Assembly (NCBI RefSeq): GCF_000716535.1
Contig: NZ_JNWV01000006.1
Coordinates: forward strand, 62,001 to 126,000
Direction: 5' to 3'
Length of the DNA: 64,000 nt
From: Streptomyces flaveolus
GTDB taxonomy: Bacteria > Actinomycetota > Actinomycetes > Streptomycetales > Streptomycetaceae
Position 1 is the first letter of the stretch. Each line of letters starts with the position of its first letter. The position numbers were made by a program, and so were the translations under genes. A model generated the notes under the pieces. That model worked only from the letters and a program-made list of their open reading frames with translations, was not told where the DNA came from and made no database searches. Below, one piece after another: positions 1-64,000 of the stretch.

Positions 1-1826
1 TGCGCGATCGCCGCCGCGGACGGGCTGCCGCAGGCCTGGAGCTTGCGCAGCTCCCCGGCGCAGCTCTCGCTCGGCGACGCCGCCGCCGAAGGCGCCGAGG
101 ACGCGCCCTTGGACGGCAGCGCCTCCTCCGGCACCGAGCTGCCGGGCGTGTCCGACTGGGTGTACGACGGCGTGGTGCCCCGGGTGGGCGTCGGCTCGAA
201 GCGGGTCCAGCCCACGCCCTCGAAGTACAGCTCGGGCCACGCGTGCGCGTCCTTCTGGTTCACCGCGACCGTGCCGTCGGCCTGCGGGGTGCCGGGCGCG
301 AAGCCCACCGCGACCCGGGCCGGGATGCCGAGGGTGCGGGCCATCGCGGCCATAGCGAAGGAGAAGTGGACGCAGAAGCCCTGTTTCTTCTTCAGGAAGT
401 TCGCTATGGCCCCGGAACCGCGGCCCACCTGCACCGAGGTGTCGTACTGGAAGCCCCCGGTGACCGCGAACCAGTCCTGGAGCTTGACGGCTTCCTCGTA
501 GTGACTGCTCGCGCCCGCCGTGATCTCCTGCGCGGTGCGGGCCACCACCTTCGGCAGCGAGGACGGCACCTTGGTGTACTCGCGCCTCAGGGCGGCCGGC
601 GGCTGCGGCGCGGCGGCGAGCTGCTCCGCCGTCGGCTGCACGTCCAGGCTGGTCACCTGGTAGGTCTCGCCGCGCGTGGTCTGGCCGCGGTCGCCGACGA
701 GGGTCATCCCGACGGGCTCGTACCGCCACCGGCCGCTGATCTTGACATCGCTCGGCGGGTAGGGCATCGGCAGCCAGTCCTGCGCGTACCAGTCCGCCGC
801 GGTGACGGTCGTCGTCACCTTGCCGCGCGTGACGTCCGAACCCAGGCCGATGGGTGTGGGGAGCTTGTCCGGCACGCCGACGATGTGCCGTTGGGCCGGC
901 TTCCAGGTGGTCCCGTCGAAGTCGTCCAGGGAGACGATCCGCAGATACAGGTCGGAGATGTCGTTCGTGTCCGTCCGCAGCGTCAGCACCTGGCGGTCGT
1001 CGTTCGTGTTCAGGTTGTCCCGCAGCGACACCAGTGGGTTGACCGCGGAGATCGTGCCCCCGCTGCCGTTGCCCACCCCCACGCCGGTGCCCGCCGCGTC
1101 CAGCAGGCCGCCGTCGATCGTGGGCAGGGCGAGCGGCACCACCACGGCCACGCCGAGCGCGACCGCGCCGATCCGGCGCCCGGTGCGCACCGGTGCCACG
1201 GCGCCCTCCGGGCCGCCCGGCGTACGGGGCGCGCCGCCGAAGACCCGGCCCCACTGGGCGAGCCGGTCCCGGCCCTCCGCGAGCAGCAGCATCAGATAGC
1301 CGGCCGCCGCCACCAGGAACCACAGCCAGCCCGCGCCGCCGCCGGACAGGCCCGCGGCCACCGAGTACAGCGCGAGCAGCGGCAGCCCTGCCGGGGCCGC
1401 GCTGCGGAGCGTCACCGCGAGCGTGTCCACCAGCAGGCCGATCACCAGCGCACCGCCGATCAGCATCAGCTTGATGCCGTCGGTGACCGGCGCCGGCGTC
1501 GCGTACCGGCTGACGTCGTCCGTGCCCTGCTGGAGCAGGTCGGCGAAGTACCGGAAGGTGTCCGGGCCGGGGATCAGGCCGATGAGCGCGTGCCCCCGGG
1601 CGAAGACCAGGGTGAGCAGCATCAGGGTGACCAGCGCCTGCGCCGCGACGGTCAGCGTCCGGCCCAGCGGCACCCGCCGGGCCGCCGCGCCCACCCCGGT
1701 CTGGATGGCCACCAGCGGGACCAGTTGCAGCAGCCAGGTCGGCTCGGTGACCAGCGGCAGCAGCGCGCAGGAGGTCATCAGGGTGGCCGCCGCCGCGCAC
1801 AGTGCCAGTCGTGCCCGCCCGCTCAT
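1..1826 (-). CDS. Transglutaminase-like membrane protein (TgpA/DUF3488 type), C-terminus cut by window edge
   Basis: The reading frame starts at ATG 1826 and stays open to base 1, so at least 608 residues are present and the C-terminus is missing. The first ~220 residues are hydrophobic and read as several membrane segments; a large extracytoplasmic part follows. The transglutaminase core is clear near the left edge: a cysteine in GFCVHFSFAMAAM, a histidine in DAHAWPELYF and an acidic residue in FEPTP, which is the Cys-His-Asp order of the superfamily. After it comes an Ala/Ser/Pro-rich stretch. The start overlaps the stop of the DUF58 gene by 4 bases, so the two are translationally coupled. 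In other bacteria MoxR, DUF58 and transglutaminase genes occur as one conserved set; the substrate of this family is not settled, and cell-envelope work is an inference. Confidence 0.9.
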   Translation of the reverse strand, partial: MSGRARLALCAAAATLMTSCALLPLVTEPTWLLQLVPLVAIQTGVGAAARRVPLGRTLTVAAQALVTLMLLTLVFARGHALIGLIPGPDTFRYFADLLQQGTDDVSRYATPAPVTDGIKLMLIGGALVIGLLVDTLAVTLRSAAPAGLPLLALYSVAAGLSGGGAGWLWFLVAAAGYLMLLLAEGRDRLAQWGRVFGGAPRTPGGPEGAVAPVRTGRRIGAVALGVAVVVPLALPTIDGGLLDAAGTGVGVGNGSGGTISAVNPLVSLRDNLNTNDDRQVLTLRTDTNDISDLYLRIVSLDDFDGTTWKPAQRHIVGVPDKLPTPIGLGSDVTRGKVTTTVTAADWYAQDWLPMPYPPSDVKISGRWRYEPVGMTLVGDRGQTTRGETYQVTSLDVQPTAEQLAAAPQPPAALRREYTKVPSSLPKVVARTAQEITAGASSHYEEAVKLQDWFAVTGGFQYDTSVQVGRGSGAIANFLKKKQGFCVHFSFAMAAMARTLGIPARVAVGFAPGTPQADGTVAVNQKDAHAWPELYFEGVGWTRFEPTPTRGTTPSYTQSDTPGSSVPEEALPSKGASSAPSAAASPSESCAGELRKLQACGSPSAAAIA

Positions 1827-3183
1827 CCCCGCGCCTCCCCGGTCACGGCGGCCAGGCCGGAGCGTTCCTGGTCCGCCTGCTGCCACAGTTCGTCCAGCGA
1901 GGCGCCGCGCGGCACGCTCAGCGCCGTCCAGCCCGCCTCGCGCAGCATCCGCAGCCGCTCCCCGTGCCGGTCGTCCGGTCGGGGCACGTCGGTCGACTCC
2001 CGGGTCCAGGTGTCGGGGTCCAGCACGAAGGCGACGGCGCCGCCGCTGCGCCGGCTCATCTTGGCGACCGTCGTGGCCTGCTCCTCGTCCAGGTCGCCGA
2101 GGAAGGCGATCAGCAGCCCCTCGTTGCCGCCGCGCAGCACGTCGTACGCCCGGGACAGCCCGGTGCCGTCGGAGTGGTCGATCACCGCGAGGGTGTCCAT
2201 CATCAGCCCGGCCGCGTCCGCCGTCTCCTGTCCGGTGCCCGCGAACCCGTCGGCACCCTCGCCCGGCACCGCGCTGCCGCTGTCGGTCAGCAGCCGTACC
2301 GAGAAGCCGCGCTCCAGCATGTGCACCAGCACGGAGGCGGCACCGGAGACGGCCCACTCGAAGGCCGAGTCGGGGCCCGCGCCCTCGAAGGCGCCGCCGC
2401 GGGTGTCCAGGAGCACGGTGCACCGGGAGCGCCGGGGCTGCTCCTCGCGGCGCACCATCAGCTCGCCGTAGCGCGCGGTGGACCGCCAGTGCACCCGGCG
2501 CAGGTCGTCGCCGTAGCGGTAGCCGCGCGGGATGACGTCGTCCTCGCCGGCGAGGGCCAGCGAGCGCTGCCGCCCGTCGCCGTACCCCTTGGCCTCCCCG
2601 CCGAAGCGGACCGGGGAGAGCGGCTCCACGCGCGGGATGACCGTCAGGGTGTCGTACGTCGAGAAGGAGCGGGTCAGCTCGCACATGCCGAAGGGGTCGG
2701 TGAGCCGCAACTGGAGCGGGCCGAGCGGATAGCGGCCCCGCAGGTCGGAGCGGACCCGGTAGGACACCTCGCGGCGGCCGCCCGGCTCGACCCGGTCCAG
2801 CACGAAGCGGGGCCGGGGCCCGAGGACGTACGGCACCCGGTCCTGGAGCATCAGCAGGCCGGTGGGCAGCCGGGAGACGTTGTCCATGCGCAGGTGCACC
2901 CGCGCCTCGCTGCCGGCGGGGACGCGCGCGGGGGACAGGCGGCGGCTCGCGGCCACCCGGTAGCGCGTGCGGTACAGCACGGCCGCGCAGATCAGGGCCA
3001 GTACGGCGAGCAGCAGGCCGACCCGCAGCAGTTCGCCGAGGCCCAGCACGAACGAGCAGATCGCGGCGGCGATCCCGGCCGCGAGGAAGGAGCGGCCCCG
3101 GGTGGTGAGGCCCGCCAGGGCCGTACGGATCCCGCCCGCCTCCCCGCGGTCGGCCTCCGCCGGTCCGGCCCCCCAGGAACTCA

Positions 3184-3187
<4 letters not shown>
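1823..3187 (-). CDS. DUF58 domain protein (VWA-like fold), membrane anchored
   Basis: 454 residues. Two adjacent hydrophobic segments near residues 35-75 should anchor the protein. The C-terminal half carries the typical DUF58 block, here GDDLRRVHWRSTARYGE followed by LMVRREE, which in the family precedes a von Willebrand A-like fold. The GTG start at 3187 overlaps the moxR stop (GTGA); the next codon is ATG at 3184 and could serve instead. Sits in the middle of a MoxR - DUF58 - transglutaminase operon. In this gene set the DUF58 protein is thought to partner the MoxR AAA+ ATPase as a chaperone-like system; that is knowledge about the family, not something visible here. Confidence 0.9.
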
Positions 3188-4224
<1,037 letters not shown>

Positions 4225-4468
4225 CCGGCCCTCCTCGGCCCGTTCTTTCCGGGCCGGCGCTCTCGTGCGAAACCGGCCCACCGAAACACGGACACCACGC
4301 GGGAGAAGTTCCGCGTGACGTCACACCCCGCATTCTTGCTGCCGTTACCGATTCGTGTCACTCGCCTGTGGACAACTGCCCCCGCGATGCCGGTCTTACG
4401 ACTTTTCGACCGTATTTTCGATACGAGGACGGCGGATGTGTTCCGGGGCGGTGGGCCGGCACCCCGGA
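4225..4468. promoter_or_regulatory. Intergenic region: moxR-operon promoter region and 3' end of carbonic anhydrase gene
   Basis: 244 bases without a convincing gene. Just beyond the carbonic anhydrase stop, CCGGGG at 4443-4448 and CCCCGG at 4462-4467 can pair and may end that transcript (no U tract). A second small dyad, CGTAT 4411-4415 with ATACG 4421-4425, lies in an AT-richer patch. I could not settle on a -10/-35 pair for the moxR operon. Confidence 0.4.
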
Positions 4469-5017
4469 TCAGGCCGGGTCGACCTCGCGCAGCAGGCCGG
4501 TGCGCACGTCGAAGACGAAGCCGCGGACGTCGTCGTTGTGCAGCAGGAACGGCGAGGTGCGCACCCGCTGCATGGACTGGCGCACGTCCTGGTCCACGTC
4601 CCGGAAGGACTCCACCGCCCAGGACGGCCGCTGGCCGACCTCCATCTCCAGCTCGCTGCGGAAGTCCTCGGTGAGGGCCTCCAGGCCGCAGCCGGTGTGG
4701 TGGATGAGCACGATGCTGCGGGTGCCGAGCTTGCGCTGGCTGATGGTCAGCGACCGGATGACGTCGTCGGTGACCACACCGCCCGCGTTGCGGATCGTGT
4801 GGCAGTCGCCGAGCTGTAGACCGAGGGCCTTGTGCAGGTCGAGGCGCGCGTCCATGCACGCGACGACGGCGACGTTGAGAACGGGGCGGGCGTCCATGCC
4901 GGGGTCCGTGAACGCTTCGGCGTACCGCCGGTTGGCTTCCACGAGGCGGTCGGTCACGGTGTCGCCGGCCGTTATGGCGCCTTCGGATCCAGTGGGCACT
5001 GCTGCAGAAGTCGTCAT
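4469..5017 (-). CDS. Beta-class carbonic anhydrase
   Basis: 182 residues from ATG 5017. Reversible hydration of CO2 with a zinc ion. The zinc and active-site motifs of the beta class are present: ACMDARLD (Cys and the Asp-Arg dyad) and IHHTGCGLEAL (His and second Cys), with IRNAGGVVTDDVIRSL between. The short length and the sequence resemble the Rv1284 type of mycobacteria. The frame continues upstream to 5107 but the extra residues are not family-like; the ATG has no good ribosome site, so the exact start is uncertain. Transcribed away from rsmH. Its position next to the division cluster has no obvious functional meaning. Confidence 0.92.
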   Translation of the reverse strand: MTTSAAVPTGSEGAITAGDTVTDRLVEANRRYAEAFTDPGMDARPVLNVAVVACMDARLDLHKALGLQLGDCHTIRNAGGVVTDDVIRSLTISQRKLGTRSIVLIHHTGCGLEALTEDFRSELEMEVGQRPSWAVESFRDVDQDVRQSMQRVRTSPFLLHNDDVRGFVFDVRTGLLREVDPA

Positions 5018-5434
5018 GCTGACGACGTTACTGGTCACGCGAGGTTCCAGCCCGCTGTGAGGAAGGACAAAAATCGTCATCGTGGCATGTTGTGAGGTAA
5101 CCCACACGGAGGGCGAACCGGACCCGACGGATGAATCCGTTCGAATGACCGCCCGGGCCGCGCGCGGTGCGCGACGCGCAGGCCGGTTGATTGACCGCGA
5201 GACACGGTGGACTAAAGTGGCGCGAAGCGGGAGGCGTGGCTCTTCCTGCTGGTGAAACCCCTGGAGACCCCGGCATGCGCCCGGACCGTCTCCCCACGCG
5301 CGCGGCGCGTACGTACGGCTCGGCCTCCTCCCGCTCCCGGTCGGCTGACGCTTCCGGCGCCGGCAGGCCGCCCCTTACGAGCTGGCGGGGACCCGTGGCG
5401 GTGCGTATCCTGCGCCGGATCCTGAGAGGCCCCC
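5018..5434. other. 417-base intergenic region without a supported gene
   Basis: Lies between the divergent carbonic anhydrase gene and rsmH. It carries a sigma70-like promoter at 5191-5218 for the division cluster and a ~215-base leader. Reading frames exist on both strands but none has a ribosome site plus plausible composition. No mraZ gene is present, although mraZ precedes rsmH in many bacteria including mycobacteria. Confidence 0.6.
5191..5218 (+). promoter_or_regulatory. Candidate promoter for rsmH-ftsL-ftsI
   Basis: TTGACC at 5191-5196 and TAAAGT at 5213-5218 with a 16-base spacer, a fair match to the vegetative (HrdB) consensus. It would give a leader of about 210 bases before the TTG start of rsmH. 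Confidence 0.55.
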
Positions 5435-6391
5435 TTGAGCCAGAGTCGACACGTCCCGGTGATGCTCCAGCGGTGCCTGGATCTGCTGGCGCCCGCCCTG
5501 GAGCGGCCGGGCGCGGTGGTCGTCGACTGCACCCTCGGCCTCGGCGGGCACAGCGAGGCACTGCTCGGCCGGTTCCCCGAGGCACGGCTGATCGGCCTCG
5601 ACCGGGACAAGGAGGCGCTGCGGCTGTCCGGTGAGCGGCTGGCGCCCTACGGCGACCGCGCCACCCTCGTGCACGCCGTGTACGACGAGCTGCCCGAGGT
5701 GCTGGACCGGCTCGGCATCGCGCGCGTGCAGGGCGTGCTGTTCGACCTCGGTGTCTCCTCCATGCAGCTCGACGAGGCCGACCGCGGCTTCGCCTACGCG
5801 CAGGACGCCCCGTTGGACATGCGCATGGACCAGACGACCGGGATCAGCGCCGCCGAGGTCCTCAACACCTACCCGGCCGGCGAACTCGTGCGGATCCTGC
5901 GGGCGTACGGCGAGGAGAAGCAGGCCAAGCGGATCGTCGCCGCGATCGTCCGGGAGCGCGAGAAGGAGCCGTTCAGCAACAGCGCGCGGCTCGTGGAACT
6001 CATCCGGGACGCGTTGCCGCAGGCCGCCAAGCGTACCGGCGGCAATCCGGCCAAGCGCACCTTCCAGGCGCTGCGCATCGAGGTCAACGGCGAACTGTCG
6101 GTTCTGGAGCGGGCGATCCCGGCCGCCGTGAAGGCCCTCGACGTCGGCGGGCGCATCGCCGTGCTGTCGTACCACTCGCTCGAAGACCGGCTCGTCAAGC
6201 ACGTGTTCGCGGCCGGGGCCGCCTCCACCGCGCCGCCCGGGCTGCCCGTCGTGCCCGAGCGCTACCAGCCGCGGCTCAAGCTGCTCACCCGTGGTGCCGA
6301 ACTTCCCACCGAGGAAGAGATCGCCGAGAACCGCCGGGCCGCACCGGCCAGACTGCGGGGTGCCGAGCGCATCCGGGAGGACGTCGAGTGA
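5435..6391 (+). CDS. rsmH: 16S rRNA (cytosine(1402)-N4)-methyltransferase RsmH
   Basis: 318 residues from TTG 5435, with GAGAGG a few bases upstream; a later start would cut the conserved N-terminal RHVPVML motif. SAM-dependent methylation of C1402 N4 in 16S rRNA. Family motifs: [14 protein letters not shown] (SAM loop, ~residues 29-42), [19 protein letters not shown], and near the C-terminus [12 protein letters not shown]. Opens the division and cell-wall cluster, as in most bacteria. The stop is followed closely by ftsL. Confidence 0.96.
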
Positions 6392-6458
6392 GCGAGACGG
6401 GTCGGAAGGGTTCCCCCGGGCACCGGGGGAGCGGTGTCCCGCACGCACCGGGGGAGCA

Positions 6459-7013
6459 GTGAGCAGGAAACCCGAGCTGAAGGGGAGGGCCGCCCGGCTC
6501 GCCCGGCTCCTCCCGGCCGGTCGCGCCCAGGCGGCCCGCACCCCGTTCGTCCTGCTCGTCGTCGTGCTCCTCGGCGGCGGCCTCATCGGCCTGCTGGTGC
6601 TGAACTCCGCGCTCAGCGAAGGCTCGTTCAAACTCGCCGACCTGCAGAAGCAGACGAAGAACCTCACCGACGAGGAACAGGCCCTCCAGCGGGACATCGA
6701 CGCCTACTCGTCCCCCGACGCCCTGCAGCGCCGCGCCCGCGAACTCGGCATGGTCCCCGGCGGCGACCCGGCGTTCCTCGGCCCCGACGGCACCGTCAAG
6801 GGCGTCCCCGGCGTCGCCGCCCCCCAGCCCGCCGCCCTCACGGCCCCGGCCGGCCCCGAGCCGCTCACCCCGGCCGACGCCGCCCTCGCCACCGTCCCGC
6901 CCACCGCCCCGGCCCCCACCGTGCCACCCCAGCCCCCGAGCGACCCGGCAGCAGCGCCCCCGGCGCCGCCCGCCACCCTCCAGCCCATCCCCACCCCGAC
7001 CCCCGGCAGGTGA
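6459..7013 (+). CDS. ftsL: Cell division protein FtsL
   Basis: 184 residues from GTG 6459. Short cytoplasmic Lys/Arg-rich N-terminus, one membrane segment (about residues 27-48, FVLLVVVLLGGGLIGLLVL), then a short coiled coil with LADLQKQTKNLTDEEQALQ, then a long Pro/Ala-rich tail. This is the bitopic septal protein that recruits FtsW/FtsI together with DivIC/FtsB. The frame is open upstream into rsmH but those residues are not FtsL-like; the GGGGAG site is only two bases from the GTG, so the start is less certain than the gene. Its stop overlaps the ftsI start (GTGA). Confidence 0.9.
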   Translation: MSRKPELKGRAARLARLLPAGRAQAARTPFVLLVVVLLGGGLIGLLVLNSALSEGSFKLADLQKQTKNLTDEEQALQRDIDAYSSPDALQRRARELGMVPGGDPAFLGPDGTVKGVPGVAAPQPAALTAPAGPEPLTPADAALATVPPTAPAPTVPPQPPSDPAAAPPAPPATLQPIPTPTPGR

Positions 7014-8983
7014 CGGAAGTGTCCGACAGGGAACCGCCGCGCCGCCGTGTGCCCGGGCCCGCCAAGCCCCCCCGGCCGCGGGGTGCCGTCCGGCGGCAGC
7101 CCGCGCCCGGTGCCCGGCCGGTCCGCCGCTCAGGCGGGGCCCGGCCCCCGGTGTCGCGCCCGCTCCGGCTCGGCAGCCCCCGGCCCCGGCTGCGCCTGGT
7201 CAGCCTCGCCCTGACCCTGGTGCTGCTCGCCTTCGTGGTGCGGCTGCTCCAGGTCCAGGCCGTCGACGCGAGCTCCTACACGGCGCGGGCCGAGCAGAAC
7301 CGGTACGTGGTGCACACGCTGGCCGCCGAGCGCGGCGAGATCACCGACCGCAACGGCGTCGCCCTCGCCGTCAGCGAGGACGCGTACGACATCACGGCCG
7401 ACCCGACCATGTTCAGCCGCGCGCAGCTGAAGATCTCCGACGGCCCGGAGCAGGCCGCCGCGCTGCTCGCCCCGATCCTCGGCCAGGACCAGGCCACGCT
7501 CGTCAAGAAGCTGCGGCCCGCGAACAAGAACTCCCGCTACACCCGGCTCGCCGCCCGGCAGACCCCGCAGGTCTGGAAGCAGATCAAGGACCTGAAGACC
7601 GCGCTCACCAACAAGTCGGAGACGGACCACACCACCGTCAACGTGCTGTCCGGTGTCTTCGCGGACCCCAGCAGCCAGCGCGTGTACCCCAACGGCGACC
7701 TGGCCGCCGGGATACTGGGCTGGGTCAACGCCGACGGCCAGGGCGGCGGCGGCATCGAGCAGGAGTTGGACAAGCAGCTGTCCGGGAAGGACGGCAAGGT
7801 CCGCTACGCCCAGGCCGGCGGGCGCGAGGTGCCGACCGCCGGGTCCACCGAGACCCCCGCCGTGCCCGGCTCCGACGTCGAGCTGACCATCGACCGCGAC
7901 ATCCAGTGGGCCGCGCAGAACGCGATCAGCGAGCAGGTGAAGAAGTCCAAGGCGGACCGGGGTTACGTCATCGTCCAGGACACCCGCACCGGCCAGATCC
8001 TGGCCATGGCCAATTCCCCCGGCTTCGACCCCAACGACCTGTCGAAGGCCGACGGCGACGCCATGGGCAACGCGGCCGTCCAGGACGCCTACGAGCCCGG
8101 CTCCACCGCGAAGGTGATGTCGATGGCGGCCGTGCTGGAACGGAACGTCGCGACCCCGCTCACCCATGTCGTCGTACCCAACCGGCTGCACCGCGGCGAC
8201 CGGCTGTTCCAGGACGACGTCGACCACGCCACCTGGTACCTGACCCTCAACGGCGTGCTCGCCAAGTCCAGCAACATCGGCACCATCCTGGCCACCGGCG
8301 AACTCGGCAAGACCCAGCCCGAGGCCAACAAGGTCCTCTACTCGTACCTGCGCAAGTTCGGCATCGGCAGCCCCACCGGCCTCGGCTTCCCCGGCGAGAC
8401 CGCCGGCATCCTCGCGCCGCCGCAGAAGTGGTCCACCTCGCAGCAGTACACGATCCCTTTCGGCCAGGGCTTCTCCATCAACGCGATGCAGGCCGCCTCC
8501 GTCTACTCGACCATCGCCAACGGCGGCGTGCGCGTCCAGCCGACCCTGGTGCGCGGCACCAAGGGCGCCGACGGCCGCTTCGTCCCGGCACCGAAGCCCG
8601 AGCAGACACGGGTCGTCAGCCAGAAGACCGCCAAGAGCCTCGCGCAGATGCTGGAGTCCGTCGTGGACGACGGGCAGGGCACCGGTGTGAAGGCGCGTAT
8701 CCCCGGGTACCGGGTCGCGGGCAAGACCGGCACGGCCAACCGCGTGGATCCGGTCACCGGCCGCTACCGCGGCTACACGTCGTCCTTCGCCGGCTTCGCC
8801 CCCGCCGACAACCCGCGGATCACCGTCTACTGCGCCATCCAGAACGCCACCTCGGGCAGCTACTTCGGCGGCCAGATCTGCGCCCCCATCTACAAACAGG
8901 TGATGGAGTTCGCCCTGAAGACCCTGCAGGTCCCGCCGACCGGCGCGAAGCCCGCCAGCCTGCCCGTCGACTACAAGCCCTGA
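7010..8983 (+). CDS. ftsI: Septal class B penicillin-binding protein FtsI (PBP3)
   Basis: 657 residues from GTG 7010 (GTG 7019 is an alternative). Peptidoglycan transpeptidase of the septum. An Arg/Pro-rich cytoplasmic tail, a membrane anchor at about residues 61-82, a pedestal domain with ERGEITDRNGVALAVS, then the transpeptidase domain with all three active-site motifs: STAK (~365), SSN (~418) and KTGT (~570). Coupled to ftsL by a 4-base overlap. The open frame extends back to 6434, but that part is only an out-of-register reading of ftsL and not a true fusion. Confidence 0.96.
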   Translation: MTEVSDREPPRRRVPGPAKPPRPRGAVRRQPAPGARPVRRSGGARPPVSRPLRLGSPRPRLRLVSLALTLVLLAFVVRLLQVQAVDASSYTARAEQNRYVVHTLAAERGEITDRNGVALAVSEDAYDITADPTMFSRAQLKISDGPEQAAALLAPILGQDQATLVKKLRPANKNSRYTRLAARQTPQVWKQIKDLKTALTNKSETDHTTVNVLSGVFADPSSQRVYPNGDLAAGILGWVNADGQGGGGIEQELDKQLSGKDGKVRYAQAGGREVPTAGSTETPAVPGSDVELTIDRDIQWAAQNAISEQVKKSKADRGYVIVQDTRTGQILAMANSPGFDPNDLSKADGDAMGNAAVQDAYEPGSTAKVMSMAAVLERNVATPLTHVVVPNRLHRGDRLFQDDVDHATWYLTLNGVLAKSSNIGTILATGELGKTQPEANKVLYSYLRKFGIGSPTGLGFPGETAGILAPPQKWSTSQQYTIPFGQGFSINAMQAASVYSTIANGGVRVQPTLVRGTKGADGRFVPAPKPEQTRVVSQKTAKSLAQMLESVVDDGQGTGVKARIPGYRVAGKTGTANRVDPVTGRYRGYTSSFAGFAPADNPRITVYCAIQNATSGSYFGGQICAPIYKQVMEFALKTLQVPPTGAKPASLPVDYKP

Positions 8984-9091
8984 TCAGCACCTCGGAAACA
9001 CCAGGAACCAGCTCGTGACAACGATCACCCCGGACCCCGGGAACCAAGGCGCCCGCGGGCCCTCACTTCGCTCCGGAGCGGGTGCGCCCGG

Positions 9092-9107
9092 TACGCTCAC
9101 CGCCGTG
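9092..9107 (+). promoter_or_regulatory. Candidate leaderless promoter for murE
   Basis: TACGCT at 9092-9097 lies seven bases before GTG 9105, the spacing expected when transcription begins at the start codon. No convincing -35 element. It sits inside the division cluster, between ftsI and murE. Confidence 0.4.
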
Positions 9108-10670
9108 CCACACGCTGATCAGTCCCAAATCACCCAGAAGGGCCAACCCGTGACATATCCGGGACTGCCCCGGCCTGCGACGCTCCCCGCCACACCCCTC
9201 GCGGAGCTCGCCGGCCAGCTGGGTGTCACCGCGCCGGAAGCCGCCGCCGAGGTCACGGGGATCACCCACGACTCGCGCGCGGTCCGCCCCGGTGACCTGT
9301 ACGCCGCCCTCCCCGGCGCCCGGCTGCACGGCGCCGACTTCGTCACCCAGGCCGCGAGCCTGGGCGCCGTCGCCGTCCTCACCGACCCCGAGGGCGCCGA
9401 GCGCGCCGCCGCGTCCGGGCTGCCCGTCCTGGTGGTCGAGGATCCGCGCGGCCGGATGGGAGAGCTGGCGGCCACGATCTACCACCACCCGGGCCGCGAC
9501 CTGCTCCAGATCGGCATCACCGGCACCTCCGGCAAGACCACCAGCGCCTACCTGGTGGAAGGCGGCCTGAAGACCGTCCGTTCGACCGGTCTCATCGGTA
9601 CCGTCGAGATCCGCATCGGTGACGAGCGCATCAAGTCCGAGCGCACCACCCCCGAAGCCACCGACCTCCAGGCACTGTTCGCCGTCATGCGCGAAGAGGG
9701 CGTCGAGGCCGTCGCCATGGAGGTCTCCAGCCACGCCCTGGTCCTCGGCCGGGTCGACGGCTGCGTCTTCGACATCGCCGTCTTCACCAACCTCAGCCCG
9801 GAACACATGGAGTTCCACTCCGACATGGAGGACTACTTCCGGGCCAAGGCGCAGCTGTTCACGCCGAAGCGCAGCAAACTCGGCGTGGTCAACGCCGACG
9901 ACGAGTACGGCCGCCGGCTCGCGAAGGAGGCGACCGTGCCGGTCGTCACCTACTCCGCCGAGGGCCACCCCGACGCCGACTGGCGCGCCGAGGACGTCCA
10001 GGTCGGCCCCATGGACTCGACGTTCACCGTCCTCGGCCCGAACGGCGAGCGGGTGCACGCCAAGTCGCCGCTGCCGGGCCCCTTCAACGTGGCGAACACC
10101 CTCGCCGCCATCGTCGCCCTCGCCGCGGCCGGCCTCGACCCGCAGACCGCCGCCGACGGCATCGCCGCCGTCCCGGGCGTCCCGGGCCGCCTGGAGCGCG
10201 TCGACGCCGGGCAGCCCTACCTCGCGGTGGTCGACTACGCCCACAAGACCGACGCCGTCGAGTCGGTGCTCAAGGCGCTGCGCAAGGTCACCAAGGGCCG
10301 GCTGCACGTCGTCCTCGGCTGCGGCGGCGACCGCGACCGGACCAAGCGCGCCCCGATGGGCGCCGCCGTGGCCCGGCTCGCCGACACGGCTGTACTGACC
10401 TCCGACAACCCCCGCTCCGAGGACCCCCTCGCGATCCTCGCCACCATGCTCCAGGGCGCGGCCTCCGTGCCCGCGCACGAGCGCGGCGAGGTGCTCCTGT
10501 TCGAGGACCGGGCCGCCGCCGTCGCCGCCGCCGTGGGCCGCGCCCAGGCAGGCGACACGGTGCTGGTCGCGGGCAAGGGCCACGAGCAGGGCCAGGACAT
10601 CGCCGGCGTGGTCCGTCCCTTCGACGACCGCCAGGTCCTTCGCGAAGCTATCCAGAAGACCCAGGGATGA
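9105..10670 (+). CDS. murE: UDP-N-acetylmuramoyl-tripeptide synthetase, diaminopimelate-adding (MurE)
   Basis: Adds diaminopimelate to UDP-MurNAc-L-Ala-D-Glu in the cytoplasm. P-loop GTSGKTTS (~138 from GTG 9105), the carbamylated-lysine region with YFRAKAQLF, and DNPRSEDP, whose DNPR is the signature of DAP-adding (not lysine-adding) enzymes. Start choice is open: GTG 9015 (551 residues, AGGAA upstream), GTG 9105 (521 residues, -10-like TACGCT seven bases upstream) or GTG 9150 (506 residues, close to the usual family length). The domain homology begins only at about residue 20 after GTG 9150. The stop is part of a tandem duplication shared with the murF leader. Confidence 0.95.
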   Translation: MPHADQSQITQKGQPVTYPGLPRPATLPATPLAELAGQLGVTAPEAAAEVTGITHDSRAVRPGDLYAALPGARLHGADFVTQAASLGAVAVLTDPEGAERAAASGLPVLVVEDPRGRMGELAATIYHHPGRDLLQIGITGTSGKTTSAYLVEGGLKTVRSTGLIGTVEIRIGDERIKSERTTPEATDLQALFAVMREEGVEAVAMEVSSHALVLGRVDGCVFDIAVFTNLSPEHMEFHSDMEDYFRAKAQLFTPKRSKLGVVNADDEYGRRLAKEATVPVVTYSAEGHPDADWRAEDVQVGPMDSTFTVLGPNGERVHAKSPLPGPFNVANTLAAIVALAAAGLDPQTAADGIAAVPGVPGRLERVDAGQPYLAVVDYAHKTDAVESVLKALRKVTKGRLHVVLGCGGDRDRTKRAPMGAAVARLADTAVLTSDNPRSEDPLAILATMLQGAASVPAHERGEVLLFEDRAAAVAAAVGRAQAGDTVLVAGKGHEQGQDIAGVVRPFDDRQVLREAIQKTQG

Positions 10671-10695
10671 AAATCCAGAAGACCCAGGGGATGAA
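10650..10695 (+). repeat. Tandem duplication across the murE stop / murF ribosome site
   Basis: ATCCAGAAGACCCAGGG plus ATGAA at 10650-10671 is repeated at 10673-10695 with one extra G. The first copy contains the murE stop codon; the second supplies the AGGGG ribosome site of murF. Confidence 0.9.
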
Positions 10696-10702
10696 CTTGT
10701 GA
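10667..10702 (+). CDS. 11-codon coupling ORF between murE and murF
   Basis: ATG 10667 overlaps the murE stop (ATGA) and reads MKIQKTQGMNL, with its TGA at 10700-10702 overlapping the murF start (GTGA). It exists because of the tandem duplication described for 10650-10695, and its peptide repeats the C-terminus of MurE. A ribosome that ends murE could re-initiate here and hand over to murF. The peptide itself need not do anything. No evidence of translation beyond the geometry. Confidence 0.4.
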   Translation: MKIQKTQGMNL

Positions 10703-12114
10703 TCGCCCTCTCCCTCGCCGAGATCGCAGCAGTCGTCGGCGGGCAGACGCACGACATACCGGATCCGTCCGTGCGGGTCACGGGACCGGTCGTCCGGGAC
10801 TCCCGCGAGGTGGTGCCCGGCAGCCTGTTCGCCGCCTTCGTCGGCGAGCGCGTGGACGGCCACGACTACGCCCGGGCGGTGACCGAGGCCGGCGCGGTGG
10901 CCGTGCTGGCCTCCCGCCCGGTCGGCGTCCCCGCGATCGTCGTCGAGGACGTCCAGACGGCCCTCGGCGCTCTCGCCCGGCACGTCGTCCGCCGGCTCGG
11001 CGCGACCCTCGTCGCCCTGACCGGCTCGGCCGGCAAGACCAGCACCAAGGACCTCATCGCCCAGGTGCTCCAGCGCAAGGCGCCGACGGTGTTCACGCCC
11101 GGCTCGCTCAACAACGAGATCGGGCTGCCGCTGACCGCCCTGTCCGCCACCGAGGAGACCCGGTTCCTCGTGCTGGAGATGGGCGCCCGCGGCATCGGGC
11201 ACATCCGCTACCTCACCGGCCTCACCCCGCCGCGGATCGGCCTGGTGCTCAACGTCGGCACCGCCCACATCGGTGAGTTCGGCGGCCGCGAGCAGATCGC
11301 CCAGGCCAAGGGCGAGCTCGTGGAGGCCCTTCCCGCCGCGGAGGAGGGCGGCACGGCGATCCTCAACGCCGACGACCCGCTGGTGCGGGCCATGGCCTCC
11401 CGTACCAAGGCGAAGGTGGTCCTTTTCGGAGAGTCGGCCGAAGCGGACGTACGGGCCGAGAACGTACGACTCACGGACAGCGGACAGCCCTCCTTCAGGC
11501 TTCACACACCCTCCGGTGCAAGTGATCTGACGATGCGCCTGTACGGTGAGCACCACGTGTCGAACGCGCTCGCCGCGGCCGCCGTCGCCCATGAGCTGGG
11601 CATGTCCGCGGAAGAGATCGCCACCGCGCTCTCCGAGGCGGGCTCCCTCTCCCGCTGGCGCATGGAGGTCACCGAGCGCCCGGACGGCGTGACCATCGTC
11701 AACGACGCCTACAACGCCAACCCCGAGTCCATGCGGGCCGCCCTCAGGGCGCTCGCGGCCATGGGCAGGGGGCGCCGTACGTGGGCGGTGCTCGGCAAGA
11801 TGGCCGAGCTGGGGGACGAGGCGCTCGCCGAGCACGACGCCGTCGGACGGCTCGCCGTCCGGCTCAACGTCAGCAAGCTCGTCGCCGTCGGGGGGATTGA
11901 GGCCTCCTGGCTGCAATTGGGCGCATATAACGAGGGTTCGTGGGGTGAGGAGTCGGTGCACGTGTCCGACGCACAGGCGGCGATCGACCTGTTGCGCAGC
12001 GAGTTGCGCCCGGGGGACGTCGTGCTCGTGAAGGCGTCCCGTTCGGTGGGTCTGGAGAGCGTCGCCCAGGCGCTCGTCGAGAGCGGTGCCGAGGGTGAGG
12101 TTGCCGCCCGATGA
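10699..12114 (+). CDS. murF: UDP-N-acetylmuramoyl-tripeptide--D-alanyl-D-alanine ligase MurF
   Basis: 471 residues from GTG 10699, with AGGGG eight to nine bases upstream. Completes the UDP-MurNAc-pentapeptide. N-terminal substrate domain, P-loop GSAGKTSTKDL (~110), lysine-containing and ATP-binding central domain, and the C-terminal domain with VNDAYNANPESM. Ends in a 4-base overlap with mraY. Confidence 0.96.
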   Translation: MIALSLAEIAAVVGGQTHDIPDPSVRVTGPVVRDSREVVPGSLFAAFVGERVDGHDYARAVTEAGAVAVLASRPVGVPAIVVEDVQTALGALARHVVRRLGATLVALTGSAGKTSTKDLIAQVLQRKAPTVFTPGSLNNEIGLPLTALSATEETRFLVLEMGARGIGHIRYLTGLTPPRIGLVLNVGTAHIGEFGGREQIAQAKGELVEALPAAEEGGTAILNADDPLVRAMASRTKAKVVLFGESAEADVRAENVRLTDSGQPSFRLHTPSGASDLTMRLYGEHHVSNALAAAAVAHELGMSAEEIATALSEAGSLSRWRMEVTERPDGVTIVNDAYNANPESMRAALRALAAMGRGRRTWAVLGKMAELGDEALAEHDAVGRLAVRLNVSKLVAVGGIEASWLQLGAYNEGSWGEESVHVSDAQAAIDLLRSELRPGDVVLVKASRSVGLESVAQALVESGAEGEVAAR

Positions 12115-13184
12115 TGAAGCAGATCCTGTTCTCAGGAGTCATTGGCCTCTTCCTGACGCTGGTCGGCACCCCGCTGCTGATCAAGCTTCTCGCCCGCAAG
12201 GGCTACGGCCAGTACATCCGTGACGACGGCCCGCGCGAGCACGCCAGCAAGCGCGGTACGCCGACCATGGGCGGTATCGCCTTCATCCTGGCGACGATCG
12301 CCGCGTACTTCCTGAGCAAGCTCATCACCGGTTACCCGCCCACCTACTCCGGGCTGCTGGTCCTCGGCCTGATGTTCGGCATGGGCCTGGTCGGCTTCCT
12401 CGACGACTACATCAAGATCGTCAAGCGGCGTTCGCTGGGTCTGCGGGCCAAGGCGAAGATGGCAGGCCAGCTGATCGTCGGCATCGCCTTCGCCGTGCTG
12501 TCGCTGCAGTTCTCCGACGCCCGCGGCAACACCCCGGCCTCCACCAAGCTGTCGTTCATCACCGACTTCGGCTGGTCCATCGGCCCGGTGCTGTTCGTCG
12601 TCTGGGCGCTGTTCATGATCCTCGCGATGTCGAACGGCGTGAACCTCACCGATGGTCTGGACGGTCTGGCCACCGGCGCCTCCGTGCTCGTCTTCGGCGC
12701 CTACACGTTCATCGGCGTCTGGCAGTTCCAGGAGTCCTGCGCCAACGCGGGCACCCTGACCAACCCCGGCGCCTGCTACGAGGTGCGCGACCCGCTCGAC
12801 CTCGCGGTCGTCGCCTCCGCGCTGATGGGTGCCTGCCTCGGCTTCCTGTGGTGGAACACCTCGCCGGCGAAGATCTTCATGGGCGACACCGGCTCGCTCG
12901 CCCTCGGCGGTGTCCTCACCGGCCTGGCCATCCTCTCCCGCACGGAGCTGCTGGTGGCCATCATGGGCGGCCTGTTCGTCCTCATCACCATGTCGGTCGT
13001 CATCCAGGTCGGCTCCTTCCGGCTCACCGGCAAGCGCGTCTTCCGGATGGCACCGCTCCAGCACCACTTCGAACTCAAGGGCTGGTCCGAGGTCCTTGTG
13101 GTGGTCCGATTCTGGATCATCCAGGGCATCTGTGTGATCGTCGGACTGGGCCTCTTCTACGCGGGATGGGCAGCGGACAAGTGA
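12111..13184 (+). CDS. mraY: Phospho-N-acetylmuramoyl-pentapeptide transferase MraY
   Basis: 357 residues from ATG 12111 (the adjacent ATG 12114 is equally possible). Integral membrane enzyme that makes lipid I from UDP-MurNAc-pentapeptide and undecaprenyl phosphate. About ten membrane segments; catalytic motifs FLDDYIKI, NLTDGLDGLATG and FMGDTGSLALGG carry the conserved aspartates, and FRMAPLQHHFEL is the family's cytoplasmic histidine motif. Overlaps murF upstream and murD downstream. Confidence 0.97.
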   Translation: MMKQILFSGVIGLFLTLVGTPLLIKLLARKGYGQYIRDDGPREHASKRGTPTMGGIAFILATIAAYFLSKLITGYPPTYSGLLVLGLMFGMGLVGFLDDYIKIVKRRSLGLRAKAKMAGQLIVGIAFAVLSLQFSDARGNTPASTKLSFITDFGWSIGPVLFVVWALFMILAMSNGVNLTDGLDGLATGASVLVFGAYTFIGVWQFQESCANAGTLTNPGACYEVRDPLDLAVVASALMGACLGFLWWNTSPAKIFMGDTGSLALGGVLTGLAILSRTELLVAIMGGLFVLITMSVVIQVGSFRLTGKRVFRMAPLQHHFELKGWSEVLVVVRFWIIQGICVIVGLGLFYAGWAADK

Positions 13185-14608
13185 CCTCCTCGGTGCCTTC
13201 TGGGCCTTCCGACTTCCAGGGCAAGCACGTCACCGTCGCCGGGCTCGGCGTCTCCGGCGTCCCTGCGGCGAAAGTGCTGCACGCGCGCGGGGCGATCGTC
13301 ACGGTCGTCAACGACGGCGACGACGCACGCGCGCGGGAACAGGCCGCGGAGCTGGAGGCGCTCGGCATCACCGTGCGCCTCGGCGACGGCGAGACCCTGC
13401 CGGAAGGCACCGAGCTGATCGTCACCGCGCCCGGCTGGAAGCCCGACAAGCCGCTGTTCATCGCCGCGGAGAAGGCCGGTGTGCCGGTCTGGGGCGACGT
13501 GGAGCTGGCCTGGCGGCTGCGCGGCCCCGACGCGGCCCCGTGGCTGGCCGTCACGGGCACCAACGGCAAGACCACGACCGTCCAGATGCTCGCCTCCATC
13601 CTGAAGGCGGCGGGCCTGCGCACGGCCGCCGTGGGCAACATCGGCGTCTCCCTGCTGGACGCGGTCCTCGGCGAGCAGCGGTACGACGTGCTCGCCGTGG
13701 AGCTGTCCAGCTACCAGCTCCACTGGGCGCCCTCCCTGCGGGCGCACTCCGCTGTGGTCCTCAACCTCGCGCCGGACCACCTGGACTGGCACGGCTCCAT
13801 GGAGGCGTACGCGCGCGACAAGGGCCGCGTCTACGAGGGCAACAAGGTCGCCTGCGTCTACAACGTCGCCGACAAGGCCACCGAGGACCTCGTGCGCGAG
13901 GCCGACGTCGAAGAGGGCTGCCGAGCCGTCGGATTCACGCTCGGCACGCCCGGGCCCTCCCAACTCGGCGTCGTCGACGGCATCCTGGTCGACCGGGCCT
14001 TCGTCGAGAACCGGCAGAAGAACGCGCAGGAGCTGGCCGAGGTCTCCGACGTCAATCCCCCCGCGCCGCACAACATCGCCAACGCCCTTGCCGCCGCGGC
14101 CCTCGCCCGCGCGTTCGGGGTGCCCGCCGGCGCCGTACGGGACGGCCTGCGGGCCTTCCGCCCGGACGCCCACCGCATCGCGCACGTTGCCGACGTCGAC
14201 GGGGTCGCGTACGTGGACGACTCCAAGGCGACCAACACCCACGCCGCCGAGGCGTCGTTGGCGTCATATGAACCGATCGTATGGATTGCGGGCGGTCTGG
14301 CGAAGGGGGCCACCTTCGACGAGCTGGTCGCCAAGTCGGCGAAGCGGCTTCGCGGGGTCGTCCTGATCGGCGCGGATCGCGCCCTGATCCGGGACGCCCT
14401 CGCGCGACACGCGCCGGAAGTACCCGTGGTCGACGTCGACCGGACCGACACTGGGGCGATGCTCCAGGCGGTGACGGAAGCGAAACGGCTGGCTCAGCCC
14501 GGCGACACGGTGCTGCTGGCCCCGGCCTGCGCCTCCATGGACATGTTCACCAACTACAACCAGCGCGGTGACGCGTTCGCGGCGGCGGTCCGCGAGCTCG
14601 GCGCCTGA
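13181..14608 (+). CDS. murD: UDP-N-acetylmuramoylalanine--D-glutamate ligase MurD
   Basis: 475 residues from GTG 13181, which overlaps the mraY stop (GTGA); the in-frame ATG 13166 is an alternative. Adds D-Glu to UDP-MurNAc-L-Ala. N-terminal Rossmann-like domain VTVAGLGVSGVPAAK, P-loop GTNGKTTTVQML (~125), VELSSYQLHW, LNLAPDHLDWHGSMEAY and C-terminal VDDSKATNTHAA. The order murE-murF-mraY-murD is standard. Confidence 0.96.
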   Translation: MTSSVPSGPSDFQGKHVTVAGLGVSGVPAAKVLHARGAIVTVVNDGDDARAREQAAELEALGITVRLGDGETLPEGTELIVTAPGWKPDKPLFIAAEKAGVPVWGDVELAWRLRGPDAAPWLAVTGTNGKTTTVQMLASILKAAGLRTAAVGNIGVSLLDAVLGEQRYDVLAVELSSYQLHWAPSLRAHSAVVLNLAPDHLDWHGSMEAYARDKGRVYEGNKVACVYNVADKATEDLVREADVEEGCRAVGFTLGTPGPSQLGVVDGILVDRAFVENRQKNAQELAEVSDVNPPAPHNIANALAAAALARAFGVPAGAVRDGLRAFRPDAHRIAHVADVDGVAYVDDSKATNTHAAEASLASYEPIVWIAGGLAKGATFDELVAKSAKRLRGVVLIGADRALIRDALARHAPEVPVVDVDRTDTGAMLQAVTEAKRLAQPGDTVLLAPACASMDMFTNYNQRGDAFAAAVRELGA

Positions 14609-14676
14609 CCCCGGCCGCCTGCCGGGCGGATCTTGGGAGGGACGCGTGGGACGGTCGACGTTCAGTGGAGGCGCCG

Positions 14677-16044
14677 ATGCCCAGTAGCCGTACCGGCCGG
14701 CCACCCGTGCAGCGGGCGTCCCGGCGCCCGCGTTCCGCCGTTCCCCGGCCGCCGCACGAGAACCCCGTACAACGGCTCTACACGCGTGCGCGCAAAGCCT
14801 GGGACCGGCCGCTGACCGCCTACTACCTGATCGTCGGCGGCAGTGTGCTGATCACCGTGCTGGGCCTGGTGATGGTCTACTCGGCCTCCCAGATCACCGC
14901 GCTCCAGCTCTCGCTGCCCGGGTCGTACTTCTTCCGCAAGCAGTTCCTCGCCGCGCTCATCGGCGGCGCACTGCTGTTCGCCGCCTCCCGCATGCCGGTG
15001 AAGCTGCACCGGGCGCTGGCCTATCCGATCCTCGCCGGCGCCGTCTTCCTGATGGCCCTGGTGCAGGTGCCCGGGATAGGGATGGCGGTCAACGGCAACC
15101 AGAACTGGATCTCCCTCGGCGGCTCCTTCCAGATCCAGCCCAGCGAGTTCGGCAAGCTCGCCCTGGTGCTGTGGGGCGCGGACCTGATCGCCCGCAAGCA
15201 GGAGCGCAAGCTGCTGACCCAGTGGAAGCACATGCTGGTGCCGCTGGTCCCGGTCGCGTTCCTGCTGCTCGGGCTGATCATGCTCGGCGGTGACATGGGC
15301 ACCGCGATCATCCTCACGGCGATCCTCTTCGGCCTGCTCTGGCTGGCGGGCGCGCCGACCCGGCTGTTCGCGGGCGTGCTGTCCGTCGCCGGGCTGATCG
15401 GTGTGACGCTCATCAAGACGAGCCCCAACCGGATGGCCCGCCTCGCCTGCATCGGCGCCACCGAGCCCAAGGCCGGGGTCGCCGACTGCTGGCAGGCCGT
15501 GCACGGCATCTACGCCCTGGCCTCCGGCGGACTCTTCGGCTCCGGACTGGGCGCGAGTGTGGAAAAATGGGGCCAACTCCCGGAAGCCCACACCGACTTC
15601 ATCTTCGCCGTCACCGGTGAGGAACTGGGCCTGGCGGGGACGCTGTCGGTGCTCGCCCTGTTCGCGGCTCTAGGCTATGCGGGTATCCGCGTGGCCGGAC
15701 GCACGGAGGACCCCTTCGTGAGGTATGCCGCGGGAGGCGTGACCACCTGGATCACCGCCCAGGCGGTGATCAACATCGGTGCGGTGCTCGGTCTGCTGCC
15801 GATCGCCGGTGTCCCCCTCCCGCTGTTCTCCTACGGAGGGTCCGCCCTGCTGCCGACCATGTTCGCCATCGGGCTGCTGATCGCCTTCGCGCGCGACGAG
15901 CCCGCTGCGCGGGCAGCGCTTGCGATGCGGCAACCTCGCTTTGGTAAAAAGCGGGCGGGAGGCCCCGGTGCCGAGCGGGGGCCTCGGAGATGGAACACGA
16001 TGCGACGGCGTGCCTCGGCGGCGCGCTCGTCCGGAGAGCGGTGA
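14677..16044 (+). CDS. ftsW: SEDS-family peptidoglycan glycosyltransferase FtsW
   Basis: 455 residues from ATG 14677, which has GGAGG six bases upstream; GTG 14665 is also open. Polytopic (about ten segments) septal glycosyltransferase that works with FtsI. Conserved SEDS blocks are QPSEFGKLALVLWGA, GGDMGTAIIL, EAHTDFIFAVTGEELGL and PLFSYGGSALL. A long basic N-terminal tail and a basic C-terminal tail face the cytoplasm. A 68-base gap separates it from murD, the first real gap after murE. Confidence 0.96.
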   Translation: MPSSRTGRPPVQRASRRPRSAVPRPPHENPVQRLYTRARKAWDRPLTAYYLIVGGSVLITVLGLVMVYSASQITALQLSLPGSYFFRKQFLAALIGGALLFAASRMPVKLHRALAYPILAGAVFLMALVQVPGIGMAVNGNQNWISLGGSFQIQPSEFGKLALVLWGADLIARKQERKLLTQWKHMLVPLVPVAFLLLGLIMLGGDMGTAIILTAILFGLLWLAGAPTRLFAGVLSVAGLIGVTLIKTSPNRMARLACIGATEPKAGVADCWQAVHGIYALASGGLFGSGLGASVEKWGQLPEAHTDFIFAVTGEELGLAGTLSVLALFAALGYAGIRVAGRTEDPFVRYAAGGVTTWITAQAVINIGAVLGLLPIAGVPLPLFSYGGSALLPTMFAIGLLIAFARDEPAARAALAMRQPRFGKKRAGGPGAERGPRRWNTMRRRASAARSSGER

Positions 16045-16050
16045 ATTTCG

Positions 16051-17139
16051 GTGCATGTCGTACTCGCCGGTGGGGGGACCGCCGGCCACATCGAGCCCGC
16101 GCTCGCCCTCGCGGACGCCCTGCGCAGGCAGGACCCGACCGTGGGGATCACGGCCCTGGGCACGGAGCGCGGCCTGGAGACCCGGCTCGTCCCGGAGCGC
16201 GGCTACGAGCTGGCGCTGATTCCTGCGGTGCCGCTGCCCCGCAAGCCCACCCCCGAGCTGATCACCGTCCCGGGCCGGCTGCGCGGCACGATCAAGGCCG
16301 CCGAGCAGATCCTGGAGCGCACCAAGGCGGACTGCGTGGTCGGCTTCGGCGGCTACGTCGCCCTGCCCGGCTACCTGGCCGCCAAGCGCCTCGGTGTGCC
16401 CATCGTCATCCACGAGGCCAACGCCCGCCCGGGCCTGGCCAACAAGATCGGCTCGCGGTACGCGGCCCGGGTCGCCGTCTCCACCCCGGACAGCAAGCTG
16501 CGTGACGCCCGCTACATCGGCATCCCGCTGCGCCGCTCCATCGCCACGCTGGACCGCGCCGCCGTCCGGCCCGAGGCCCGGCACCGCTTTGGTCTCGACC
16601 CCAACCTGCCCACGCTGCTCGTCTCCGGCGGCTCGCAGGGCGCCCGGCGGCTGAACGAGGTGACGCAGGCGGTCGCTCCGTGGCTCCAGCAGGCCGGCAT
16701 CCAGATCCTGCACGCGGTCGGCCCGAAGAACGAACTGCCGCAGGTGCACCAGATGCCGGGAATGCCCCCCTACATCCCGGTAAGTTACCTGGACCGGATG
16801 GACCTCGCGTACGCGGCGGCCGACATGATGCTCTGCCGCGCGGGCGCGATGACCGTCGCCGAACTCTCCGCCGTCGGGCTCCCGGCCGCGTACGTCCCGC
16901 TGCCCATCGGCAACGGCGAACAGCGGCTCAACGCCCAGCCGGTGGTCAAGGCCGGCGGCGGGCTCCTCGTCGACGACGCGGACCTCACCCCCGAGTGGGT
17001 GCAGCAGAACGTGCTGCCCGTGCTCGCCGACCCGCACCGGCTGTACGAGATGTCCCGCGCGGCAAGCGAGTTCGGCCGCCGGGACGCCGACGACCTGCTC
17101 GTCGGCATGGTGTACGAGGCGATCGCCTCGCGCCGATAG
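16051..17139 (+). CDS. murG: UDP-GlcNAc:lipid I N-acetylglucosaminyltransferase MurG
   Basis: 362 residues from GTG 16051. Peripheral membrane GT28 enzyme that makes lipid II. N-terminal [33 protein letters not shown], inter-domain [12 protein letters not shown] and the C-terminal UDP-GlcNAc site [17 protein letters not shown]. Begins six bases after ftsW. In mycobacteria murC follows murG; here ftsQ follows directly. Confidence 0.97.
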
Positions 17140-17168
17140 GACCGTATGACGAAAGGGCAGTGAGCAGC

Positions 17169-17963
17169 GTGGCCGGACCCTCCACCGCCGAGCGCGGTGA
17201 ACGCCAGCAGGAGTCGTCCGGCCCGCCGCTCGTCCGCGGGTCCAACCGGCGGCGCCTTCGCCTGGTCATCGCCCTGGTCGCCCTTCTCGTGCTCCTCGGG
17301 GCCGGTTCCGCCTGGGCGCTGTACGGCTCCACGTGGCTGCGCGTCGAGCATGTCCCGGTGTCGGGCACGCGCGTGCTGACTCCGGCCGAGGTGCGGGAGG
17401 CGGCGGCCGTGCCCGTCGGAAAACCGATGATTTCCGTCGACACGGATGTCATCGAAGCCCGACTTCGCCGGAAATTGCCCCGAATTGACACCGTAGATGT
17501 GGTTCGTTCCTGGCCGCATGGAATCGGCCTGAAAGTGATCGAGCGCACTCCGGTTCTGTTGATCCGAAAGGGCGCGAACTTCGTCGAAGTCGACGACGAC
17601 GGTGTCCGGTTCGCCACGGTCGCGCAGGCGCCGAATGGCGTTCCGATGCTGGAATTGTCCGCGTCCCGGACGGGTCCGGGTGCCGCCAGCTTCCGGCGCT
17701 TCGGCACCGACCGGCTGGTGCGCGAGGCGGTCCGGGTCGCCGGGGACCTGCCGGCCGCCGTGGCGAGGACCGCCCGGGCCGTCCACGTGCGCACCTTCGA
17801 CGACATCACGCTGGAGTTGGCCGACGGCCGCACCGTCGCGTGGGGCAGCGGCGAGCAGGGCCGCGCCAAGGCGCGGGCCCTCACGGCTCTCATGAAAGCA
17901 TCTCCCGGCGCGCGGCACCTCGACGTCAGCGTCCCCACCGCCCCTGCGTCATCGGGGAGTTGA
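17169..17963 (+). CDS. ftsQ: Cell division protein FtsQ
   Basis: 264 residues from GTG 17169 (GTG 17160 adds three). Cytoplasmic basic tail, one membrane segment (~residues 31-55), then the POTRA domain LRVEHVPVSGTRVLTPAEVR followed by the beta domain. Scaffold of the septal complex with FtsL and DivIC. The middle of the gene, about 17425-17660, uses many codons ending in A or T (for example the run coding PRIDTVDVVR), clearly unlike its neighbours. Confidence 0.93.
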   Translation: MAGPSTAERGERQQESSGPPLVRGSNRRRLRLVIALVALLVLLGAGSAWALYGSTWLRVEHVPVSGTRVLTPAEVREAAAVPVGKPMISVDTDVIEARLRRKLPRIDTVDVVRSWPHGIGLKVIERTPVLLIRKGANFVEVDDDGVRFATVAQAPNGVPMLELSASRTGPGAASFRRFGTDRLVREAVRVAGDLPAAVARTARAVHVRTFDDITLELADGRTVAWGSGEQGRAKARALTALMKASPGARHLDVSVPTAPASSGS

Positions 17964-18242
17964 CGCACATCCGCGCAGGCCAGCACCCTGGTTGGGCAGC
18001 GCTACGGCTGATCACATAGGGTGAAAAGAAAAACGGGAGGTTCGGCGTGTTCGTTGAACGGGCGCCACTTGTCGACTTAGTGTCCTGTTCAGAAGACTCC
18101 AGGGAACAGACACACTGGTAACCCTAAACTTCAGGGTTAGGGTTCGGGTCGGCGTTACGGACCGTCCCATTCGGCATCCGTCGTCCCGGCGCGGGGCACC
18201 GCACGGCGGCGACAACGTAATTCGAGGCGAGAGGCCTTCGAC
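17964..18242 (+). promoter_or_regulatory. ftsZ regulatory region
   Basis: 279 bases. A promoter-like pair is TTGAAC 18054-18059 and TAGTGT 18078-18083 (18-base spacer). TAGGGT at 18017-18022 is a second -10-like hexamer, with TTGGGC 19 bases before it. GACAC at 18109-18113 matches the core recognised by WhiA. AACCCT 18120-18125 is inverted as AGGGTT at 18133-18138, and AGGGTT is repeated at 18139-18144. In Streptomyces ftsZ is known to use several promoters, one induced in sporulating hyphae, and to be a WhiA/WhiB target; assigning these motifs to them is inference. Confidence 0.65.
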
Positions 18243-19454
18243 GTGGCAGCACCGCAGAACTACCTCGCAGTCATCAAGGTCATCGGTGTCGGCGGCGGTG
18301 GTGTCAATGCCATCAACCGGATGATCGAGGTCGGTCTCAAGGGCGTCGAGTTCATCGCCATCAACACCGACGCACAGGCGCTGTTGATGAGCGACGCCGA
18401 CGTCAAGCTCGACGTCGGCCGCGAACTCACCCGCGGACTCGGCGCCGGAGCCAACCCGGCCGTCGGCCGCAAGGCCGCCGAGGACCACCGCGAGGAGATC
18501 GAGGAGGTCCTCAAGGGGGCCGACATGGTCTTCGTGACGGCCGGTGAAGGCGGCGGCACCGGCACCGGCGGCGCGCCCGTCGTGGCCAACATCGCGCGCT
18601 CGCTCGGCGCCCTCACCATCGGCGTGGTCACCCGCCCGTTCACCTTCGAGGGACGGCGCCGCGCGAACCAGGCCGAGGACGGCATCGCCGAACTCCGCGA
18701 AGAGGTCGACACCCTCATCGTCATCCCGAACGACCGGCTGCTGTCCATCTCGGACCGCCAGGTCTCGGTCCTGGACGCCTTCAAGTCCGCCGACCAGGTC
18801 CTGCTCTCCGGTGTTCAGGGCATCACCGACCTCATCACCACCCCCGGCCTGATCAACCTCGACTTCGCCGACGTGAAGTCGGTCATGTCCGAGGCCGGTT
18901 CGGCCCTCATGGGCATCGGCTCGGCCCGCGGCGACGACCGCGCGGTGGCCGCGGCCGAGATGGCGATCTCCTCGCCGCTGCTGGAGGCGTCCATCGACGG
19001 CGCCCGGGGCGTGCTGCTCTCCATCTCCGGCGGCTCCGACCTCGGCCTGTTCGAGATCAACGAGGCCGCCCAGCTGGTCAGCGAGGCCGCCCACCCCGAG
19101 GCCAACATCATCTTCGGCGCGGTCATCGACGACGCCCTCGGCGACGAGGTCCGGGTGACCGTGATCGCGGCCGGCTTCGACGGCGGCCAGCCCCCGGCCC
19201 GCCGGGACAACGTCCTCGGCTCGGCCTCCGCCGGCTCGGCTCCCGCCCGCCGCGAGGAGCCCGCCCCGGCCCGGCCGAGCGAGCCCAGCCGTCCGTCCTT
19301 CGGCTCGCTGGGCAGCGTCAAGCCGAAGGAGGAGCCGGAGCCGGCGCCCGAGCCGGTGGCCGAGATCCCGGTCCCCCCGCCGGTGACGCCGGCGCCCCGG
19401 ACCTACTCGGACAGCGCGGCCGAGGAACTGGACGTCCCGGACTTCCTCAAGTGA
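18243..19454 (+). CDS. ftsZ: Cell division GTPase FtsZ
   Basis: 403 residues from GTG 18243, with AGAGG upstream. Tubulin-like GTPase that forms the Z-ring and, in Streptomyces, the ladders of sporulation septa. N-terminal [15 protein letters not shown], the tubulin signature [11 protein letters not shown] (~104-113), and the T7 loop with [12 protein letters not shown] Pro/Glu-rich linker (~residues 320-390) precedes the C-terminal peptide DVPDFLK, which binds partners such as SepF. The stop overlaps the next start (GTGA). Confidence 0.98.
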
Positions 19455-20176
19455 TAGGACAGCGCGAGAGCGTGAGCGGCGCGCACTTCGCCTTCACCGA
19501 CCGGTGGGGCGGGGTGAGCGCCGCTCCGTATGAGGAGCTGAACCTCGGCGGCGCGGTCGGCGACACGCCCGAGGCGGTGCGGGGCAACCGGGAGCTGGCG
19601 GCCAAGTCGCTGGGCCTGGACCCCGCCCAGGTCGTCTGGATGAACCAGGTGCACGGCGCGGACGTCGCCGTGGTGGACGAGCCGTGGGGGAGCACGGTGC
19701 CGGAGGTCGACGCGATCGTCACCGTCCGGCGCGGACTCGCCCTCGCCGTCCTCACCGCCGACTGCGTACCGGTGCTGCTGGCCGACCCCGTCGCCGGGAT
19801 CGTCGCAGCGGCCCACGCCGGCCGGCCCGGCATGGTCAAGGGGGTTGTCCCCGCCGCCGTACGCGCCATGGTCGAACTCGGCGCCGAGGAGGACCGGATC
19901 GTCGCCCGCACGGGCCCGTCCGTGTGCGGCCGGTGCTACGAGGTGCCGGAGGCGATGCGCGCCGAGGTGGCCGCCGTCGAGCCGGCGGCGCACGCCGAAA
20001 CGAGCTGGGGCACGCCGGCGCTCGATGTGAGCGCCGGGGTGCACGCGCAGCTCGACCGGCTCGGGGTGTGCGACCGGGCGCAGGCGCCGGTGTGCACGCT
20101 GGAGTCGGACGACCACTTCTCGTACCGCCGCGACCGCACCACCGGGCGGCTCGCGGGCTATGTCTGGCTGGACTGA
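19451..20176 (+). CDS. pgeF: Peptidoglycan editing factor PgeF / YlmD (laccase-domain, YfiH family)
   Basis: 241 residues from GTG 19451, overlapping the ftsZ stop. The family motifs are [26 protein letters not shown] and [14 protein letters not shown], which bring together the Cys and His residues of the active site. In E. coli the homologue removes wrongly built UDP-MurNAc peptides (L-Ser in place of L-Ala); older annotations call it a multicopper polyphenol oxidase. The gene follows ftsZ in many Gram-positives. The activity in this organism is inferred from the family. Confidence 0.9.
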
Positions 20177-20182
20177 TGGGGC

Positions 20183-20902
20183 ATGACGGACCGTAAGACC
20201 GAACTCGCCGCGAATCTGGCGAAGGTGGAGGAGCGCATCACCGCCGCGTGCGTGGCGGCCGGACGCGCGCGGGAGGAGGTGACCCTGATCGTGGTCACCA
20301 AGACCTACCCGGCCGGCGATGTGCGGATCCTGTCGGAACTCGGTGTGCGCCACGTCGCCGAGAACCGCGACCAGGACGCGGCCCCGAAGGCCGCCGCCTG
20401 TGCGGATCTGCCCCTCACGTGGCACTTCGTCGGCCAGTTGCAGACCAACAAAGTGCGTTCCGTGGTCGGTTACGCCGATGTCGTGCAGTCCGTCGACCGC
20501 TCCCGGCTCGTCGCCACGCTGTCGAAGGAGGCGGTGCGGGCGGAGCGCGAGGTGGGCTGTCTCATCCAGGTCGCGCTCGACGCCGGCGCGAGCGGCAGGG
20601 GGGACCGCGGTGGCGTGGCCCCCGAAGGAATCGAAGAGTTGGCCGACCTCGTCGCCGACGCGCCCGGGCTGCGGCTCGACGGACTGATGACCGTCGCTCC
20701 GCTCAGCGGGGAGTACGCGGGGCGCGAACAAGCGGCGTTCGAGCGCCTGATGGTTTTGTCGACTGACCTGCGCCGAGCTCATCCGGCTGCAACCATGGTG
20801 TCGGCAGGGATGAGTGCGGACCTCGAACAGGCCGTGGCCGCCGGGGCGACACATGTGCGCGTCGGCACCGCGGTACTCGGAGTCCGCCCTAGGCTCGGGT
20901 AA
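20183..20902 (+). CDS. PLP-binding protein, YggS/YlmE family
   Basis: 239 residues from ATG 20183, six bases after pgeF. Single-domain PLP barrel resembling the N-terminal domain of alanine racemase. The PLP lysine lies in [13 protein letters not shown], followed by the family motifs [10 protein letters not shown] and, near the C-terminus, [27 protein letters not shown]. The family keeps PLP and amino-acid pools in balance rather than catalysing a known dedicated reaction. Co-transcription with ftsZ is suggested by the spacing. Confidence 0.93.
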
Positions 20903-21030
20903 CGTCGCCAGGAAGTCGGACCACAGCAGAAAATATGGTCAATGCGCCCCAAGACGGGCACAAAGGCCACGTGGATCGCGGGCACTTGGCAGTCGTCAGT
21001 CGATCCACCACAGAGCGGAGGACTCAGAGC

Positions 21031-21672
21031 ATGGCCGGCGCGATGCGCAAGATGGCGGTCTACCTCGGCCTCGTGGAGGACGATGGGTACGACGGCCGCG
21101 GATTCGACCCCGACGACGACTTCGAGCCCGAGTTGGACCCGGAGCCCGAGCGGGACCACCGACGGCACGAGCCGTCGCACCAGTCGCACGGTGCACATCA
21201 GTCCCAAAGGGACGAAGAGGTGCGAATCGTACAACCGCCCGCGCCTCGCGAACCGGTGGCCCGTTCGACTTCGCTCGCCGCGGAATCCGGACGTCCGGCG
21301 CGGATCGCGCCCGTGGCATCCATCACACAAGAACGTCAGTCCCTGGAGAAGAACGCGCCGGTGATCATGCCCAAGGTCGTGTCGGAACGAGAGCCTTACC
21401 GGATCACCACGCTTCACCCGCGGACCTACAACGAGGCCCGTACCATCGGGGAACACTTCCGTGAGGGCACCCCGGTGATCATGAATCTGACTGAGATGGA
21501 TGACACAGACGCCAAGCGACTTGTCGACTTTGCGGCCGGTTTGGTGTTTGGTCTTCACGGCAGCATCGAGCGGGTGACGCAGAAGGTGTTCCTGTTGTCT
21601 CCTGCTAACGTCGATGTCACGGCGGAGGACAAGGCCCGCATCGCAGAGGGCGGGTTCTTCAACCAGAGCTGA
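21031..21672 (+). CDS. sepF: Cell division protein SepF
   Basis: 213 residues from ATG 21031, with GGAGG about ten bases upstream; the open frame reaches back to 20935 but the N-terminal amphipathic helix of SepF begins at [18 protein letters not shown]. An acidic low-complexity linker (~residues 25-60) leads to the SepF core, which includes [20 protein letters not shown] and [19 protein letters not shown]. SepF binds the FtsZ C-terminal peptide and tethers it to the membrane; no ftsA is present here, which fits the actinobacterial pattern. Confidence 0.95.
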
Positions 21673-21732
21673 GACGTACGACCGGATCGAAGCACGGAAG
21701 AGCACGGAACAGGGGAGAGGGAACCACAGGCC

Positions 21733-22023
21733 ATGAGCGTGTTCGCGCAGGTGATCTACATCGCGCTGATGGTGTTCCTCGTCGTGCTCATCTTCCGGCT
21801 GGTCATGGACTACGTTTTCCAGTTCGCCCGCTCGTGGCAACCCGGCAAGGCGATGGTGGTCGTACTGGAGGCCACCTACACTGTCACCGATCCACCGCTG
21901 AAGCTTCTGCGGCGGTTCATTCCGCCGCTGCGTCTCGGGGGCGTGGCGCTCGACCTGTCCTTCTTCGTACTGATGATCATCGTCTACATTCTCATCTCCG
22001 TCGCCGGGAGCTTCGTGAGATGA
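21733..22023 (+). CDS. YggT-family small membrane protein
   Basis: 96 residues from ATG 21733. One hydrophobic segment at each end (VIYIALMVFLVVLIFRLV and FFVLMIIVYILISVAGSF) flank a conserved cytoplasmic loop with TDPPLKLLRRFIPPLRLGG, the YggT signature. Standard neighbour of sepF and divIVA in Gram-positives. Its precise function is unknown; the context points to division or polar growth. Confidence 0.93.
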   Translation: MSVFAQVIYIALMVFLVVLIFRLVMDYVFQFARSWQPGKAMVVVLEATYTVTDPPLKLLRRFIPPLRLGGVALDLSFFVLMIIVYILISVAGSFVR

Positions 22024-22077
22024 GGGTGGGGACGATCCGGTCTTGCCGACTGCCGATGACTACGTTGAGGTGAAGAG

Positions 22078-23220
22078 ATGCCGTTGACCCCCGAGGACGT
22101 GCGGAACAAGCAGTTCACGACCGTCCGCCTCCGAGAAGGCTATGACGAGGACGAGGTCGATGCCTTCCTCGACGAGGTCGAAGCCGAACTGACCCGTCTG
22201 CTCCGCGAGAACGAGGACCTGCGCGCCAAGCTGGCCGCGGCCACCCGCGCCGCCGCACAGAACCAGCAGAACGCGCGCAAGCCCCCGGAGCAGGACCAGC
22301 AGCAGCACCAGCAGCAGCACCAGCAGCAGGGCATGCGAGGTCCTGGCGCTCCGGTGCCCGCCGGGATATCGGGCCCGCCGCAGCAGCAGATGGGTGGCCC
22401 CATGGGTGGTCCGCCCCAGCTGCCGAGCGGTGCCCCGCAGCTGCCCGCCGGCCCCGGCGGTCAGGGCGGCCCGCAGGGTCCCGGCCCGATGGGCCAGGGT
22501 CCGATGGGTCAGGGCCCGATGGGCGGTCAGCCGCCCATGCAGCAGCAGATGGGCGGCCCGATGGGCGGTCCCATGGGTGGCCCCATGGGCGGTCCGATGG
22601 GTGGCCCCGGTCAGGGCCCCGGTGGCGACAGTGCCGCCCGTGTCCTCTCGCTGGCCCAGCAGACCGCCGACCAGGCGATCGCCGAGGCCCGCTCCGAGGC
22701 CAACAAGATCGTCGGCGAGGCCCGCAGCCGCGCCGAGGGTCTGGAGCGTGACGCCCGTGCCAAGGCCGATGCCCTGGAGCGGGACGCGCAGGAGAAGCAC
22801 CGCGTCGCCATGGGCTCCCTGGAGTCCGCCCGCGCCACGCTGGAGCGCAAGGTCGAGGACCTGCGCGGCTTCGAGCGCGAGTACCGCACGCGCCTGAAGT
22901 CGTACCTGGAGTCGCAGCTGCGTCAGCTCGAGACCCAGGCCGACGACTCGCTGGCCCCGCCGCGCACCCCGGCCACCGCGTCGCTGCCGCCGTCCCCGGC
23001 GCCCTCCATGGCTCCGGCCGGCGCGAGCGCCCCGTCCTACGGCGGCAACCAGACGATGGGCGGCAACCCCTCGCCGTCCGCCCCGTCCTACGGCGGCCAG
23101 CAGCAGATGACCCCGGCCATGACGCAGCCCATGGCCCCGGTCCGCCCGCAGGGCCCGTCCCCGATGGGTCAGGCTCCCTCGCCGATGCGTGGGTTCCTGA
23201 TCGACGAGGACGACAACTGA
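22078..23220 (+). CDS. divIVA: Polar growth coiled-coil protein DivIVA
   Basis: 380 residues from ATG 22078, with a GAGGTGAAGAG site. N-terminal membrane-curvature domain [19 protein letters not shown] followed by the first coiled coil. Then a long Gln/Pro/Gly/Met-rich stretch (~residues 62-185, with [11 protein letters not shown] and repeated GGPM units), a second coiled coil (~190-285) and a Pro/Ser-rich tail. Streptomyces DivIVA marks hyphal tips and directs apical wall growth; the enlarged disordered insert is typical of the genus. Last gene of the cluster, followed by a strong terminator. Confidence 0.96.
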
Positions 23221-23263
23221 GCACCGGGCACCAGTACGACAACGGCGTCGGCAGCGTCTGATA

Positions 23264-23306
23264 GGGCGGGCCCCCTGGACTTCGGTCCTGGGGGCCCGCC
23301 CTTTTT
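23264..23306 (+). terminator. Rho-independent terminator after divIVA
   Basis: A 17-base stem (23264-23280 with 23285-23301, one mismatch) closes on a TTCG tetraloop and is followed by five T. The strongest intrinsic terminator in the window. Confidence 0.95.
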
Positions 23307-23346
23307 ACGCGGGTTGCGTGACGGCGGAGCCCATGGCGGCCATGAC

Positions 23347-23383
23347 GAAGGGCCCGGCCTCCTTGACGGAGACCGGGCCCTTC
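23347..23383 (-). terminator. Hairpin terminator after ileS
   Basis: 16-base inverted repeat, 23347-23362 with 23368-23383, loop TTGAC (one G-U type pair). It lies 17 bases beyond the ileS stop. There is no U tract, as is common in Streptomyces. It separates ileS from the convergent divIVA. Confidence 0.8.
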
Positions 23384-23399
23384 TCGTACCGCTCGGCGC

Positions 23400-26543
<3,144 letters not shown>

Positions 26544-26553
26544 CTGCGAGCAT

Positions 26554-26850
26554 CCTCCAACGGACTTGCTGCCTTCCGTCGGAGGGACGAGAGCCTTCGT
26601 TCCTGTCTACGCCGTGTGCGGCGCGCTCCCGCGGTACCACCCTCCTTGGCCCCCCGCCGCGCCGTACGCGCCGGTGAGCCCCCTCATTGGGGTCGCGAGG
26701 CCGGTTCTACTCGCCGCCGCCCTTCGGCTGCGGCTTTCTTCCGGCGGCTCCGGGGTGATCTTCACGTCGCGCTCGCCCCCGGGCTCACACCGTCCCCGGG
26801 TCGCTCTGGGCTGCCTACGCCGCTACTCGTCCCCATCCACGCTTCTCGCT
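26554..26850 (-). promoter_or_regulatory. Translational T-box riboswitch (Ile) in the ileS leader
   Basis: Read on the minus strand. The stem I base has the GACGAGUAGC motif, and GCCCAGAG lies above it. The specifier loop holds AUC, an Ile codon, at 26759-26757 in the context GUGAAGAUCACC. The T-box sequence AGGGUGGUACCGCGGG has its UGGUACC at 26639-26633. Downstream, CCUCCGACGGA (26585-26575) pairs with UCCGUUGGAGG (26564-26554), hiding the ileS ribosome site. There is no U-tract terminator, so control is at translation, as known for actinobacterial ileS T-boxes. The exact 5' end is estimated from the -10 element at 26862-26857. Confidence 0.93.
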
Positions 26851-26856
26851 CCGCCC

Positions 26857-26862
26857 AGTGTA
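26857..26862 (-). promoter_or_regulatory. -10 element of the ileS/T-box transcript
   Basis: TACACT on the minus strand, just upstream of the T-box stem I. No clear -35. The stretch 26863-27149 beyond it holds no gene I can support and should also contain the promoter of the divergent DksA-like gene (CACAAT at 27125-27130 is a possible -10). Confidence 0.5.
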
Positions 26863-27149
26863 CGGCGCCGCGCGGACAGCGGCGGACCGGTTTTCCGCGC
26901 GGCGGGGGCGCGGGCCGTACGACCGGGCCGTGTGACCCGAATGGCGAGGGGAGCGGGCGCCGGGGTCGGTGCGGTACCGGCCCGGCGGATTACCCGGCGG
27001 GGAGCTGGGCACAACGGATGCATGCCCGTGGCTCGGGGGGTGCGGGCGGGCGAATCGGGCGGTGTGCCCCGTTGCCGCGGGACTCAAGTCGATTTATCGT
27101 CCCAGCACGATTCGCGAGCAAGATCACAATATGTGAAGGGGCCGCGGCC

Positions 27150-28307
27150 ATGGTGGCGAAGAAGACCGCCGTACAGCAGCCGGCGACCGGGAAGACCGGC
27201 GCGAGGCCTGCCACCAAGAAGACGGCCCCGGGCAGGACGGCCGCCACGAAGACGGCTGCCAAGAAGCCGGTGGCCGAGAAGGCGGCGCCCGTCGAGGCGG
27301 CTGCCACGAAGACGGCTGCCACGAAGGCGGTGGCCCCCAAGGCGGCCGTCGGCGAGAAGTCGGCCGCTGCGGGGAAGGTCGCGAAGAAGGCGGCTGAGAA
27401 GGCTGAGAAGAAGGCGGCCGTGAAGAAGACGGCTGTGAACAAGACGGCCGACAGAACGGTCGCGAAGGAGGTCGCGGGTACCAAGGCGGTCACCGGGAAG
27501 CCGGCCGCGACGGAGACGGCTGTGAAGGACGCGACGGCCAGGAAGACGGCCGTGGCGGACAAAGCCGCGATGAGGAAGACGGCCACGAAGAGGTCGGCCG
27601 CCAGGCGGACGGCCGCGGCGGACAAGTCCGCGATGAAGGAGACGGCCGCCAAGGAAGCGGCCGAGAAGGAGACGGCCGCCGAAGAAGCGGTCGGCAAGAA
27701 GGCCGTCGCCGAGAAGACCGCCGCCAAGAAAGCCGCTGCCAAGAAGGCCGCGGTGAAGGAGACGGCCGACAAGAGCACGACCAAGGACGCGGGCGCGGCG
27801 CGGGCCGCGAAGCAGACGGGAGCCACGACAGTGGTTGCGAAGAAGACTCCTGGCACGGCCACGGCGGAACAGTCCGCCGTTCCCAAGGCGCGGCTCGGCG
27901 CGGTGGAGCCCGGCGAACTGGCGGTACGCCCCGGCGAGGATCCGTGGACCCCGGAAGAGGCCGACGCGGCCCGCGCGGAGCTGCAGTCCGAGCTGGAGCG
28001 GCTGCGGGAGGAGATCAGCTCGTCCGAGGCGTCCCTGGTCGGCCTGATGCGGGACTCCGGGGACGGTGCCGGGGACGATCAGGCCGACACCGGCACCAAG
28101 AACATCACGCGCGAGCACGAGCTGGCGCTGGCCGCCAACGCGCGCGAGATGCTGATCCAGACCGAGCGCGCCCTGGAACGGCTCGACGCGGGCACCTACG
28201 GCCTGTGCGAGAACTGCGGCGACCCCATCGGCAAGGCCCGGATGCAGGCGTTCCCGAGGGCCACGCTGTGCGTGGAGTGCAAGCAGAAGCAGGAACGCCG
28301 CTCCTGA
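27150..28307 (+). CDS. DksA/TraR-type zinc-finger protein with long Lys/Ala-rich histone H1-like N-terminus
   Basis: 385 residues from ATG 27150, with AAGGGG upstream. Residues 1 to ~240 are almost only Lys, Ala, Thr, Val and Glu in loose repeats such as KKTAAKK, like the tails of histone H1 and bacterial HupS-type proteins. From ~245 the protein becomes DksA/TraR-like: a coiled coil (EADAARAELQSELERLREEI) and a C4 zinc finger with CENCGDPIGKARM and LCVECKQKQE (~353-377). DksA-type proteins act on RNA polymerase through its secondary channel. A DNA- or RNA-binding tail joined to that module suggests a nucleoid-associated transcription factor, which is inference. Adjacent to lspA. Confidence 0.9.
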   Translation: MVAKKTAVQQPATGKTGARPATKKTAPGRTAATKTAAKKPVAEKAAPVEAAATKTAATKAVAPKAAVGEKSAAAGKVAKKAAEKAEKKAAVKKTAVNKTADRTVAKEVAGTKAVTGKPAATETAVKDATARKTAVADKAAMRKTATKRSAARRTAAADKSAMKETAAKEAAEKETAAEEAVGKKAVAEKTAAKKAAAKKAAVKETADKSTTKDAGAARAAKQTGATTVVAKKTPGTATAEQSAVPKARLGAVEPGELAVRPGEDPWTPEEADAARAELQSELERLREEISSSEASLVGLMRDSGDGAGDDQADTGTKNITREHELALAANAREMLIQTERALERLDAGTYGLCENCGDPIGKARMQAFPRATLCVECKQKQERRS

Positions 28308-28375
28308 GCGCGAGAGGGCCTCGGGGCGTGCCGTAGTCTCGTCCTCAGTCAGGGCACCTAGGTTGAGGGACTCAC

Positions 28376-29026
28376 GTGGCAGAGGCGGAGCGGATCATCG
28401 GTACGCCGGACACCCCGGACGACGGCGGCGAGCACGAGGCGTCGGCCGGAGCACCCGCCGGCGGCGCCGCGGTCGGTGCGTCCGGGGAGGCGGGCGCGTC
28501 CGGCGCGGGCGAGCAGGGGACCCCGGCGCGACGGACCGGCCGCGGGCGCCGGATCGCCGTGCTGTTCGCGGTGGCCGCGTTCGCCTACGCCCTCGACCTG
28601 GTCAGCAAGATGCTCGTCGTCTCCCGGCTGGAGGGGCACGCGCCCATCCAGGTCGTCGGGGACCTGCTGGAGCTGCACGCGATCCGCAACCCGGGTGCCG
28701 CCTTCGGGTTCGGCGCGGCATTCACGGTGATCTTCACACTGATCGCCGCGGCCGTGATCGTCGTGATCATCCGCCTGGCCCGCAAGCTGTACAGCTTCCC
28801 CTGGGCGGTCGCGCTCGGCCTGCTGCTCGGCGGCGCGCTCGGCAACCTCACCGACCGCGTCTTCCGGGCGCCGGGCGTCTTCGAGGGCGAGGTGGTGGAC
28901 TTCATCGCGCCGAAGGGGTTCGCCGTGTTCAACCTCGCCGACTCCGCGATCGTGTGCGGCGGCATCCTGATCGTGCTGCTGTCCTTCCGCGGCCTGGACC
29001 CCGACGGCACGGTCCACAAGGACTGA
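28376..29026 (+). CDS. lspA: Lipoprotein signal peptidase LspA
   Basis: 216 residues from GTG 28376, with GAGGGA seven bases upstream. Cleaves the signal peptide of diacylated prolipoproteins in the membrane. A ~58-residue Gly/Ala-rich cytoplasmic extension precedes four membrane segments. The family motifs are [29 protein letters not shown] and the catalytic aspartates in VVDFIAPKG and FNLADSAI. Followed by rluD, its usual neighbour. Confidence 0.96.
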
Positions 29027-29083
29027 CGCGGGGGTCCGCCCGGGTTTTCCACAGGCTCGTGCGGAGCCGTTCGGCCCGTCCGG

Positions 29084-29098
29084 CATACTCGACGGGTG
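29084..29098 (+). promoter_or_regulatory. Candidate leaderless promoter for rluD
   Basis: CATACT at 29084-29089, six bases before GTG 29096. No ribosome site is visible before the GTG. Confidence 0.55.
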
Positions 29099-30040
29099 AG
29101 CACGATTCCCGAGATCCGTACCCTGCCCGTGCCCGACGGCCTGGAGGGCGAGCGCGTCGACGCCGCCATCTCCCGCATGTTCGGCTTCTCCCGCACGAAG
29201 GCCGCGGAGCTGGCCGCGGCCGGCAAGGTCCAGGTCGACGGCGCGGTGGTCGGCAAGTCCGAGCGGGTGCGCGGCGGTGCCTGGCTGGAGGTCGAGATGC
29301 CGCAGGCGCCCGCGCCGGTGCAGGTGGTCGCCGAGCCGGTCGAGGGCATGGAGATCGTGCACGACGACGATGACGTGGTCGTGATCGTCAAGCCGGTCGG
29401 CGTGGCCGCGCACCCGTCGCCGGGCTGGTCCGGTCCGACCGTCATCGGCGGTCTCGCCGCCGCCGGGTACCGGATCTCCACCTCCGGCGCCGCCGAGCGC
29501 CAGGGCATCGTGCACCGCCTGGACGTCGGTACGTCGGGCCTGATGGTGGTCGCCAAGTCGGAGTACGCGTACACGTCGCTCAAGCGCCAGTTCAAGGAGC
29601 GCACGGTCGACAAGCGCTACCACACCCTCGTCCAGGGCCACCCGGACCCGACGAGCGGCACCATCGACGCCCCGATCGGCCGCCACCCGAACCACGACTA
29701 CAAGTGGGCGGTCACGGCCGACGGCAAGCCCTCGGTGACCCACTACGACCTCATCGAGGCCTTCCGCGCCGCCTCCCTGCTGGACGTCAAGCTGGAGACG
29801 GGCCGCACCCACCAGATCCGCGTCCACATGGCCGCCCACCGCCACCCGTGCGTCGGCGACCTCACCTACGGCGCCGACCCCACCCTCGCCAAGCGGCTGC
29901 GCCTGACCCGCCAGTGGCTGCACGCCGTGCGCCTCGGTTTCGAGCACCCCGGCGACGGTTCCTGGGTGGAGTTCGAGAGTGACTACCCCGAGGACCTCCG
30001 GCAGGCCCTCGACCAGGTCCGGGAGGACACATGGGCGTGA
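29096..30040 (+). CDS. rluD: RluA/RluD-family 23S rRNA pseudouridine synthase
   Basis: 314 residues from GTG 29096. N-terminal S4 RNA-binding domain ([25 protein letters not shown]), then the RluA catalytic domain with the Asp in [18 protein letters not shown] (~141) and [12 protein letters not shown] near the end. Modifies uridines in large-subunit rRNA; the exact sites are not deducible. Start codon follows a -10 element at leaderless distance. Overlaps the acetyltransferase gene by ten bases. Confidence 0.92.
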
Positions 30041-30504
30041 TCCCCGCCTACACCGTCCGGGTCGCCGAGGACCCCGCCGACCGCGAGGCCTGCTTCACGG
30101 TCCGCAAGGAGGTCTTCGTGGCCGAGCAGGGCGTGGCCGAGGACATCGAGTACGACGCCTACGACGCCGTGGCCGTGCATGTGCTGGCGGTCCGCGAGGA
30201 CGGGGTGCCGCTGGGCACCGGACGCCTGCTGTACGGCGAGGCGGCCGCCGCGAAGACCGGCGGGGACCCGGCGGTGGGCTCCCTGGGCCGGCTCGCCGTC
30301 TCCCGGGCGGCCCGTGGGCTCGGCGTCGGCGCGGCCCTGGTGCGCGCCATCGAGGACGCGGCACGCACGCGTGGCCTCACGGCGGTGGACCTGCACGCGC
30401 AGACCCACGCCCTGGGCTTCTACGAGCGGCTCGGTTACGAGGCGTACGGCCCTGAGTTCCCGGACGCGGGCATACCGCACCGGGCGATGCGCCGGGCCCT
30501 GTAG
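30031..30504 (+). CDS. GNAT-family N-acetyltransferase
   Basis: 157 residues from ATG 30031 (GTG 30037 also possible). Acetyl-CoA site [22 protein letters not shown] and the C-terminal [14 protein letters not shown] are typical GNAT features; [15 protein letters not shown] is reminiscent of the ElaA-like group. Substrate unknown. Overlap with rluD implies co-translation. Confidence 0.88.
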
Positions 30505-30636
30505 CCAGGGGAGCCGCTGCCGGCCGCGCGGCTCACGCCGGGGTGCGCGGCCGTCCAGGCGTCGGTACGCCGGGTCGCGGGCGTCATGGCAGGCTTGAGG
30601 TCTGCCGTGTGATCGTCGACTCCCGGAGCGCCGTCC

Positions 30637-32223
30637 GTGGATCAGCTGGCTCTGTTGTTCGTACTGCTGCTCGGGGCCCTGGTGAGCGTCCCGGTGGGGG
30701 ACCGGTTCGGGGTGCCGGCGCCGGTGCTGATGACCCTCTTCGGCGGGGCCCTGGCGGTGGCCGAATTCGTGCCCAACGTGGACATCCCGCCGGACCTGAT
30801 CCTGCCCGGGCTGCTGCCACCGCTGCTCTACGCCGCCGTACGCCGGACCTCCTGGCGGCAGTTCGCGGCCAACATCCGCCCGATCTTCCTGCTGGCCGTG
30901 GCCCTGGTGTTCGTCACGACGGTGTGCGTGGCGTTCGTCGCCAACGCCATCGTGCCGGGGCTGCCGATCGCCGCCGCCGTCGCGCTGGGTGCCCTGATCG
31001 CGCCGCCGGACCCGGTCGCGGCGACCAGCGTCGCCGGTCAGCTCGGGCTGCCGCGCCGCCTGGTGTCGATCCTGGAGGGCGAGGGCCTCTTCAACGACGT
31101 CACCGCCATCGTGCTGTACCACGTGGCCATCGCCGCGGCCGTGAGCGGCACCTTCTCGCCCTGGCGGGCCGGCCTGGACCTGGTGCTGTCGGCCGTCGTC
31201 GCGGTGGCCGTCGGCCTGGTGCTGGGCTGGGGCGCGAACAGGCTGATGGACCTGCTCGGTGATCCGACCCTGCAGATCGGCATGACCCTGCTGGTGCCGT
31301 ACGCCTCCTACGTGCTCGCCGAGAAGCTGCACGGCTCCGGGGTGCTCGCGGTGCTCACCACGGCCCTCTTCCTCGCCGAGTACGCCACCGACGCCGACGA
31401 CGTGATGACCCGGCTCGCCGGGCACACCTTCTGGGACATCATCGACACGCTCGTCACGGGCGTCGCCTTCGGACTCATCGGACTGGAGCTGCACAACGCC
31501 ATCCGCACCGCCCAGGGGCGGTGGGGCGAGATGCTCGGCTGGGCAGCGGCCGTGGTGGGCGTGGTGGTCGTCGTACGGCTGCTGTGGCTGCTGCCGGCGA
31601 CCTGGCTGACCAAGCGGCTGCACGCCCGCCGGGACTACGACGAGGAGATCCCGGTGAGCTGGCGGGAGACCGTCGTGATGTGGTGGTCCGGGATGCGCGG
31701 GGTGGCCTCGGTGGCGCTGGCGCTGGCCGTGCCGCTGAAGACGGACGCCGGGGCGCCGTTCCCCGACCGGGACGAGATCGTCTTCATCGCCTTCGGGGTG
31801 ATCGTCGCCACGCTGGTGGTGCAGGGGCTGACGCTGCCGTGGCTGGTGAGGCGGCTCGGGGTGCGGGCCGACTCCGAGCGGGAGAAGGAGTTCGAGAAGG
31901 AGCTGGCGGTGCGGGCCGCGAAGGCGGCGAAGCGGCGGCTGCGGGAGATCGAGCAGGTGGAGGAACTGTCCGAGGAGCTCTCCGAGCAGATGCTGCGGCG
32001 GGCCTTCGACATCGGTATCCGGATCAGCCCGGACATGGGGGAGGAGGAACGGCGGGAGGCGCACCGGCAGCGGGCCAAGCGGCTGAAGCGGGTGCGGCGC
32101 ATCCAGAACGAGATGCTGAGCGCCGCGCGCCACGAGGTACTGGCGGCGCGGAGCGAGCCCGGGGCGGACCCGGAGATCGTGGACCGGGTGCTCCGGCATC
32201 TCGACGTGCGGAGCCTGCGGTGA
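30637..32223 (+). CDS. CPA1-family Na+/H+ antiporter
   Basis: 528 residues from GTG 30637. About twelve membrane segments over the first ~410 residues. The family's ion-site motifs are APPDPVAATSVA and EGEGLFNDVTAIVLY. A hydrophilic C-terminal tail (~residues 415-528) rich in Arg/Glu forms a predicted coiled coil. Electroneutral cation/proton exchange at the plasma membrane is the family role; ion choice is not readable. A 132-base gap upstream shows no clear promoter. Confidence 0.92.
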   Translation: MDQLALLFVLLLGALVSVPVGDRFGVPAPVLMTLFGGALAVAEFVPNVDIPPDLILPGLLPPLLYAAVRRTSWRQFAANIRPIFLLAVALVFVTTVCVAFVANAIVPGLPIAAAVALGALIAPPDPVAATSVAGQLGLPRRLVSILEGEGLFNDVTAIVLYHVAIAAAVSGTFSPWRAGLDLVLSAVVAVAVGLVLGWGANRLMDLLGDPTLQIGMTLLVPYASYVLAEKLHGSGVLAVLTTALFLAEYATDADDVMTRLAGHTFWDIIDTLVTGVAFGLIGLELHNAIRTAQGRWGEMLGWAAAVVGVVVVVRLLWLLPATWLTKRLHARRDYDEEIPVSWRETVVMWWSGMRGVASVALALAVPLKTDAGAPFPDRDEIVFIAFGVIVATLVVQGLTLPWLVRRLGVRADSEREKEFEKELAVRAAKAAKRRLREIEQVEELSEELSEQMLRRAFDIGIRISPDMGEEERREAHRQRAKRLKRVRRIQNEMLSAARHEVLAARSEPGADPEIVDRVLRHLDVRSLR

Positions 32224-32304
32224 GTGCTGCGCACGAGGCCCCGGCCAGTCATACGAATGTGCCGGCCCTGTGGATAACTCCCGGCATCGCCCGCCCCCCG
32301 CTCC

Positions 32305-32319
32305 TACTCTCGGATCATG
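32305..32319 (+). promoter_or_regulatory. Candidate leaderless promoter for the SDR gene
   Basis: TACTCT at 32305-32310, six bases before ATG 32317. Confidence 0.55.
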
Positions 32320-33057
32320 ACTCGCAACATCGTGATCAGTGGTGGCGGTACGGGCATCGGGCTGGCGGCGGCACGGGCGTTCGCGGCGGACGCGGACCGG
32401 GTGCTGTTGCTCGGGCGGCGTGCGGACGTGCTGGAGAAGGCCGGGGTGCCCGGGGCGCTCACCTACGCGGCGGACCTGTCCGAACCGGATGACGTGCGCG
32501 GTGTCGCCCGGTTCGTCGCCGACGAGCTGGGCACCGTGGACGTGCTCGTGAACTGTGCCGGAGGAGCCGGATACCTGGAGCCCCCGGCCGGCAGCGACGA
32601 CCCCCTCGACCGGGTCGCCCACGACTGGACCGTCAACTTCCGGCAGAACACCCTGACCGCGGCGCTCCTCACCGAGGCGCTGAAGGACCGGCTCGCCGAG
32701 CCCGGCGGACGGGTGCTGTTCCTGAGTTCCATCGCCGCCTACCGAGGCTCGGGCACGGGTGCCTACGCGGCGGCCAAGGCCGGGCTGCACCCGTACGCCC
32801 ACGACCTGGCCCGGGAGTTGGGCCCGCGCGGCATCACCGTGAACGTGGTCGCCCCCGGGTACGTCGAGGACACCGAGTTCTTCGGCGCCACGATGGACGA
32901 GGACCGGCGGGCGAGGCTCGTCGCGGACACCTCGACCGGCCGCGCCGGCATACCCGGGGACGTCGCCGAGACCCTGCACTGGCTGGCGTCGCCCGCCGCC
33001 GGGCACGTCACCTCGCAGATCGTCCAGGTGAACGGAGGTGCCGAACGGGGCCGTTGA
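32317..33057 (+). CDS. Short-chain dehydrogenase/reductase (FabG-like)
   Basis: 246 residues from ATG 32317. NAD(P)-binding ISGGGTGIGLAAARAFA, the NCAGGAGY variant of NNAG, a catalytic Ser in VLFLSSIAAYRGSG and the YAAAKAGLHPYAHDLA (YxxxK) motif. C-terminal half resembles 3-oxoacyl-ACP reductases; substrate unknown. Converges on the MscS gene with only ten bases between the stops and no visible terminator. Confidence 0.92.
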   Translation: MTRNIVISGGGTGIGLAAARAFAADADRVLLLGRRADVLEKAGVPGALTYAADLSEPDDVRGVARFVADELGTVDVLVNCAGGAGYLEPPAGSDDPLDRVAHDWTVNFRQNTLTAALLTEALKDRLAEPGGRVLFLSSIAAYRGSGTGAYAAAKAGLHPYAHDLARELGPRGITVNVVAPGYVEDTEFFGATMDEDRRARLVADTSTGRAGIPGDVAETLHWLASPAAGHVTSQIVQVNGGAERGR

Positions 33058-33067
33058 GCGCGGCCGG

Positions 33068-34174
33068 TCAGCCCCGACCGGTGCGCGGGAAGTCGTAGGC
33101 CCGGCGGAGGGAGGCGCCGTCGGGGGAGGGGACGCGCGACGGCGGCAGCACCGACTCGGCAGTGTTCACCCGGGGCAGTGCGTAGGGGTGCTCCGCGGAC
33201 AGCCAGCTGATCATCTGCTCGCGGACCGCGACCCGCACCGTCCAGATGTCGTCGGCGTCCTTCGCCGTCACCAGCGCGCGCACCTGGATGGTGTTCGGTG
33301 TGGTGTCCGTCACCTGGAGGTTGCACGCGCGGCCGTCCCAGGCCGGGCACGCGCGCAGGATGTCCCGCAGCTTCTCGCGCATCGCCTCGATCGGCGCGCT
33401 GTGGTCGAGGTGCCAGTAGACGATCCCGGTCATCTGCGGGGTGCCGCGGGACCAGTTCTCGAAGGGTTTGGAGGTGAAGTACGACACCGGCATCGTGATC
33501 CGGCGCTCGTCCCAGGTCCGTACCGTCAGAAAGGTCAGGGTGATCTCCTCGACGGTGCCCCACTCGCCGTCGACCACGACGGTGTCGCCTATGCGCACCA
33601 TGTCGCCGAAGGCGATCTGCAGCCCGGCGAACATGTTGGACAGCGTCGACTGGGCGGCGACACCGGCGATGGCGGCGATGATGCCCGCCGAAGCCAGCAG
33701 GGAGGCGCCCGCGGCGCGCATCGCCGGGAACGTCAGCAGCATCGACGAGACGGCCACGACGATGACGATCGCGGACACCACCCGCATGATCAGCTCCACC
33801 TGCGTGCGCACCCGGCGCACCCGGGCCGCGTCGCGGTGGACGCGGGCATAGCGGGAGTAGGTGGTCTCGACGATCGCCGCGGCGATCCGGATCACCAGCC
33901 AGGCGGCCGACCCGATCAGCACCAGCGTCAACGTCCTGCCGATGCCGACCTGGTGCCGCTCCAGGAGCTTCGCCTGGTCGTACGAGCCACGCAGCAGAGC
34001 GGCGCACAGTACGAGCTGGTAGGGGATGCGGGCACGGCGCAGCAGCCCCCACAGGGGGGTGTCGTGGTCGCGTTCGTCGGCCTTGCACAGCAGCCGGTCC
34101 GTGCCCCAGCCGATGGCCAGGGTCAGCAGCACCGTGCCGCCGAGCACGATCAGGGGGCGGAGTACGTTCTCCAT
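33068..34174 (-). CDS. MscS-family mechanosensitive ion channel
   Basis: 368 residues from ATG 34174, with AGGAG seven bases upstream. Four hydrophobic segments in the first ~190 residues, the last being the Gly/Ala-rich pore helix (SLLASAGIIAAIAGVAAQSTLSN region), followed by the beta domain FGDMVRIGDTVVVDGEWGTVEEI and the mixed C-terminal vestibule. Protects against osmotic downshock in the family. A hydrophobic extra N-terminal helix pair makes it longer than E. coli MscS. Confidence 0.92.
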   Translation of the reverse strand: MENVLRPLIVLGGTVLLTLAIGWGTDRLLCKADERDHDTPLWGLLRRARIPYQLVLCAALLRGSYDQAKLLERHQVGIGRTLTLVLIGSAAWLVIRIAAAIVETTYSRYARVHRDAARVRRVRTQVELIMRVVSAIVIVVAVSSMLLTFPAMRAAGASLLASAGIIAAIAGVAAQSTLSNMFAGLQIAFGDMVRIGDTVVVDGEWGTVEEITLTFLTVRTWDERRITMPVSYFTSKPFENWSRGTPQMTGIVYWHLDHSAPIEAMREKLRDILRACPAWDGRACNLQVTDTTPNTIQVRALVTAKDADDIWTVRVAVREQMISWLSAEHPYALPRVNTAESVLPPSRVPSPDGASLRRAYDFPRTGRG

Positions 34175-34267
34175 GCCTCCGCTCCTAACCGGCGCGCGCA
34201 GGGCATGAACATGTGAGTTCGGCGCGTTCCTGGGTACGGCGGCACCGGCACACGCGTGGCCGGCTGG

Positions 34268-34282
34268 CACCATGGCCTCATG
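34268..34282 (+). promoter_or_regulatory. Candidate leaderless promoter for the dienelactone hydrolase-like gene
   Basis: CACCAT at 34268-34273, six bases before ATG 34280. Confidence 0.45.
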
Positions 34283-34852
34283 AACATCATGCTCTTTCAC
34301 TCGACCTACGGGCTCAGGCCCGCGGTGCGCGAGGCCGCGGACCGGCTGCGCGCGGCGGGCCACGAGGTGTGGACGCCGGACCTCTTCGAGGGGCGGACGT
34401 TCGACACCGTGGAGGAGGGCATGGAGTTCAAGGAGCGGACCGGCAAGGAGGAGCTGCTCAAGCGGGCCGTGCTGGCGGCGGCGCCGTACTCGGACCGGGG
34501 GCTGGTGTACGCCGGGTTCTCGCTCGGCGCCTCCATCGCCCAGACCCTGGCCCTCGGCGACGACAAGGCGCGCGGGCTGCTGCTCCTGCACGGCACGTCG
34601 GACATCGCGCCGAACGCGCACGTGGACGAGCTGCCGGTGCAGCTCCACGTGGCCGAGCCGGACCCGTTCGAGACGGACGACTGGCTGAGCGCCTGGTACC
34701 TCCAGATGGGCCGGGCGGGCGCCGATGTGGAGGTCTACCGGTACGCCGGGGCCGGGCACCTCTACACCGATCCCGAGCTGCCGGACTACGACGCGGAGGC
34801 CGCCGAGGCCACCTGGCGGGTGGCGCTCGGCTTCCTCGAATCGCTCGGCTGA
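34280..34852 (+). CDS. Dienelactone hydrolase-like alpha/beta hydrolase
   Basis: 190 residues from ATG 34280 (in-frame GTG 34256 is less likely). The fold and order fit the family: LFHSTYGLRPAVREAADRL, then VWTPDLFEGRTFDT, nucleophile elbow YAGFSLGAS (Ser where classical enzymes have Cys), Asp in AEPDPFETDDW and His in YAGAGHLYTD. Substrate unknown. Converges on the phosphatase gene. Confidence 0.88.
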   Translation: MNIMLFHSTYGLRPAVREAADRLRAAGHEVWTPDLFEGRTFDTVEEGMEFKERTGKEELLKRAVLAAAPYSDRGLVYAGFSLGASIAQTLALGDDKARGLLLLHGTSDIAPNAHVDELPVQLHVAEPDPFETDDWLSAWYLQMGRAGADVEVYRYAGAGHLYTDPELPDYDAEAAEATWRVALGFLESLG

Positions 34853-34873
34853 GCGGTCGCGCGGCGACGGCGG

Positions 34874-36544
34874 TTACACCGGGTCGTAGGTCCGCTCGAC
34901 CTTCTGCGTGCCGCTGCGCGTGCGGTAGGAACGCACCCAACTGGAGGTGGCGTTCGCGTCGGTGCGGTCGGACAGCACGTAGTAGTCCATCTGCGCGCGG
35001 TCGGCGGTGATGTCGAGCACGCCGTAGCCGTGCCGGTCGGTGTCCACCCAGTGGACGTGCCGGTTGGCGGCCTTGATGACCGGCGCGGCGACCGCGGAGA
35101 CCGTGCCCTCGGGCACCTTCACGATGTCGTCCAGGTTGTCGGAGGTCACCGAGGTCACCACGAACTCGGTGGCCGCCGACGCCGACAGCGGGTAGGTGCC
35201 CGCGTCCACCGGGACGTCGTTGGCCCACGCCATGTGGATGTCGCCGGTCAGGAAGACGGTGTTGCCGATGGCGTTGGAGCGCAGGTGGGCCAGCAGTTCA
35301 CGGCGGTCGTCGGTGTAGCCGTCCCACTGGTCGGTGTTGGCGGCGATGCCCTCCTGCGGCAGTCCGAGCAGCTTGGCGAGCGGCTTGAACAGGTCGGCGG
35401 AGAGGGAGCCGAAGGAGAACGGCGAGATCATCACCGAGTTGCCGACCAGCCGCCACCTGGTGTCGGAGGCCTTCAGACCGGCCTTCAGCCAGTCGAGCTG
35501 GGCGCGCCCGGTGAGCGTGCGGTCCGGGTCGTCCACCGAGCCGCTGGCCGTGGACGCCTGCTGGGAGCGGAAGGAGCGCAGGTCCAGCAGGGAGAGGTCG
35601 GCGAGCTTGCCGAAGCGCAGCCGGCGGTAGGTGGTGCCCGCGATGGCCGGGCGGACCGGCATCCACTCGAAGTACGCCTGCTTCGCGGCGGCCTGACGGG
35701 CCGACCAGGTGCCCTCGGCGCCCTCGGTGTGGTTGACGGCGCCGCCCGACCAGGCGTTGTCGGCGAACTCGTGGTCGTCCCAGATCGCGATGACCGGCGC
35801 CTTCAGGTGCAGGGCCTGGAGGTCGGGGTCGGTCTTGTACTTGGCGTGCCGGATCCGGTAGTCGGCGAGGGTGAGGATCTCGTTCGCGGGCGCGTGCGGG
35901 CGCACGACCTTGCCCCGGGTCCCGTACTCACCGGACTTGTACTCGTAGATGTAGTCGCCGAGGTGCAGCCAGGCGTCCAGGTCGTTGCGGGCCGCGAGGT
36001 GGCGGTAGGCGGAGAAGTAGCCGGCCTCCCAGTTGGCGCAGGAGACCACGCCGAACCGCAGGGAGGAGACGTCCGCGTCCGCCGCCGGCGCGGTGCGGGT
36101 GCGCGCCACCGGGGAGTCGGTGCCGCCGGCCGAGAAGCGGAACCAGTAGTCGGTGGCCGGCTCCAGGCCGCGGATGTCGGCCTTCACGGTGTGGTCGGAG
36201 GCGGCCGTCGCGGTGGTGGAGCCCTTGGCGACGATGCTGGTGAACGCCTTGTCCCTGGCGACGACCCAGCTGACCTCGGTGTCCGGGCCGAGCCCGGAAC
36301 CCGGTATCGCCTCCGGGGCCGGGGTCACGCGGGTCCACAGCAGGACGCCGTCGGGCAGCGGGTCGCCGGAGGCGACACCGTGCAGGAAGGCGGGGGTGTC
36401 CGTGGCGGCGCGGGCCGGCAGTGCGGCGGCCAGCGGCCCGGCCAGGACAGCGGTCGCCGCCGCGGCCTTGACGACCGTACGGCGGCGGGGCGAAAGCGAA
36501 CCGAGGCCCTGGGAGGTCTCGGATGATCTGTATCGACTGGTCAC
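34874..36544 (-). CDS. phoD: Secreted PhoD-family alkaline phosphatase/phosphodiesterase
   Basis: 556 residues from GTG 36544. Tat signal peptide with [11 protein letters not shown] (Arg pair ~20-22) and a hydrophobic Ala-rich core ending near ALPARA. Mature part starts [21 protein letters not shown], the PhoD N-terminal domain, and carries the metal-site motifs [39 protein letters not shown] and [10 protein letters not shown]. Releases phosphate from esters outside the cell. In S. coelicolor the phoD of this locus is controlled by PhoP; the upstream region (36545-36619) is the place to look for a PHO box. TAACCT at 36558-36553 lies eight bases before the GTG, again a leaderless-like arrangement. 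Confidence 0.93.
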
Positions 36545-36574
36545 GGACGATCAGGTTACTGATCGGTACGCGTC

Positions 36575-36608
36575 AGAGCGGGCGAACTCGCAAAAGTTCG
36601 CCCGCTCT
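36575..36608 (-). terminator. Long hairpin between the DsbA-like gene and phoD
   Basis: Perfect 14-base inverted repeat, 36575-36588 with 36595-36608, loop CGCAAA. It follows the stop of the DsbA-like gene and lies 30 bases upstream of the phoD start, so it probably ends the upstream transcript and insulates phoD. No U tract. Each arm contains GTTCGCCCGCT on one strand, which resembles an 11-base PHO-box unit; a regulatory role is possible. Confidence 0.7.
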
Positions 36609-36619
36609 TTGACTGACGG

Positions 36620-37432
36620 TCAGCCCTTGAGGGCCGCCTCCAGCGCGGTGTTGAACTCGGCGACCGACATGGGCGCGTTCTTGCCGTCGGAGCCCGTCAG
36701 CGTCTTGCCGTCCATCTTCAGGGTCGGGGTGCCCGAGATGCCGTCCTTGTCGAAGATCTTGGACTCTTCCAGCGCCCACCTGTCGTAGGTGCCGTCCTTC
36801 ACGGCCTTCTGGAAGGCCGCGTTGCCCTTCAGCGCGGGGACCGTGTCAGCGATCTCGATCAGGTAGCTGTCGTCCTTGAACTTGTCGGTGGTCTCCTCGG
36901 GGTGCCACTTCTTGGAGTACATCGCGGTCTTGTACTCGAGGAATGCCTCGGGGCTGACGTTGAGCGCGGCGCCGAGGGCGCTGAGCGCGTTCTTGGAGCC
37001 CTCGCCGGTCAGGTTCTTGTCGAGGAAGGTGGCACCGACGTACTGGATCTTGAACTTGCCCGCGTCGAGGTCCTTCTTGACGGTCGGGCCGACCGCCTGC
37101 TCGAACTCGGCGCAGACCGGGCAGCGCGGGTCCTCGTACATCACGAGGGTCTTCTTGGCGCTGCTCTTGCCGATGACGATCGTCGTGCCGTCCGTGCCCG
37201 TGGTGTTGGCCGGCTTGACGAGCTTGTCGTCCTTCGCGGCCTCCCAGTAGGCGGGCTTGTTGTTCTGCACGACGGCGTAACCTATGCCGCCGGCCGCGGC
37301 CAGGACGGCCAAGACCGAGGCGGCCACGACGAGCTGCCGCTTGGCCTTGTCGCGCTTGGCCTGCCGCTCGCGCTCCTGGCGCAGCCGCTCCCGGGCCGCC
37401 GTCTTCGACGCCTGGCTGTTCCGCTTGCTCAT
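36620..37432 (-). CDS. Membrane-anchored DsbA-like thioredoxin-fold oxidoreductase
   Basis: 270 residues from ATG 37432 (in-frame codons upstream are less likely). A strongly basic cytoplasmic tail, one membrane segment (~residues 26-46, VAASVLAVLAAAGGIGYAVV), then a DsbA_2/thioredoxin-4 domain with MYEDPRCPVCAEFEQAV (CPVC, ~102-105) and the cis-proline region GISGTPTLKMDG. Should form or rearrange disulfides in exported proteins. The following gene on the same strand is 66 bases away in the upstream direction. Confidence 0.9.
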   Translation of the reverse strand: MSKRNSQASKTAARERLRQERERQAKRDKAKRQLVVAASVLAVLAAAGGIGYAVVQNNKPAYWEAAKDDKLVKPANTTGTDGTTIVIGKSSAKKTLVMYEDPRCPVCAEFEQAVGPTVKKDLDAGKFKIQYVGATFLDKNLTGEGSKNALSALGAALNVSPEAFLEYKTAMYSKKWHPEETTDKFKDDSYLIEIADTVPALKGNAAFQKAVKDGTYDRWALEESKIFDKDGISGTPTLKMDGKTLTGSDGKNAPMSVAEFNTALEAALKG

Positions 37433-37498
37433 ATTGGTGATCTCCATGTGGGACGCGCACACGTCGTACGCGGGATACGTGCGGGGGACTGATCGTGC

Positions 37499-38179
37499 TC
37501 AGGCGAATGCCGGTGAGCGCGGCGGTCCTCGCCGTCCCAGGGAGTGCGTGAGGAGCCGTTCGCGGGCGGTGGCGCGACGCGGGGCCGGGCGGGGCAGCCG
37601 GCGGGCCGGCAGCGGCCGTGCGGCGACCGCGGCCACCGCCAGCAGCAGCGGCCGGAACGTGGTGGCGGCGACCGCCCGCAGCAGCTGGGTCAGTGCCCGC
37701 TCGCCCCGGCGCAGCCAGGCGGCGGCGAGCAGCCCCACGCCGATGTGCGTGGCGAGCAGCAGCCAGGCGGCGGCCGGGCTCGCATGGGCGAGCAGCGCCC
37801 CGGCATGGCCGGGACCGCCGGTCATCTGAGCCAGCGGGGTGCCCACCCGGCCCTCGCACAGCACATCCAGGCCCACCGCGCGCAGCGGACCGGCGACCGG
37901 GCCGCCCGCGCGGCCGTAGCAGGCGTGCTGGCCCGTGGTGAACACCGTGTCGGCGGTCAGTTCCAGCGGGATCAGCAGGGCCGCGATCCGGCCGAAGCCG
38001 CGCTCACGGCCCGCCAGCGCGTACGCGGTGACGAACACCCCGGCGGCGACCGCGCAAACGGTCGCCACCGGCAGCGGAGCACGGGACAGCAGCACGTGCG
38101 ACGCGGTGCTGAGCGTCACGACGAAGGCCGTGAACAGCGCCGCGCGCACGGCTCTGAGCTGGGTCCCGGATATGTCCAT
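37499..38179 (-). CDS. Polytopic membrane protein of unknown function
   Basis: 226 residues from ATG 38179; GTG 38200 would add seven. Not a family I can name. About five hydrophobic segments, for example ALFTAFVVTLSTASHVLLS, VATVCAVAAGVFVTAYALAG and AAAWLLLATHIGVGLLAAAWL. A loop after the third contains two Cys residues (GQHACYG and LDVLCEG), probably outside and able to pair. The C-terminus is a long Arg/Pro-rich cytoplasmic tail ending near GRRGPPRS. It precedes the DsbA-like gene in the direction of transcription; a shared role in envelope redox or metal handling is conceivable but unsupported. Confidence 0.7.
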   Translation of the reverse strand: MDISGTQLRAVRAALFTAFVVTLSTASHVLLSRAPLPVATVCAVAAGVFVTAYALAGRERGFGRIAALLIPLELTADTVFTTGQHACYGRAGGPVAGPLRAVGLDVLCEGRVGTPLAQMTGGPGHAGALLAHASPAAAWLLLATHIGVGLLAAAWLRRGERALTQLLRAVAATTFRPLLLAVAAVAARPLPARRLPRPAPRRATARERLLTHSLGRRGPPRSPAFA

Positions 38180-38247
38180 AGCGAAAGGAGAGTCTGTCAC
38201 GTACGCGGGTAAAGGACCCCTAAAGGGTGCCTGTGAATCCGTGAAGG

Positions 38248-39573
38248 TTACAGCCCCGGAATCCGGCCGTTGCGGAACAGGTCGACGAAGATCTGGTGAT
38301 CGGCACGCGCGCGTGCGCCGTAGCTGTGCGCGAAGTCCACCAGCAGGGGCGCGAAGCCCTCCTCGTCGGCCGCGAGCGCCGCGTCGATGGCCCGCTCGGT
38401 GGAGAACGGCACCAGGGACTCGCCGGAGGTGTCGTCCGCCGCCGCGTGCATGGTGGCGGTGGCCCGGCCCAGGTCGGCGACGACGGCCGCGATCTCCTCC
38501 GGGTCGTCGATGTCGTCCCAGTCCAGATCCACGGCGTACGGCGAGACCTCGGCGACCAGCTGGCCGGCGCCGTCCAGCTCGGTCCAGCCGAGCCACGGGT
38601 CGGCGTGCGCCTGGAGGGCGCGCTGGGAGATCACCGTGCGGTGGCCCTCGTGCTGGAAGTACTCCGCGATGGCCGGATCCGTGATGTGCCGGGAGACGGC
38701 CGGGGTCTGGGCCTGCTTGATGTAGATCACGACGTCGTTCTCCAGGGCGTCGCTGTGGCCCTCCAGGAGGATGTTGTACGACGGCAGGCCCGCGGAGCCG
38801 ATGCCGATGCCCCGGCGGCCCACGACGTCCTTCACCCGGTACGAGTCCGGGCGGGCCAGGGAGGAGTCCGGCAGCGTCTCCAGATAGCCGTCGAAGGCCG
38901 CCAGGACCTTGTACCGGGTGGCCGCGTCCAGCTCGATGGAGCCGCCGCCCGCCGCGAAACGGCGCTCGAAGTCGCGGATCTCGGTCATCGAGTCGAGCAG
39001 GCCGAACCGGGTCAGCGAGCGGGCGTCACGCAGCGCGTCCAGCAGCGGACCCTGGGCGGTGTCCAGCGTGAACGGCGGCACCTCGTCCCGCTTGGCGCCC
39101 GTGGCCAGGGCGTGGATCCGCTCGCGGTAGGCGGCGGCGTACACCGTCACCAGCTCGGTGATCTGCGCGTCGCTGAGGGCCTTCGCGTACCCGATGAGCG
39201 CGACCGACGCCGCGAAGCGCTTCAGGTCCCAGGTGAACGGGCCGACGTAGGCCTCGTCGAAGTCGTTGACGTTGAAGACCAGCCGGCCGTTGGAGTCCAT
39301 GTACGTGCCGAAGTTCTCCGCGTGCAGATCGCCGTGGATCCACACGCGCGAGGTGCGCTCGTCCAGGAACGGGCCGCCGCGCTTCTCGGCGTCGAGGTCG
39401 TGGTAGAAGAGGGCCGCCGTGCCCCGGTAGAAGGCGAAGGCCGAGGCGGCCATCTTCCGGAACTTGACCCGGAACGCGGCCGGGTCGGCGGCCAGGAGCC
39501 GGCCGAAGGCGGTGTCGAAGACGGCGAGGATCTCCTCGCCGCGCTGCTCCTCGTCGAGCTGGGGGACCGACAT
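38248..39573 (-). CDS. DUF2252 family protein (kinase-like fold)
   Basis: 441 residues from ATG 39573, with an AGGAGG site upstream. DUF2252 motifs are SRVWIHGDLHAENFGTYMD and LVFNVNDFDEAYVGPFTWDLKR, which correspond to the catalytic-loop HGD and metal-binding DFD of aminoglycoside-phosphotransferase-like kinases. No member has a firmly known substrate, so no function is assigned. A DxD/HGD arrangement suggests ATP-dependent phosphotransfer. Confidence 0.88.
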   Translation of the reverse strand: MSVPQLDEEQRGEEILAVFDTAFGRLLAADPAAFRVKFRKMAASAFAFYRGTAALFYHDLDAEKRGGPFLDERTSRVWIHGDLHAENFGTYMDSNGRLVFNVNDFDEAYVGPFTWDLKRFAASVALIGYAKALSDAQITELVTVYAAAYRERIHALATGAKRDEVPPFTLDTAQGPLLDALRDARSLTRFGLLDSMTEIRDFERRFAAGGGSIELDAATRYKVLAAFDGYLETLPDSSLARPDSYRVKDVVGRRGIGIGSAGLPSYNILLEGHSDALENDVVIYIKQAQTPAVSRHITDPAIAEYFQHEGHRTVISQRALQAHADPWLGWTELDGAGQLVAEVSPYAVDLDWDDIDDPEEIAAVVADLGRATATMHAAADDTSGESLVPFSTERAIDAALAADEEGFAPLLVDFAHSYGARARADHQIFVDLFRNGRIPGL

Positions 39574-39727
39574 CGCGGGGTGCCTCCTGGTGCGTTACCT
39601 GTACGACAGCGTTTCTGCCGTACCCAACGCACGAAGGTACGCGGGAGTGCCCGCCCGCCGCCCGACCACCACCCCTCGTCGGGGCGCTTCGCGCCAAGTC
39701 CTCGTCCCGGTTGTCAGTGCCGCGGCA

Positions 39728-39733
39728 TAGACT
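39728..39733 (+). promoter_or_regulatory. Possible -10 element upstream of dnaE
   Basis: TAGACT at 39728-39733, about 60 bases before the dnaE start. TTGTCA at 39711-39716 is too close to be its -35. Confidence 0.35.
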
Positions 39734-39795
39734 TCGACGCTGACCCCAGAACTGTCCGCCAGCCCGTCGCCGAGTGTTTCCCCGGAGGCTCAACC

Positions 39796-42700
39796 GTGTC
39801 GAAGCCGCCCTTCACGCACCTGCACGTCCACACCCAGTACTCGCTGCTGGACGGTGCCGCGCGGCTGAAGGACATGTTCAACGCCTGCAACGAGATGGGC
39901 ATGACGCACATCGCCATGTCCGACCACGGCAACCTCCACGGGGCGTACGACTTCTTCCATTCCGCGAAGAAGGCCGGAATCACCCCGATCATCGGGATCG
40001 AGGCGTATGTCGCCCCCGAGTCCCGGCGCAACAAGCGCAAGATCCTCTGGGGCCAGCCGCACCAGAAGCGGGACGACATCTCCGGTTCCGGCGGTTACAC
40101 CCACAAGACGATGTGGGCCGTGAACAGGACCGGTCTGCACAACCTCTTCCGGCTCTCCTCCGACGCCTACGCCGAGGGCTGGCTGCAGAAGTGGCCCCGG
40201 ATGGACAAGGAGACCATCGCCCAGTGGTCCGAGGGCATCGTCGCCTCCACCGGCTGCCCCTCCGGCGAGGTGCAGACCAGGCTGCGCCTCGGCCACTTCG
40301 ACGAGGCCCTCAAGGCCGCCGCCGACTACCAGGACATCTTCGGCAAGGACAAGTACTTCCTGGAGCTGATGGACCACGGCATCGAGATCGAGCGCCGGGT
40401 CCGCGACGGCCTCCTGGAGATCGGCAAGAAGCTCGGCATCCCGCCGCTGGTCACCAACGACTCGCACTACACGTACGCGCACGAGGCGGGCGCCCACGAC
40501 GCCCTGCTGTGCATCCAGACCGGCAAGAACCTCTCCGACCCCGACCGCTTCAAGTTCGACGGCACCGGCTACTACCTGAAGTCCACGGACGAGATGTACG
40601 CCATCGACTCCTCGGACGCCTGGCAGGAGGGCTGCGCCAACACGCTCCTCGTCGCCGAGATGGTGGACACCACCGGCATGTTCGAGAAGCGCGACCTCAT
40701 GCCCAAGTTCGACATCCCCGAGGGCTACACCGAGGTCACCTGGTTCCAGGAGGAGGTCCGCCGCGGCATGGAGCGCCGCTTCCCCGGCGGCATCCCCGAG
40801 GACCGCCAGAAGCAGGCCGAGTACGAGATGGACGTCATCATCCAGATGGGGTTCCCGGGCTACTTCCTCGTGGTCGCCGACTTCATCATGTGGGCCAAGC
40901 GCCAGGGCATCGCGGTCGGCCCGGGCCGAGGCTCCGCGGCCGGCTCGATCGTCGCCTACGCGCTCGGCATCACCGACCTCGACCCGATCCCGCACGGCCT
41001 GATCTTCGAGCGGTTCCTCAACCCCGAGCGCATCTCGATGCCCGATGTCGACATCGACTTCGACGAGCGCCGGCGCGTCGAGGTGATCCGGTACGTGACG
41101 GAGAAGTACGGCGCCGACAAGGTCGCCATGATCGGCACCTACGGCACCATCAAGGCCAAGAACGCGATCAAGGACTCCGCGCGCGTGCTGGGCTACCCGT
41201 ACGCGATGGGCGACCGCATCACCAAGGCCATGCCCGCCGACGTCCTCGGCAAGGGCATCCCGCTGTCCGGCATCACCGACCCCAGCCACCCGCGCTACTC
41301 GGAGGCCGGCGAGGTGCGGGGGATGTACGAGAACGAGCCGGACGTGAAGAAGGTGATCGACACCGCGCGCGGTGTGGAGGGCCTGGTCCGGCAGATGGGC
41401 GTGCACGCCGCCGGCGTGATCATGTCCAGCGAGACCATCACCGAGCACGTCCCGGTCTGGGTGAGGCACACCGACGGCGTGACCATCACCCAGTGGGACT
41501 ACCCGAGCTGTGAGTCGCTCGGCCTGCTGAAGATGGACTTCCTGGGCCTGCGCAACCTCACGATCATGGACGACGCCGTCAAGATGGTGAAGGCCAACAA
41601 GGGGATCGACATCGATCTCCTGAGCCTCCCGCTCGACGACCCCACGACCTTCGAGCTGCTCCAGCGCGGCGACACCCTCGGCGTCTTCCAGTTCGACGGC
41701 GGCCCCATGCGGTCCCTGCTGCGGCTGATGAAGCCGGACAACTTCGAAGACATCTCCGCCGTGTCGGCCCTGTACCGGCCGGGCCCGATGGGCATGAACT
41801 CCCACACGAACTACGCGCTGCGCAAGAACGGGCAGCAGGAGATCACGCCGATCCACCCCGAGCTGGAGGCGCCGCTCAAGGAGGTCCTGGACGTCACCTA
41901 CGGCCTGATCGTCTACCAGGAGCAGGTGCAGAAGGCCGCCCAGATCATCGCGGGCTACTCGCTCGGCGAGGCCGACATCCTCCGCCGCGTGATGGGCAAG
42001 AAGAAGCCGGAGGAGCTGGAGAAGAACTTCGTCATCTTCCAGGCCGGCGCGCGCAAGAACGGCTACAGCGACGAGGCCATCCAGGCGCTCTGGGACGTGC
42101 TGGTCCCCTTCGCCGGCTACGCGTTCAACAAGGCGCACTCCGCGGCGTACGGCCTGGTGTCGTACTGGACCGCGTACCTGAAGGCGAACCACCCCGCCGA
42201 GTACATGGCCGCCCTGCTCACCTCGGTCAAGGACGACAAGGACAAGTCGGCGGTCTACCTCAACGAGTGCCGCCGCATGGGCATCCGGGTGCTCCCGCCG
42301 AACGTCAACGAGTCCGAGGCCAACTTCGCCGCCCAGGGCGACGACGTGATCCTCTTCGGCCTGTCCGCCGTCCGCAACGTCGGCACCAACGTGGTCGAGT
42401 CGATCATCAAGTGCCGCAAGGCCAAGGGGAAGTACGCCTCGTTCCCCGACTACCTCGACAAGGTCGAGGCGGTGGTCTGCAACAAGCGCACCACCGAATC
42501 GCTGATCAAGGCCGGCGCCTTCGACTCGATGGGCCACACCCGCAAGGGCCTCATGGCGCAGTACGAGCCGATGATCGACAACGTGGTCGCGGTCAAGCGC
42601 AAGGAGGCCGAGGGCCAGTTCGACCTCTTCGGCGGGATGGGCGAGGAGACCACCAGCGAGCCCGGCTTCGGCCTCGACGTGGAGTTCACCGACGACGAGT

Positions 42701-43335
42701 GGGACAAGACCTATCTGCTCGCCCAGGAGCGGGAGATGCTCGGTCTGTACGTCTCCGACCACCCGCTCTTCGGCCTGGAGCACGTGCTCTCCGACAAGGC
42801 GGACGCGGGCATCGCCCAGCTCACCGGCGGGGATTACGGGGACGGCTCGGTGGTGACCATCGGCGGCATCATCTCCGGCCTGCAGCGCAAGATGACCAAG
42901 CAGGGCAACGCCTGGGCCATCGCCACCGTCGAGGACCTCGCGGGCTCCATCGAGTGCATGTTCTTCCCGGCCACCTACCAGCTGGTGTCCACCCAACTGG
43001 TCGAGGACGCCGTGGTGTTCGTCAAGGGCCGCCTCGACAAGCGCGAGGACGTGCCCCGGCTCGTCGCCATGGAACTGATGGTCCCGGACCTGTCCAACGC
43101 GGGCACCAACGCGCCGGTGGTGCTCACCATCCCGGCCGTGAAGGTGACCCCGCCGATGGTCAGCCGCCTCGGTGAGATCCTCAGCCACCACAAGGGCGAC
43201 AGCGAGGTCCGGATCAAGCTCCAGGGCCCGCGCAAGACCACCGTGCTCCGCCTGGACCGGCACCGGGTCAAGCCCGACCCGGCGCTGTTCGGCGACCTGA
43301 AGGTCCTGCTCGGCCCGTCCTGCCTGGCCGGCTGA
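39796..43335 (+). CDS. dnaE: DNA polymerase III alpha subunit DnaE
   Basis: 1179 residues from GTG 39796, with GGAGG seven bases upstream. Main replicative polymerase. The N-terminal PHP domain (THLHVHTQYSLLDGA, then MSDHGNLHGAY) may proofread in actinobacteria. The family C palm carries the catalytic acids in SMPDVDIDFDERRR (~415-424) and the fingers follow, with GVFQFDGGPMRSLL. A helix-hairpin-helix region and a C-terminal OB fold (VVTIGGIISGLQRKMTKQGN) complete it. The open frame runs 500 codons further upstream but that part is antisense to the DUF2252 gene. Confidence 0.97.
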   Translation: MSKPPFTHLHVHTQYSLLDGAARLKDMFNACNEMGMTHIAMSDHGNLHGAYDFFHSAKKAGITPIIGIEAYVAPESRRNKRKILWGQPHQKRDDISGSGGYTHKTMWAVNRTGLHNLFRLSSDAYAEGWLQKWPRMDKETIAQWSEGIVASTGCPSGEVQTRLRLGHFDEALKAAADYQDIFGKDKYFLELMDHGIEIERRVRDGLLEIGKKLGIPPLVTNDSHYTYAHEAGAHDALLCIQTGKNLSDPDRFKFDGTGYYLKSTDEMYAIDSSDAWQEGCANTLLVAEMVDTTGMFEKRDLMPKFDIPEGYTEVTWFQEEVRRGMERRFPGGIPEDRQKQAEYEMDVIIQMGFPGYFLVVADFIMWAKRQGIAVGPGRGSAAGSIVAYALGITDLDPIPHGLIFERFLNPERISMPDVDIDFDERRRVEVIRYVTEKYGADKVAMIGTYGTIKAKNAIKDSARVLGYPYAMGDRITKAMPADVLGKGIPLSGITDPSHPRYSEAGEVRGMYENEPDVKKVIDTARGVEGLVRQMGVHAAGVIMSSETITEHVPVWVRHTDGVTITQWDYPSCESLGLLKMDFLGLRNLTIMDDAVKMVKANKGIDIDLLSLPLDDPTTFELLQRGDTLGVFQFDGGPMRSLLRLMKPDNFEDISAVSALYRPGPMGMNSHTNYALRKNGQQEITPIHPELEAPLKEVLDVTYGLIVYQEQVQKAAQIIAGYSLGEADILRRVMGKKKPEELEKNFVIFQAGARKNGYSDEAIQALWDVLVPFAGYAFNKAHSAAYGLVSYWTAYLKANHPAEYMAALLTSVKDDKDKSAVYLNECRRMGIRVLPPNVNESEANFAAQGDDVILFGLSAVRNVGTNVVESIIKCRKAKGKYASFPDYLDKVEAVVCNKRTTESLIKAGAFDSMGHTRKGLMAQYEPMIDNVVAVKRKEAEGQFDLFGGMGEETTSEPGFGLDVEFTDDEWDKTYLLAQEREMLGLYVSDHPLFGLEHVLSDKADAGIAQLTGGDYGDGSVVTIGGIISGLQRKMTKQGNAWAIATVEDLAGSIECMFFPATYQLVSTQLVEDAVVFVKGRLDKREDVPRLVAMELMVPDLSNAGTNAPVVLTIPAVKVTPPMVSRLGEILSHHKGDSEVRIKLQGPRKTTVLRLDRHRVKPDPALFGDLKVLLGPSCLAG

Positions 43336-43346
43336 GGCCCGGCGGA

Positions 43347-43394
43347 GGGCATCGAGACGGGCGTCGAGAAGGGCGTCGAGAAGGGCGTCGAGGA
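43347..43394 (+). repeat. Four-copy 12-base tandem repeat after dnaE
   Basis: GGGCATCGAGAC, GGGCGTCGAGAA, GGGCGTCGAGAA and GGGCGTCGAGGA, starting 12 bases after the dnaE stop. Confidence 0.95.
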
Positions 43395-43407
43395 GGCATG
43401 AACGCGA

Positions 43408-43436
43408 AGGGGCGCACCCTTGACGGGTGCGCCCCT
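43408..43436. terminator. Hairpin between convergent dnaE and the 55-residue gene
   Basis: AGGGGCGCACCC at 43408-43419 pairs perfectly with GGGTGCGCCCCT at 43425-43436, loop TTGAC. No U tract on either side. Could end both convergent transcripts. The loop is the same as in the ileS terminator. Confidence 0.75.
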
Positions 43437-43463
43437 CACGTGTGCCCGGGCTTCAACTGCCCT

Positions 43464-43631
43464 TTAGTTGTGGCCGAAGCTCTTCTGCTTCTTGCGAGCG
43501 GCCTCGGAGGGGCTGCCCGGGGCGTGCGCCATGGGCGGCTCGTGCTCCTCCGCCTGCGGACGCTGCGCGTGCTCGGACTGCGGAGCGCGGTTCTGCGGGC
43601 CGGACTGCTTGCGGTTCTTGTTCTTGGCCAT
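43464..43631 (-). CDS. Small basic conserved-type protein, 55 residues
   Basis: ATG 43631 with an AGGAGG ribosome site seven to nine bases upstream, stop TAA 43466-43464. The protein is very hydrophilic: it starts MAKNKNRKQSGPQNR, has a Gln/Glu/His-rich centre and ends ARKKQKSFGHN. No Cys, no hydrophobic segment, so cytoplasmic and probably disordered. The good ribosome site, coding-like third positions and isolated position between two terminator-like elements support a real gene. The start and end motifs look like a small family I have seen among streptomycetes; function unknown. Confidence 0.85.
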   Translation of the reverse strand: MAKNKNRKQSGPQNRAPQSEHAQRPQAEEHEPPMAHAPGSPSEAARKKQKSFGHN

Positions 43632-43856
43632 GGTGATCTGCCTCCTGTGGGGGATCTAGGGGCCAGGGCCGGGACCAGATTCACATACGCTGACATCAAG
43701 CGCATGTCGGATAATTACCGTGTGTGACAGGGGTGGTGGGCGGACCGGAACCGCAAACGCCACGCCGAAGATCGAGTTCGGGCCGTTAACCCCCGCGTGG
43801 TCGGGCAGACTCGAAGGAAGTCCGAAGCAAAGCCTCCCGGGAAGAGGGTGAGTCGC

Positions 43857-45080
43857 GTGGACCGCTGCATCGTCCTGGTGGACGCCGGGTATCTGCTGGG
43901 AGCCGCCGCCAGCCTCCTCGCCGGTGAGCCCTCGCGGTCCCGGATCACCGTCGACCACGCCGCGCTGATCCAGGCGCTGCGGGAACGCGCGGAGTCCGAC
44001 ACCGAGCGCCCCCTGCTGCGCATCTACTGGTTCGACGGCGCCCCCGACCGGGTCCCCCAGCCGGAGCATCGCCGGCTGCGCGTGATGCCCCGGGTCACCG
44101 TCCGCCTCGGCGCCCTCACCCGGAGCGACGGACGCTGGGCCCAGAAGGGCGTCGACGCCGCCATGCACGCCGAGCTGACCGAGCTGGCCCGCAACCGCGC
44201 CTGCTCCGACGTCGTCCTTGTCACCGGCGACGGCGATCTGCTGCCCGGCATGATGGCCGCCAAGGAGCACGGCGTCGCCGTCCACCTGTGGGCCGTCCAG
44301 GCCGCCGACGGCGACTACAACCAGTCGGAGGACCTGGTCGCCGAGGCCGACGAGCGGCGCGTGCTGGACCGCGCCTGGATCACCCAGGCCGTCCGCGCCA
44401 AGGAGCTGACCGGCGTCTGCGCCCCGCCACCCGCGCCCCGCCCCGAGATCGCCGCGATCCTCTCCGCCCCGCTGCCCGAGTCCGCGCTCGGCACCGCGTC
44501 CGAGCGGCCCGCCGAACAGCCCGCACACCCGCCGGCCGCCGCCGTGGCAGAGAACGGCACCCAGGAGCGGGTGACCGCCCCCAAGGGCGTCCCCACCCCC
44601 AAGGACCTGGCCGCGCTGCGCGCACCCGGCGCCCAGCCCGTGCAGCACCCGGCCACCGCGACCCTGCGCTGGTCCTCCGACAAGGGCTGGGTCGACCGGC
44701 CGGGCGCGGTCGCCGAGCCGCCCGAGGTCGCCTCCATGCCGACGCTGGCCCAGCTCACCACCGCCGAGCAGCGGTGGGCCGACCGCGAGGAGGACATCAC
44801 CACCGTCGGCGGCGACCCGTACGAGGTCGGGCAGGTCTTCGCCCGCCGCTGGATCTCCCGGCTCGGCGACCAGAGCCATCTGCAGCGGCTGTCGCAGATG
44901 TACCCGCGCATCCCGCACCGGATCGACGGAGAGCTGCTGCGGTACGCGGCCCGGTTCGGGCTGCTCGCGCACAAGGACGACCAGATCGACGAGCACGACC
45001 GTTACGCCATTCGGGCGGGGTTCTGGCGGGAGATCGACGTCCCGGCGGCGGCCGAACAGCACGCGCCCGCCGCCGACTGA
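43857..45080 (+). CDS. NYN (PIN-like) domain ribonuclease-type protein
   Basis: 407 residues from GTG 43857 with GAGGG eight bases upstream (GTG 43848 also possible). N-terminal NYN domain: IVLVDAGYLLG, then RIYWFDGAP, QKGVDAAMHAELTELA and VVLVTGDGDLLPGM carry the conserved acidic residues of PIN-like nucleases. A Pro/Ala-rich linker (~210-300) leads to a C-terminal helical domain (~310-400) of unknown type. Cleavage of RNA is the family expectation; target unknown. Confidence 0.88.
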   Translation: MDRCIVLVDAGYLLGAAASLLAGEPSRSRITVDHAALIQALRERAESDTERPLLRIYWFDGAPDRVPQPEHRRLRVMPRVTVRLGALTRSDGRWAQKGVDAAMHAELTELARNRACSDVVLVTGDGDLLPGMMAAKEHGVAVHLWAVQAADGDYNQSEDLVAEADERRVLDRAWITQAVRAKELTGVCAPPPAPRPEIAAILSAPLPESALGTASERPAEQPAHPPAAAVAENGTQERVTAPKGVPTPKDLAALRAPGAQPVQHPATATLRWSSDKGWVDRPGAVAEPPEVASMPTLAQLTTAEQRWADREEDITTVGGDPYEVGQVFARRWISRLGDQSHLQRLSQMYPRIPHRIDGELLRYAARFGLLAHKDDQIDEHDRYAIRAGFWREIDVPAAAEQHAPAAD

Positions 45081-45125
45081 ACGCCCGGAGCCGCCCCCAA
45101 AGGCGAGTAAAGGCCCCCGACCCCG

Positions 45126-45142
45126 TAGGCTCGTCCCTTGTG
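45126..45142 (+). promoter_or_regulatory. Candidate near-leaderless promoter for the ABC transporter
   Basis: TAGGCT at 45126-45131, eight bases before GTG 45140, with no ribosome site between. Confidence 0.45.
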
Positions 45143-46153
45143 AGTACGCGCGCGGGACAGGCACTTCGGTACGACGAGGTCGTACGCGTGCGCGGGCTCG
45201 GCAAGACCTACCCGGCCGTGAAGGGCCGGCGGGGCGCACCGGGCACCCCGGAGGTGCGGGCCACCGACGGGGTGGAGCTGGACGTGCGGCGCGGTGAGGT
45301 CTTCGGGCTGCTCGGCCCGAACGGTGCCGGCAAGTCCACCCTCGTCCGGCAGCTCACCGGGCTGCTGCGGCCGGACACCGGCAGCGTCGAGATACTCGGC
45401 CACGACATCGTGCGCCACCCCGAGCGGGCCGCCCGGCTCCTCGCCTACCTGGGCCAGGAGTCCACCGCCCTGGACGAGCTGACCGTCTCCCTCGCGGCCG
45501 AGACCACCGGACGCCTGCGCGGCCTGGACGTCCGGCGGGCGCGGGCCGAGCGGGACGCCGTCCTGGAGGAGCTGGGGCTGACCCCGATCGCCGGGCGGGC
45601 GCTGAAGAAGCTGTCCGGCGGGCAGCGGCGGCTCGCCTGCGTCGCAGCCGCGCTGGTCGGGGAACGGCCGCTGCTCGTGCTGGACGAGCCGACCACCGGC
45701 ATGGACCCGGTGGCCCGGCGCGCGGTGTGGGCGGCCGTGGACCGGCGGCGGGCCGAGCGGGGTACGACCGTGCTGCTGGTCACTCACAACGTCATCGAGG
45801 CCGAGACGGTCCTGGACCGGGTCGCCGTGCTCGACCAGGGCCGGGTCATCGCCTGCGACAGCCCCGCCGGACTCAAGGCGCAGGTCGCCGGCGAGGTGCG
45901 GGTGGAGCTGATGTGGCGGGAGCGGGCGCCGCTGGAGGTGCCCGAGGTCGCGGTGTTGCGCGAGCGGGCGGTGGAGTCCGGCCGGCGCTGGACGCTCCGG
46001 CTCGCGCCCGAGGAGGCCCGCGCCGTCGTCGCCACGGTGACCGGCGGGACCGCCTTCGCCGCCCTGGACGACTTCACGCTCGCCACGCCCAGCCTGGAGG
46101 ACGTCTACCTGGCGCTGGGCGGCGCGGCCCGGCAGGGGCTGGTGAAGACATGA
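45140..46153 (+). CDS. ABC-2 type exporter, ATP-binding protein
   Basis: 337 residues from GTG 45140. Walker A GPNGAGKSTLV (~59-69), signature LSGGQRR (~159), Walker B LLVLDEPTTGMDP (~178-190), H-loop VTHNVIEAE. The ~100-residue C-terminal extension after the ATPase core ends with FTLATPSLEDVYLALGG, as in drug- and antibiotic-export ATPases. Cargo not deducible. Its stop overlaps the start of a 43-codon ORF, which in turn overlaps the permease start. Confidence 0.93.
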   Translation: MSTRAGQALRYDEVVRVRGLGKTYPAVKGRRGAPGTPEVRATDGVELDVRRGEVFGLLGPNGAGKSTLVRQLTGLLRPDTGSVEILGHDIVRHPERAARLLAYLGQESTALDELTVSLAAETTGRLRGLDVRRARAERDAVLEELGLTPIAGRALKKLSGGQRRLACVAAALVGERPLLVLDEPTTGMDPVARRAVWAAVDRRRAERGTTVLLVTHNVIEAETVLDRVAVLDQGRVIACDSPAGLKAQVAGEVRVELMWRERAPLEVPEVAVLRERAVESGRRWTLRLAPEEARAVVATVTGGTAFAALDDFTLATPSLEDVYLALGGAARQGLVKT

Positions 46154-46281
46154 GCACACCGGCCGCGGAACGCGTATGGGGCGGTACGACCGCCGTGGCG
46201 AACAGCCCCGCCGGAGCGGCGGCCGTAGCGAAGAGGCCCGCCGTGGTGACCGCCGTGGGGAAGAGGAGCAACCCGTCGTGA
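46150..46281 (+). CDS. 43-codon repeat ORF coupling the two ABC genes
   Basis: ATG 46150 overlaps the ATPase stop (ATGA) and TGA 46279-46281 overlaps the permease start (GTGA). The peptide begins MSTPAAERVWGG and then has three ~10-residue units: TTAVANSPAG, AAAVAKRPAV and VTAVGKRSNP, encoded by three 30-base repeats (46186-46275). It probably keeps ribosomes on the message between the two genes. No recognisable domain. An insertion-by-duplication that stayed in frame would be expected to persist only if coupling matters. Confidence 0.55.
   Translation: MSTPAAERVWGGTTAVANSPAGAAAVAKRPAVVTAVGKRSNPS
46186..46275 (+). repeat. Three 30-base tandem repeats in the ABC intergenic ORF
   Basis: Units 46186-46215, 46216-46245 and 46246-46275 share a CCGTGGCGAA / CCGTAGCGAA / CCGTGGGGAA core. 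All three keep the reading frame of the 43-codon ORF. Confidence 0.85.
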
Positions 46282-47099
46282 GTGTCGTACCCGCCGAGGT
46301 TCTGCCGGGCGGTGCCCGGGCCGTGCCGGACGCGGCGGCCGGCGCGGCCGAGCTCGGGCCGCCCGCGCGGCTGTGGCCGTCGCTGGTGGCCGTCTACCGG
46401 GCGCAGCTCTCCCGCGCCCGGGTGGCGCGGATCACGCTGCTGTTCGTGGCGACCTTCCAGTCCATCGGGATCGCCGTGATGATGCGCGGCGTCGTCGACA
46501 GCGGCCACGAGGCCCAGTCCGTGGTGGCCGGGTCCTCCGTGCTGGTCGTCGCGTACGTCGCGCTGAACCTGCTGTCGCAGTACTTCGGGCAGCTCCGGGC
46601 CAGCGGCGGGCTCGACCACTACGCCACGCTGCCGGTGCCGCCGGCGGCCGTCGTGCTGGGCGCGGCGGCGGCGTACGCCTCCTTCACCGTGCCGGGGACC
46701 TTGGTGACCGCCGTCTTCGGCTGTGTGCTGTTCGGGCTGCCGCTGTCCAACCTGTGGATCCTGGTGGCCGTCATCCCGCTCGCCGGGGCCGCGCTGGCCG
46801 GGCTGGGCGCCGCCTGCGGGCTGCTCGCGCCCCGCCCGGAGCTGGCCACGCTGCTCGGTCAGCTGGGCATGTCGGCCGCGCTGCTGCTCGGCGTGCTGCC
46901 GGCCGACCGGATGCCGGAGATCGTACGGCTGGCCCGTGACCTGCTGCCGTCGACGTACGGCGTGGAGGCGTACGCGCGGACCTTCGGGACGGACCCCGAC
47001 TGGGCCGTGGTCCTCGCTGACCTGGGGGTGTGCGCGGGCGTCGGTGTGATCTCGCTGGCCGTGGCGACCTGGGCGTACCGCAGGGCCGCCGTCCGGTGA
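46278..47099 (+). CDS. ABC-2 type exporter, permease
   Basis: 273 residues from GTG 46278, with GAGGAG nine bases upstream. Six hydrophobic segments in the ABC-2 arrangement; conserved stretch AVYRAQLSRARVARITLLFV before the first segment and DLLPSTYGVEAYARTF before the last, as in drug-export permeases. Partner of the ATPase at 45140-46153. Substrate unknown. Confidence 0.9.
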   Translation: MSVVPAEVLPGGARAVPDAAAGAAELGPPARLWPSLVAVYRAQLSRARVARITLLFVATFQSIGIAVMMRGVVDSGHEAQSVVAGSSVLVVAYVALNLLSQYFGQLRASGGLDHYATLPVPPAAVVLGAAAAYASFTVPGTLVTAVFGCVLFGLPLSNLWILVAVIPLAGAALAGLGAACGLLAPRPELATLLGQLGMSAALLLGVLPADRMPEIVRLARDLLPSTYGVEAYARTFGTDPDWAVVLADLGVCAGVGVISLAVATWAYRRAAVR

Positions 47100-47121
47100 C
47101 GCGGCCCACTGCACGACCTGG

Positions 47122-47136
47122 CACGATGGTCGGGTG
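47122..47136 (+). promoter_or_regulatory. Candidate leaderless promoter for the 213-residue membrane protein
   Basis: CACGAT at 47122-47127, six bases before GTG 47134. Confidence 0.45.
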
Positions 47137-47775
47137 ACCGCACCGCTGACTCCGCCTCCTCCGCCGCACGAGAACTCCCCGCACCAGGTCTGGCAGACGC
47201 CGCCGCCCGCCGGGGCGCCGGGTGCGGGTGCGTACGAACAGGACGGCCCCGGGATGAAGACGGAACTGCGGGAGGCCGCCGTGATCGCGGTGGCGGTGGC
47301 GCTCGGCGGGGTGCTGCTGGGGCTGCTGTGGTGGTGGCTGGCGCCGCACGTGCCGCTGATCGCTGACGAGGTCGACAAGAACTGGGTCGTCTACGTCAAG
47401 GACAGCGAGGGTGAGCAGGCGGTCGGGGTGGACGGTACGTTCACCCTGCTGGGGCTCGCCTTCGGGCTGGTCAGCGCCCTGGTGGTGTTCCTGCTGCGGC
47501 GGCGCGGCGGTGTGCCGGCCGTGGTGGCACTCGGCCTCGGCGGGCTGCTCGGATCCCTGCTGGCCTGGCGGCTCGGGGTGTGGCTGGGGCCCGAGTCCGA
47601 CGTGCTCGCGCACGCGCGGGCCGTGGGCAAGGGGGTGACGTTCTCGGCGCCGCTGAAGCTGTCGGCGAAGGGGGCGCTGCTGGCGTGGCCGCTGGCGGGC
47701 TTGCTGGTGCACCTCGGACTGACCGCGCTGTTCGGGCCCCGGGACCCCGAGGTGCCGCACGGCGAGAGGCCCTGA
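47134..47775 (+). CDS. DUF2567-like membrane protein
   Basis: 213 residues from GTG 47134. A Pro-rich cytoplasmic tail (PLTPPPPPHENSP) precedes four membrane segments: VIAVAVALGGVLLGLLWWW, FTLLGLAFGLVSALVVFLL, VVALGLGGLLGSLLAWRLG and a last one near residue 185. The segment after the first helix, LAPHVPLIADEVDKNWVVY, resembles DUF2567 proteins of actinobacteria. Function unknown. Confidence 0.75.
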   Translation: MTAPLTPPPPPHENSPHQVWQTPPPAGAPGAGAYEQDGPGMKTELREAAVIAVAVALGGVLLGLLWWWLAPHVPLIADEVDKNWVVYVKDSEGEQAVGVDGTFTLLGLAFGLVSALVVFLLRRRGGVPAVVALGLGGLLGSLLAWRLGVWLGPESDVLAHARAVGKGVTFSAPLKLSAKGALLAWPLAGLLVHLGLTALFGPRDPEVPHGERP

Positions 47776-47840
47776 CGGACGCCGTGGAGTGAGCGCGGTG
47801 GCGGGCGAGCCGTCGCCGCCGGGCGGGCCGGCGGGCAGCG

Positions 47841-47914
47841 TCAGCCGCGTCCGATCGGCGCCAGCACCGCCTCCGTCAGCCGCGTCCGATCGGCGCCAGC
47901 ACCGCCTCCGTCAG
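47841..47914. repeat. Perfect 35-base tandem duplication at the 3' end of the YbaK gene
   Basis: 47841-47875 is repeated exactly at 47876-47910, followed by four bases of a third copy. The copy at 47876-47910 encodes the C-terminus and stop of the YbaK-like gene on the minus strand; the other lies just beyond the stop. Confidence 0.97.
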
Positions 47915-48376
47915 TTTCGCCAGGTCTCCCGGCGCCAGCTCGACCTCCAGGCCCCGGCGGCCCGCCGAGACACAGATCGTCGCGTGGGACTCCGCCGAGT
48001 CGTCGATGACCGTCGGGAGCTTCTTGCGCTGGCCGAGGGGCGAGATGCCGCCGCGCACGTAGCCCGTGGTGCGTTCGGCGAGGGCCGGGTCGGCCATGGC
48101 CGCCCGCTTGCCGCCCACCGCCGCCGCGAGCGCCTTCAGGTCCAGCGAACCGGCCACCGGGACCACACCGACCACCAGGGAGCCGTCCACGTCGGCCACC
48201 AGGGTCTTGAAGACGCGGTCGGGGGAGACGCCCATCGCCTCCGCCGCCTCCTCGCCGTAGGAGGGGTGGGACGGGTCGTGGTCGTAGGCGTGGACCGTGA
48301 ACTCCACGCCCGCCGCCGTGAGGGCCACCGTCGCGGGCGTTCCCCCGGACTGCTGCTTCTTCGACTTCTTCGCCAT
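47876..48376 (-). CDS. ybaK: YbaK/EbsC-type aminoacyl-tRNA deacylase
   Basis: 166 residues from ATG 48376. Hydrolyses mischarged Cys-tRNA(Pro) in the family. Motifs are FTVHAYDHDPSHPSYGEEAAEAMG, VFKTLVADVDG, the catalytic Lys region DLKALAAAVGGKRAAMA and YVRGGISPLGQRKKLPTVID. A basic N-terminal tail (MAKKSKKQQ) is added. Follows the Lon-N gene by 17 bases on the same strand, so the two are probably co-transcribed. Confidence 0.92.
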   Translation of the reverse strand: MAKKSKKQQSGGTPATVALTAAGVEFTVHAYDHDPSHPSYGEEAAEAMGVSPDRVFKTLVADVDGSLVVGVVPVAGSLDLKALAAAVGGKRAAMADPALAERTTGYVRGGISPLGQRKKLPTVIDDSAESHATICVSAGRRGLEVELAPGDLAKLTEAVLAPIGRG

Positions 48377-48393
48377 CGGGGTGTCGGGCTTCC

Positions 48394-49134
48394 TCAGTTC
48401 AGACTCGTCGGCGTCCGCGTCAGCTCGAACGCGGGCAACGACGGCAGACTACGGATGATGGACGTCTCCGCGCGAAGGAGTTTCAGCTCGTCCCGGAGCC
48501 GGGAGGCGGTGTCCGGGGCCTGGAGCAGCCGCTGCTTGGTCGGCGTGTCGTGCACCATCGCGGCGGCCACCAGGTACGACACCACGGCCGGGTCGTCCGG
48601 CAGGTCGGTACCGGTGGACAGTGAGCGCTCGCGGGCGCCCGCCAGACGCTTCTGGTACTGGCGGAAGGAGCGCAGGACGCCCTCGGCCAGCGCGCCGGCC
48701 TCGTCCCCGGGCTCCTCCGGCAGCTCCTCCAGCTCGGCGGTCAGGAACGGGCCGGACGCGTCAACGGACAGCAGGCGGACGCGGGTCGTGCCCGTCGCCA
48801 GCACCTCGAAGGTGCCGTCGGAGCGCTCCCGGATGGTCGCCGCGTCCGCCACACAGCCGACCCCGTGGAAGGCCTTGAGCGGGTCGGGGCCGAAGCCCGC
48901 GGCCGGGCCCCGGTCGGGCTGGGCCGTGGGATCGGGCATGCCCGGGGCGCTCGGCGCGACCTCGTGGCCGTCGCGGATGGCGACGACGGCGAAGCGGCGA
49001 GGCTCCTCCTCGGGGGTCTTCAGCAGCGAGCGCATCATGGAGCGATAACGCTCCTCGAAGACGTTCAGCGGCAGCACGAGCCCCGGGAACAGCACCGAGT
49101 TCAGCGGAAAGAGCGGCAGACGGACGGTGGTCAC
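48394..49134 (-). CDS. Lon N-terminal (LON substrate-binding) domain protein
   Basis: 246 residues from GTG 49134. Stand-alone LON domain without the ATPase or protease parts: LPLFPLNSVLFPGLVLPLNVFEERYR at the start, GVGCVADAATIRERSDG in the middle and a helical C-terminus. Such proteins occur widely in actinobacteria; the role is unknown, perhaps substrate recognition. TAGGCT at 49148-49143, overlapping the stop of the upstream gene, lies eight bases before the start. Confidence 0.9.
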   Translation of the reverse strand: MTTVRLPLFPLNSVLFPGLVLPLNVFEERYRSMMRSLLKTPEEEPRRFAVVAIRDGHEVAPSAPGMPDPTAQPDRGPAAGFGPDPLKAFHGVGCVADAATIRERSDGTFEVLATGTTRVRLLSVDASGPFLTAELEELPEEPGDEAGALAEGVLRSFRQYQKRLAGARERSLSTGTDLPDDPAVVSYLVAAAMVHDTPTKQRLLQAPDTASRLRDELKLLRAETSIIRSLPSLPAFELTRTPTSLN

Positions 49135-49142
49135 GGCGCCCC

Positions 49143-49148
49143 AGCCTA
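49143..49148 (-). promoter_or_regulatory. Candidate near-leaderless -10 for the LON-domain gene
   Basis: TAGGCT on the minus strand; its TAG is also the stop codon of the upstream gene. The start GTG 49134 follows after eight bases. Confidence 0.4.
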
Positions 49149-50231
49149 GTGGTCGGCGGCGCGGGCGTGTCCGCCGTGCTCGCCGAGAGGGTCCGGGGAC
49201 GCCGTCAGCAGCCCGGCCGGGGCGGGCCGCGGCCCAGCCGTCTCCAGGTGTTCGCGCACGCGCAGGAAGTGGCCGAGCGGGTCGTCCGAGAGCCGGTCCC
49301 AGGGGAAGGAGGTGGCGTAGGGGCCGATCAGGCGGAGCTGGGTGCGGGCGTCGTCCCAGCGGTCCAGCCGCAGCAGCAGGTACAGCAGTTTGTTGCGGAC
49401 CTCGGCGGGCCACGGGTCGGCCGCCGGGAAGCGCCCGGACAGCTCGACGGCACGGTCGGCCGCCGCGTCCAGCCGGGCGCGCGGCACCTCGGGGCCGCAG
49501 CCGTCGGTCAGATAGCCGAAGGCCGCCCGGGCGGGCAGCGCCTGGACGAGCGAGTCCGCCGGGGCGTCCTGCGCGGCCCGGTCGGCGAAGTCGAAGCACT
49601 CGCGGTGGGAGCCGTGCCGAGTGTGGGGCGTGTCCCCCCACAGGGTGCAGCAGAAGGCGGCCAGGTAGCGCAGGGCGGCCACGTGGCAGCCGTAGTGGTG
49701 CGGGGCGCGCCGGACGGCCGCCTCCCACAGCTCCTCGAAGTAGCGGTGCCCGGCCCGCGAGCCGCGCGCGTGGTCGAGCGCGATCCGCCAGGGCACCGGG
49801 TCGCGGTCGTCGGCGCGGGCGGCGGCGGTGATGAGCGGGCTCACCTCGCGCAGCAGCTCGGCCCGGGCGGGCGAGGGCCAGGCGTGGTCCACCGCCAGCT
49901 GGGCCCCGAGCAGCAGCACGCCGGGGTCGTCCGGGGCGGCGGCGCGCCACTCCTCGTACCACTCGGGGCGCGAGCGGGCGAAGGCGGCCAGGCGCCGCAC
50001 GTACCGGTCCCGGTTCTCCCACTCGGCCGCGGTGCGGGTGGCCGCGAGCAGGCCGGCCGCGGCGGCGTACTCGCCCCGGCCGGCCGCGACCAGCGCGGGC
50101 GAGAGGCGGTCGTCGGGCGCGTCGAGCACGGCCTCGTCCCCGGTCGGCGGTCGGCCGGCCGGGCGCGCGGAGCGTTTGGTCGTCCGGGTGGGGCGGATGA
50201 ACGAGGGCAGCAGAGCCATGGTGTCGACCAT
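49146..50231 (-). CDS. Hypothetical cytoplasmic helical protein (TPR-like)
   Basis: 361 residues from ATG 50231 (ATG 50219 is an alternative). Not a family I can name with confidence. No signal peptide or membrane segment. The sequence is almost wholly helical, with helix pairs such as ALVAAGRGEYAAAAGLLAATR and LLYLLLRLDRWDDARTQLRL that look like TPR units, and a His/Cys-containing central part (APHHYGCHVAALRYLAAFCC). First gene of a probable minus-strand set with the LON-domain and YbaK genes. Confidence 0.75.
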   Translation of the reverse strand: MVDTMALLPSFIRPTRTTKRSARPAGRPPTGDEAVLDAPDDRLSPALVAAGRGEYAAAAGLLAATRTAAEWENRDRYVRRLAAFARSRPEWYEEWRAAAPDDPGVLLLGAQLAVDHAWPSPARAELLREVSPLITAAARADDRDPVPWRIALDHARGSRAGHRYFEELWEAAVRRAPHHYGCHVAALRYLAAFCCTLWGDTPHTRHGSHRECFDFADRAAQDAPADSLVQALPARAAFGYLTDGCGPEVPRARLDAAADRAVELSGRFPAADPWPAEVRNKLLYLLLRLDRWDDARTQLRLIGPYATSFPWDRLSDDPLGHFLRVREHLETAGPRPAPAGLLTASPDPLGEHGGHARAADH

Positions 50232-50358
50232 TGAAAGTCCGCAGGTCGGGGCCGCGCCAGAGGGCCTGGGCAAGTCATGGAAAGTTGTACGCCCGACAGT
50301 CAAGGGCCGGTAAAGGGTGAATGTGCATTTTGTGCGAGGTGTGTGGGCGGAGGGTGGA

Positions 50359-50508
50359 TTCCGTCAGCTCTGACGGATGCCGTCGGGCCCGCCGCGTTCC
50401 GTCGGCCCCCCGATCCGCCGGCTCCACGGATCCGTCGGTCTCCCGCCTTCGTCGGCTCCACGGCTCCGTCGGCCTCCCGCATCCGTCGGCCTCCCGGCTT
50501 CCGTCAGC
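50359..50508. repeat. Degenerate 17-base tandem repeat array
   Basis: About eight units with the core TCCGTCGGCCTCCCGCA, for instance at 50448-50500, most 17 bases long and the first two 19. The array reaches into the stop codon of the pentapeptide-like gene (TCA at 50504-50506). It fills most of the gap 50304-50503, which has no other feature. Confidence 0.85.
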
Positions 50509-52081
50509 CCCGCCGCAGCAGCCGGGTCGCGCCCGCCGCCACCGTCGTCGCCAGGACCCAGCCGATCAGGATCAGCGCCGCCGCCAGCCACTGCCAGCCG
50601 CCGCGCAGCTGCCACTGGCCGGCCTGGCCCAGGTCGATCACCGGCAGCAGCAGGTCCAGCGTGAACAGCGCCGGGCTCCAGACCGGATGGCCGCCGGAAC
50701 TGACCGGCGGATGGTCCGCGCGCGCGAAGGCGAGCGTGCCCGCCGCCCACAGCACCGCCATCCACACCGCGGCCCGGCCCGGGCGGTAGCCGTAGGCGAC
50801 CGTCCAGTCCTGGAGGTAACCCCAGGACTTCCCGGCCAGCGGCAGCGTCTCACGCCGCCGGCGCTGCTTGGCGAGCAGCACCTCGCGCGCGTCCTCGTCC
50901 TCGCCGGCCGCCCGCAGCACCGCCGCCAGCCGCTCGTACGGCTCCGGGGCGTACTCGGCGGTGGCCGCCGCCACCCAGTCCAGACGCTGGGTCAGCGGGA
51001 AGGGGCCCTGCGGCACCAGGCTCTCGTAGGCGAACCCGCCCATGTGCAGATTGCCCGCGTCCGGCCAGCTGCTCGCCCGGTCCACCAGGTTCACCACCCG
51101 CGCGCCGGACAGCACCACCTTGCCGCGCTCCGGCTTGTCCCCGAGGAAGCGCAGCTCAGGCGTCTGCACCCGGCGCAGCGACAGCTCCTGGTCGTCGGTG
51201 AAGGCGAACCGGGCCCGCTCCAGGTCGACGGCGTCCCCGAACCGCCCGTCGTCCAGACGCACCCCGCCCCGGGACTCGAACCGCTGGATGCGTGTCCCGC
51301 GCGCGGGTGTCGTGCCGCTCAGCAGCGGGTTGCCCACGCCGGCCGGGGTCAGGTACAGGGTGCGCTCGACCGTGAGCTGCGGGGCGTTCAGGGCGAAACG
51401 GGCGTAGGGGTTGGCGAGCTTGGCGCCGCGCAGGCTGAGCGAGACGCCGATCTGGGCACCGCGCAGGCTGAACTCGCCGTGCGACTCCAGCATCTCCGCC
51501 TGGAGGTCCTGGCCGACGGTCAGGCCGTCGGCCGCGATGGACCGGCCGCCGCGGTCCCGGTACGCGACCGCCTGGTTGAGCAGCAGATCGGTGCCGATGT
51601 GCGCGTCCGTCAGCCGGACCCCGTTCTGGAAGCGGCAGCGCGGCAGATGCAGATCGCCCTCCGTGTGCACGCGGGCGGCCTCCAGGCGCGGCACCGCGCA
51701 GTCCACCAGGCGCAGGGTCGTGAACCGGGCCTCCGGCAGCCGCACCTCCTCGTCGAAGCGGCAGCCGCGCAGCTCGACGTACGGCGTGACCTGGCCGCCC
51801 GCCAGGTCCAGCGGATCGGTGATCCGCACGCCGACGAGCTTCAGCGCGGACACCCGGCCGGCGAGTGCCGGCGGGCCGTCGAGGAGCAGCCAGCAGACGA
51901 TGCGGGCCCGGACGGTCCGCTCGGGACCCCAGGGGTGCCCGCCGTGCGGATCGTCCACCGCGAAGTCGCCGCTGCTCAGGTCGTACACGCTGCCGTTGCG
52001 GAAGGCCTGCCACATGCCCGCCTCGGTCGCGGTCAGGTCGTCCGGCAGGTCCCCCGTGCGGATGCCGGCACCCTCGCTCAC
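50504..52081 (-). CDS. Pentapeptide-like beta-helix protein with C-terminal membrane segments
   Basis: 525 residues from GTG 52081, with GAGGAG five bases upstream. Residues ~65-330 show imperfect stacks of the A(D/N)LxG kind, such as [19 protein letters not shown] and [17 protein letters not shown], which predict a right-handed beta helix. The C-terminal part has [21 protein letters not shown] and then two or three hydrophobic segments ([51 protein letters not shown]). Older annotations of such proteins as oxidoreductases have no visible basis here. Transcribed divergently from hisD across the dyad-repeat array at 52186-52276. Confidence 0.85.
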
Positions 52082-52185
52082 CGTTCTCCTCTTCCGGTTC
52101 GCTGGTTTTCGTACAGCCGTTCATGCCCTGTGTGACCGCCCGGACACCACCCGTGAAGGTGATCTTCCGGGTTCCGGCCACCCTC

Positions 52186-52276
52186 TGTACCAGCCATTGG
52201 CGCACGTATGTACCAGCCATTGGCCCACATCTGTACCAGTCATTGGTCCATGTTCTGTATCAGCCATTGATACGCG
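52186..52276. promoter_or_regulatory. Four tandem dyad repeats (operator-like array) between the pentapeptide-like gene and hisD
   Basis: Units begin at 52186, 52209, 52232 and 52256 (spacing 23, 23, 24) with the core TGTACCAGCCATTGG. Each holds a dyad of the form GTACCA-N5-TGG; the fourth is perfect, GTATCA 52257-52262 and TGATAC 52268-52273. Dyad centres are 52195, 52218, 52241 and 52265. The array ends about 26 bases before the hisD -10 element. It looks like a set of binding sites for one regulator (inference). Confidence 0.8.
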
Positions 52277-52301
52277 CGGACGGCTCCCGACGGCGGTCTG
52301 A

Positions 52302-52317
52302 GAGAATTGGGACTGTG
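52302..52317 (+). promoter_or_regulatory. Candidate leaderless promoter of the his operon
   Basis: GAGAAT at 52302-52307 lies seven bases before the hisD GTG 52315. No ribosome site precedes the GTG. The -35 would fall near 52279-52284, just after the last dyad of the repeat array. Confidence 0.5.
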
Positions 52318-53640
52318 ATTTCCCGAATCGATCTGCGCGGCGACGCCCTTCCCGAGGGCCCCGCCCTGCGCGACCTGCTGCCCCGAGCCGACTTCGACGT
52401 TCAGGCCGCCCTGGAGAAGGTGCGCCCGATCTGCGAGGCCGTGCATCATCGTGGCGACGCGGCGCTGATCGACTTCGCCGAGAAGTTCGACGGAGTACGG
52501 CTGGAAACCGTCCGTGTCCCTGCCCAGGCGCTCGCCGACGCGCTCGCCGGCCTCGACCCGGCCGTGCGCGCCGCCCTGGAGGAGTCCATCCGCCGCGCCC
52601 GGCTGGTCCACCGCGAGCAGCGCCGTACGACCCACACCACGCAGGTCGTGCCCGGCGGCTCGGTGACCGAGAAGTGGGTTCCGGTCGAGCGTGTCGGGCT
52701 GTACGCGCCCGGCGGCCGCTCGGTCTACCCGTCCTCCGTGGTGATGAACGTGGTGCCCGCCCAGGAGGCCGGCGTCGAGTCCATCGCACTCGCCTCACCG
52801 GCCCAGGCCGAGTTCGGCGGGCTGCCGCACCCGACGATCCTCGCCGCCTGCGCCCTGCTCGGCGTGGACGAGGTGTACGCGGCCGGCGGCGCCACCGCCG
52901 TCGCGATGTTCGCGTACGGCACGGAGTCCTGCCCGCCCGCCAACATGGTCACCGGGCCCGGCAACATCTGGGTCGCCGCCGCCAAGCGCTACTTCACCGG
53001 CAAGATCGGCATCGACGCCGAGGCCGGTCCGACCGAGATCGCGATCCTCGCGGACGCCGGCGCCGACCCGGTTCACGTCGCCTCCGACCTGATCAGCCAG
53101 GCCGAGCACGACCCGCTGGCGGCGGCCGTGCTGGTCACCGACTCCGTCGAGCTGGCGGACGCGGTCGAGAAGGAGCTGGAGCCGCAGGTCGCGGCCACCA
53201 AGCACGTCGAGGACCGGATCGTGCCCGCGCTGAAGGGCAAGCAGTCCGCCATCGTGCTGGTCGACGGCATCGACGAGGGCCTGCGGGTCGTCGACGCGTA
53301 CGGCGCCGAGCACCTGGAGATCCAGACCGCCGACGCCGCGGCGGTGGCCGACCGGGTCCGCAACGCCGGCGCGATCTTCATCGGCCCCTGGGCCCCCGTC
53401 TCGCTCGGCGACTACGCGGCGGGGTCCAACCACGTGCTGCCCACCGGCGGCTGCGCCTGCCACTCCTCGGGCCTGTCCGTCCAGTCCTTCCTCCGGGGCA
53501 TCCACATCGTGGACTACACGAGGGACGCGCTCGCCGAGGTCGCCCACCACGTGGTGACACTGGCGGAGGCCGAGGACCTGCCGGCGCACGGCGCGGCCGT
53601 CAAGGCCAGGTTCGGCTGGAAGGTACCCGAGAGCAAGTGA
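52315..53640 (+). CDS. hisD: Histidinol dehydrogenase HisD
   Basis: 441 residues from GTG 52315. NAD-dependent two-step oxidation of L-histidinol to L-histidine, zinc enzyme. Family motifs are [55 protein letters not shown] and [15 protein letters not shown]. First gene of the operon; its stop overlaps the hisC start (GTGA). Confidence 0.97.
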
Positions 53641-54752
53641 GCGACGTGCGGATCGACGATCTCCCCGTACGGGACGAGCTGCGAGGCAAGTCCCCTTACG
53701 GCGCGCCCCAGTTGGACGTACCCGTACGGCTGAACACCAACGAGAACCCCTACCCGCTGCCCGAGCCGCTGGTCGAGCGGATCGCGGAGCGGGTGCGGGA
53801 GGCCGCCCGTGGCCTGAACCGCTACCCCGACCGGGACGCCGTTCAGCTGCGCACCGAGCTGGCCAAGTACCTCACCAGGACCGGCAAGTACCCGCTCGGC
53901 GTCGAGAACGTGTGGGCCGCCAACGGCTCCAACGAGGTCATCCAGCAGCTGCTGCAGACCTTCGGCGGACCGGGCCGTACGGCGATCGGCTTCGAGCCGT
54001 CGTACTCGATGCACGCGCTCATCGCGCGCGGGACCGGCACCGGCTGGATCTCCGGCCCGCGAAGCGAGGACTTCACGATCGACCTCGCCGCCGCCCAGAG
54101 CGCCATCGCCGAGCACAAGCCGGACGTCGTCTTCATCACCACCCCCAACAACCCCACCGGCAACGCGGTCCCGCCGGAGACGGTCCTCGCCCTGTACGAG
54201 GCGGCGCAGGCGGCCAAGCCGTCCATGGTCGTCGTGGACGAGGCGTACATCGAGTTCAGCCACGGCGACTCGCTGCTGCCGCTGCTGGAGGGTCGCCCGC
54301 ACCTGGTGGTCTCCCGGACGATGTCCAAGGCGTTCGGCGCGGCCGGCCTGCGCCTCGGCTACCTGGCCGCGCACCCGGCCGTCGTGGACGCCGTCCAGCT
54401 CGTCCGGCTGCCGTACCACCTGTCGGCGATCACCCAGGCGACCGCCCTGGCCGCGCTGGAGCACACCGACACGCTGCTCGGGTACGTCGAGCAGCTCAAG
54501 GCCGAGCGGGACCGGCTGGTCGCCGAGCTGCGCGCGATCGGCTACGAGGTCATCGAGTCCGACGCGAACTTCGTGCAGTTCGGCCGGTTCGCCAGCGCCC
54601 ACGAGGCCTGGCGGAAGATCCTCGACCGGGGCGTGCTGGTCCGGGACAACGGCGTACCGGGATGGCTGCGGGTGTCCGCCGGCACCCCGGAGGAGAACGA
54701 CGCGTTCCTCGACGCGGTCCGTGAGTTGAAGAAGGAGCAGGGTTTTTCATGA
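53637..54752 (+). CDS. hisC: Histidinol-phosphate aminotransferase HisC
   Basis: 371 residues from GTG 53637 (GTG 53646 is an alternative). PLP enzyme, class I/II aminotransferase fold. [15 protein letters not shown] at the substrate side, [13 protein letters not shown], the Asp-Tyr pair in [10 protein letters not shown] and the PLP lysine in [18 protein letters not shown]. Followed by hisB with a 4-base overlap. Confidence 0.96.
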
Positions 54753-55342
54753 GCCGCACAGGACGCGTGGAGCGCACCACCAAGGAGACGTCGGTGCTGG
54801 TCGAGATAGACCTCGACGGCACCGGCCGGACCGACATCGCCACCGGCGTCGGCTTCTACGACCACATGCTCGACCAGCTCGGCCGCCACGGTCTGTTCGA
54901 CCTGACCGTCAAGACCGACGGCGACCTGCACATCGACTCCCACCACACCATCGAGGACACCGCCCTCGCGCTCGGCGCCGCCTTCAAGCAGGCCCTCGGC
55001 GACAAGGTGGGCATCTACCGCTTCGGCAACTGCACGGTCCCGCTGGACGAGTCCCTCGCCCAGGTCACCGTCGACCTGTCCGGCCGCCCGTACCTCGTGC
55101 ACACCGAGCCCGAGAACATGGCGCCGATGATCGGCGAGTACGACACGACGATGACCCGGCACATCCTGGAGTCCTTCGTCGCCCAGGCGCAGATCGCGCT
55201 GCACGTGCACGTTCCGTACGGGCGCAACGCGCACCACATCGTGGAGTGCCAGTTCAAGGCGCTGGCCCGGGCGCTGCGTTACGCCTCCGAGCGCGACCCG
55301 CGCGCGGCCGGCATCCTCCCGTCGACGAAGGGCGCGCTGTAA
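54749..55342 (+). CDS. hisB: Imidazoleglycerol-phosphate dehydratase HisB
   Basis: 197 residues from ATG 54749. Manganese enzyme; the two repeated His-rich metal motifs are [12 protein letters not shown] / [14 protein letters not shown] and THE second pair around [18 protein letters not shown]. Monofunctional (no histidinol phosphatase domain), as usual outside enterobacteria. Confidence 0.97.
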
Positions 55343-55345
55343 CCC

Positions 55346-55510
55346 ATGACCGGTCTGTCGACCCTCCTGATCGTCGTCGGCCTCTTCCTGGTCGGCGGCA
55401 TCATCTCCTTCGTCAAGCAGAAGATGCCCACCAGCCTGATCGTGCTGCTCTCGATCGGCGCGGGCCTGTGCCTGGTGGCGGGCGTCATGCGGCTGGAGGT
55501 GTGGAATTGA
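55346..55510 (+). CDS. Small two-helix membrane protein inside the his operon, 54 residues
   Basis: ATG 55346 three bases after the hisB stop; TGA 55508-55510 overlaps the hisH TTG start. Two hydrophobic helices, LSTLLIVVGLFLVGGIISF and LIVLLSIGAGLCLVAGVMRL, joined by the short basic loop VKQKMPTS. The exact fit between hisB and hisH and the overlap with hisH argue that it is translated. Function unknown; no link to histidine chemistry is evident. Confidence 0.85.
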   Translation: MTGLSTLLIVVGLFLVGGIISFVKQKMPTSLIVLLSIGAGLCLVAGVMRLEVWN

Positions 55511-56157
55511 GCACCACGTCCGGGAAGAAGAAGGTCGTCGTCTTCGACTACGGCTTCGGCAACGTCCGCTCCGCCGAGCGGGCCCTCGCGCGCGTGGGCG
55601 CCGACGTCGAGATAACGCGCGACTTCGACAAGGCGATGAACGCCGACGGCCTGCTCGTGCCGGGCGTCGGCGCCTTCGCCGCCTGCATGCAGGGCCTGCG
55701 CGCCGCCCGGGGCGACTGGGTCGTGGACCGTCGGCTGTCCGGCGGGCGCCCGGTCATGGGCATCTGCGTGGGCATGCAGATCCTCTTCGCGCGCGGCATC
55801 GAGCACGGCGTGGAGGCCGAGGGCCTGGACGAGTGGCCGGGCACGGTCGCACCGCTCCAGGCCGACGTCGTGCCGCACATGGGCTGGAACACCGTGGACG
55901 CCCCGGCGGACTCGGAGCTGTTCGCCGGCCTGGACGCCGACGCGCGTTTCTACTTCGTGCACTCCTACGCCGTCCACGACTGGGCCCTGGAGAGCCACAA
56001 CCCGGTGATCGAGGCCCCCAAGGTCACCTGGTCGACGCACGGCAAGCCGTTCGTGGCCGCCGTGGAGAACGGCGCCCTGTGGGCCACCCAGTTCCACCCC
56101 GAGAAGTCCGGCGACGCCGGCGCCCAGCTCCTCACCAACTGGATCGGAACCCTGTAG
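55507..56157 (+). CDS. hisH: Imidazole glycerol phosphate synthase glutamine amidotransferase subunit HisH
   Basis: 216 residues from TTG 55507, which has GGAGG seven bases upstream; GTG 55501 would be too close to that site. Class I amidotransferase: nucleophile Cys in MGICVGMQILFARG, oxyanion-side PGVGAFAACM, and His-Glu in ATQFHPEKSGDAG. Supplies ammonia to HisF, encoded further down the operon. Confidence 0.96.
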   Translation: MSTTSGKKKVVVFDYGFGNVRSAERALARVGADVEITRDFDKAMNADGLLVPGVGAFAACMQGLRAARGDWVVDRRLSGGRPVMGICVGMQILFARGIEHGVEAEGLDEWPGTVAPLQADVVPHMGWNTVDAPADSELFAGLDADARFYFVHSYAVHDWALESHNPVIEAPKVTWSTHGKPFVAAVENGALWATQFHPEKSGDAGAQLLTNWIGTL

Positions 56158-56160
56158 ACC

Positions 56161-56886
56161 ATGGCCAAGCTCGAACTCCTCCCCGCCGTCGACGTCCGCG
56201 ACGGCCAGGCCGTCCGCCTCGTGCACGGCGAGTCCGGGACCGAGACCTCCTACGGCTCCCCGCTGGAGGCCGCTCTCGCCTGGCAGCGGTCCGGCGCCGA
56301 GTGGCTGCACCTGGTCGACCTGGACGCCGCGTTCGGCACCGGGGACAACCGCGCCCTGATCGCCGAGGTCGCGGGGGCGATGGACATCAAGGTGGAGCTG
56401 TCCGGCGGCATCCGCGACGACGACACCCTCGCCGCCGCCCTCGCCACCGGCTGCACCCGGGTGAACCTCGGCACGGCCGCCCTGGAGACCCCGGAGTGGG
56501 TCGCCAAGGTCATCGCCGAGCACGGCGACAAGATCGCCGTCGGCCTGGACGTGCGCGGCACCACCCTGCGCGGCCGGGGCTGGACCCGCGACGGCGGCGA
56601 CCTCTACGAGACGCTGGAGCGCCTCGACAAGGAGGGCTGCGCCCGCTACGTCGTCACCGACATCGCCAAGGACGGCACCCTCCAGGGCCCCAACCTGGAG
56701 CTGCTGAAGAACGTGTGCGGCGCCACGGACCGCCCGGTCGTGGCCTCCGGCGGCGTGTCGTCGCTGGACGACCTCCGCGCCATCGCCGAACTGGTACCCC
56801 TCGGTGTCGAAGGCGCCATCGTAGGGAAGGCGCTGTACGCGAAGGCGTTCACCCTGGAAGAGGCCTTGGAGGCTGTGTCGTCATGA
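56161..56886 (+). CDS. priA: Bifunctional HisA/TrpF isomerase PriA
   Basis: 241 residues from ATG 56161. (beta-alpha)8 barrel with catalytic Asp in [12 protein letters not shown] and the second Asp region [14 protein letters not shown], phosphate motifs [11 protein letters not shown] and [13 protein letters not shown]. In Streptomyces this HisA homologue also isomerises phosphoribosyl-anthranilate, replacing TrpF; the sequence fits that group, but dual activity is inferred. Stop overlaps the ridA start. Confidence 0.95.
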
Positions 56887-57272
56887 CCGAAGCCGTGCGG
56901 CGCGTGCAGAGCGGAAGTCCCTGGGAAGAGAGTTTCGGATTCGCGCGCGCCGTCACGGCGGGTGACCGGGTGCTGGTGGGCGGCACGACGTCCTTCAAGG
57001 GCACCGTGCTCTACGGGGAGGGCGACCCGTACGAACAGGCCAAGGTGGCCTTCACCAGCGCCCTGGAGGCGATCGGTGAGTTCGGGCTCGGCATCGAGTC
57101 CGTGATCCGTACGCGGATGTACCTGACCCATGTGCGGGACGTGGACGCCGTCGGGCGGGCCCACCAGGAACTGTTCGACGCCGTCCGCCCGGTCTCGACC
57201 CTGCTGGTCGTGGCGGGCTTCGTCGACCCGCGCATCCTGGTCGAAGTAGAACTAGAAGCATTCAGAGGCTGA
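56883..57272 (+). CDS. RidA/YjgF-family protein
   Basis: 129 residues from ATG 56883, 4-base overlap with priA. Core motifs are [42 protein letters not shown], the Arg in [17 protein letters not shown] and [20 protein letters not shown]. RidA proteins hydrolyse reactive enamines and imines produced by PLP enzymes; in this operon hisC is a PLP enzyme, so a protective role is plausible but unproven. Confidence 0.9.
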
Positions 57273-57295
57273 AGGCCCTAAGGAGCCGTGGATTC

Positions 57296-58051
57296 ATGAC
57301 CCTGGCGGTCCGAGTCATCCCCTGCCTGGACGTGGACAACGGCCGGGTCGTCAAGGGCGTCAACTTCCAGAACCTGCGCGACGCCGGCGACCCCGTCGAG
57401 ATGGCCAAGGTGTACGACGCGGAGGGCGCCGACGAGCTGACGTTCCTCGACATCACCGCGTCCTCCGGCAACCGGGAGACGACGTACGACGTGGTGCGCC
57501 GCACCGCCGAGCAGGTGTTCATCCCGCTGACCGTCGGCGGCGGCGTCCGCACGGCCGAGGACGTGGACAAGCTGCTGCGGGCGGGCGCCGACAAGGTGGG
57601 CGTCAACACGGCGGCCATCGCGCGCCCCGACCTGATCCGCGAGATCGCCGAGCGGTTCGGCCGGCAGGTGCTGGTCCTCTCGGTGGACGCGCGACGCACG
57701 CCCGAGGGCACCTTCGAGGTCACCACCCACGGCGGCCGGCGCGGCACCGGCATCGACGCGGTGGAGTGGGCGCACCGGGCGGCGGAGCTGGGCGCGGGGG
57801 AGATCCTGCTGAACTCCATGGACGCGGACGGCACGAAGGACGGTTACGACCTGGAGATGATCGCGGCGGTGCGCAAGCACGTGACCGTCCCGGTGATCGC
57901 GTCCGGCGGTGCCGGCGAGCTGGCCCACTTCCCGCCGGCCATCGACGCGGGCGCGGACGCGGTCCTCGCGGCCTCGGTGTTCCACTTCGGCGACCTGCGG
58001 ATCGGTCAGGTGAAGGAGACGTTGCGCGGGGCGGGGCACCCAGTGAGGTAG
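57296..58051 (+). CDS. hisF: Imidazole glycerol phosphate synthase cyclase subunit HisF
   Basis: 251 residues from ATG 57296. Barrel enzyme; catalytic Asp in [17 protein letters not shown] and Asp in [18 protein letters not shown], phosphate loops [12 protein letters not shown] and [13 protein letters not shown]. Partner of HisH. Last gene of the his operon; the terminator follows 12 bases later. Confidence 0.97.
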
Positions 58052-58063
58052 CCGTCGCTTCCG

Positions 58064-58092
58064 AGGCCCCGGCCAGGTGGCCGGGGCCTTTC
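58064..58092 (+). terminator. Terminator of the his operon
   Basis: AGGCCCCGGCC at 58064-58074 pairs perfectly with GGCCGGGGCCT at 58079-58089, loop AGGT, followed by a short T run. Confidence 0.88.
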
Positions 58093-58112
58093 TGTCGCCA
58101 GATGTGCAAGGA

Positions 58113-58158
58113 ATATTGCGCAAAGCATATTGCGCAGTTTCTCTTTCCCATCTAGGTT
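58113..58158 (+). promoter_or_regulatory. Promoter and operator of the ArsR/MFS pair
   Basis: TTGCGC 58130-58135, a 17-base spacer and TAGGTT 58153-58158 form a promoter; ATG 58166 follows after seven bases. TGCGCAA 58117-58123 and TTGCGCA 58130-58136 make a perfect inverted repeat across the -35, and ATATTGCGCA is also directly repeated (58113-58122, 58127-58136). Typical of an autoregulated ArsR operator. Confidence 0.8.
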
Positions 58159-58165
58159 CACTGTC

Positions 58166-58753
58166 ATGGCACGCGAGGAGAACCGCCGGATCACGGACAT
58201 CGGGACGCTCAAGGCGCTCGCCCATCCCCTGCGGATGAAGCTCTACCGGCTGCTGTTCGTCGCGGAGGTCGCCACCGCCTCACAGCTCGCCGAACAGGTG
58301 GACGAGGCCGTCTCCCTCGTCAGCTACCACCTGCGCAAGCTGGCCGAACACGGTCTCGTCGAGGAGGCCCAGCCGCGCAGCGCGGACGGGCGGGAGCGCT
58401 GGTGGCAGCCGGCGTCCGACGGCGTCACCATCCGCGACGAGGACTTCCGGGACGCCCCCGAGAAGGCGGCGGCGCACCTGGCGGCCTCGCGGATGTTCCT
58501 GGAGCAGCGCGCCGAGATGCACCGGAGGTACCTCGACGAACGCGCCCACTGGGGGCCGGAGTGGAACACGGCGGCCCACGACTCGGAGTCCCTGCTCCGG
58601 CTCACCGCCGGTGAACTCGCCGCGCTGAAGAAGGACCTGACCGACCTGCTCAAGCGGTACGACGAGCAGGGGCGGGCCCGTGAGGTCGCCGGCGACACCC
58701 AGGGGCGCGAGCACGTCGCGCTGCACGTGTACGGCTTCCCGTTCCGCGTCTGA
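58166..58753 (+). CDS. ArsR-family transcriptional regulator
   Basis: 195 residues from ATG 58166. Winged helix near the N-terminus: IGTLKALAHPLRMKLYRLL, then TASQLAEQVDEAVSLVSYHLRKL (recognition helix) and the wing LVEEAQPRSADGRERWW. The C-terminal ~100 residues are helical and lack the metal-binding ELCVC motif of metal sensors, so a non-metal signal is likely. Probably represses itself and the adjacent MFS gene through the dyad at 58117-58136. Confidence 0.9.
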   Translation: MAREENRRITDIGTLKALAHPLRMKLYRLLFVAEVATASQLAEQVDEAVSLVSYHLRKLAEHGLVEEAQPRSADGRERWWQPASDGVTIRDEDFRDAPEKAAAHLAASRMFLEQRAEMHRRYLDERAHWGPEWNTAAHDSESLLRLTAGELAALKKDLTDLLKRYDEQGRAREVAGDTQGREHVALHVYGFPFRV

Positions 58754-58775
58754 CGTCTGAGAGGACGGCCCTTAC

Positions 58776-60014
58776 GTGACCGCCACGCTCGTACCGCCGG
58801 CCACCGCGCAGGCCCACCGCGACTCCAATGTGCTGCGCTGGCTCGGCGCCTACACCTCCTCGATGCTCGGCGACAGCGTCTACTACCTCGCCCTGTCCTG
58901 GGCCGCCGTCCAGGCCGGGAGCCCCACGCAGGCCGGGCTCGTGATGTCGGCCAGCGCACTGCCCAGGGCCGTGCTGATGCTCGGCGGGGGAGTGGTCGCC
59001 GACCGGTTCGGGCCGCGCCGGGTCGTCCTCGGCAGTGACGCCGTACGCTGTGCCGCCGCCCTCGCCGTGGCCGCCCTGCTGTTCCTCACCAGCCCCGGGC
59101 TGTGGCCGCTCGCCGTGCTGGCGCTGGTCTTCGGCACCGTCGACGCGGTGTTCATGCCCGCCGTGGGCGCCCTGCCGGCCCGCCTCACCGAGAAGGGCCA
59201 GCTCGCCCGGGTCCAGGGCATGCGCGGGCTCGCCATCCGCTTCGCGAGCGTCGTGGGCGCCCCGCTCGGCGGACTCGCCGTGGCCCTCGGCGGCGCCCCG
59301 GCCGCGTTCGCCCTCGCCGGGCTCCTCATCGCCGTATCGCTCCCCCTCCTGATGTCGGTGCGGGTGCGGGCGCTGCCGCAGGACGGCACGCCCGGTACGG
59401 CGGGCACCGCTTGGAGCGACCTGAGGGCCGGGCTGCGCTACATCCGGCGGCATCGGGTGCTCGCGCCGCTGATGGTCGCCATCACCCTCGGTGACCTCGG
59501 TTTCGTCGGGCCGTTGAACGTCGGGCTGACCCTGCTCGCCGACCGGCGCGGCTGGGGTGCCGCGGGCATGGGCTGGGTGCTCGCCGGGTTCGGGGCCGGC
59601 GCGGCAGCCGCCTCGTTGCTGCTGACCGTCCGGGGCCGGCTGCCGCGCGCCGGGCTGGTCGCCGGGTACGCCATCATCGCGGGCTGCGTGGCCATCGGCG
59701 CCCTCGCCTACGTGCCGGGCCTCGTCACCGCCGTCGCCACGGCCGTGCTCGTCGGCCTGCTCACCGGGCTCAGCGGCGCGATGTGCGGCGCCCTGCTCCA
59801 GACCCAGGCCGATCCGGCCTACCTCGGCCGGGTCACCTCCGTCTCCAGCCTGGTCAGCCTCGGCCTCACCCCGCTGAGCATGCCGTTCGCCGCCGCCGCG
59901 ATCGGCACCTGGGGCCCCGGCCCGGTGTTCGTCGCCAGCGCGGTGGTCTGCGGGCTCGGCGGTGCCGTCGCCCTCGCCGTACCGGCCCTGCGCCGCGCCG
60001 AACTCCCGGGCTGA
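58776..60014 (+). CDS. MFS transporter
   Basis: 412 residues from GTG 58776, 22 bases after the ArsR gene. Twelve predicted membrane segments; the MFS loop motif between helices 2 and 3 is GGGVVADRFGPRRVVLGSDAV. Resembles efflux members of the enterobactin-exporter-like group. With a dedicated ArsR regulator it is best read as an inducible exporter of an unknown compound. Converges on the VOC gene with only seven bases between. Confidence 0.9.
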   Translation: MTATLVPPATAQAHRDSNVLRWLGAYTSSMLGDSVYYLALSWAAVQAGSPTQAGLVMSASALPRAVLMLGGGVVADRFGPRRVVLGSDAVRCAAALAVAALLFLTSPGLWPLAVLALVFGTVDAVFMPAVGALPARLTEKGQLARVQGMRGLAIRFASVVGAPLGGLAVALGGAPAAFALAGLLIAVSLPLLMSVRVRALPQDGTPGTAGTAWSDLRAGLRYIRRHRVLAPLMVAITLGDLGFVGPLNVGLTLLADRRGWGAAGMGWVLAGFGAGAAAASLLLTVRGRLPRAGLVAGYAIIAGCVAIGALAYVPGLVTAVATAVLVGLLTGLSGAMCGALLQTQADPAYLGRVTSVSSLVSLGLTPLSMPFAAAAIGTWGPGPVFVASAVVCGLGGAVALAVPALRRAELPG

Positions 60015-60021
60015 CCGGCTT

Positions 60022-60420
60022 TCACTCCTTGGGCTGAACCAGCTGCACCAGATTGCCCACCGTGTCGTCGAACACCGCCGCGATCACCGGCCCCTGCTCC
60101 TGCGGCGGGTGCGTGAACCGGACGCCCAGGCCGCGCAGCCGGTCGTACTCCGCCCCCAGGTCGTCCACGGAGAAGACGATGCACGGCAGCCCCGCCTCGT
60201 ACAGCGCCCTGCGGTACGGCTCCGCGATCGGGCCCTGGCCGGGCTCCAGCAGCAGCTGGAGATCCGGCTGGGCCCCCTCCCGGGCCCCGACCGTCACGAA
60301 GAGCGTGCCGTCGCCGAGGTCCATGTGCGTGCGGGTCTCGAAGCCGAGGACATCGGTGTAGAAGGCGTGCGCCGTCGCCACGTCGTCCACGTACACGCCG
60401 GTCATCGCCACCTTGATCAC
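60022..60420 (-). CDS. VOC (glyoxalase/bleomycin resistance) superfamily protein
   Basis: 132 residues from GTG 60420. Two beta-alpha-beta-beta-beta units: VAMTGVYVDDVATAHAFYTDVLGF opens the first and CIVFSVDDLGAEYDRLRGLGV the second, ending with FDDTVGNLVQLVQP. Activity unknown. Twelve bases after the TIGR03085 gene on the same strand, so likely one transcript. Confidence 0.9.
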   Translation of the reverse strand: MIKVAMTGVYVDDVATAHAFYTDVLGFETRTHMDLGDGTLFVTVGAREGAQPDLQLLLEPGQGPIAEPYRRALYEAGLPCIVFSVDDLGAEYDRLRGLGVRFTHPPQEQGPVIAAVFDDTVGNLVQLVQPKE

Positions 60421-60432
60421 GGGCCGGCCCTC

Positions 60433-61068
60433 TCAGATGCCCAGTTGCCTGGTCTCGTTCAGCTTGGCGATCGCGTCCGTGTCGCCGTCCAGCTCGACCT
60501 CGGCCGCGCGCTGCCGGCCGTACGCGTACATCAGCAGCTCCGACGGCTCACCGGTCACCGTGACCACCGGCGTGCCCCGGTGCGCCACCGACGTCTGGCC
60601 GTTCGGGCGGCGCAGCACCAGACCCGTCGGAGCGCCCCGGCCCACCAGCCGCGCGGTGCGTTCGAGGCGGGACCACAGCGTGTCCTGGAAGACCGGGTCC
60701 AGCTCGCGCGGGCTCCAGTCCGGCTGGGCGCGGCGGACGTCCTCCGTGTGGACGTAGAACTCCACCACGTTGGCCGCCTCGTCGACCTGCTTGAGCTGGA
60801 AGGGTGAGAAGCGCGGCGGGCCGGTACGGATGAGCTGGACCAACTCCTCGTACGGCTTCGCCGTGTACTCGCCCATCACCTTCTCCAGACGCGGTGCGAG
60901 CTGCTTGATCAGCGTGCCCCCCGCCGCGTCCGGGCGGCGCTCGCGCACGATCACGTGCGCGGCCAGGTCCCGGGTCCGCCAGCCCTCGCAGAGGGTCTCG
61001 GCGTCGGGCCCGACGGTTTCCAAGAGGTCGGCGAGAAGAAGCCGTTCACGCTTGGCGAAGGTCGACAT
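60433..61068 (-). CDS. TIGR03085-type metal-binding protein (DinB/mycothiol-dependent isomerase fold)
   Basis: 211 residues from ATG 61068. N-terminal DinB-like helical bundle with metal histidines in [19 protein letters not shown] and [18 protein letters not shown]; the C-terminal domain is the usual small alpha/beta part ([18 protein letters not shown]). The fold is shared with mycothiol-dependent maleylpyruvate isomerase; a mycothiol-dependent role is possible in this genus. TAGGCT at 61080-61075 is six bases before the start. Confidence 0.88.
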
Positions 61069-61074
61069 GCTGTC

Positions 61075-61080
61075 AGCCTA
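61075..61080 (-). promoter_or_regulatory. Candidate leaderless -10 for the TIGR03085 gene
   Basis: TAGGCT on the minus strand, six bases before ATG 61068. Confidence 0.55.
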
Positions 61081-61195
61081 CGACCGCGTCATCGGTCCGC
61101 CCACCCGGTCCCCCGGGGCACCACCCCGGATGGAGGCGCTCCGTGCCCCCGTGACCATTCCATGGACGCCGCGACCCGCTGTCGGTGCCGCGCGG

Positions 61196-61211
61196 CACAA
61201 TGTGACCCATG
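61196..61211 (+). promoter_or_regulatory. Candidate leaderless promoter for hisI-trpE
   Basis: CACAAT at 61196-61201, seven bases before ATG 61209. No ribosome site is visible before the ATG. Confidence 0.55.
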
Positions 61212-61610
61212 ACCAGTACGACCGGTGCCCCCCGGCCCAGCAGCCTCGACCCGGAGATCGCCGCGCGGCTCAAGCGCAGCGCCGACGGACTCGTCCCCGC
61301 CATCGCCCAGCAGTACGACACCGGCGAGGTGCTCATGCTCGGCTGGATGGACGACGAGGCGCTGCACCGGACGCTGACCACCGGCCGCTGCACCTACTGG
61401 TCACGCAGCCGCCAGGAGTACTGGGTCAAGGGCGACACCTCCGGTCACGTCCAGTGGGTGAAGTCGGTCGCGCTGGACTGCGACGCCGACACCCTGCTGG
61501 TCAAGGTCGACCAGGTCGGCGCCGCCTGCCACACCGGCGCCCGCACTTGCTTCGACGCGGACGTCCTGGCCGAGCACGCCGATTCCGGCGCACCCGGATC
61601 CGGTCAGTAA
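61209..61610 (+). CDS. hisI: Phosphoribosyl-AMP cyclohydrolase HisI
   Basis: 133 residues from ATG 61209. Opens the ring of PR-AMP. Zinc/metal ligands are in [19 protein letters not shown] and [10 protein letters not shown], with [14 protein letters not shown] and [18 protein letters not shown] as the family blocks. Monofunctional, without the HisE pyrophosphohydrolase domain. Lies 3.2 kb from the rest of the his operon and eleven bases before trpE. Confidence 0.96.
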
Positions 61611-61621
61611 GGTCAGCGGCC

Positions 61622-63100
61622 ATGGAACTGGAGACCTTCCGCAAGCTGGCCACCGACCGGCGTGTCATCCCGGTCACGCGCAAGCTGCTCGCCGACGGCG
61701 ACACCCCGGTCGCGCTGTACCGCAAGCTCGCCGCCGAGCGCCCGGGCACCTTCCTGCTGGAGTCCGCGGAGAACGGCCGCTCCTGGTCCCGCTACTCCTT
61801 CGTCGGCGTCCGCAGCGCCGCCACGCTCACCGCGCGGGACGGACAGGCCCACTGGCTCGGCACCCCGCCCGTCGGCGTCCCCACCGACGGCGACCCCCTC
61901 GCGGCCCTGCGCGCCACCCTCCAGGCCCTGCACACCCCGCATCAGGAGGGCCTGCCGCCCTTCACCGGCGGCATGGTCGGCTACCTGGGCTACGACATCG
62001 TCCGCCGCCTGGAGAAGATCGGCCCCGGCGAGCGCGACGACCTGAAGCTGCCCGAGCTGACCCTGCTGCTCACCAGCGACCTCGCGGTGATGGACCACTG
62101 GGAGGGCTCGGTCCTGCTGATCGCCAACGCGATCAACCACAACGACCTCGACACCGGCGTCGACGAGGCGTACGCGGACGCCGTCGCCCGTCTCGACGCC
62201 ATGGAGGCCGACCTCTCCCGCCCGGTCGCCCAGCCCCCGGCCCATCTGCCGCCCTCCGAGCTGCCCGAGTACACCGCCCGCTGGGGCGGTCCCGACTTCC
62301 AGCGGGCCGTCGAGGACGTCAAGGAACGCATCCGCGCGGGCGAGGCCTTCCAGGTCGTGCCCTCCCAGCGCTTCGAGACCCCGTGCACGGCGAGCGCCCT
62401 CGACGTCTACCGGGTCCTGCGTGCCACCAACCCCTCGCCGTACATGTACCTCTTCCGCTTCGACGGGTTCGACGTCGTCGGCTCCTCCCCCGAGGCGCTG
62501 GTGAAGGTCGAGGACGGACGCGCGATGGTCCATCCCATCGCCGGCACCCGGCACCGCGGGAGCACCCCGCAGGAGGACCAGGCCCTCGCCGAGGAACTCC
62601 TCGCCGACCCCAAGGAACGCGCCGAGCACCTGATGCTGGTCGACCTCGGCCGCAACGACCTCGGCCGGGTCTGCGAGCCCGGCTCGGTCGAGGTGGTCGA
62701 CTTCATGTCCGTCGAGCGCTACTCGCACGTGATGCACATCGTCTCCACCGTCACCGGCAGGGTCGCCCCGGGCCGCACGGCCTTCGACGTGCTCACCGCC
62801 TGCTTCCCGGCCGGCACCCTCTCCGGCGCCCCCAAGCCCCGCGCGATGCAGATCATCGACGAACTGGAGCCGTCCCGGCGCGGCCTGTACGGCGGCTGCG
62901 TCGGCTATCTGGACTTCGCCGGCGACTCCGACACCGCGATCGCCATCCGTACGGCCCTGCTCCGGGACGGCACGGCCTACGTCCAGGCCGGCGCCGGCAT
63001 CGTCGCCGACTCCGACCCGGTCGCGGAGGACCAGGAGTGCCGCAACAAGGCCGCGGCGGTGCTCCGCGCGGTGCACACCGCCAACCGGCTGGGCAAGTAG
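61622..63100 (+). CDS. trpE: Anthranilate synthase component I TrpE
   Basis: 492 residues from ATG 61622. Chorismate to anthranilate with a TrpG partner, which is not in the window. The feedback Trp site is marked by [19 protein letters not shown]; chorismate-binding motifs are [47 protein letters not shown] and [13 protein letters not shown]. Only eleven bases separate it from hisI, so it lacks room for its own attenuator leader and is read with hisI. Confidence 0.96.
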
Positions 63101-63114
63101 GGCGCTTCTCATAC

Positions 63115-63144
63115 GAACCCCGGGTGACGGTGCGCCCGGGGTTC
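63115..63144 (+). terminator. Hairpin after trpE
   Basis: Perfect ten-base stem, GAACCCCGGG 63115-63124 with CCCGGGGTTC 63135-63144, ten-base loop, no U tract. It ends four bases before the next -10 element. Confidence 0.7.
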
Positions 63145-63148
63145 AGGC

Positions 63149-63164
63149 GATAGTGGAGTACGTG
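63149..63164 (+). promoter_or_regulatory. Candidate leaderless promoter for the Trp-associated membrane protein
   Basis: GATAGT at 63149-63154, seven bases before GTG 63162. Confidence 0.5.
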
Positions 63165-63791
63165 ACTGCCGTACCTGACCCCCGTTCCCAAGCCGCCGCG
63201 TCCGCCCGGTCCGGCCGGCGGAGCCTCGCCGTGGCCCTCATGTGCGGTGCGCTCGGCGCGGCCGTGGCGCTGCTCGCGACCCGGCAGCGCTGGGCGGAGG
63301 GCACCGCGACGGTGGCCGGCGGCGCGTTCCCGCTGACCGCGAAGGGCAGCGACGTCACTGGCGTCCCCGCGGCCCTCGCCATAGTGGGCCTCGCCGCGCT
63401 CGTCGCCGTCTTCGCCGTTCGCAGGGCCGGCCGGTTCCTCGTCTCCGGGCTGCTCGCGCTGTCCGGCGCCGGGATCGCCGCCGCGGCCCTCGTCTCCGCC
63501 TCCGACAGCTCCGCGCTGGACGAGCAGGCCGCCAAGGCGAGCGGCGACACCTCCGCCACGGTCGACGCTCTCACCCACACCGGCTGGCCCTACGTCGCGG
63601 CCGCCGGCGGCGTGCTGCTCCTGCTCGCCGGACTGCTCGCCCTGCGCTACGGCCGACTGTGGCCCGCCATGTCCGGCCGCTACGAGCGCGGCACCGCCCG
63701 CCCGCGGCGCACGGCCCGGCCGGTCGACCCGGAGCGGCCCGAGGAGATCTGGAAGGCGCTGGACCGGGGCGAGGACCCGACCGGCGCCTGA
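63162..63791 (+). CDS. Trp biosynthesis-associated membrane protein (TIGR02234 type)
   Basis: 209 residues from GTG 63162 (an in-frame GTG at 63153 precedes it). Four membrane segments, with the conserved pair LATRQRWAEGTATVAGGAFPLTAKGSDVTG between the first two and TGWPYVAAAGGVLLLLAG before the last; a basic C-terminal tail ends near PEEIWKALDRGEDPT. The family is always found beside trp genes in actinobacteria, hence the name, but its function is unknown. Confidence 0.88.
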   Translation: MTAVPDPRSQAAASARSGRRSLAVALMCGALGAAVALLATRQRWAEGTATVAGGAFPLTAKGSDVTGVPAALAIVGLAALVAVFAVRRAGRFLVSGLLALSGAGIAAAALVSASDSSALDEQAAKASGDTSATVDALTHTGWPYVAAAGGVLLLLAGLLALRYGRLWPAMSGRYERGTARPRRTARPVDPERPEEIWKALDRGEDPTGA

Positions 63792-63802
63792 CCCACGGCG
63801 CT

Positions 63803-63841
63803 GCACCCGGCGTGTCGACCCGGCGTGTGAACCCGGAGTGT
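63803..63841 (+). repeat. Three 13-base tandem repeats
   Basis: GCACCCGGCGTGT, CGACCCGGCGTGT and GAACCCGGAGTGT follow the stop of the Trp-associated gene by eleven bases. The rest of the gap to 63951 holds GACAAT at 63888-63893, a possible -10 for the next gene. Confidence 0.9.
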
Positions 63842-63951
63842 GGTGAAACAGACGCCACCCCCGCGTCGGGCGCGCGTGCGCGTACGGGACAATGGACGGC
63901 GAGCGTCCGGCTCGGTCAGTACGACACGTACACAGCAACGAGGAGCAAGTC

Positions 63952-64000
63952 ATGGCGGGCAGCAGCCACGGTCACACCCCGGCCGCCTGGACCGGTGTCA
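63952..64000 (+). CDS. HGxxPAAW-family small membrane protein, start only
   Basis: ATG 63952 with GAGGAG seven bases upstream. Only 16 codons are inside the window, reading MAGSSHGHTPAAWTGV; HGHTPAAW is the motif that names this actinobacterial family of small membrane proteins next to trp genes. The rest lies beyond the right edge. Confidence 0.8.
   Translation, partial: MAGSSHGHTPAAWTGV

Follow-up and report, generated by a model that had tools for sequence, protein, structure and literature searches.

A nearly genus-wide dyad upstream of Streptomyces hisD as the probable operator of a putative dedicated regulator, with auxiliary copies in the Streptomyces flaveolus lineage

Introduction

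The described systems closest to the site reported here come from protease control and amino-acid control. ClgR and its Streptomyces paralogue PopR are transcriptional activators (PMC9765437), and a clpC1 promoter oligonucleotide carrying the ClgR site has been printed (PMC2905415); the operator is of the type GTTCGC-N5-GCGAAC. NdgR, of the IclR family, has an imperfect palindrome upstream of Streptomyces amino-acid biosynthesis genes, a 15-bp motif of the GTCCAC...GGAC type, and the main text of the paper that describes it makes no mention of histidine or hisD (PMC4340878). For the histidine genes themselves, one paper concerns the neighborhood named hisD-SCO2055 in S. coelicolor, where the arginine regulator ArgR shifts the intergenic probe in vitro and where the prediction of ARG boxes gives two with low scores (5.7 and 4.4); of its four expression comparisons, a single one has a value for hisD (2.0), the remaining three being not significant (PMC3293853). 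A T-box-like leader has been proposed for hisD of Corynebacterium glutamicum (PMC3896937). In the open-access literature searched, no published binding to the hisD upstream region was found besides that of ArgR in vitro, and no described operator or dedicated his regulator for Streptomyces; a first-pass annotation of the present locus had likewise named no described operator of this form.

That annotation, made from the letters of a 64,000-nt stretch of the S. flaveolus genome (hereafter the window), had pointed to a set of repeated dyads in front of the his operon. Here we follow up this observation by comparison across the genus, and ask which of the copies looks like an operator, for which gene, and for what kind of protein.

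Results

Four dyad units precede hisD, and only the proximal one is a perfect palindrome. Two repeat finders delimit four tandem units of 23-24 nt each at 52186-52276, with unit starts at 52187, 52210, 52233 and 52257 and hence steps of 23, 23 and 24 nt. The last unit, which we call O1 (52257..52273, plus strand), is the full palindrome GTATCA-GCCAT-TGATAC; the other three, O2 (52233..52249, plus strand; GTACCA-GTCAT-TGGTCC), O3 (52210..52226, plus strand; GTACCA-GCCAT-TGGCCC) and O4 (52187..52203, plus strand; GTACCA-GCCAT-TGGCGC), retain GTACCA and TGG. The pattern GTAYCA-N5-TGR has five matches in the window, every one of them within the array (the palindromic copy giving two, one per strand), whereas 100 shuffles gave 0.42 matches on average and 3 at most. 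Across the 10.3-Mb genome, the core TGTAYCAGYCATTGR is found without mismatch in the array only and with one mismatch at two further places, and GTATCA-N5-TGATAC occurs a single time, its control pattern not at all. The four copies and the perfect last dyad of the first-pass annotation are thus present, and the centers it gave (52195, 52218, 52241 and 52265) are exact. The spacing it gave, about two helical turns, does not hold up: 23-24 bp corresponds to 2.2-2.3 turns at 10.5 bp per turn, or roughly 70-100 degrees of rotation per center, so that the sites wind round the helix and are not phased on one face. Steps of 23, 23 and 24 bp lie away from any multiple of 10.5 bp, start-to-start distances in relatives differ (18, 24, 25, 26 and 28 nt), and no helically phased cooperative array is found. 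What survives of the proposed layout for a dimeric regulator is a dimer-type operator for hisD at O1, as far as sequence can tell; the phased array does not.

Other repeats of the window include a perfect 35-bp direct repeat (47839-47914; 2.2 copies) that runs into the 3′ end of a minus-strand gene, and a minus-strand gene lying over long tandem repeats with lysine/alanine-type codons (26990-27886), which we presume may encode a histone-like tail.

Comparison of hisD upstream regions across streptomycetes separates O1 from the rest of the array, since it is the proximal dyad alone that is widely kept, and at fixed spacing, the upstream copies being lineage-specific. Of the 121 Streptomyces genomes sampled, 94 have the perfect palindrome and one has the reversed control pattern; the palindrome occurs once per genome in these 94 except in G012 and G022, where it occurs twice. 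By sequence, hisD lies directly downstream in 79 of the 94; the other 15 consist of 14 genomes left out of this count and of G008, which was missed by the start pattern yet aligns to the hisD region. The search for hisD in the 27 genomes that lack a perfect copy succeeded in all (as a fragment only in G001) but G094. Their promoters could be read in 25 cases, and in 19 of these an equally spaced version retains 9-11 of the 12 arm positions (18 found by scan, and G128 by reading of the printed sequence); 10-11 arm positions are kept in 16 of the 27. The six remaining readable promoters are free of the dyad (G062, G065, G120; G052, G135, G136); these genomes form two promoter-similarity groups, and their hisD products are 74-77% identical to that of the window. 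Relatives without any copy, which the first-pass annotation had named as the sign of a neutral duplication, are thus the exception, nearly all sampled Streptomyces keeping the proximal dyad. In G075, the site GTACCAGTGAGTGGTAC has both arms altered symmetrically (GTACCA...TGGTAC), a compensated change. The O1 spacer is also fairly conserved, reading GCCAN in 165 of 190 promoters of a set that was itself selected in part by GCCAN, but in the imperfect O1 sites, in G075 and in the auxiliary site discussed below, dyad symmetry is kept and the arms stand above the spacer in conservation. Scanning named genomes for GTATCAGCCANTGATAC gave at least 119 loci, at least 92 of them Streptomyces-titled. 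Among the matches listed, all 92 Streptomyces-titled loci lie directly upstream of hisD, S. violaceoruber included, as does one unclassified actinobacterial record; 26 others are not at hisD. Taken together, the comparative evidence gives good support to O1 as an operator serving hisD.

O1 also stands at a fixed distance from the predicted hisD promoter. From the palindrome to a conserved element, GTCTGNGAGAAT, the distance is 22 nt in 178 of 190 unique promoters and 21 nt in the other 12; all 190 were preselected for a perfect palindrome near hisD (and some also for a GCCAN spacer) and therefore gauge spacing, not presence. Of the 178, 176 were placed at 22 nt automatically and two, L079 and L340, on reading, the automatic matches there being spurious. 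The element has TG one base 5′ of GAGAAT, stands 6-7 nt from the GTG codon in both main spacing classes (99 and 73 of the 190 promoters), and is highly conserved in both. Its counterpart in the window, GTCTGAGAGAATTG (52296..52309, plus strand), would act as an extended -10 region, with TGn at 52299-52301 and the hexamer GAGAAT at 52302-52307, 7 nt from the GTG start of hisD (52315..53640, plus strand; histidinol dehydrogenase, Pfam PF00815, E 1.6e-148). A -10-like element this close to the start codon suggests that the hisD message is leaderless. At the -35 position, the column profile of the promoters has a conserved CGNNCGG (52277..52283, plus strand in the window) and no TTGAC-like hexamer. 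A sigma-70 promoter search found none, which says little since only 0.1 would be expected by chance. The center of O1 falls at about -50 relative to the predicted transcription start and the site adjoins the -35 position, so the annotation's remark that the array ends right before this position is borne out, with the operator directly upstream of it.

On the other side of the intergenic region lies a divergent gene with weak pentapeptide-repeat similarity (50504..52081, minus strand; Pentapeptide_3, E 7.4e-5, under the curated cut-off), which occupies the position of SCO2055 in S. coelicolor. Degenerate tandem repeats of 17, 34 and 51 bp cover its 3′ end and run past it (50380-50517). Facing it is a block of the GTGAC...GAACRC type (52120..52159, no strand assigned), conserved in relatives and degenerate in the window, and the distance from O1 to this block ranges from 3 to 161 nt, as seen in 165 of 189 promoters where the block was recognized.

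The dyad appears, from these scans, to be a single-target site. With one mismatch allowed, 39 genomes gave 73 forward sites, of which 33 are away from hisD (that is, 73 less one assumed hisD site per genome and less the second hisD copy in G104), against 46 for the control. The S. flaveolus genome has 25 sites with two mismatches, hisD included, against 22 for the control, and no convincing target was seen at the 14 of 24 places that were inspected; at one place, L053, GTACCA-N5-TGGTAC falls within a gene. Neither the 39-genome scan nor these 14 places yielded a second conserved target pointing to an autoregulated regulator, and no candidate autoregulatory copy of the dyad for the regulator itself was found. 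Neither G012 nor G022 has its second perfect site at his genes; G237 also has a second perfect site. Two recurrent one-mismatch sites were judged unrelated, one before an aldehyde dehydrogenase-like gene, where it overlaps another palindrome, AACTGGTATCAGTT, and one ahead of a gene of the zinc alcohol dehydrogenase type. A dyad of the form GTCTCAG-N3-CTGATAC stands immediately in front of a zinc alcohol dehydrogenase-like gene in four Streptomyces genomes (L198, L201, L204 and L205, near 5001-5017).

Beyond Streptomyces, 9 of 312 genomes of the class sample contain the perfect dyad, occurrences that we take as chance. In the order sample, one genus has it in 5 of the 10 genomes sampled, between TetR-type and hydrolase-like genes; we assume the genus to be Catenulispora, and the gene names are likewise our own reading. 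The loci (L155-L159, center 1501-1517) have the dyad arms between TetR-type and alpha/beta-hydrolase-like genes, with further GTATCATGAC alongside. This TetR-type operator, GTATCATGTCGTGATAC, is like O1 in its arms and spacer length, but it does not stand at his genes and was found in half of the sampled genomes of its genus, and it probably belongs to another regulator with a coincident arm sequence.

The upstream copies have a quite different distribution from O1. Auxiliary copies of the window type were found at hisD in at least 15 records: three copies in the S. flaveolus window, two in G126, and one each in G016, G003, G099, G159, G224, G217, G775, G743, G605, G777 and S. griseofuscus, with damaged copies in G048 and G117 and arm changes in both copies of G126. 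In ten single-copy genomes (G224, with intact arms, as well as G126 and the window being excluded from this column count), none of the nine arm columns (GTACCA, TGG) varies, against four of the five spacer columns. That all four variable columns among the 14 of arms and spacer should fall in the spacer has a chance probability of 5/1001, a figure that is less extreme given the shared ancestry of these relatives. Invariance extends to four of the six columns that follow TGG, and adding G126 makes two arm columns variable; among the ten genomes, the flank upstream has a mean pairwise difference of 0.114 and the stretch downstream of the operator one of 0.18. With their arms invariant in ten relatives and the spacer free to change, the auxiliary copies look selected, and the three upstream copies look like a trait of one small lineage. 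Hence, of the whole array as operator, only the conserved proximal copy stands, the tandem part being a lineage-specific addition.

Additions of this kind were gained separately elsewhere. The S. parvus/S. fimicarius group has copies at 26-28 nt (too alike for a comparison of arm conservation), G104 at 18 nt and L342 at 25 nt; half-site repeats are present in G002, G020 and G063, and an extra dyad with at least 9 of 12 matches within 150 nt upstream is found in 18 of 188 promoters, against 2 in one shuffle of each. On a hisD tree (196 sequences, FastTree), the window-type label takes five changes, so that its gains and losses are not separable there, and the S. parvus/S. fimicarius type takes two; a single branch sets the rows of the latter off from those of the window type. 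A two-mismatch scan for the auxiliary site matched at least 160 of 392 Streptomyces genomes, with the control similar and coding matches dominant, and 5 of the 11 places inspected were at hisD. Upstream of hisD in L092, L023 and L025, GTATCA recurs every 11-12 nt ahead of a full operator; these half-site tandems are another form of operator growth.

Discussion

The alternatives range from a neutral origin of the upstream copies to the assignment of the whole site to another protein, gene or molecule. That O2-O4 are a neutral tandem duplication, with function in O1 alone, would fit their confinement to a small lineage with one to three copies, right arms that differ from those of O1, the decay in G048 and G117 and the changes in G126. 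We nonetheless hold it to be rather unlikely, given GTACCA and TGG arms that are constant over ten genomes beside a variable spacer, and given that extra copies or half-sites recur in the S. parvus/S. fimicarius group, G104, L342, G063, G002 and G020. For the protein that binds the dyad, ArgR is the one named candidate with published data at this intergenic region: the shift in vitro, the two predicted boxes and the single hisD value of 2.0 in four comparisons (PMC3293853). A matrix built from argC boxes only (34 boxes, 17 genomes, training minimum 13.8) nevertheless scores the operator at a mean of -6.9 and a maximum of 0.9, does no better on hisD regions than on shuffles on average (-1.04 versus -0.25), and the dyad is absent from all 17 argC upstream stretches. 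Moreover, ARG boxes occur at several arg genes, whereas the O1-type site was found conserved at hisD only. Thus ArgR, if it acts at hisD, probably uses other bases, and that it is the protein binding the dyad is quite improbable. NdgR was also considered, and its motif does not match the dyad. The divergent pentapeptide-like gene, which the first-pass annotation had named as an equally possible beneficiary of the array, does share the intergenic region with hisD; its control from this site is very unlikely because the distance on the divergent side is not conserved, against a fixed distance on the hisD side.

A reading in which the dyad works as RNA, as a transcribed hairpin or riboswitch of the attenuator or T-box kind and not as a DNA site, could call on the 6-bp stem into which the dyad can fold and on the leader proposed in C. 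glutamicum (PMC3896937), but a promoter-like element is conserved between the dyad and the start codon. At gathering score, Rfam gives no match in the window, its one hit being at chance level (E 0.36) and inside hisD, and no terminator-like site was found. With no sign of a transcribed leader bearing a T-box or terminator at this locus, a T-box or histidine attenuator is highly improbable. The remaining proposal, that the site is bound by the ArsR/HTH_20-type protein encoded 3′ of hisF (58130..58753, plus strand) and that this protein is autoregulated via the operon, has in its favor a DNA-binding protein encoded beside the his genes. The gene lies, together with an MFS transporter gene, between hisF and hisI (58130-60014). 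Matches to the protein with E below 1e-45 occur in only 52 of 121 genomes, some of them perhaps away from his genes, and matches are weak at best in the rest, which include many genomes with a perfect site (for example G005, G006, G009, G011, G012 and G022); an MFS efflux-type gene directly follows it. Presence and absence across the 121 genomes largely refute it as the cognate regulator, and of the readings considered here we give it the least credence.

We return to the reading that O1 is the operator of the hisD promoter for a dedicated, putative dimeric regulator, the upstream copies being kept as weaker auxiliaries, which we consider likely on comparative grounds. A putative homodimeric helix-turn-helix protein would bind GTATCA-N5-TGATAC, with C/G accepted at the fourth position of the arms, and one site per genome would be its high-affinity target. 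It would sit immediately 5′ of the -35 position, in a promoter predicted to be leaderless, with an extended -10 and no consensus -35. Because the spacing is rigid and the -35 is missing, features that suggest contact with RNA polymerase, activation is somewhat more likely than simple blocking. In the S. flaveolus lineage, a copy of the site may have arisen 24 bp upstream and been retained as a weaker auxiliary (GTACCA-N5-TGG), then amplified to three in S. flaveolus itself, where the three auxiliaries might raise the local regulator concentration or permit side-by-side loading.

As an operator, O1 would be new but of a known sort: exact, nearly genus-wide and apparently single-target. In geometry it is identical to the ClgR-type operator, 17 bp with 6-bp arms, a 5-bp spacer and GT...AC ends, and it differs in the inner arm bases and in serving a single hisD target instead of protease genes. 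We regard the likeness as a lead on the protein family and not as an identification. Like the NdgR site, O1 is a palindrome upstream of an amino-acid biosynthesis gene, and unlike it in length and sequence.

For Streptomyces, the broader picture would be of histidine biosynthesis under a dedicated regulator, not described so far, with a single nearly genus-wide operator in each genome as its entire high-affinity regulon, and of some lineages that repeatedly tuned this control with weaker auxiliary copies, up to three in the present case; we give this picture about an even chance. A dyad that is nearly genus-wide, single-copy and exactly placed makes the gap in Streptomyces histidine regulation experimentally tractable, and relatives with zero, one, two and three auxiliary copies offer a natural experiment on the gain and retention of operator arrays.
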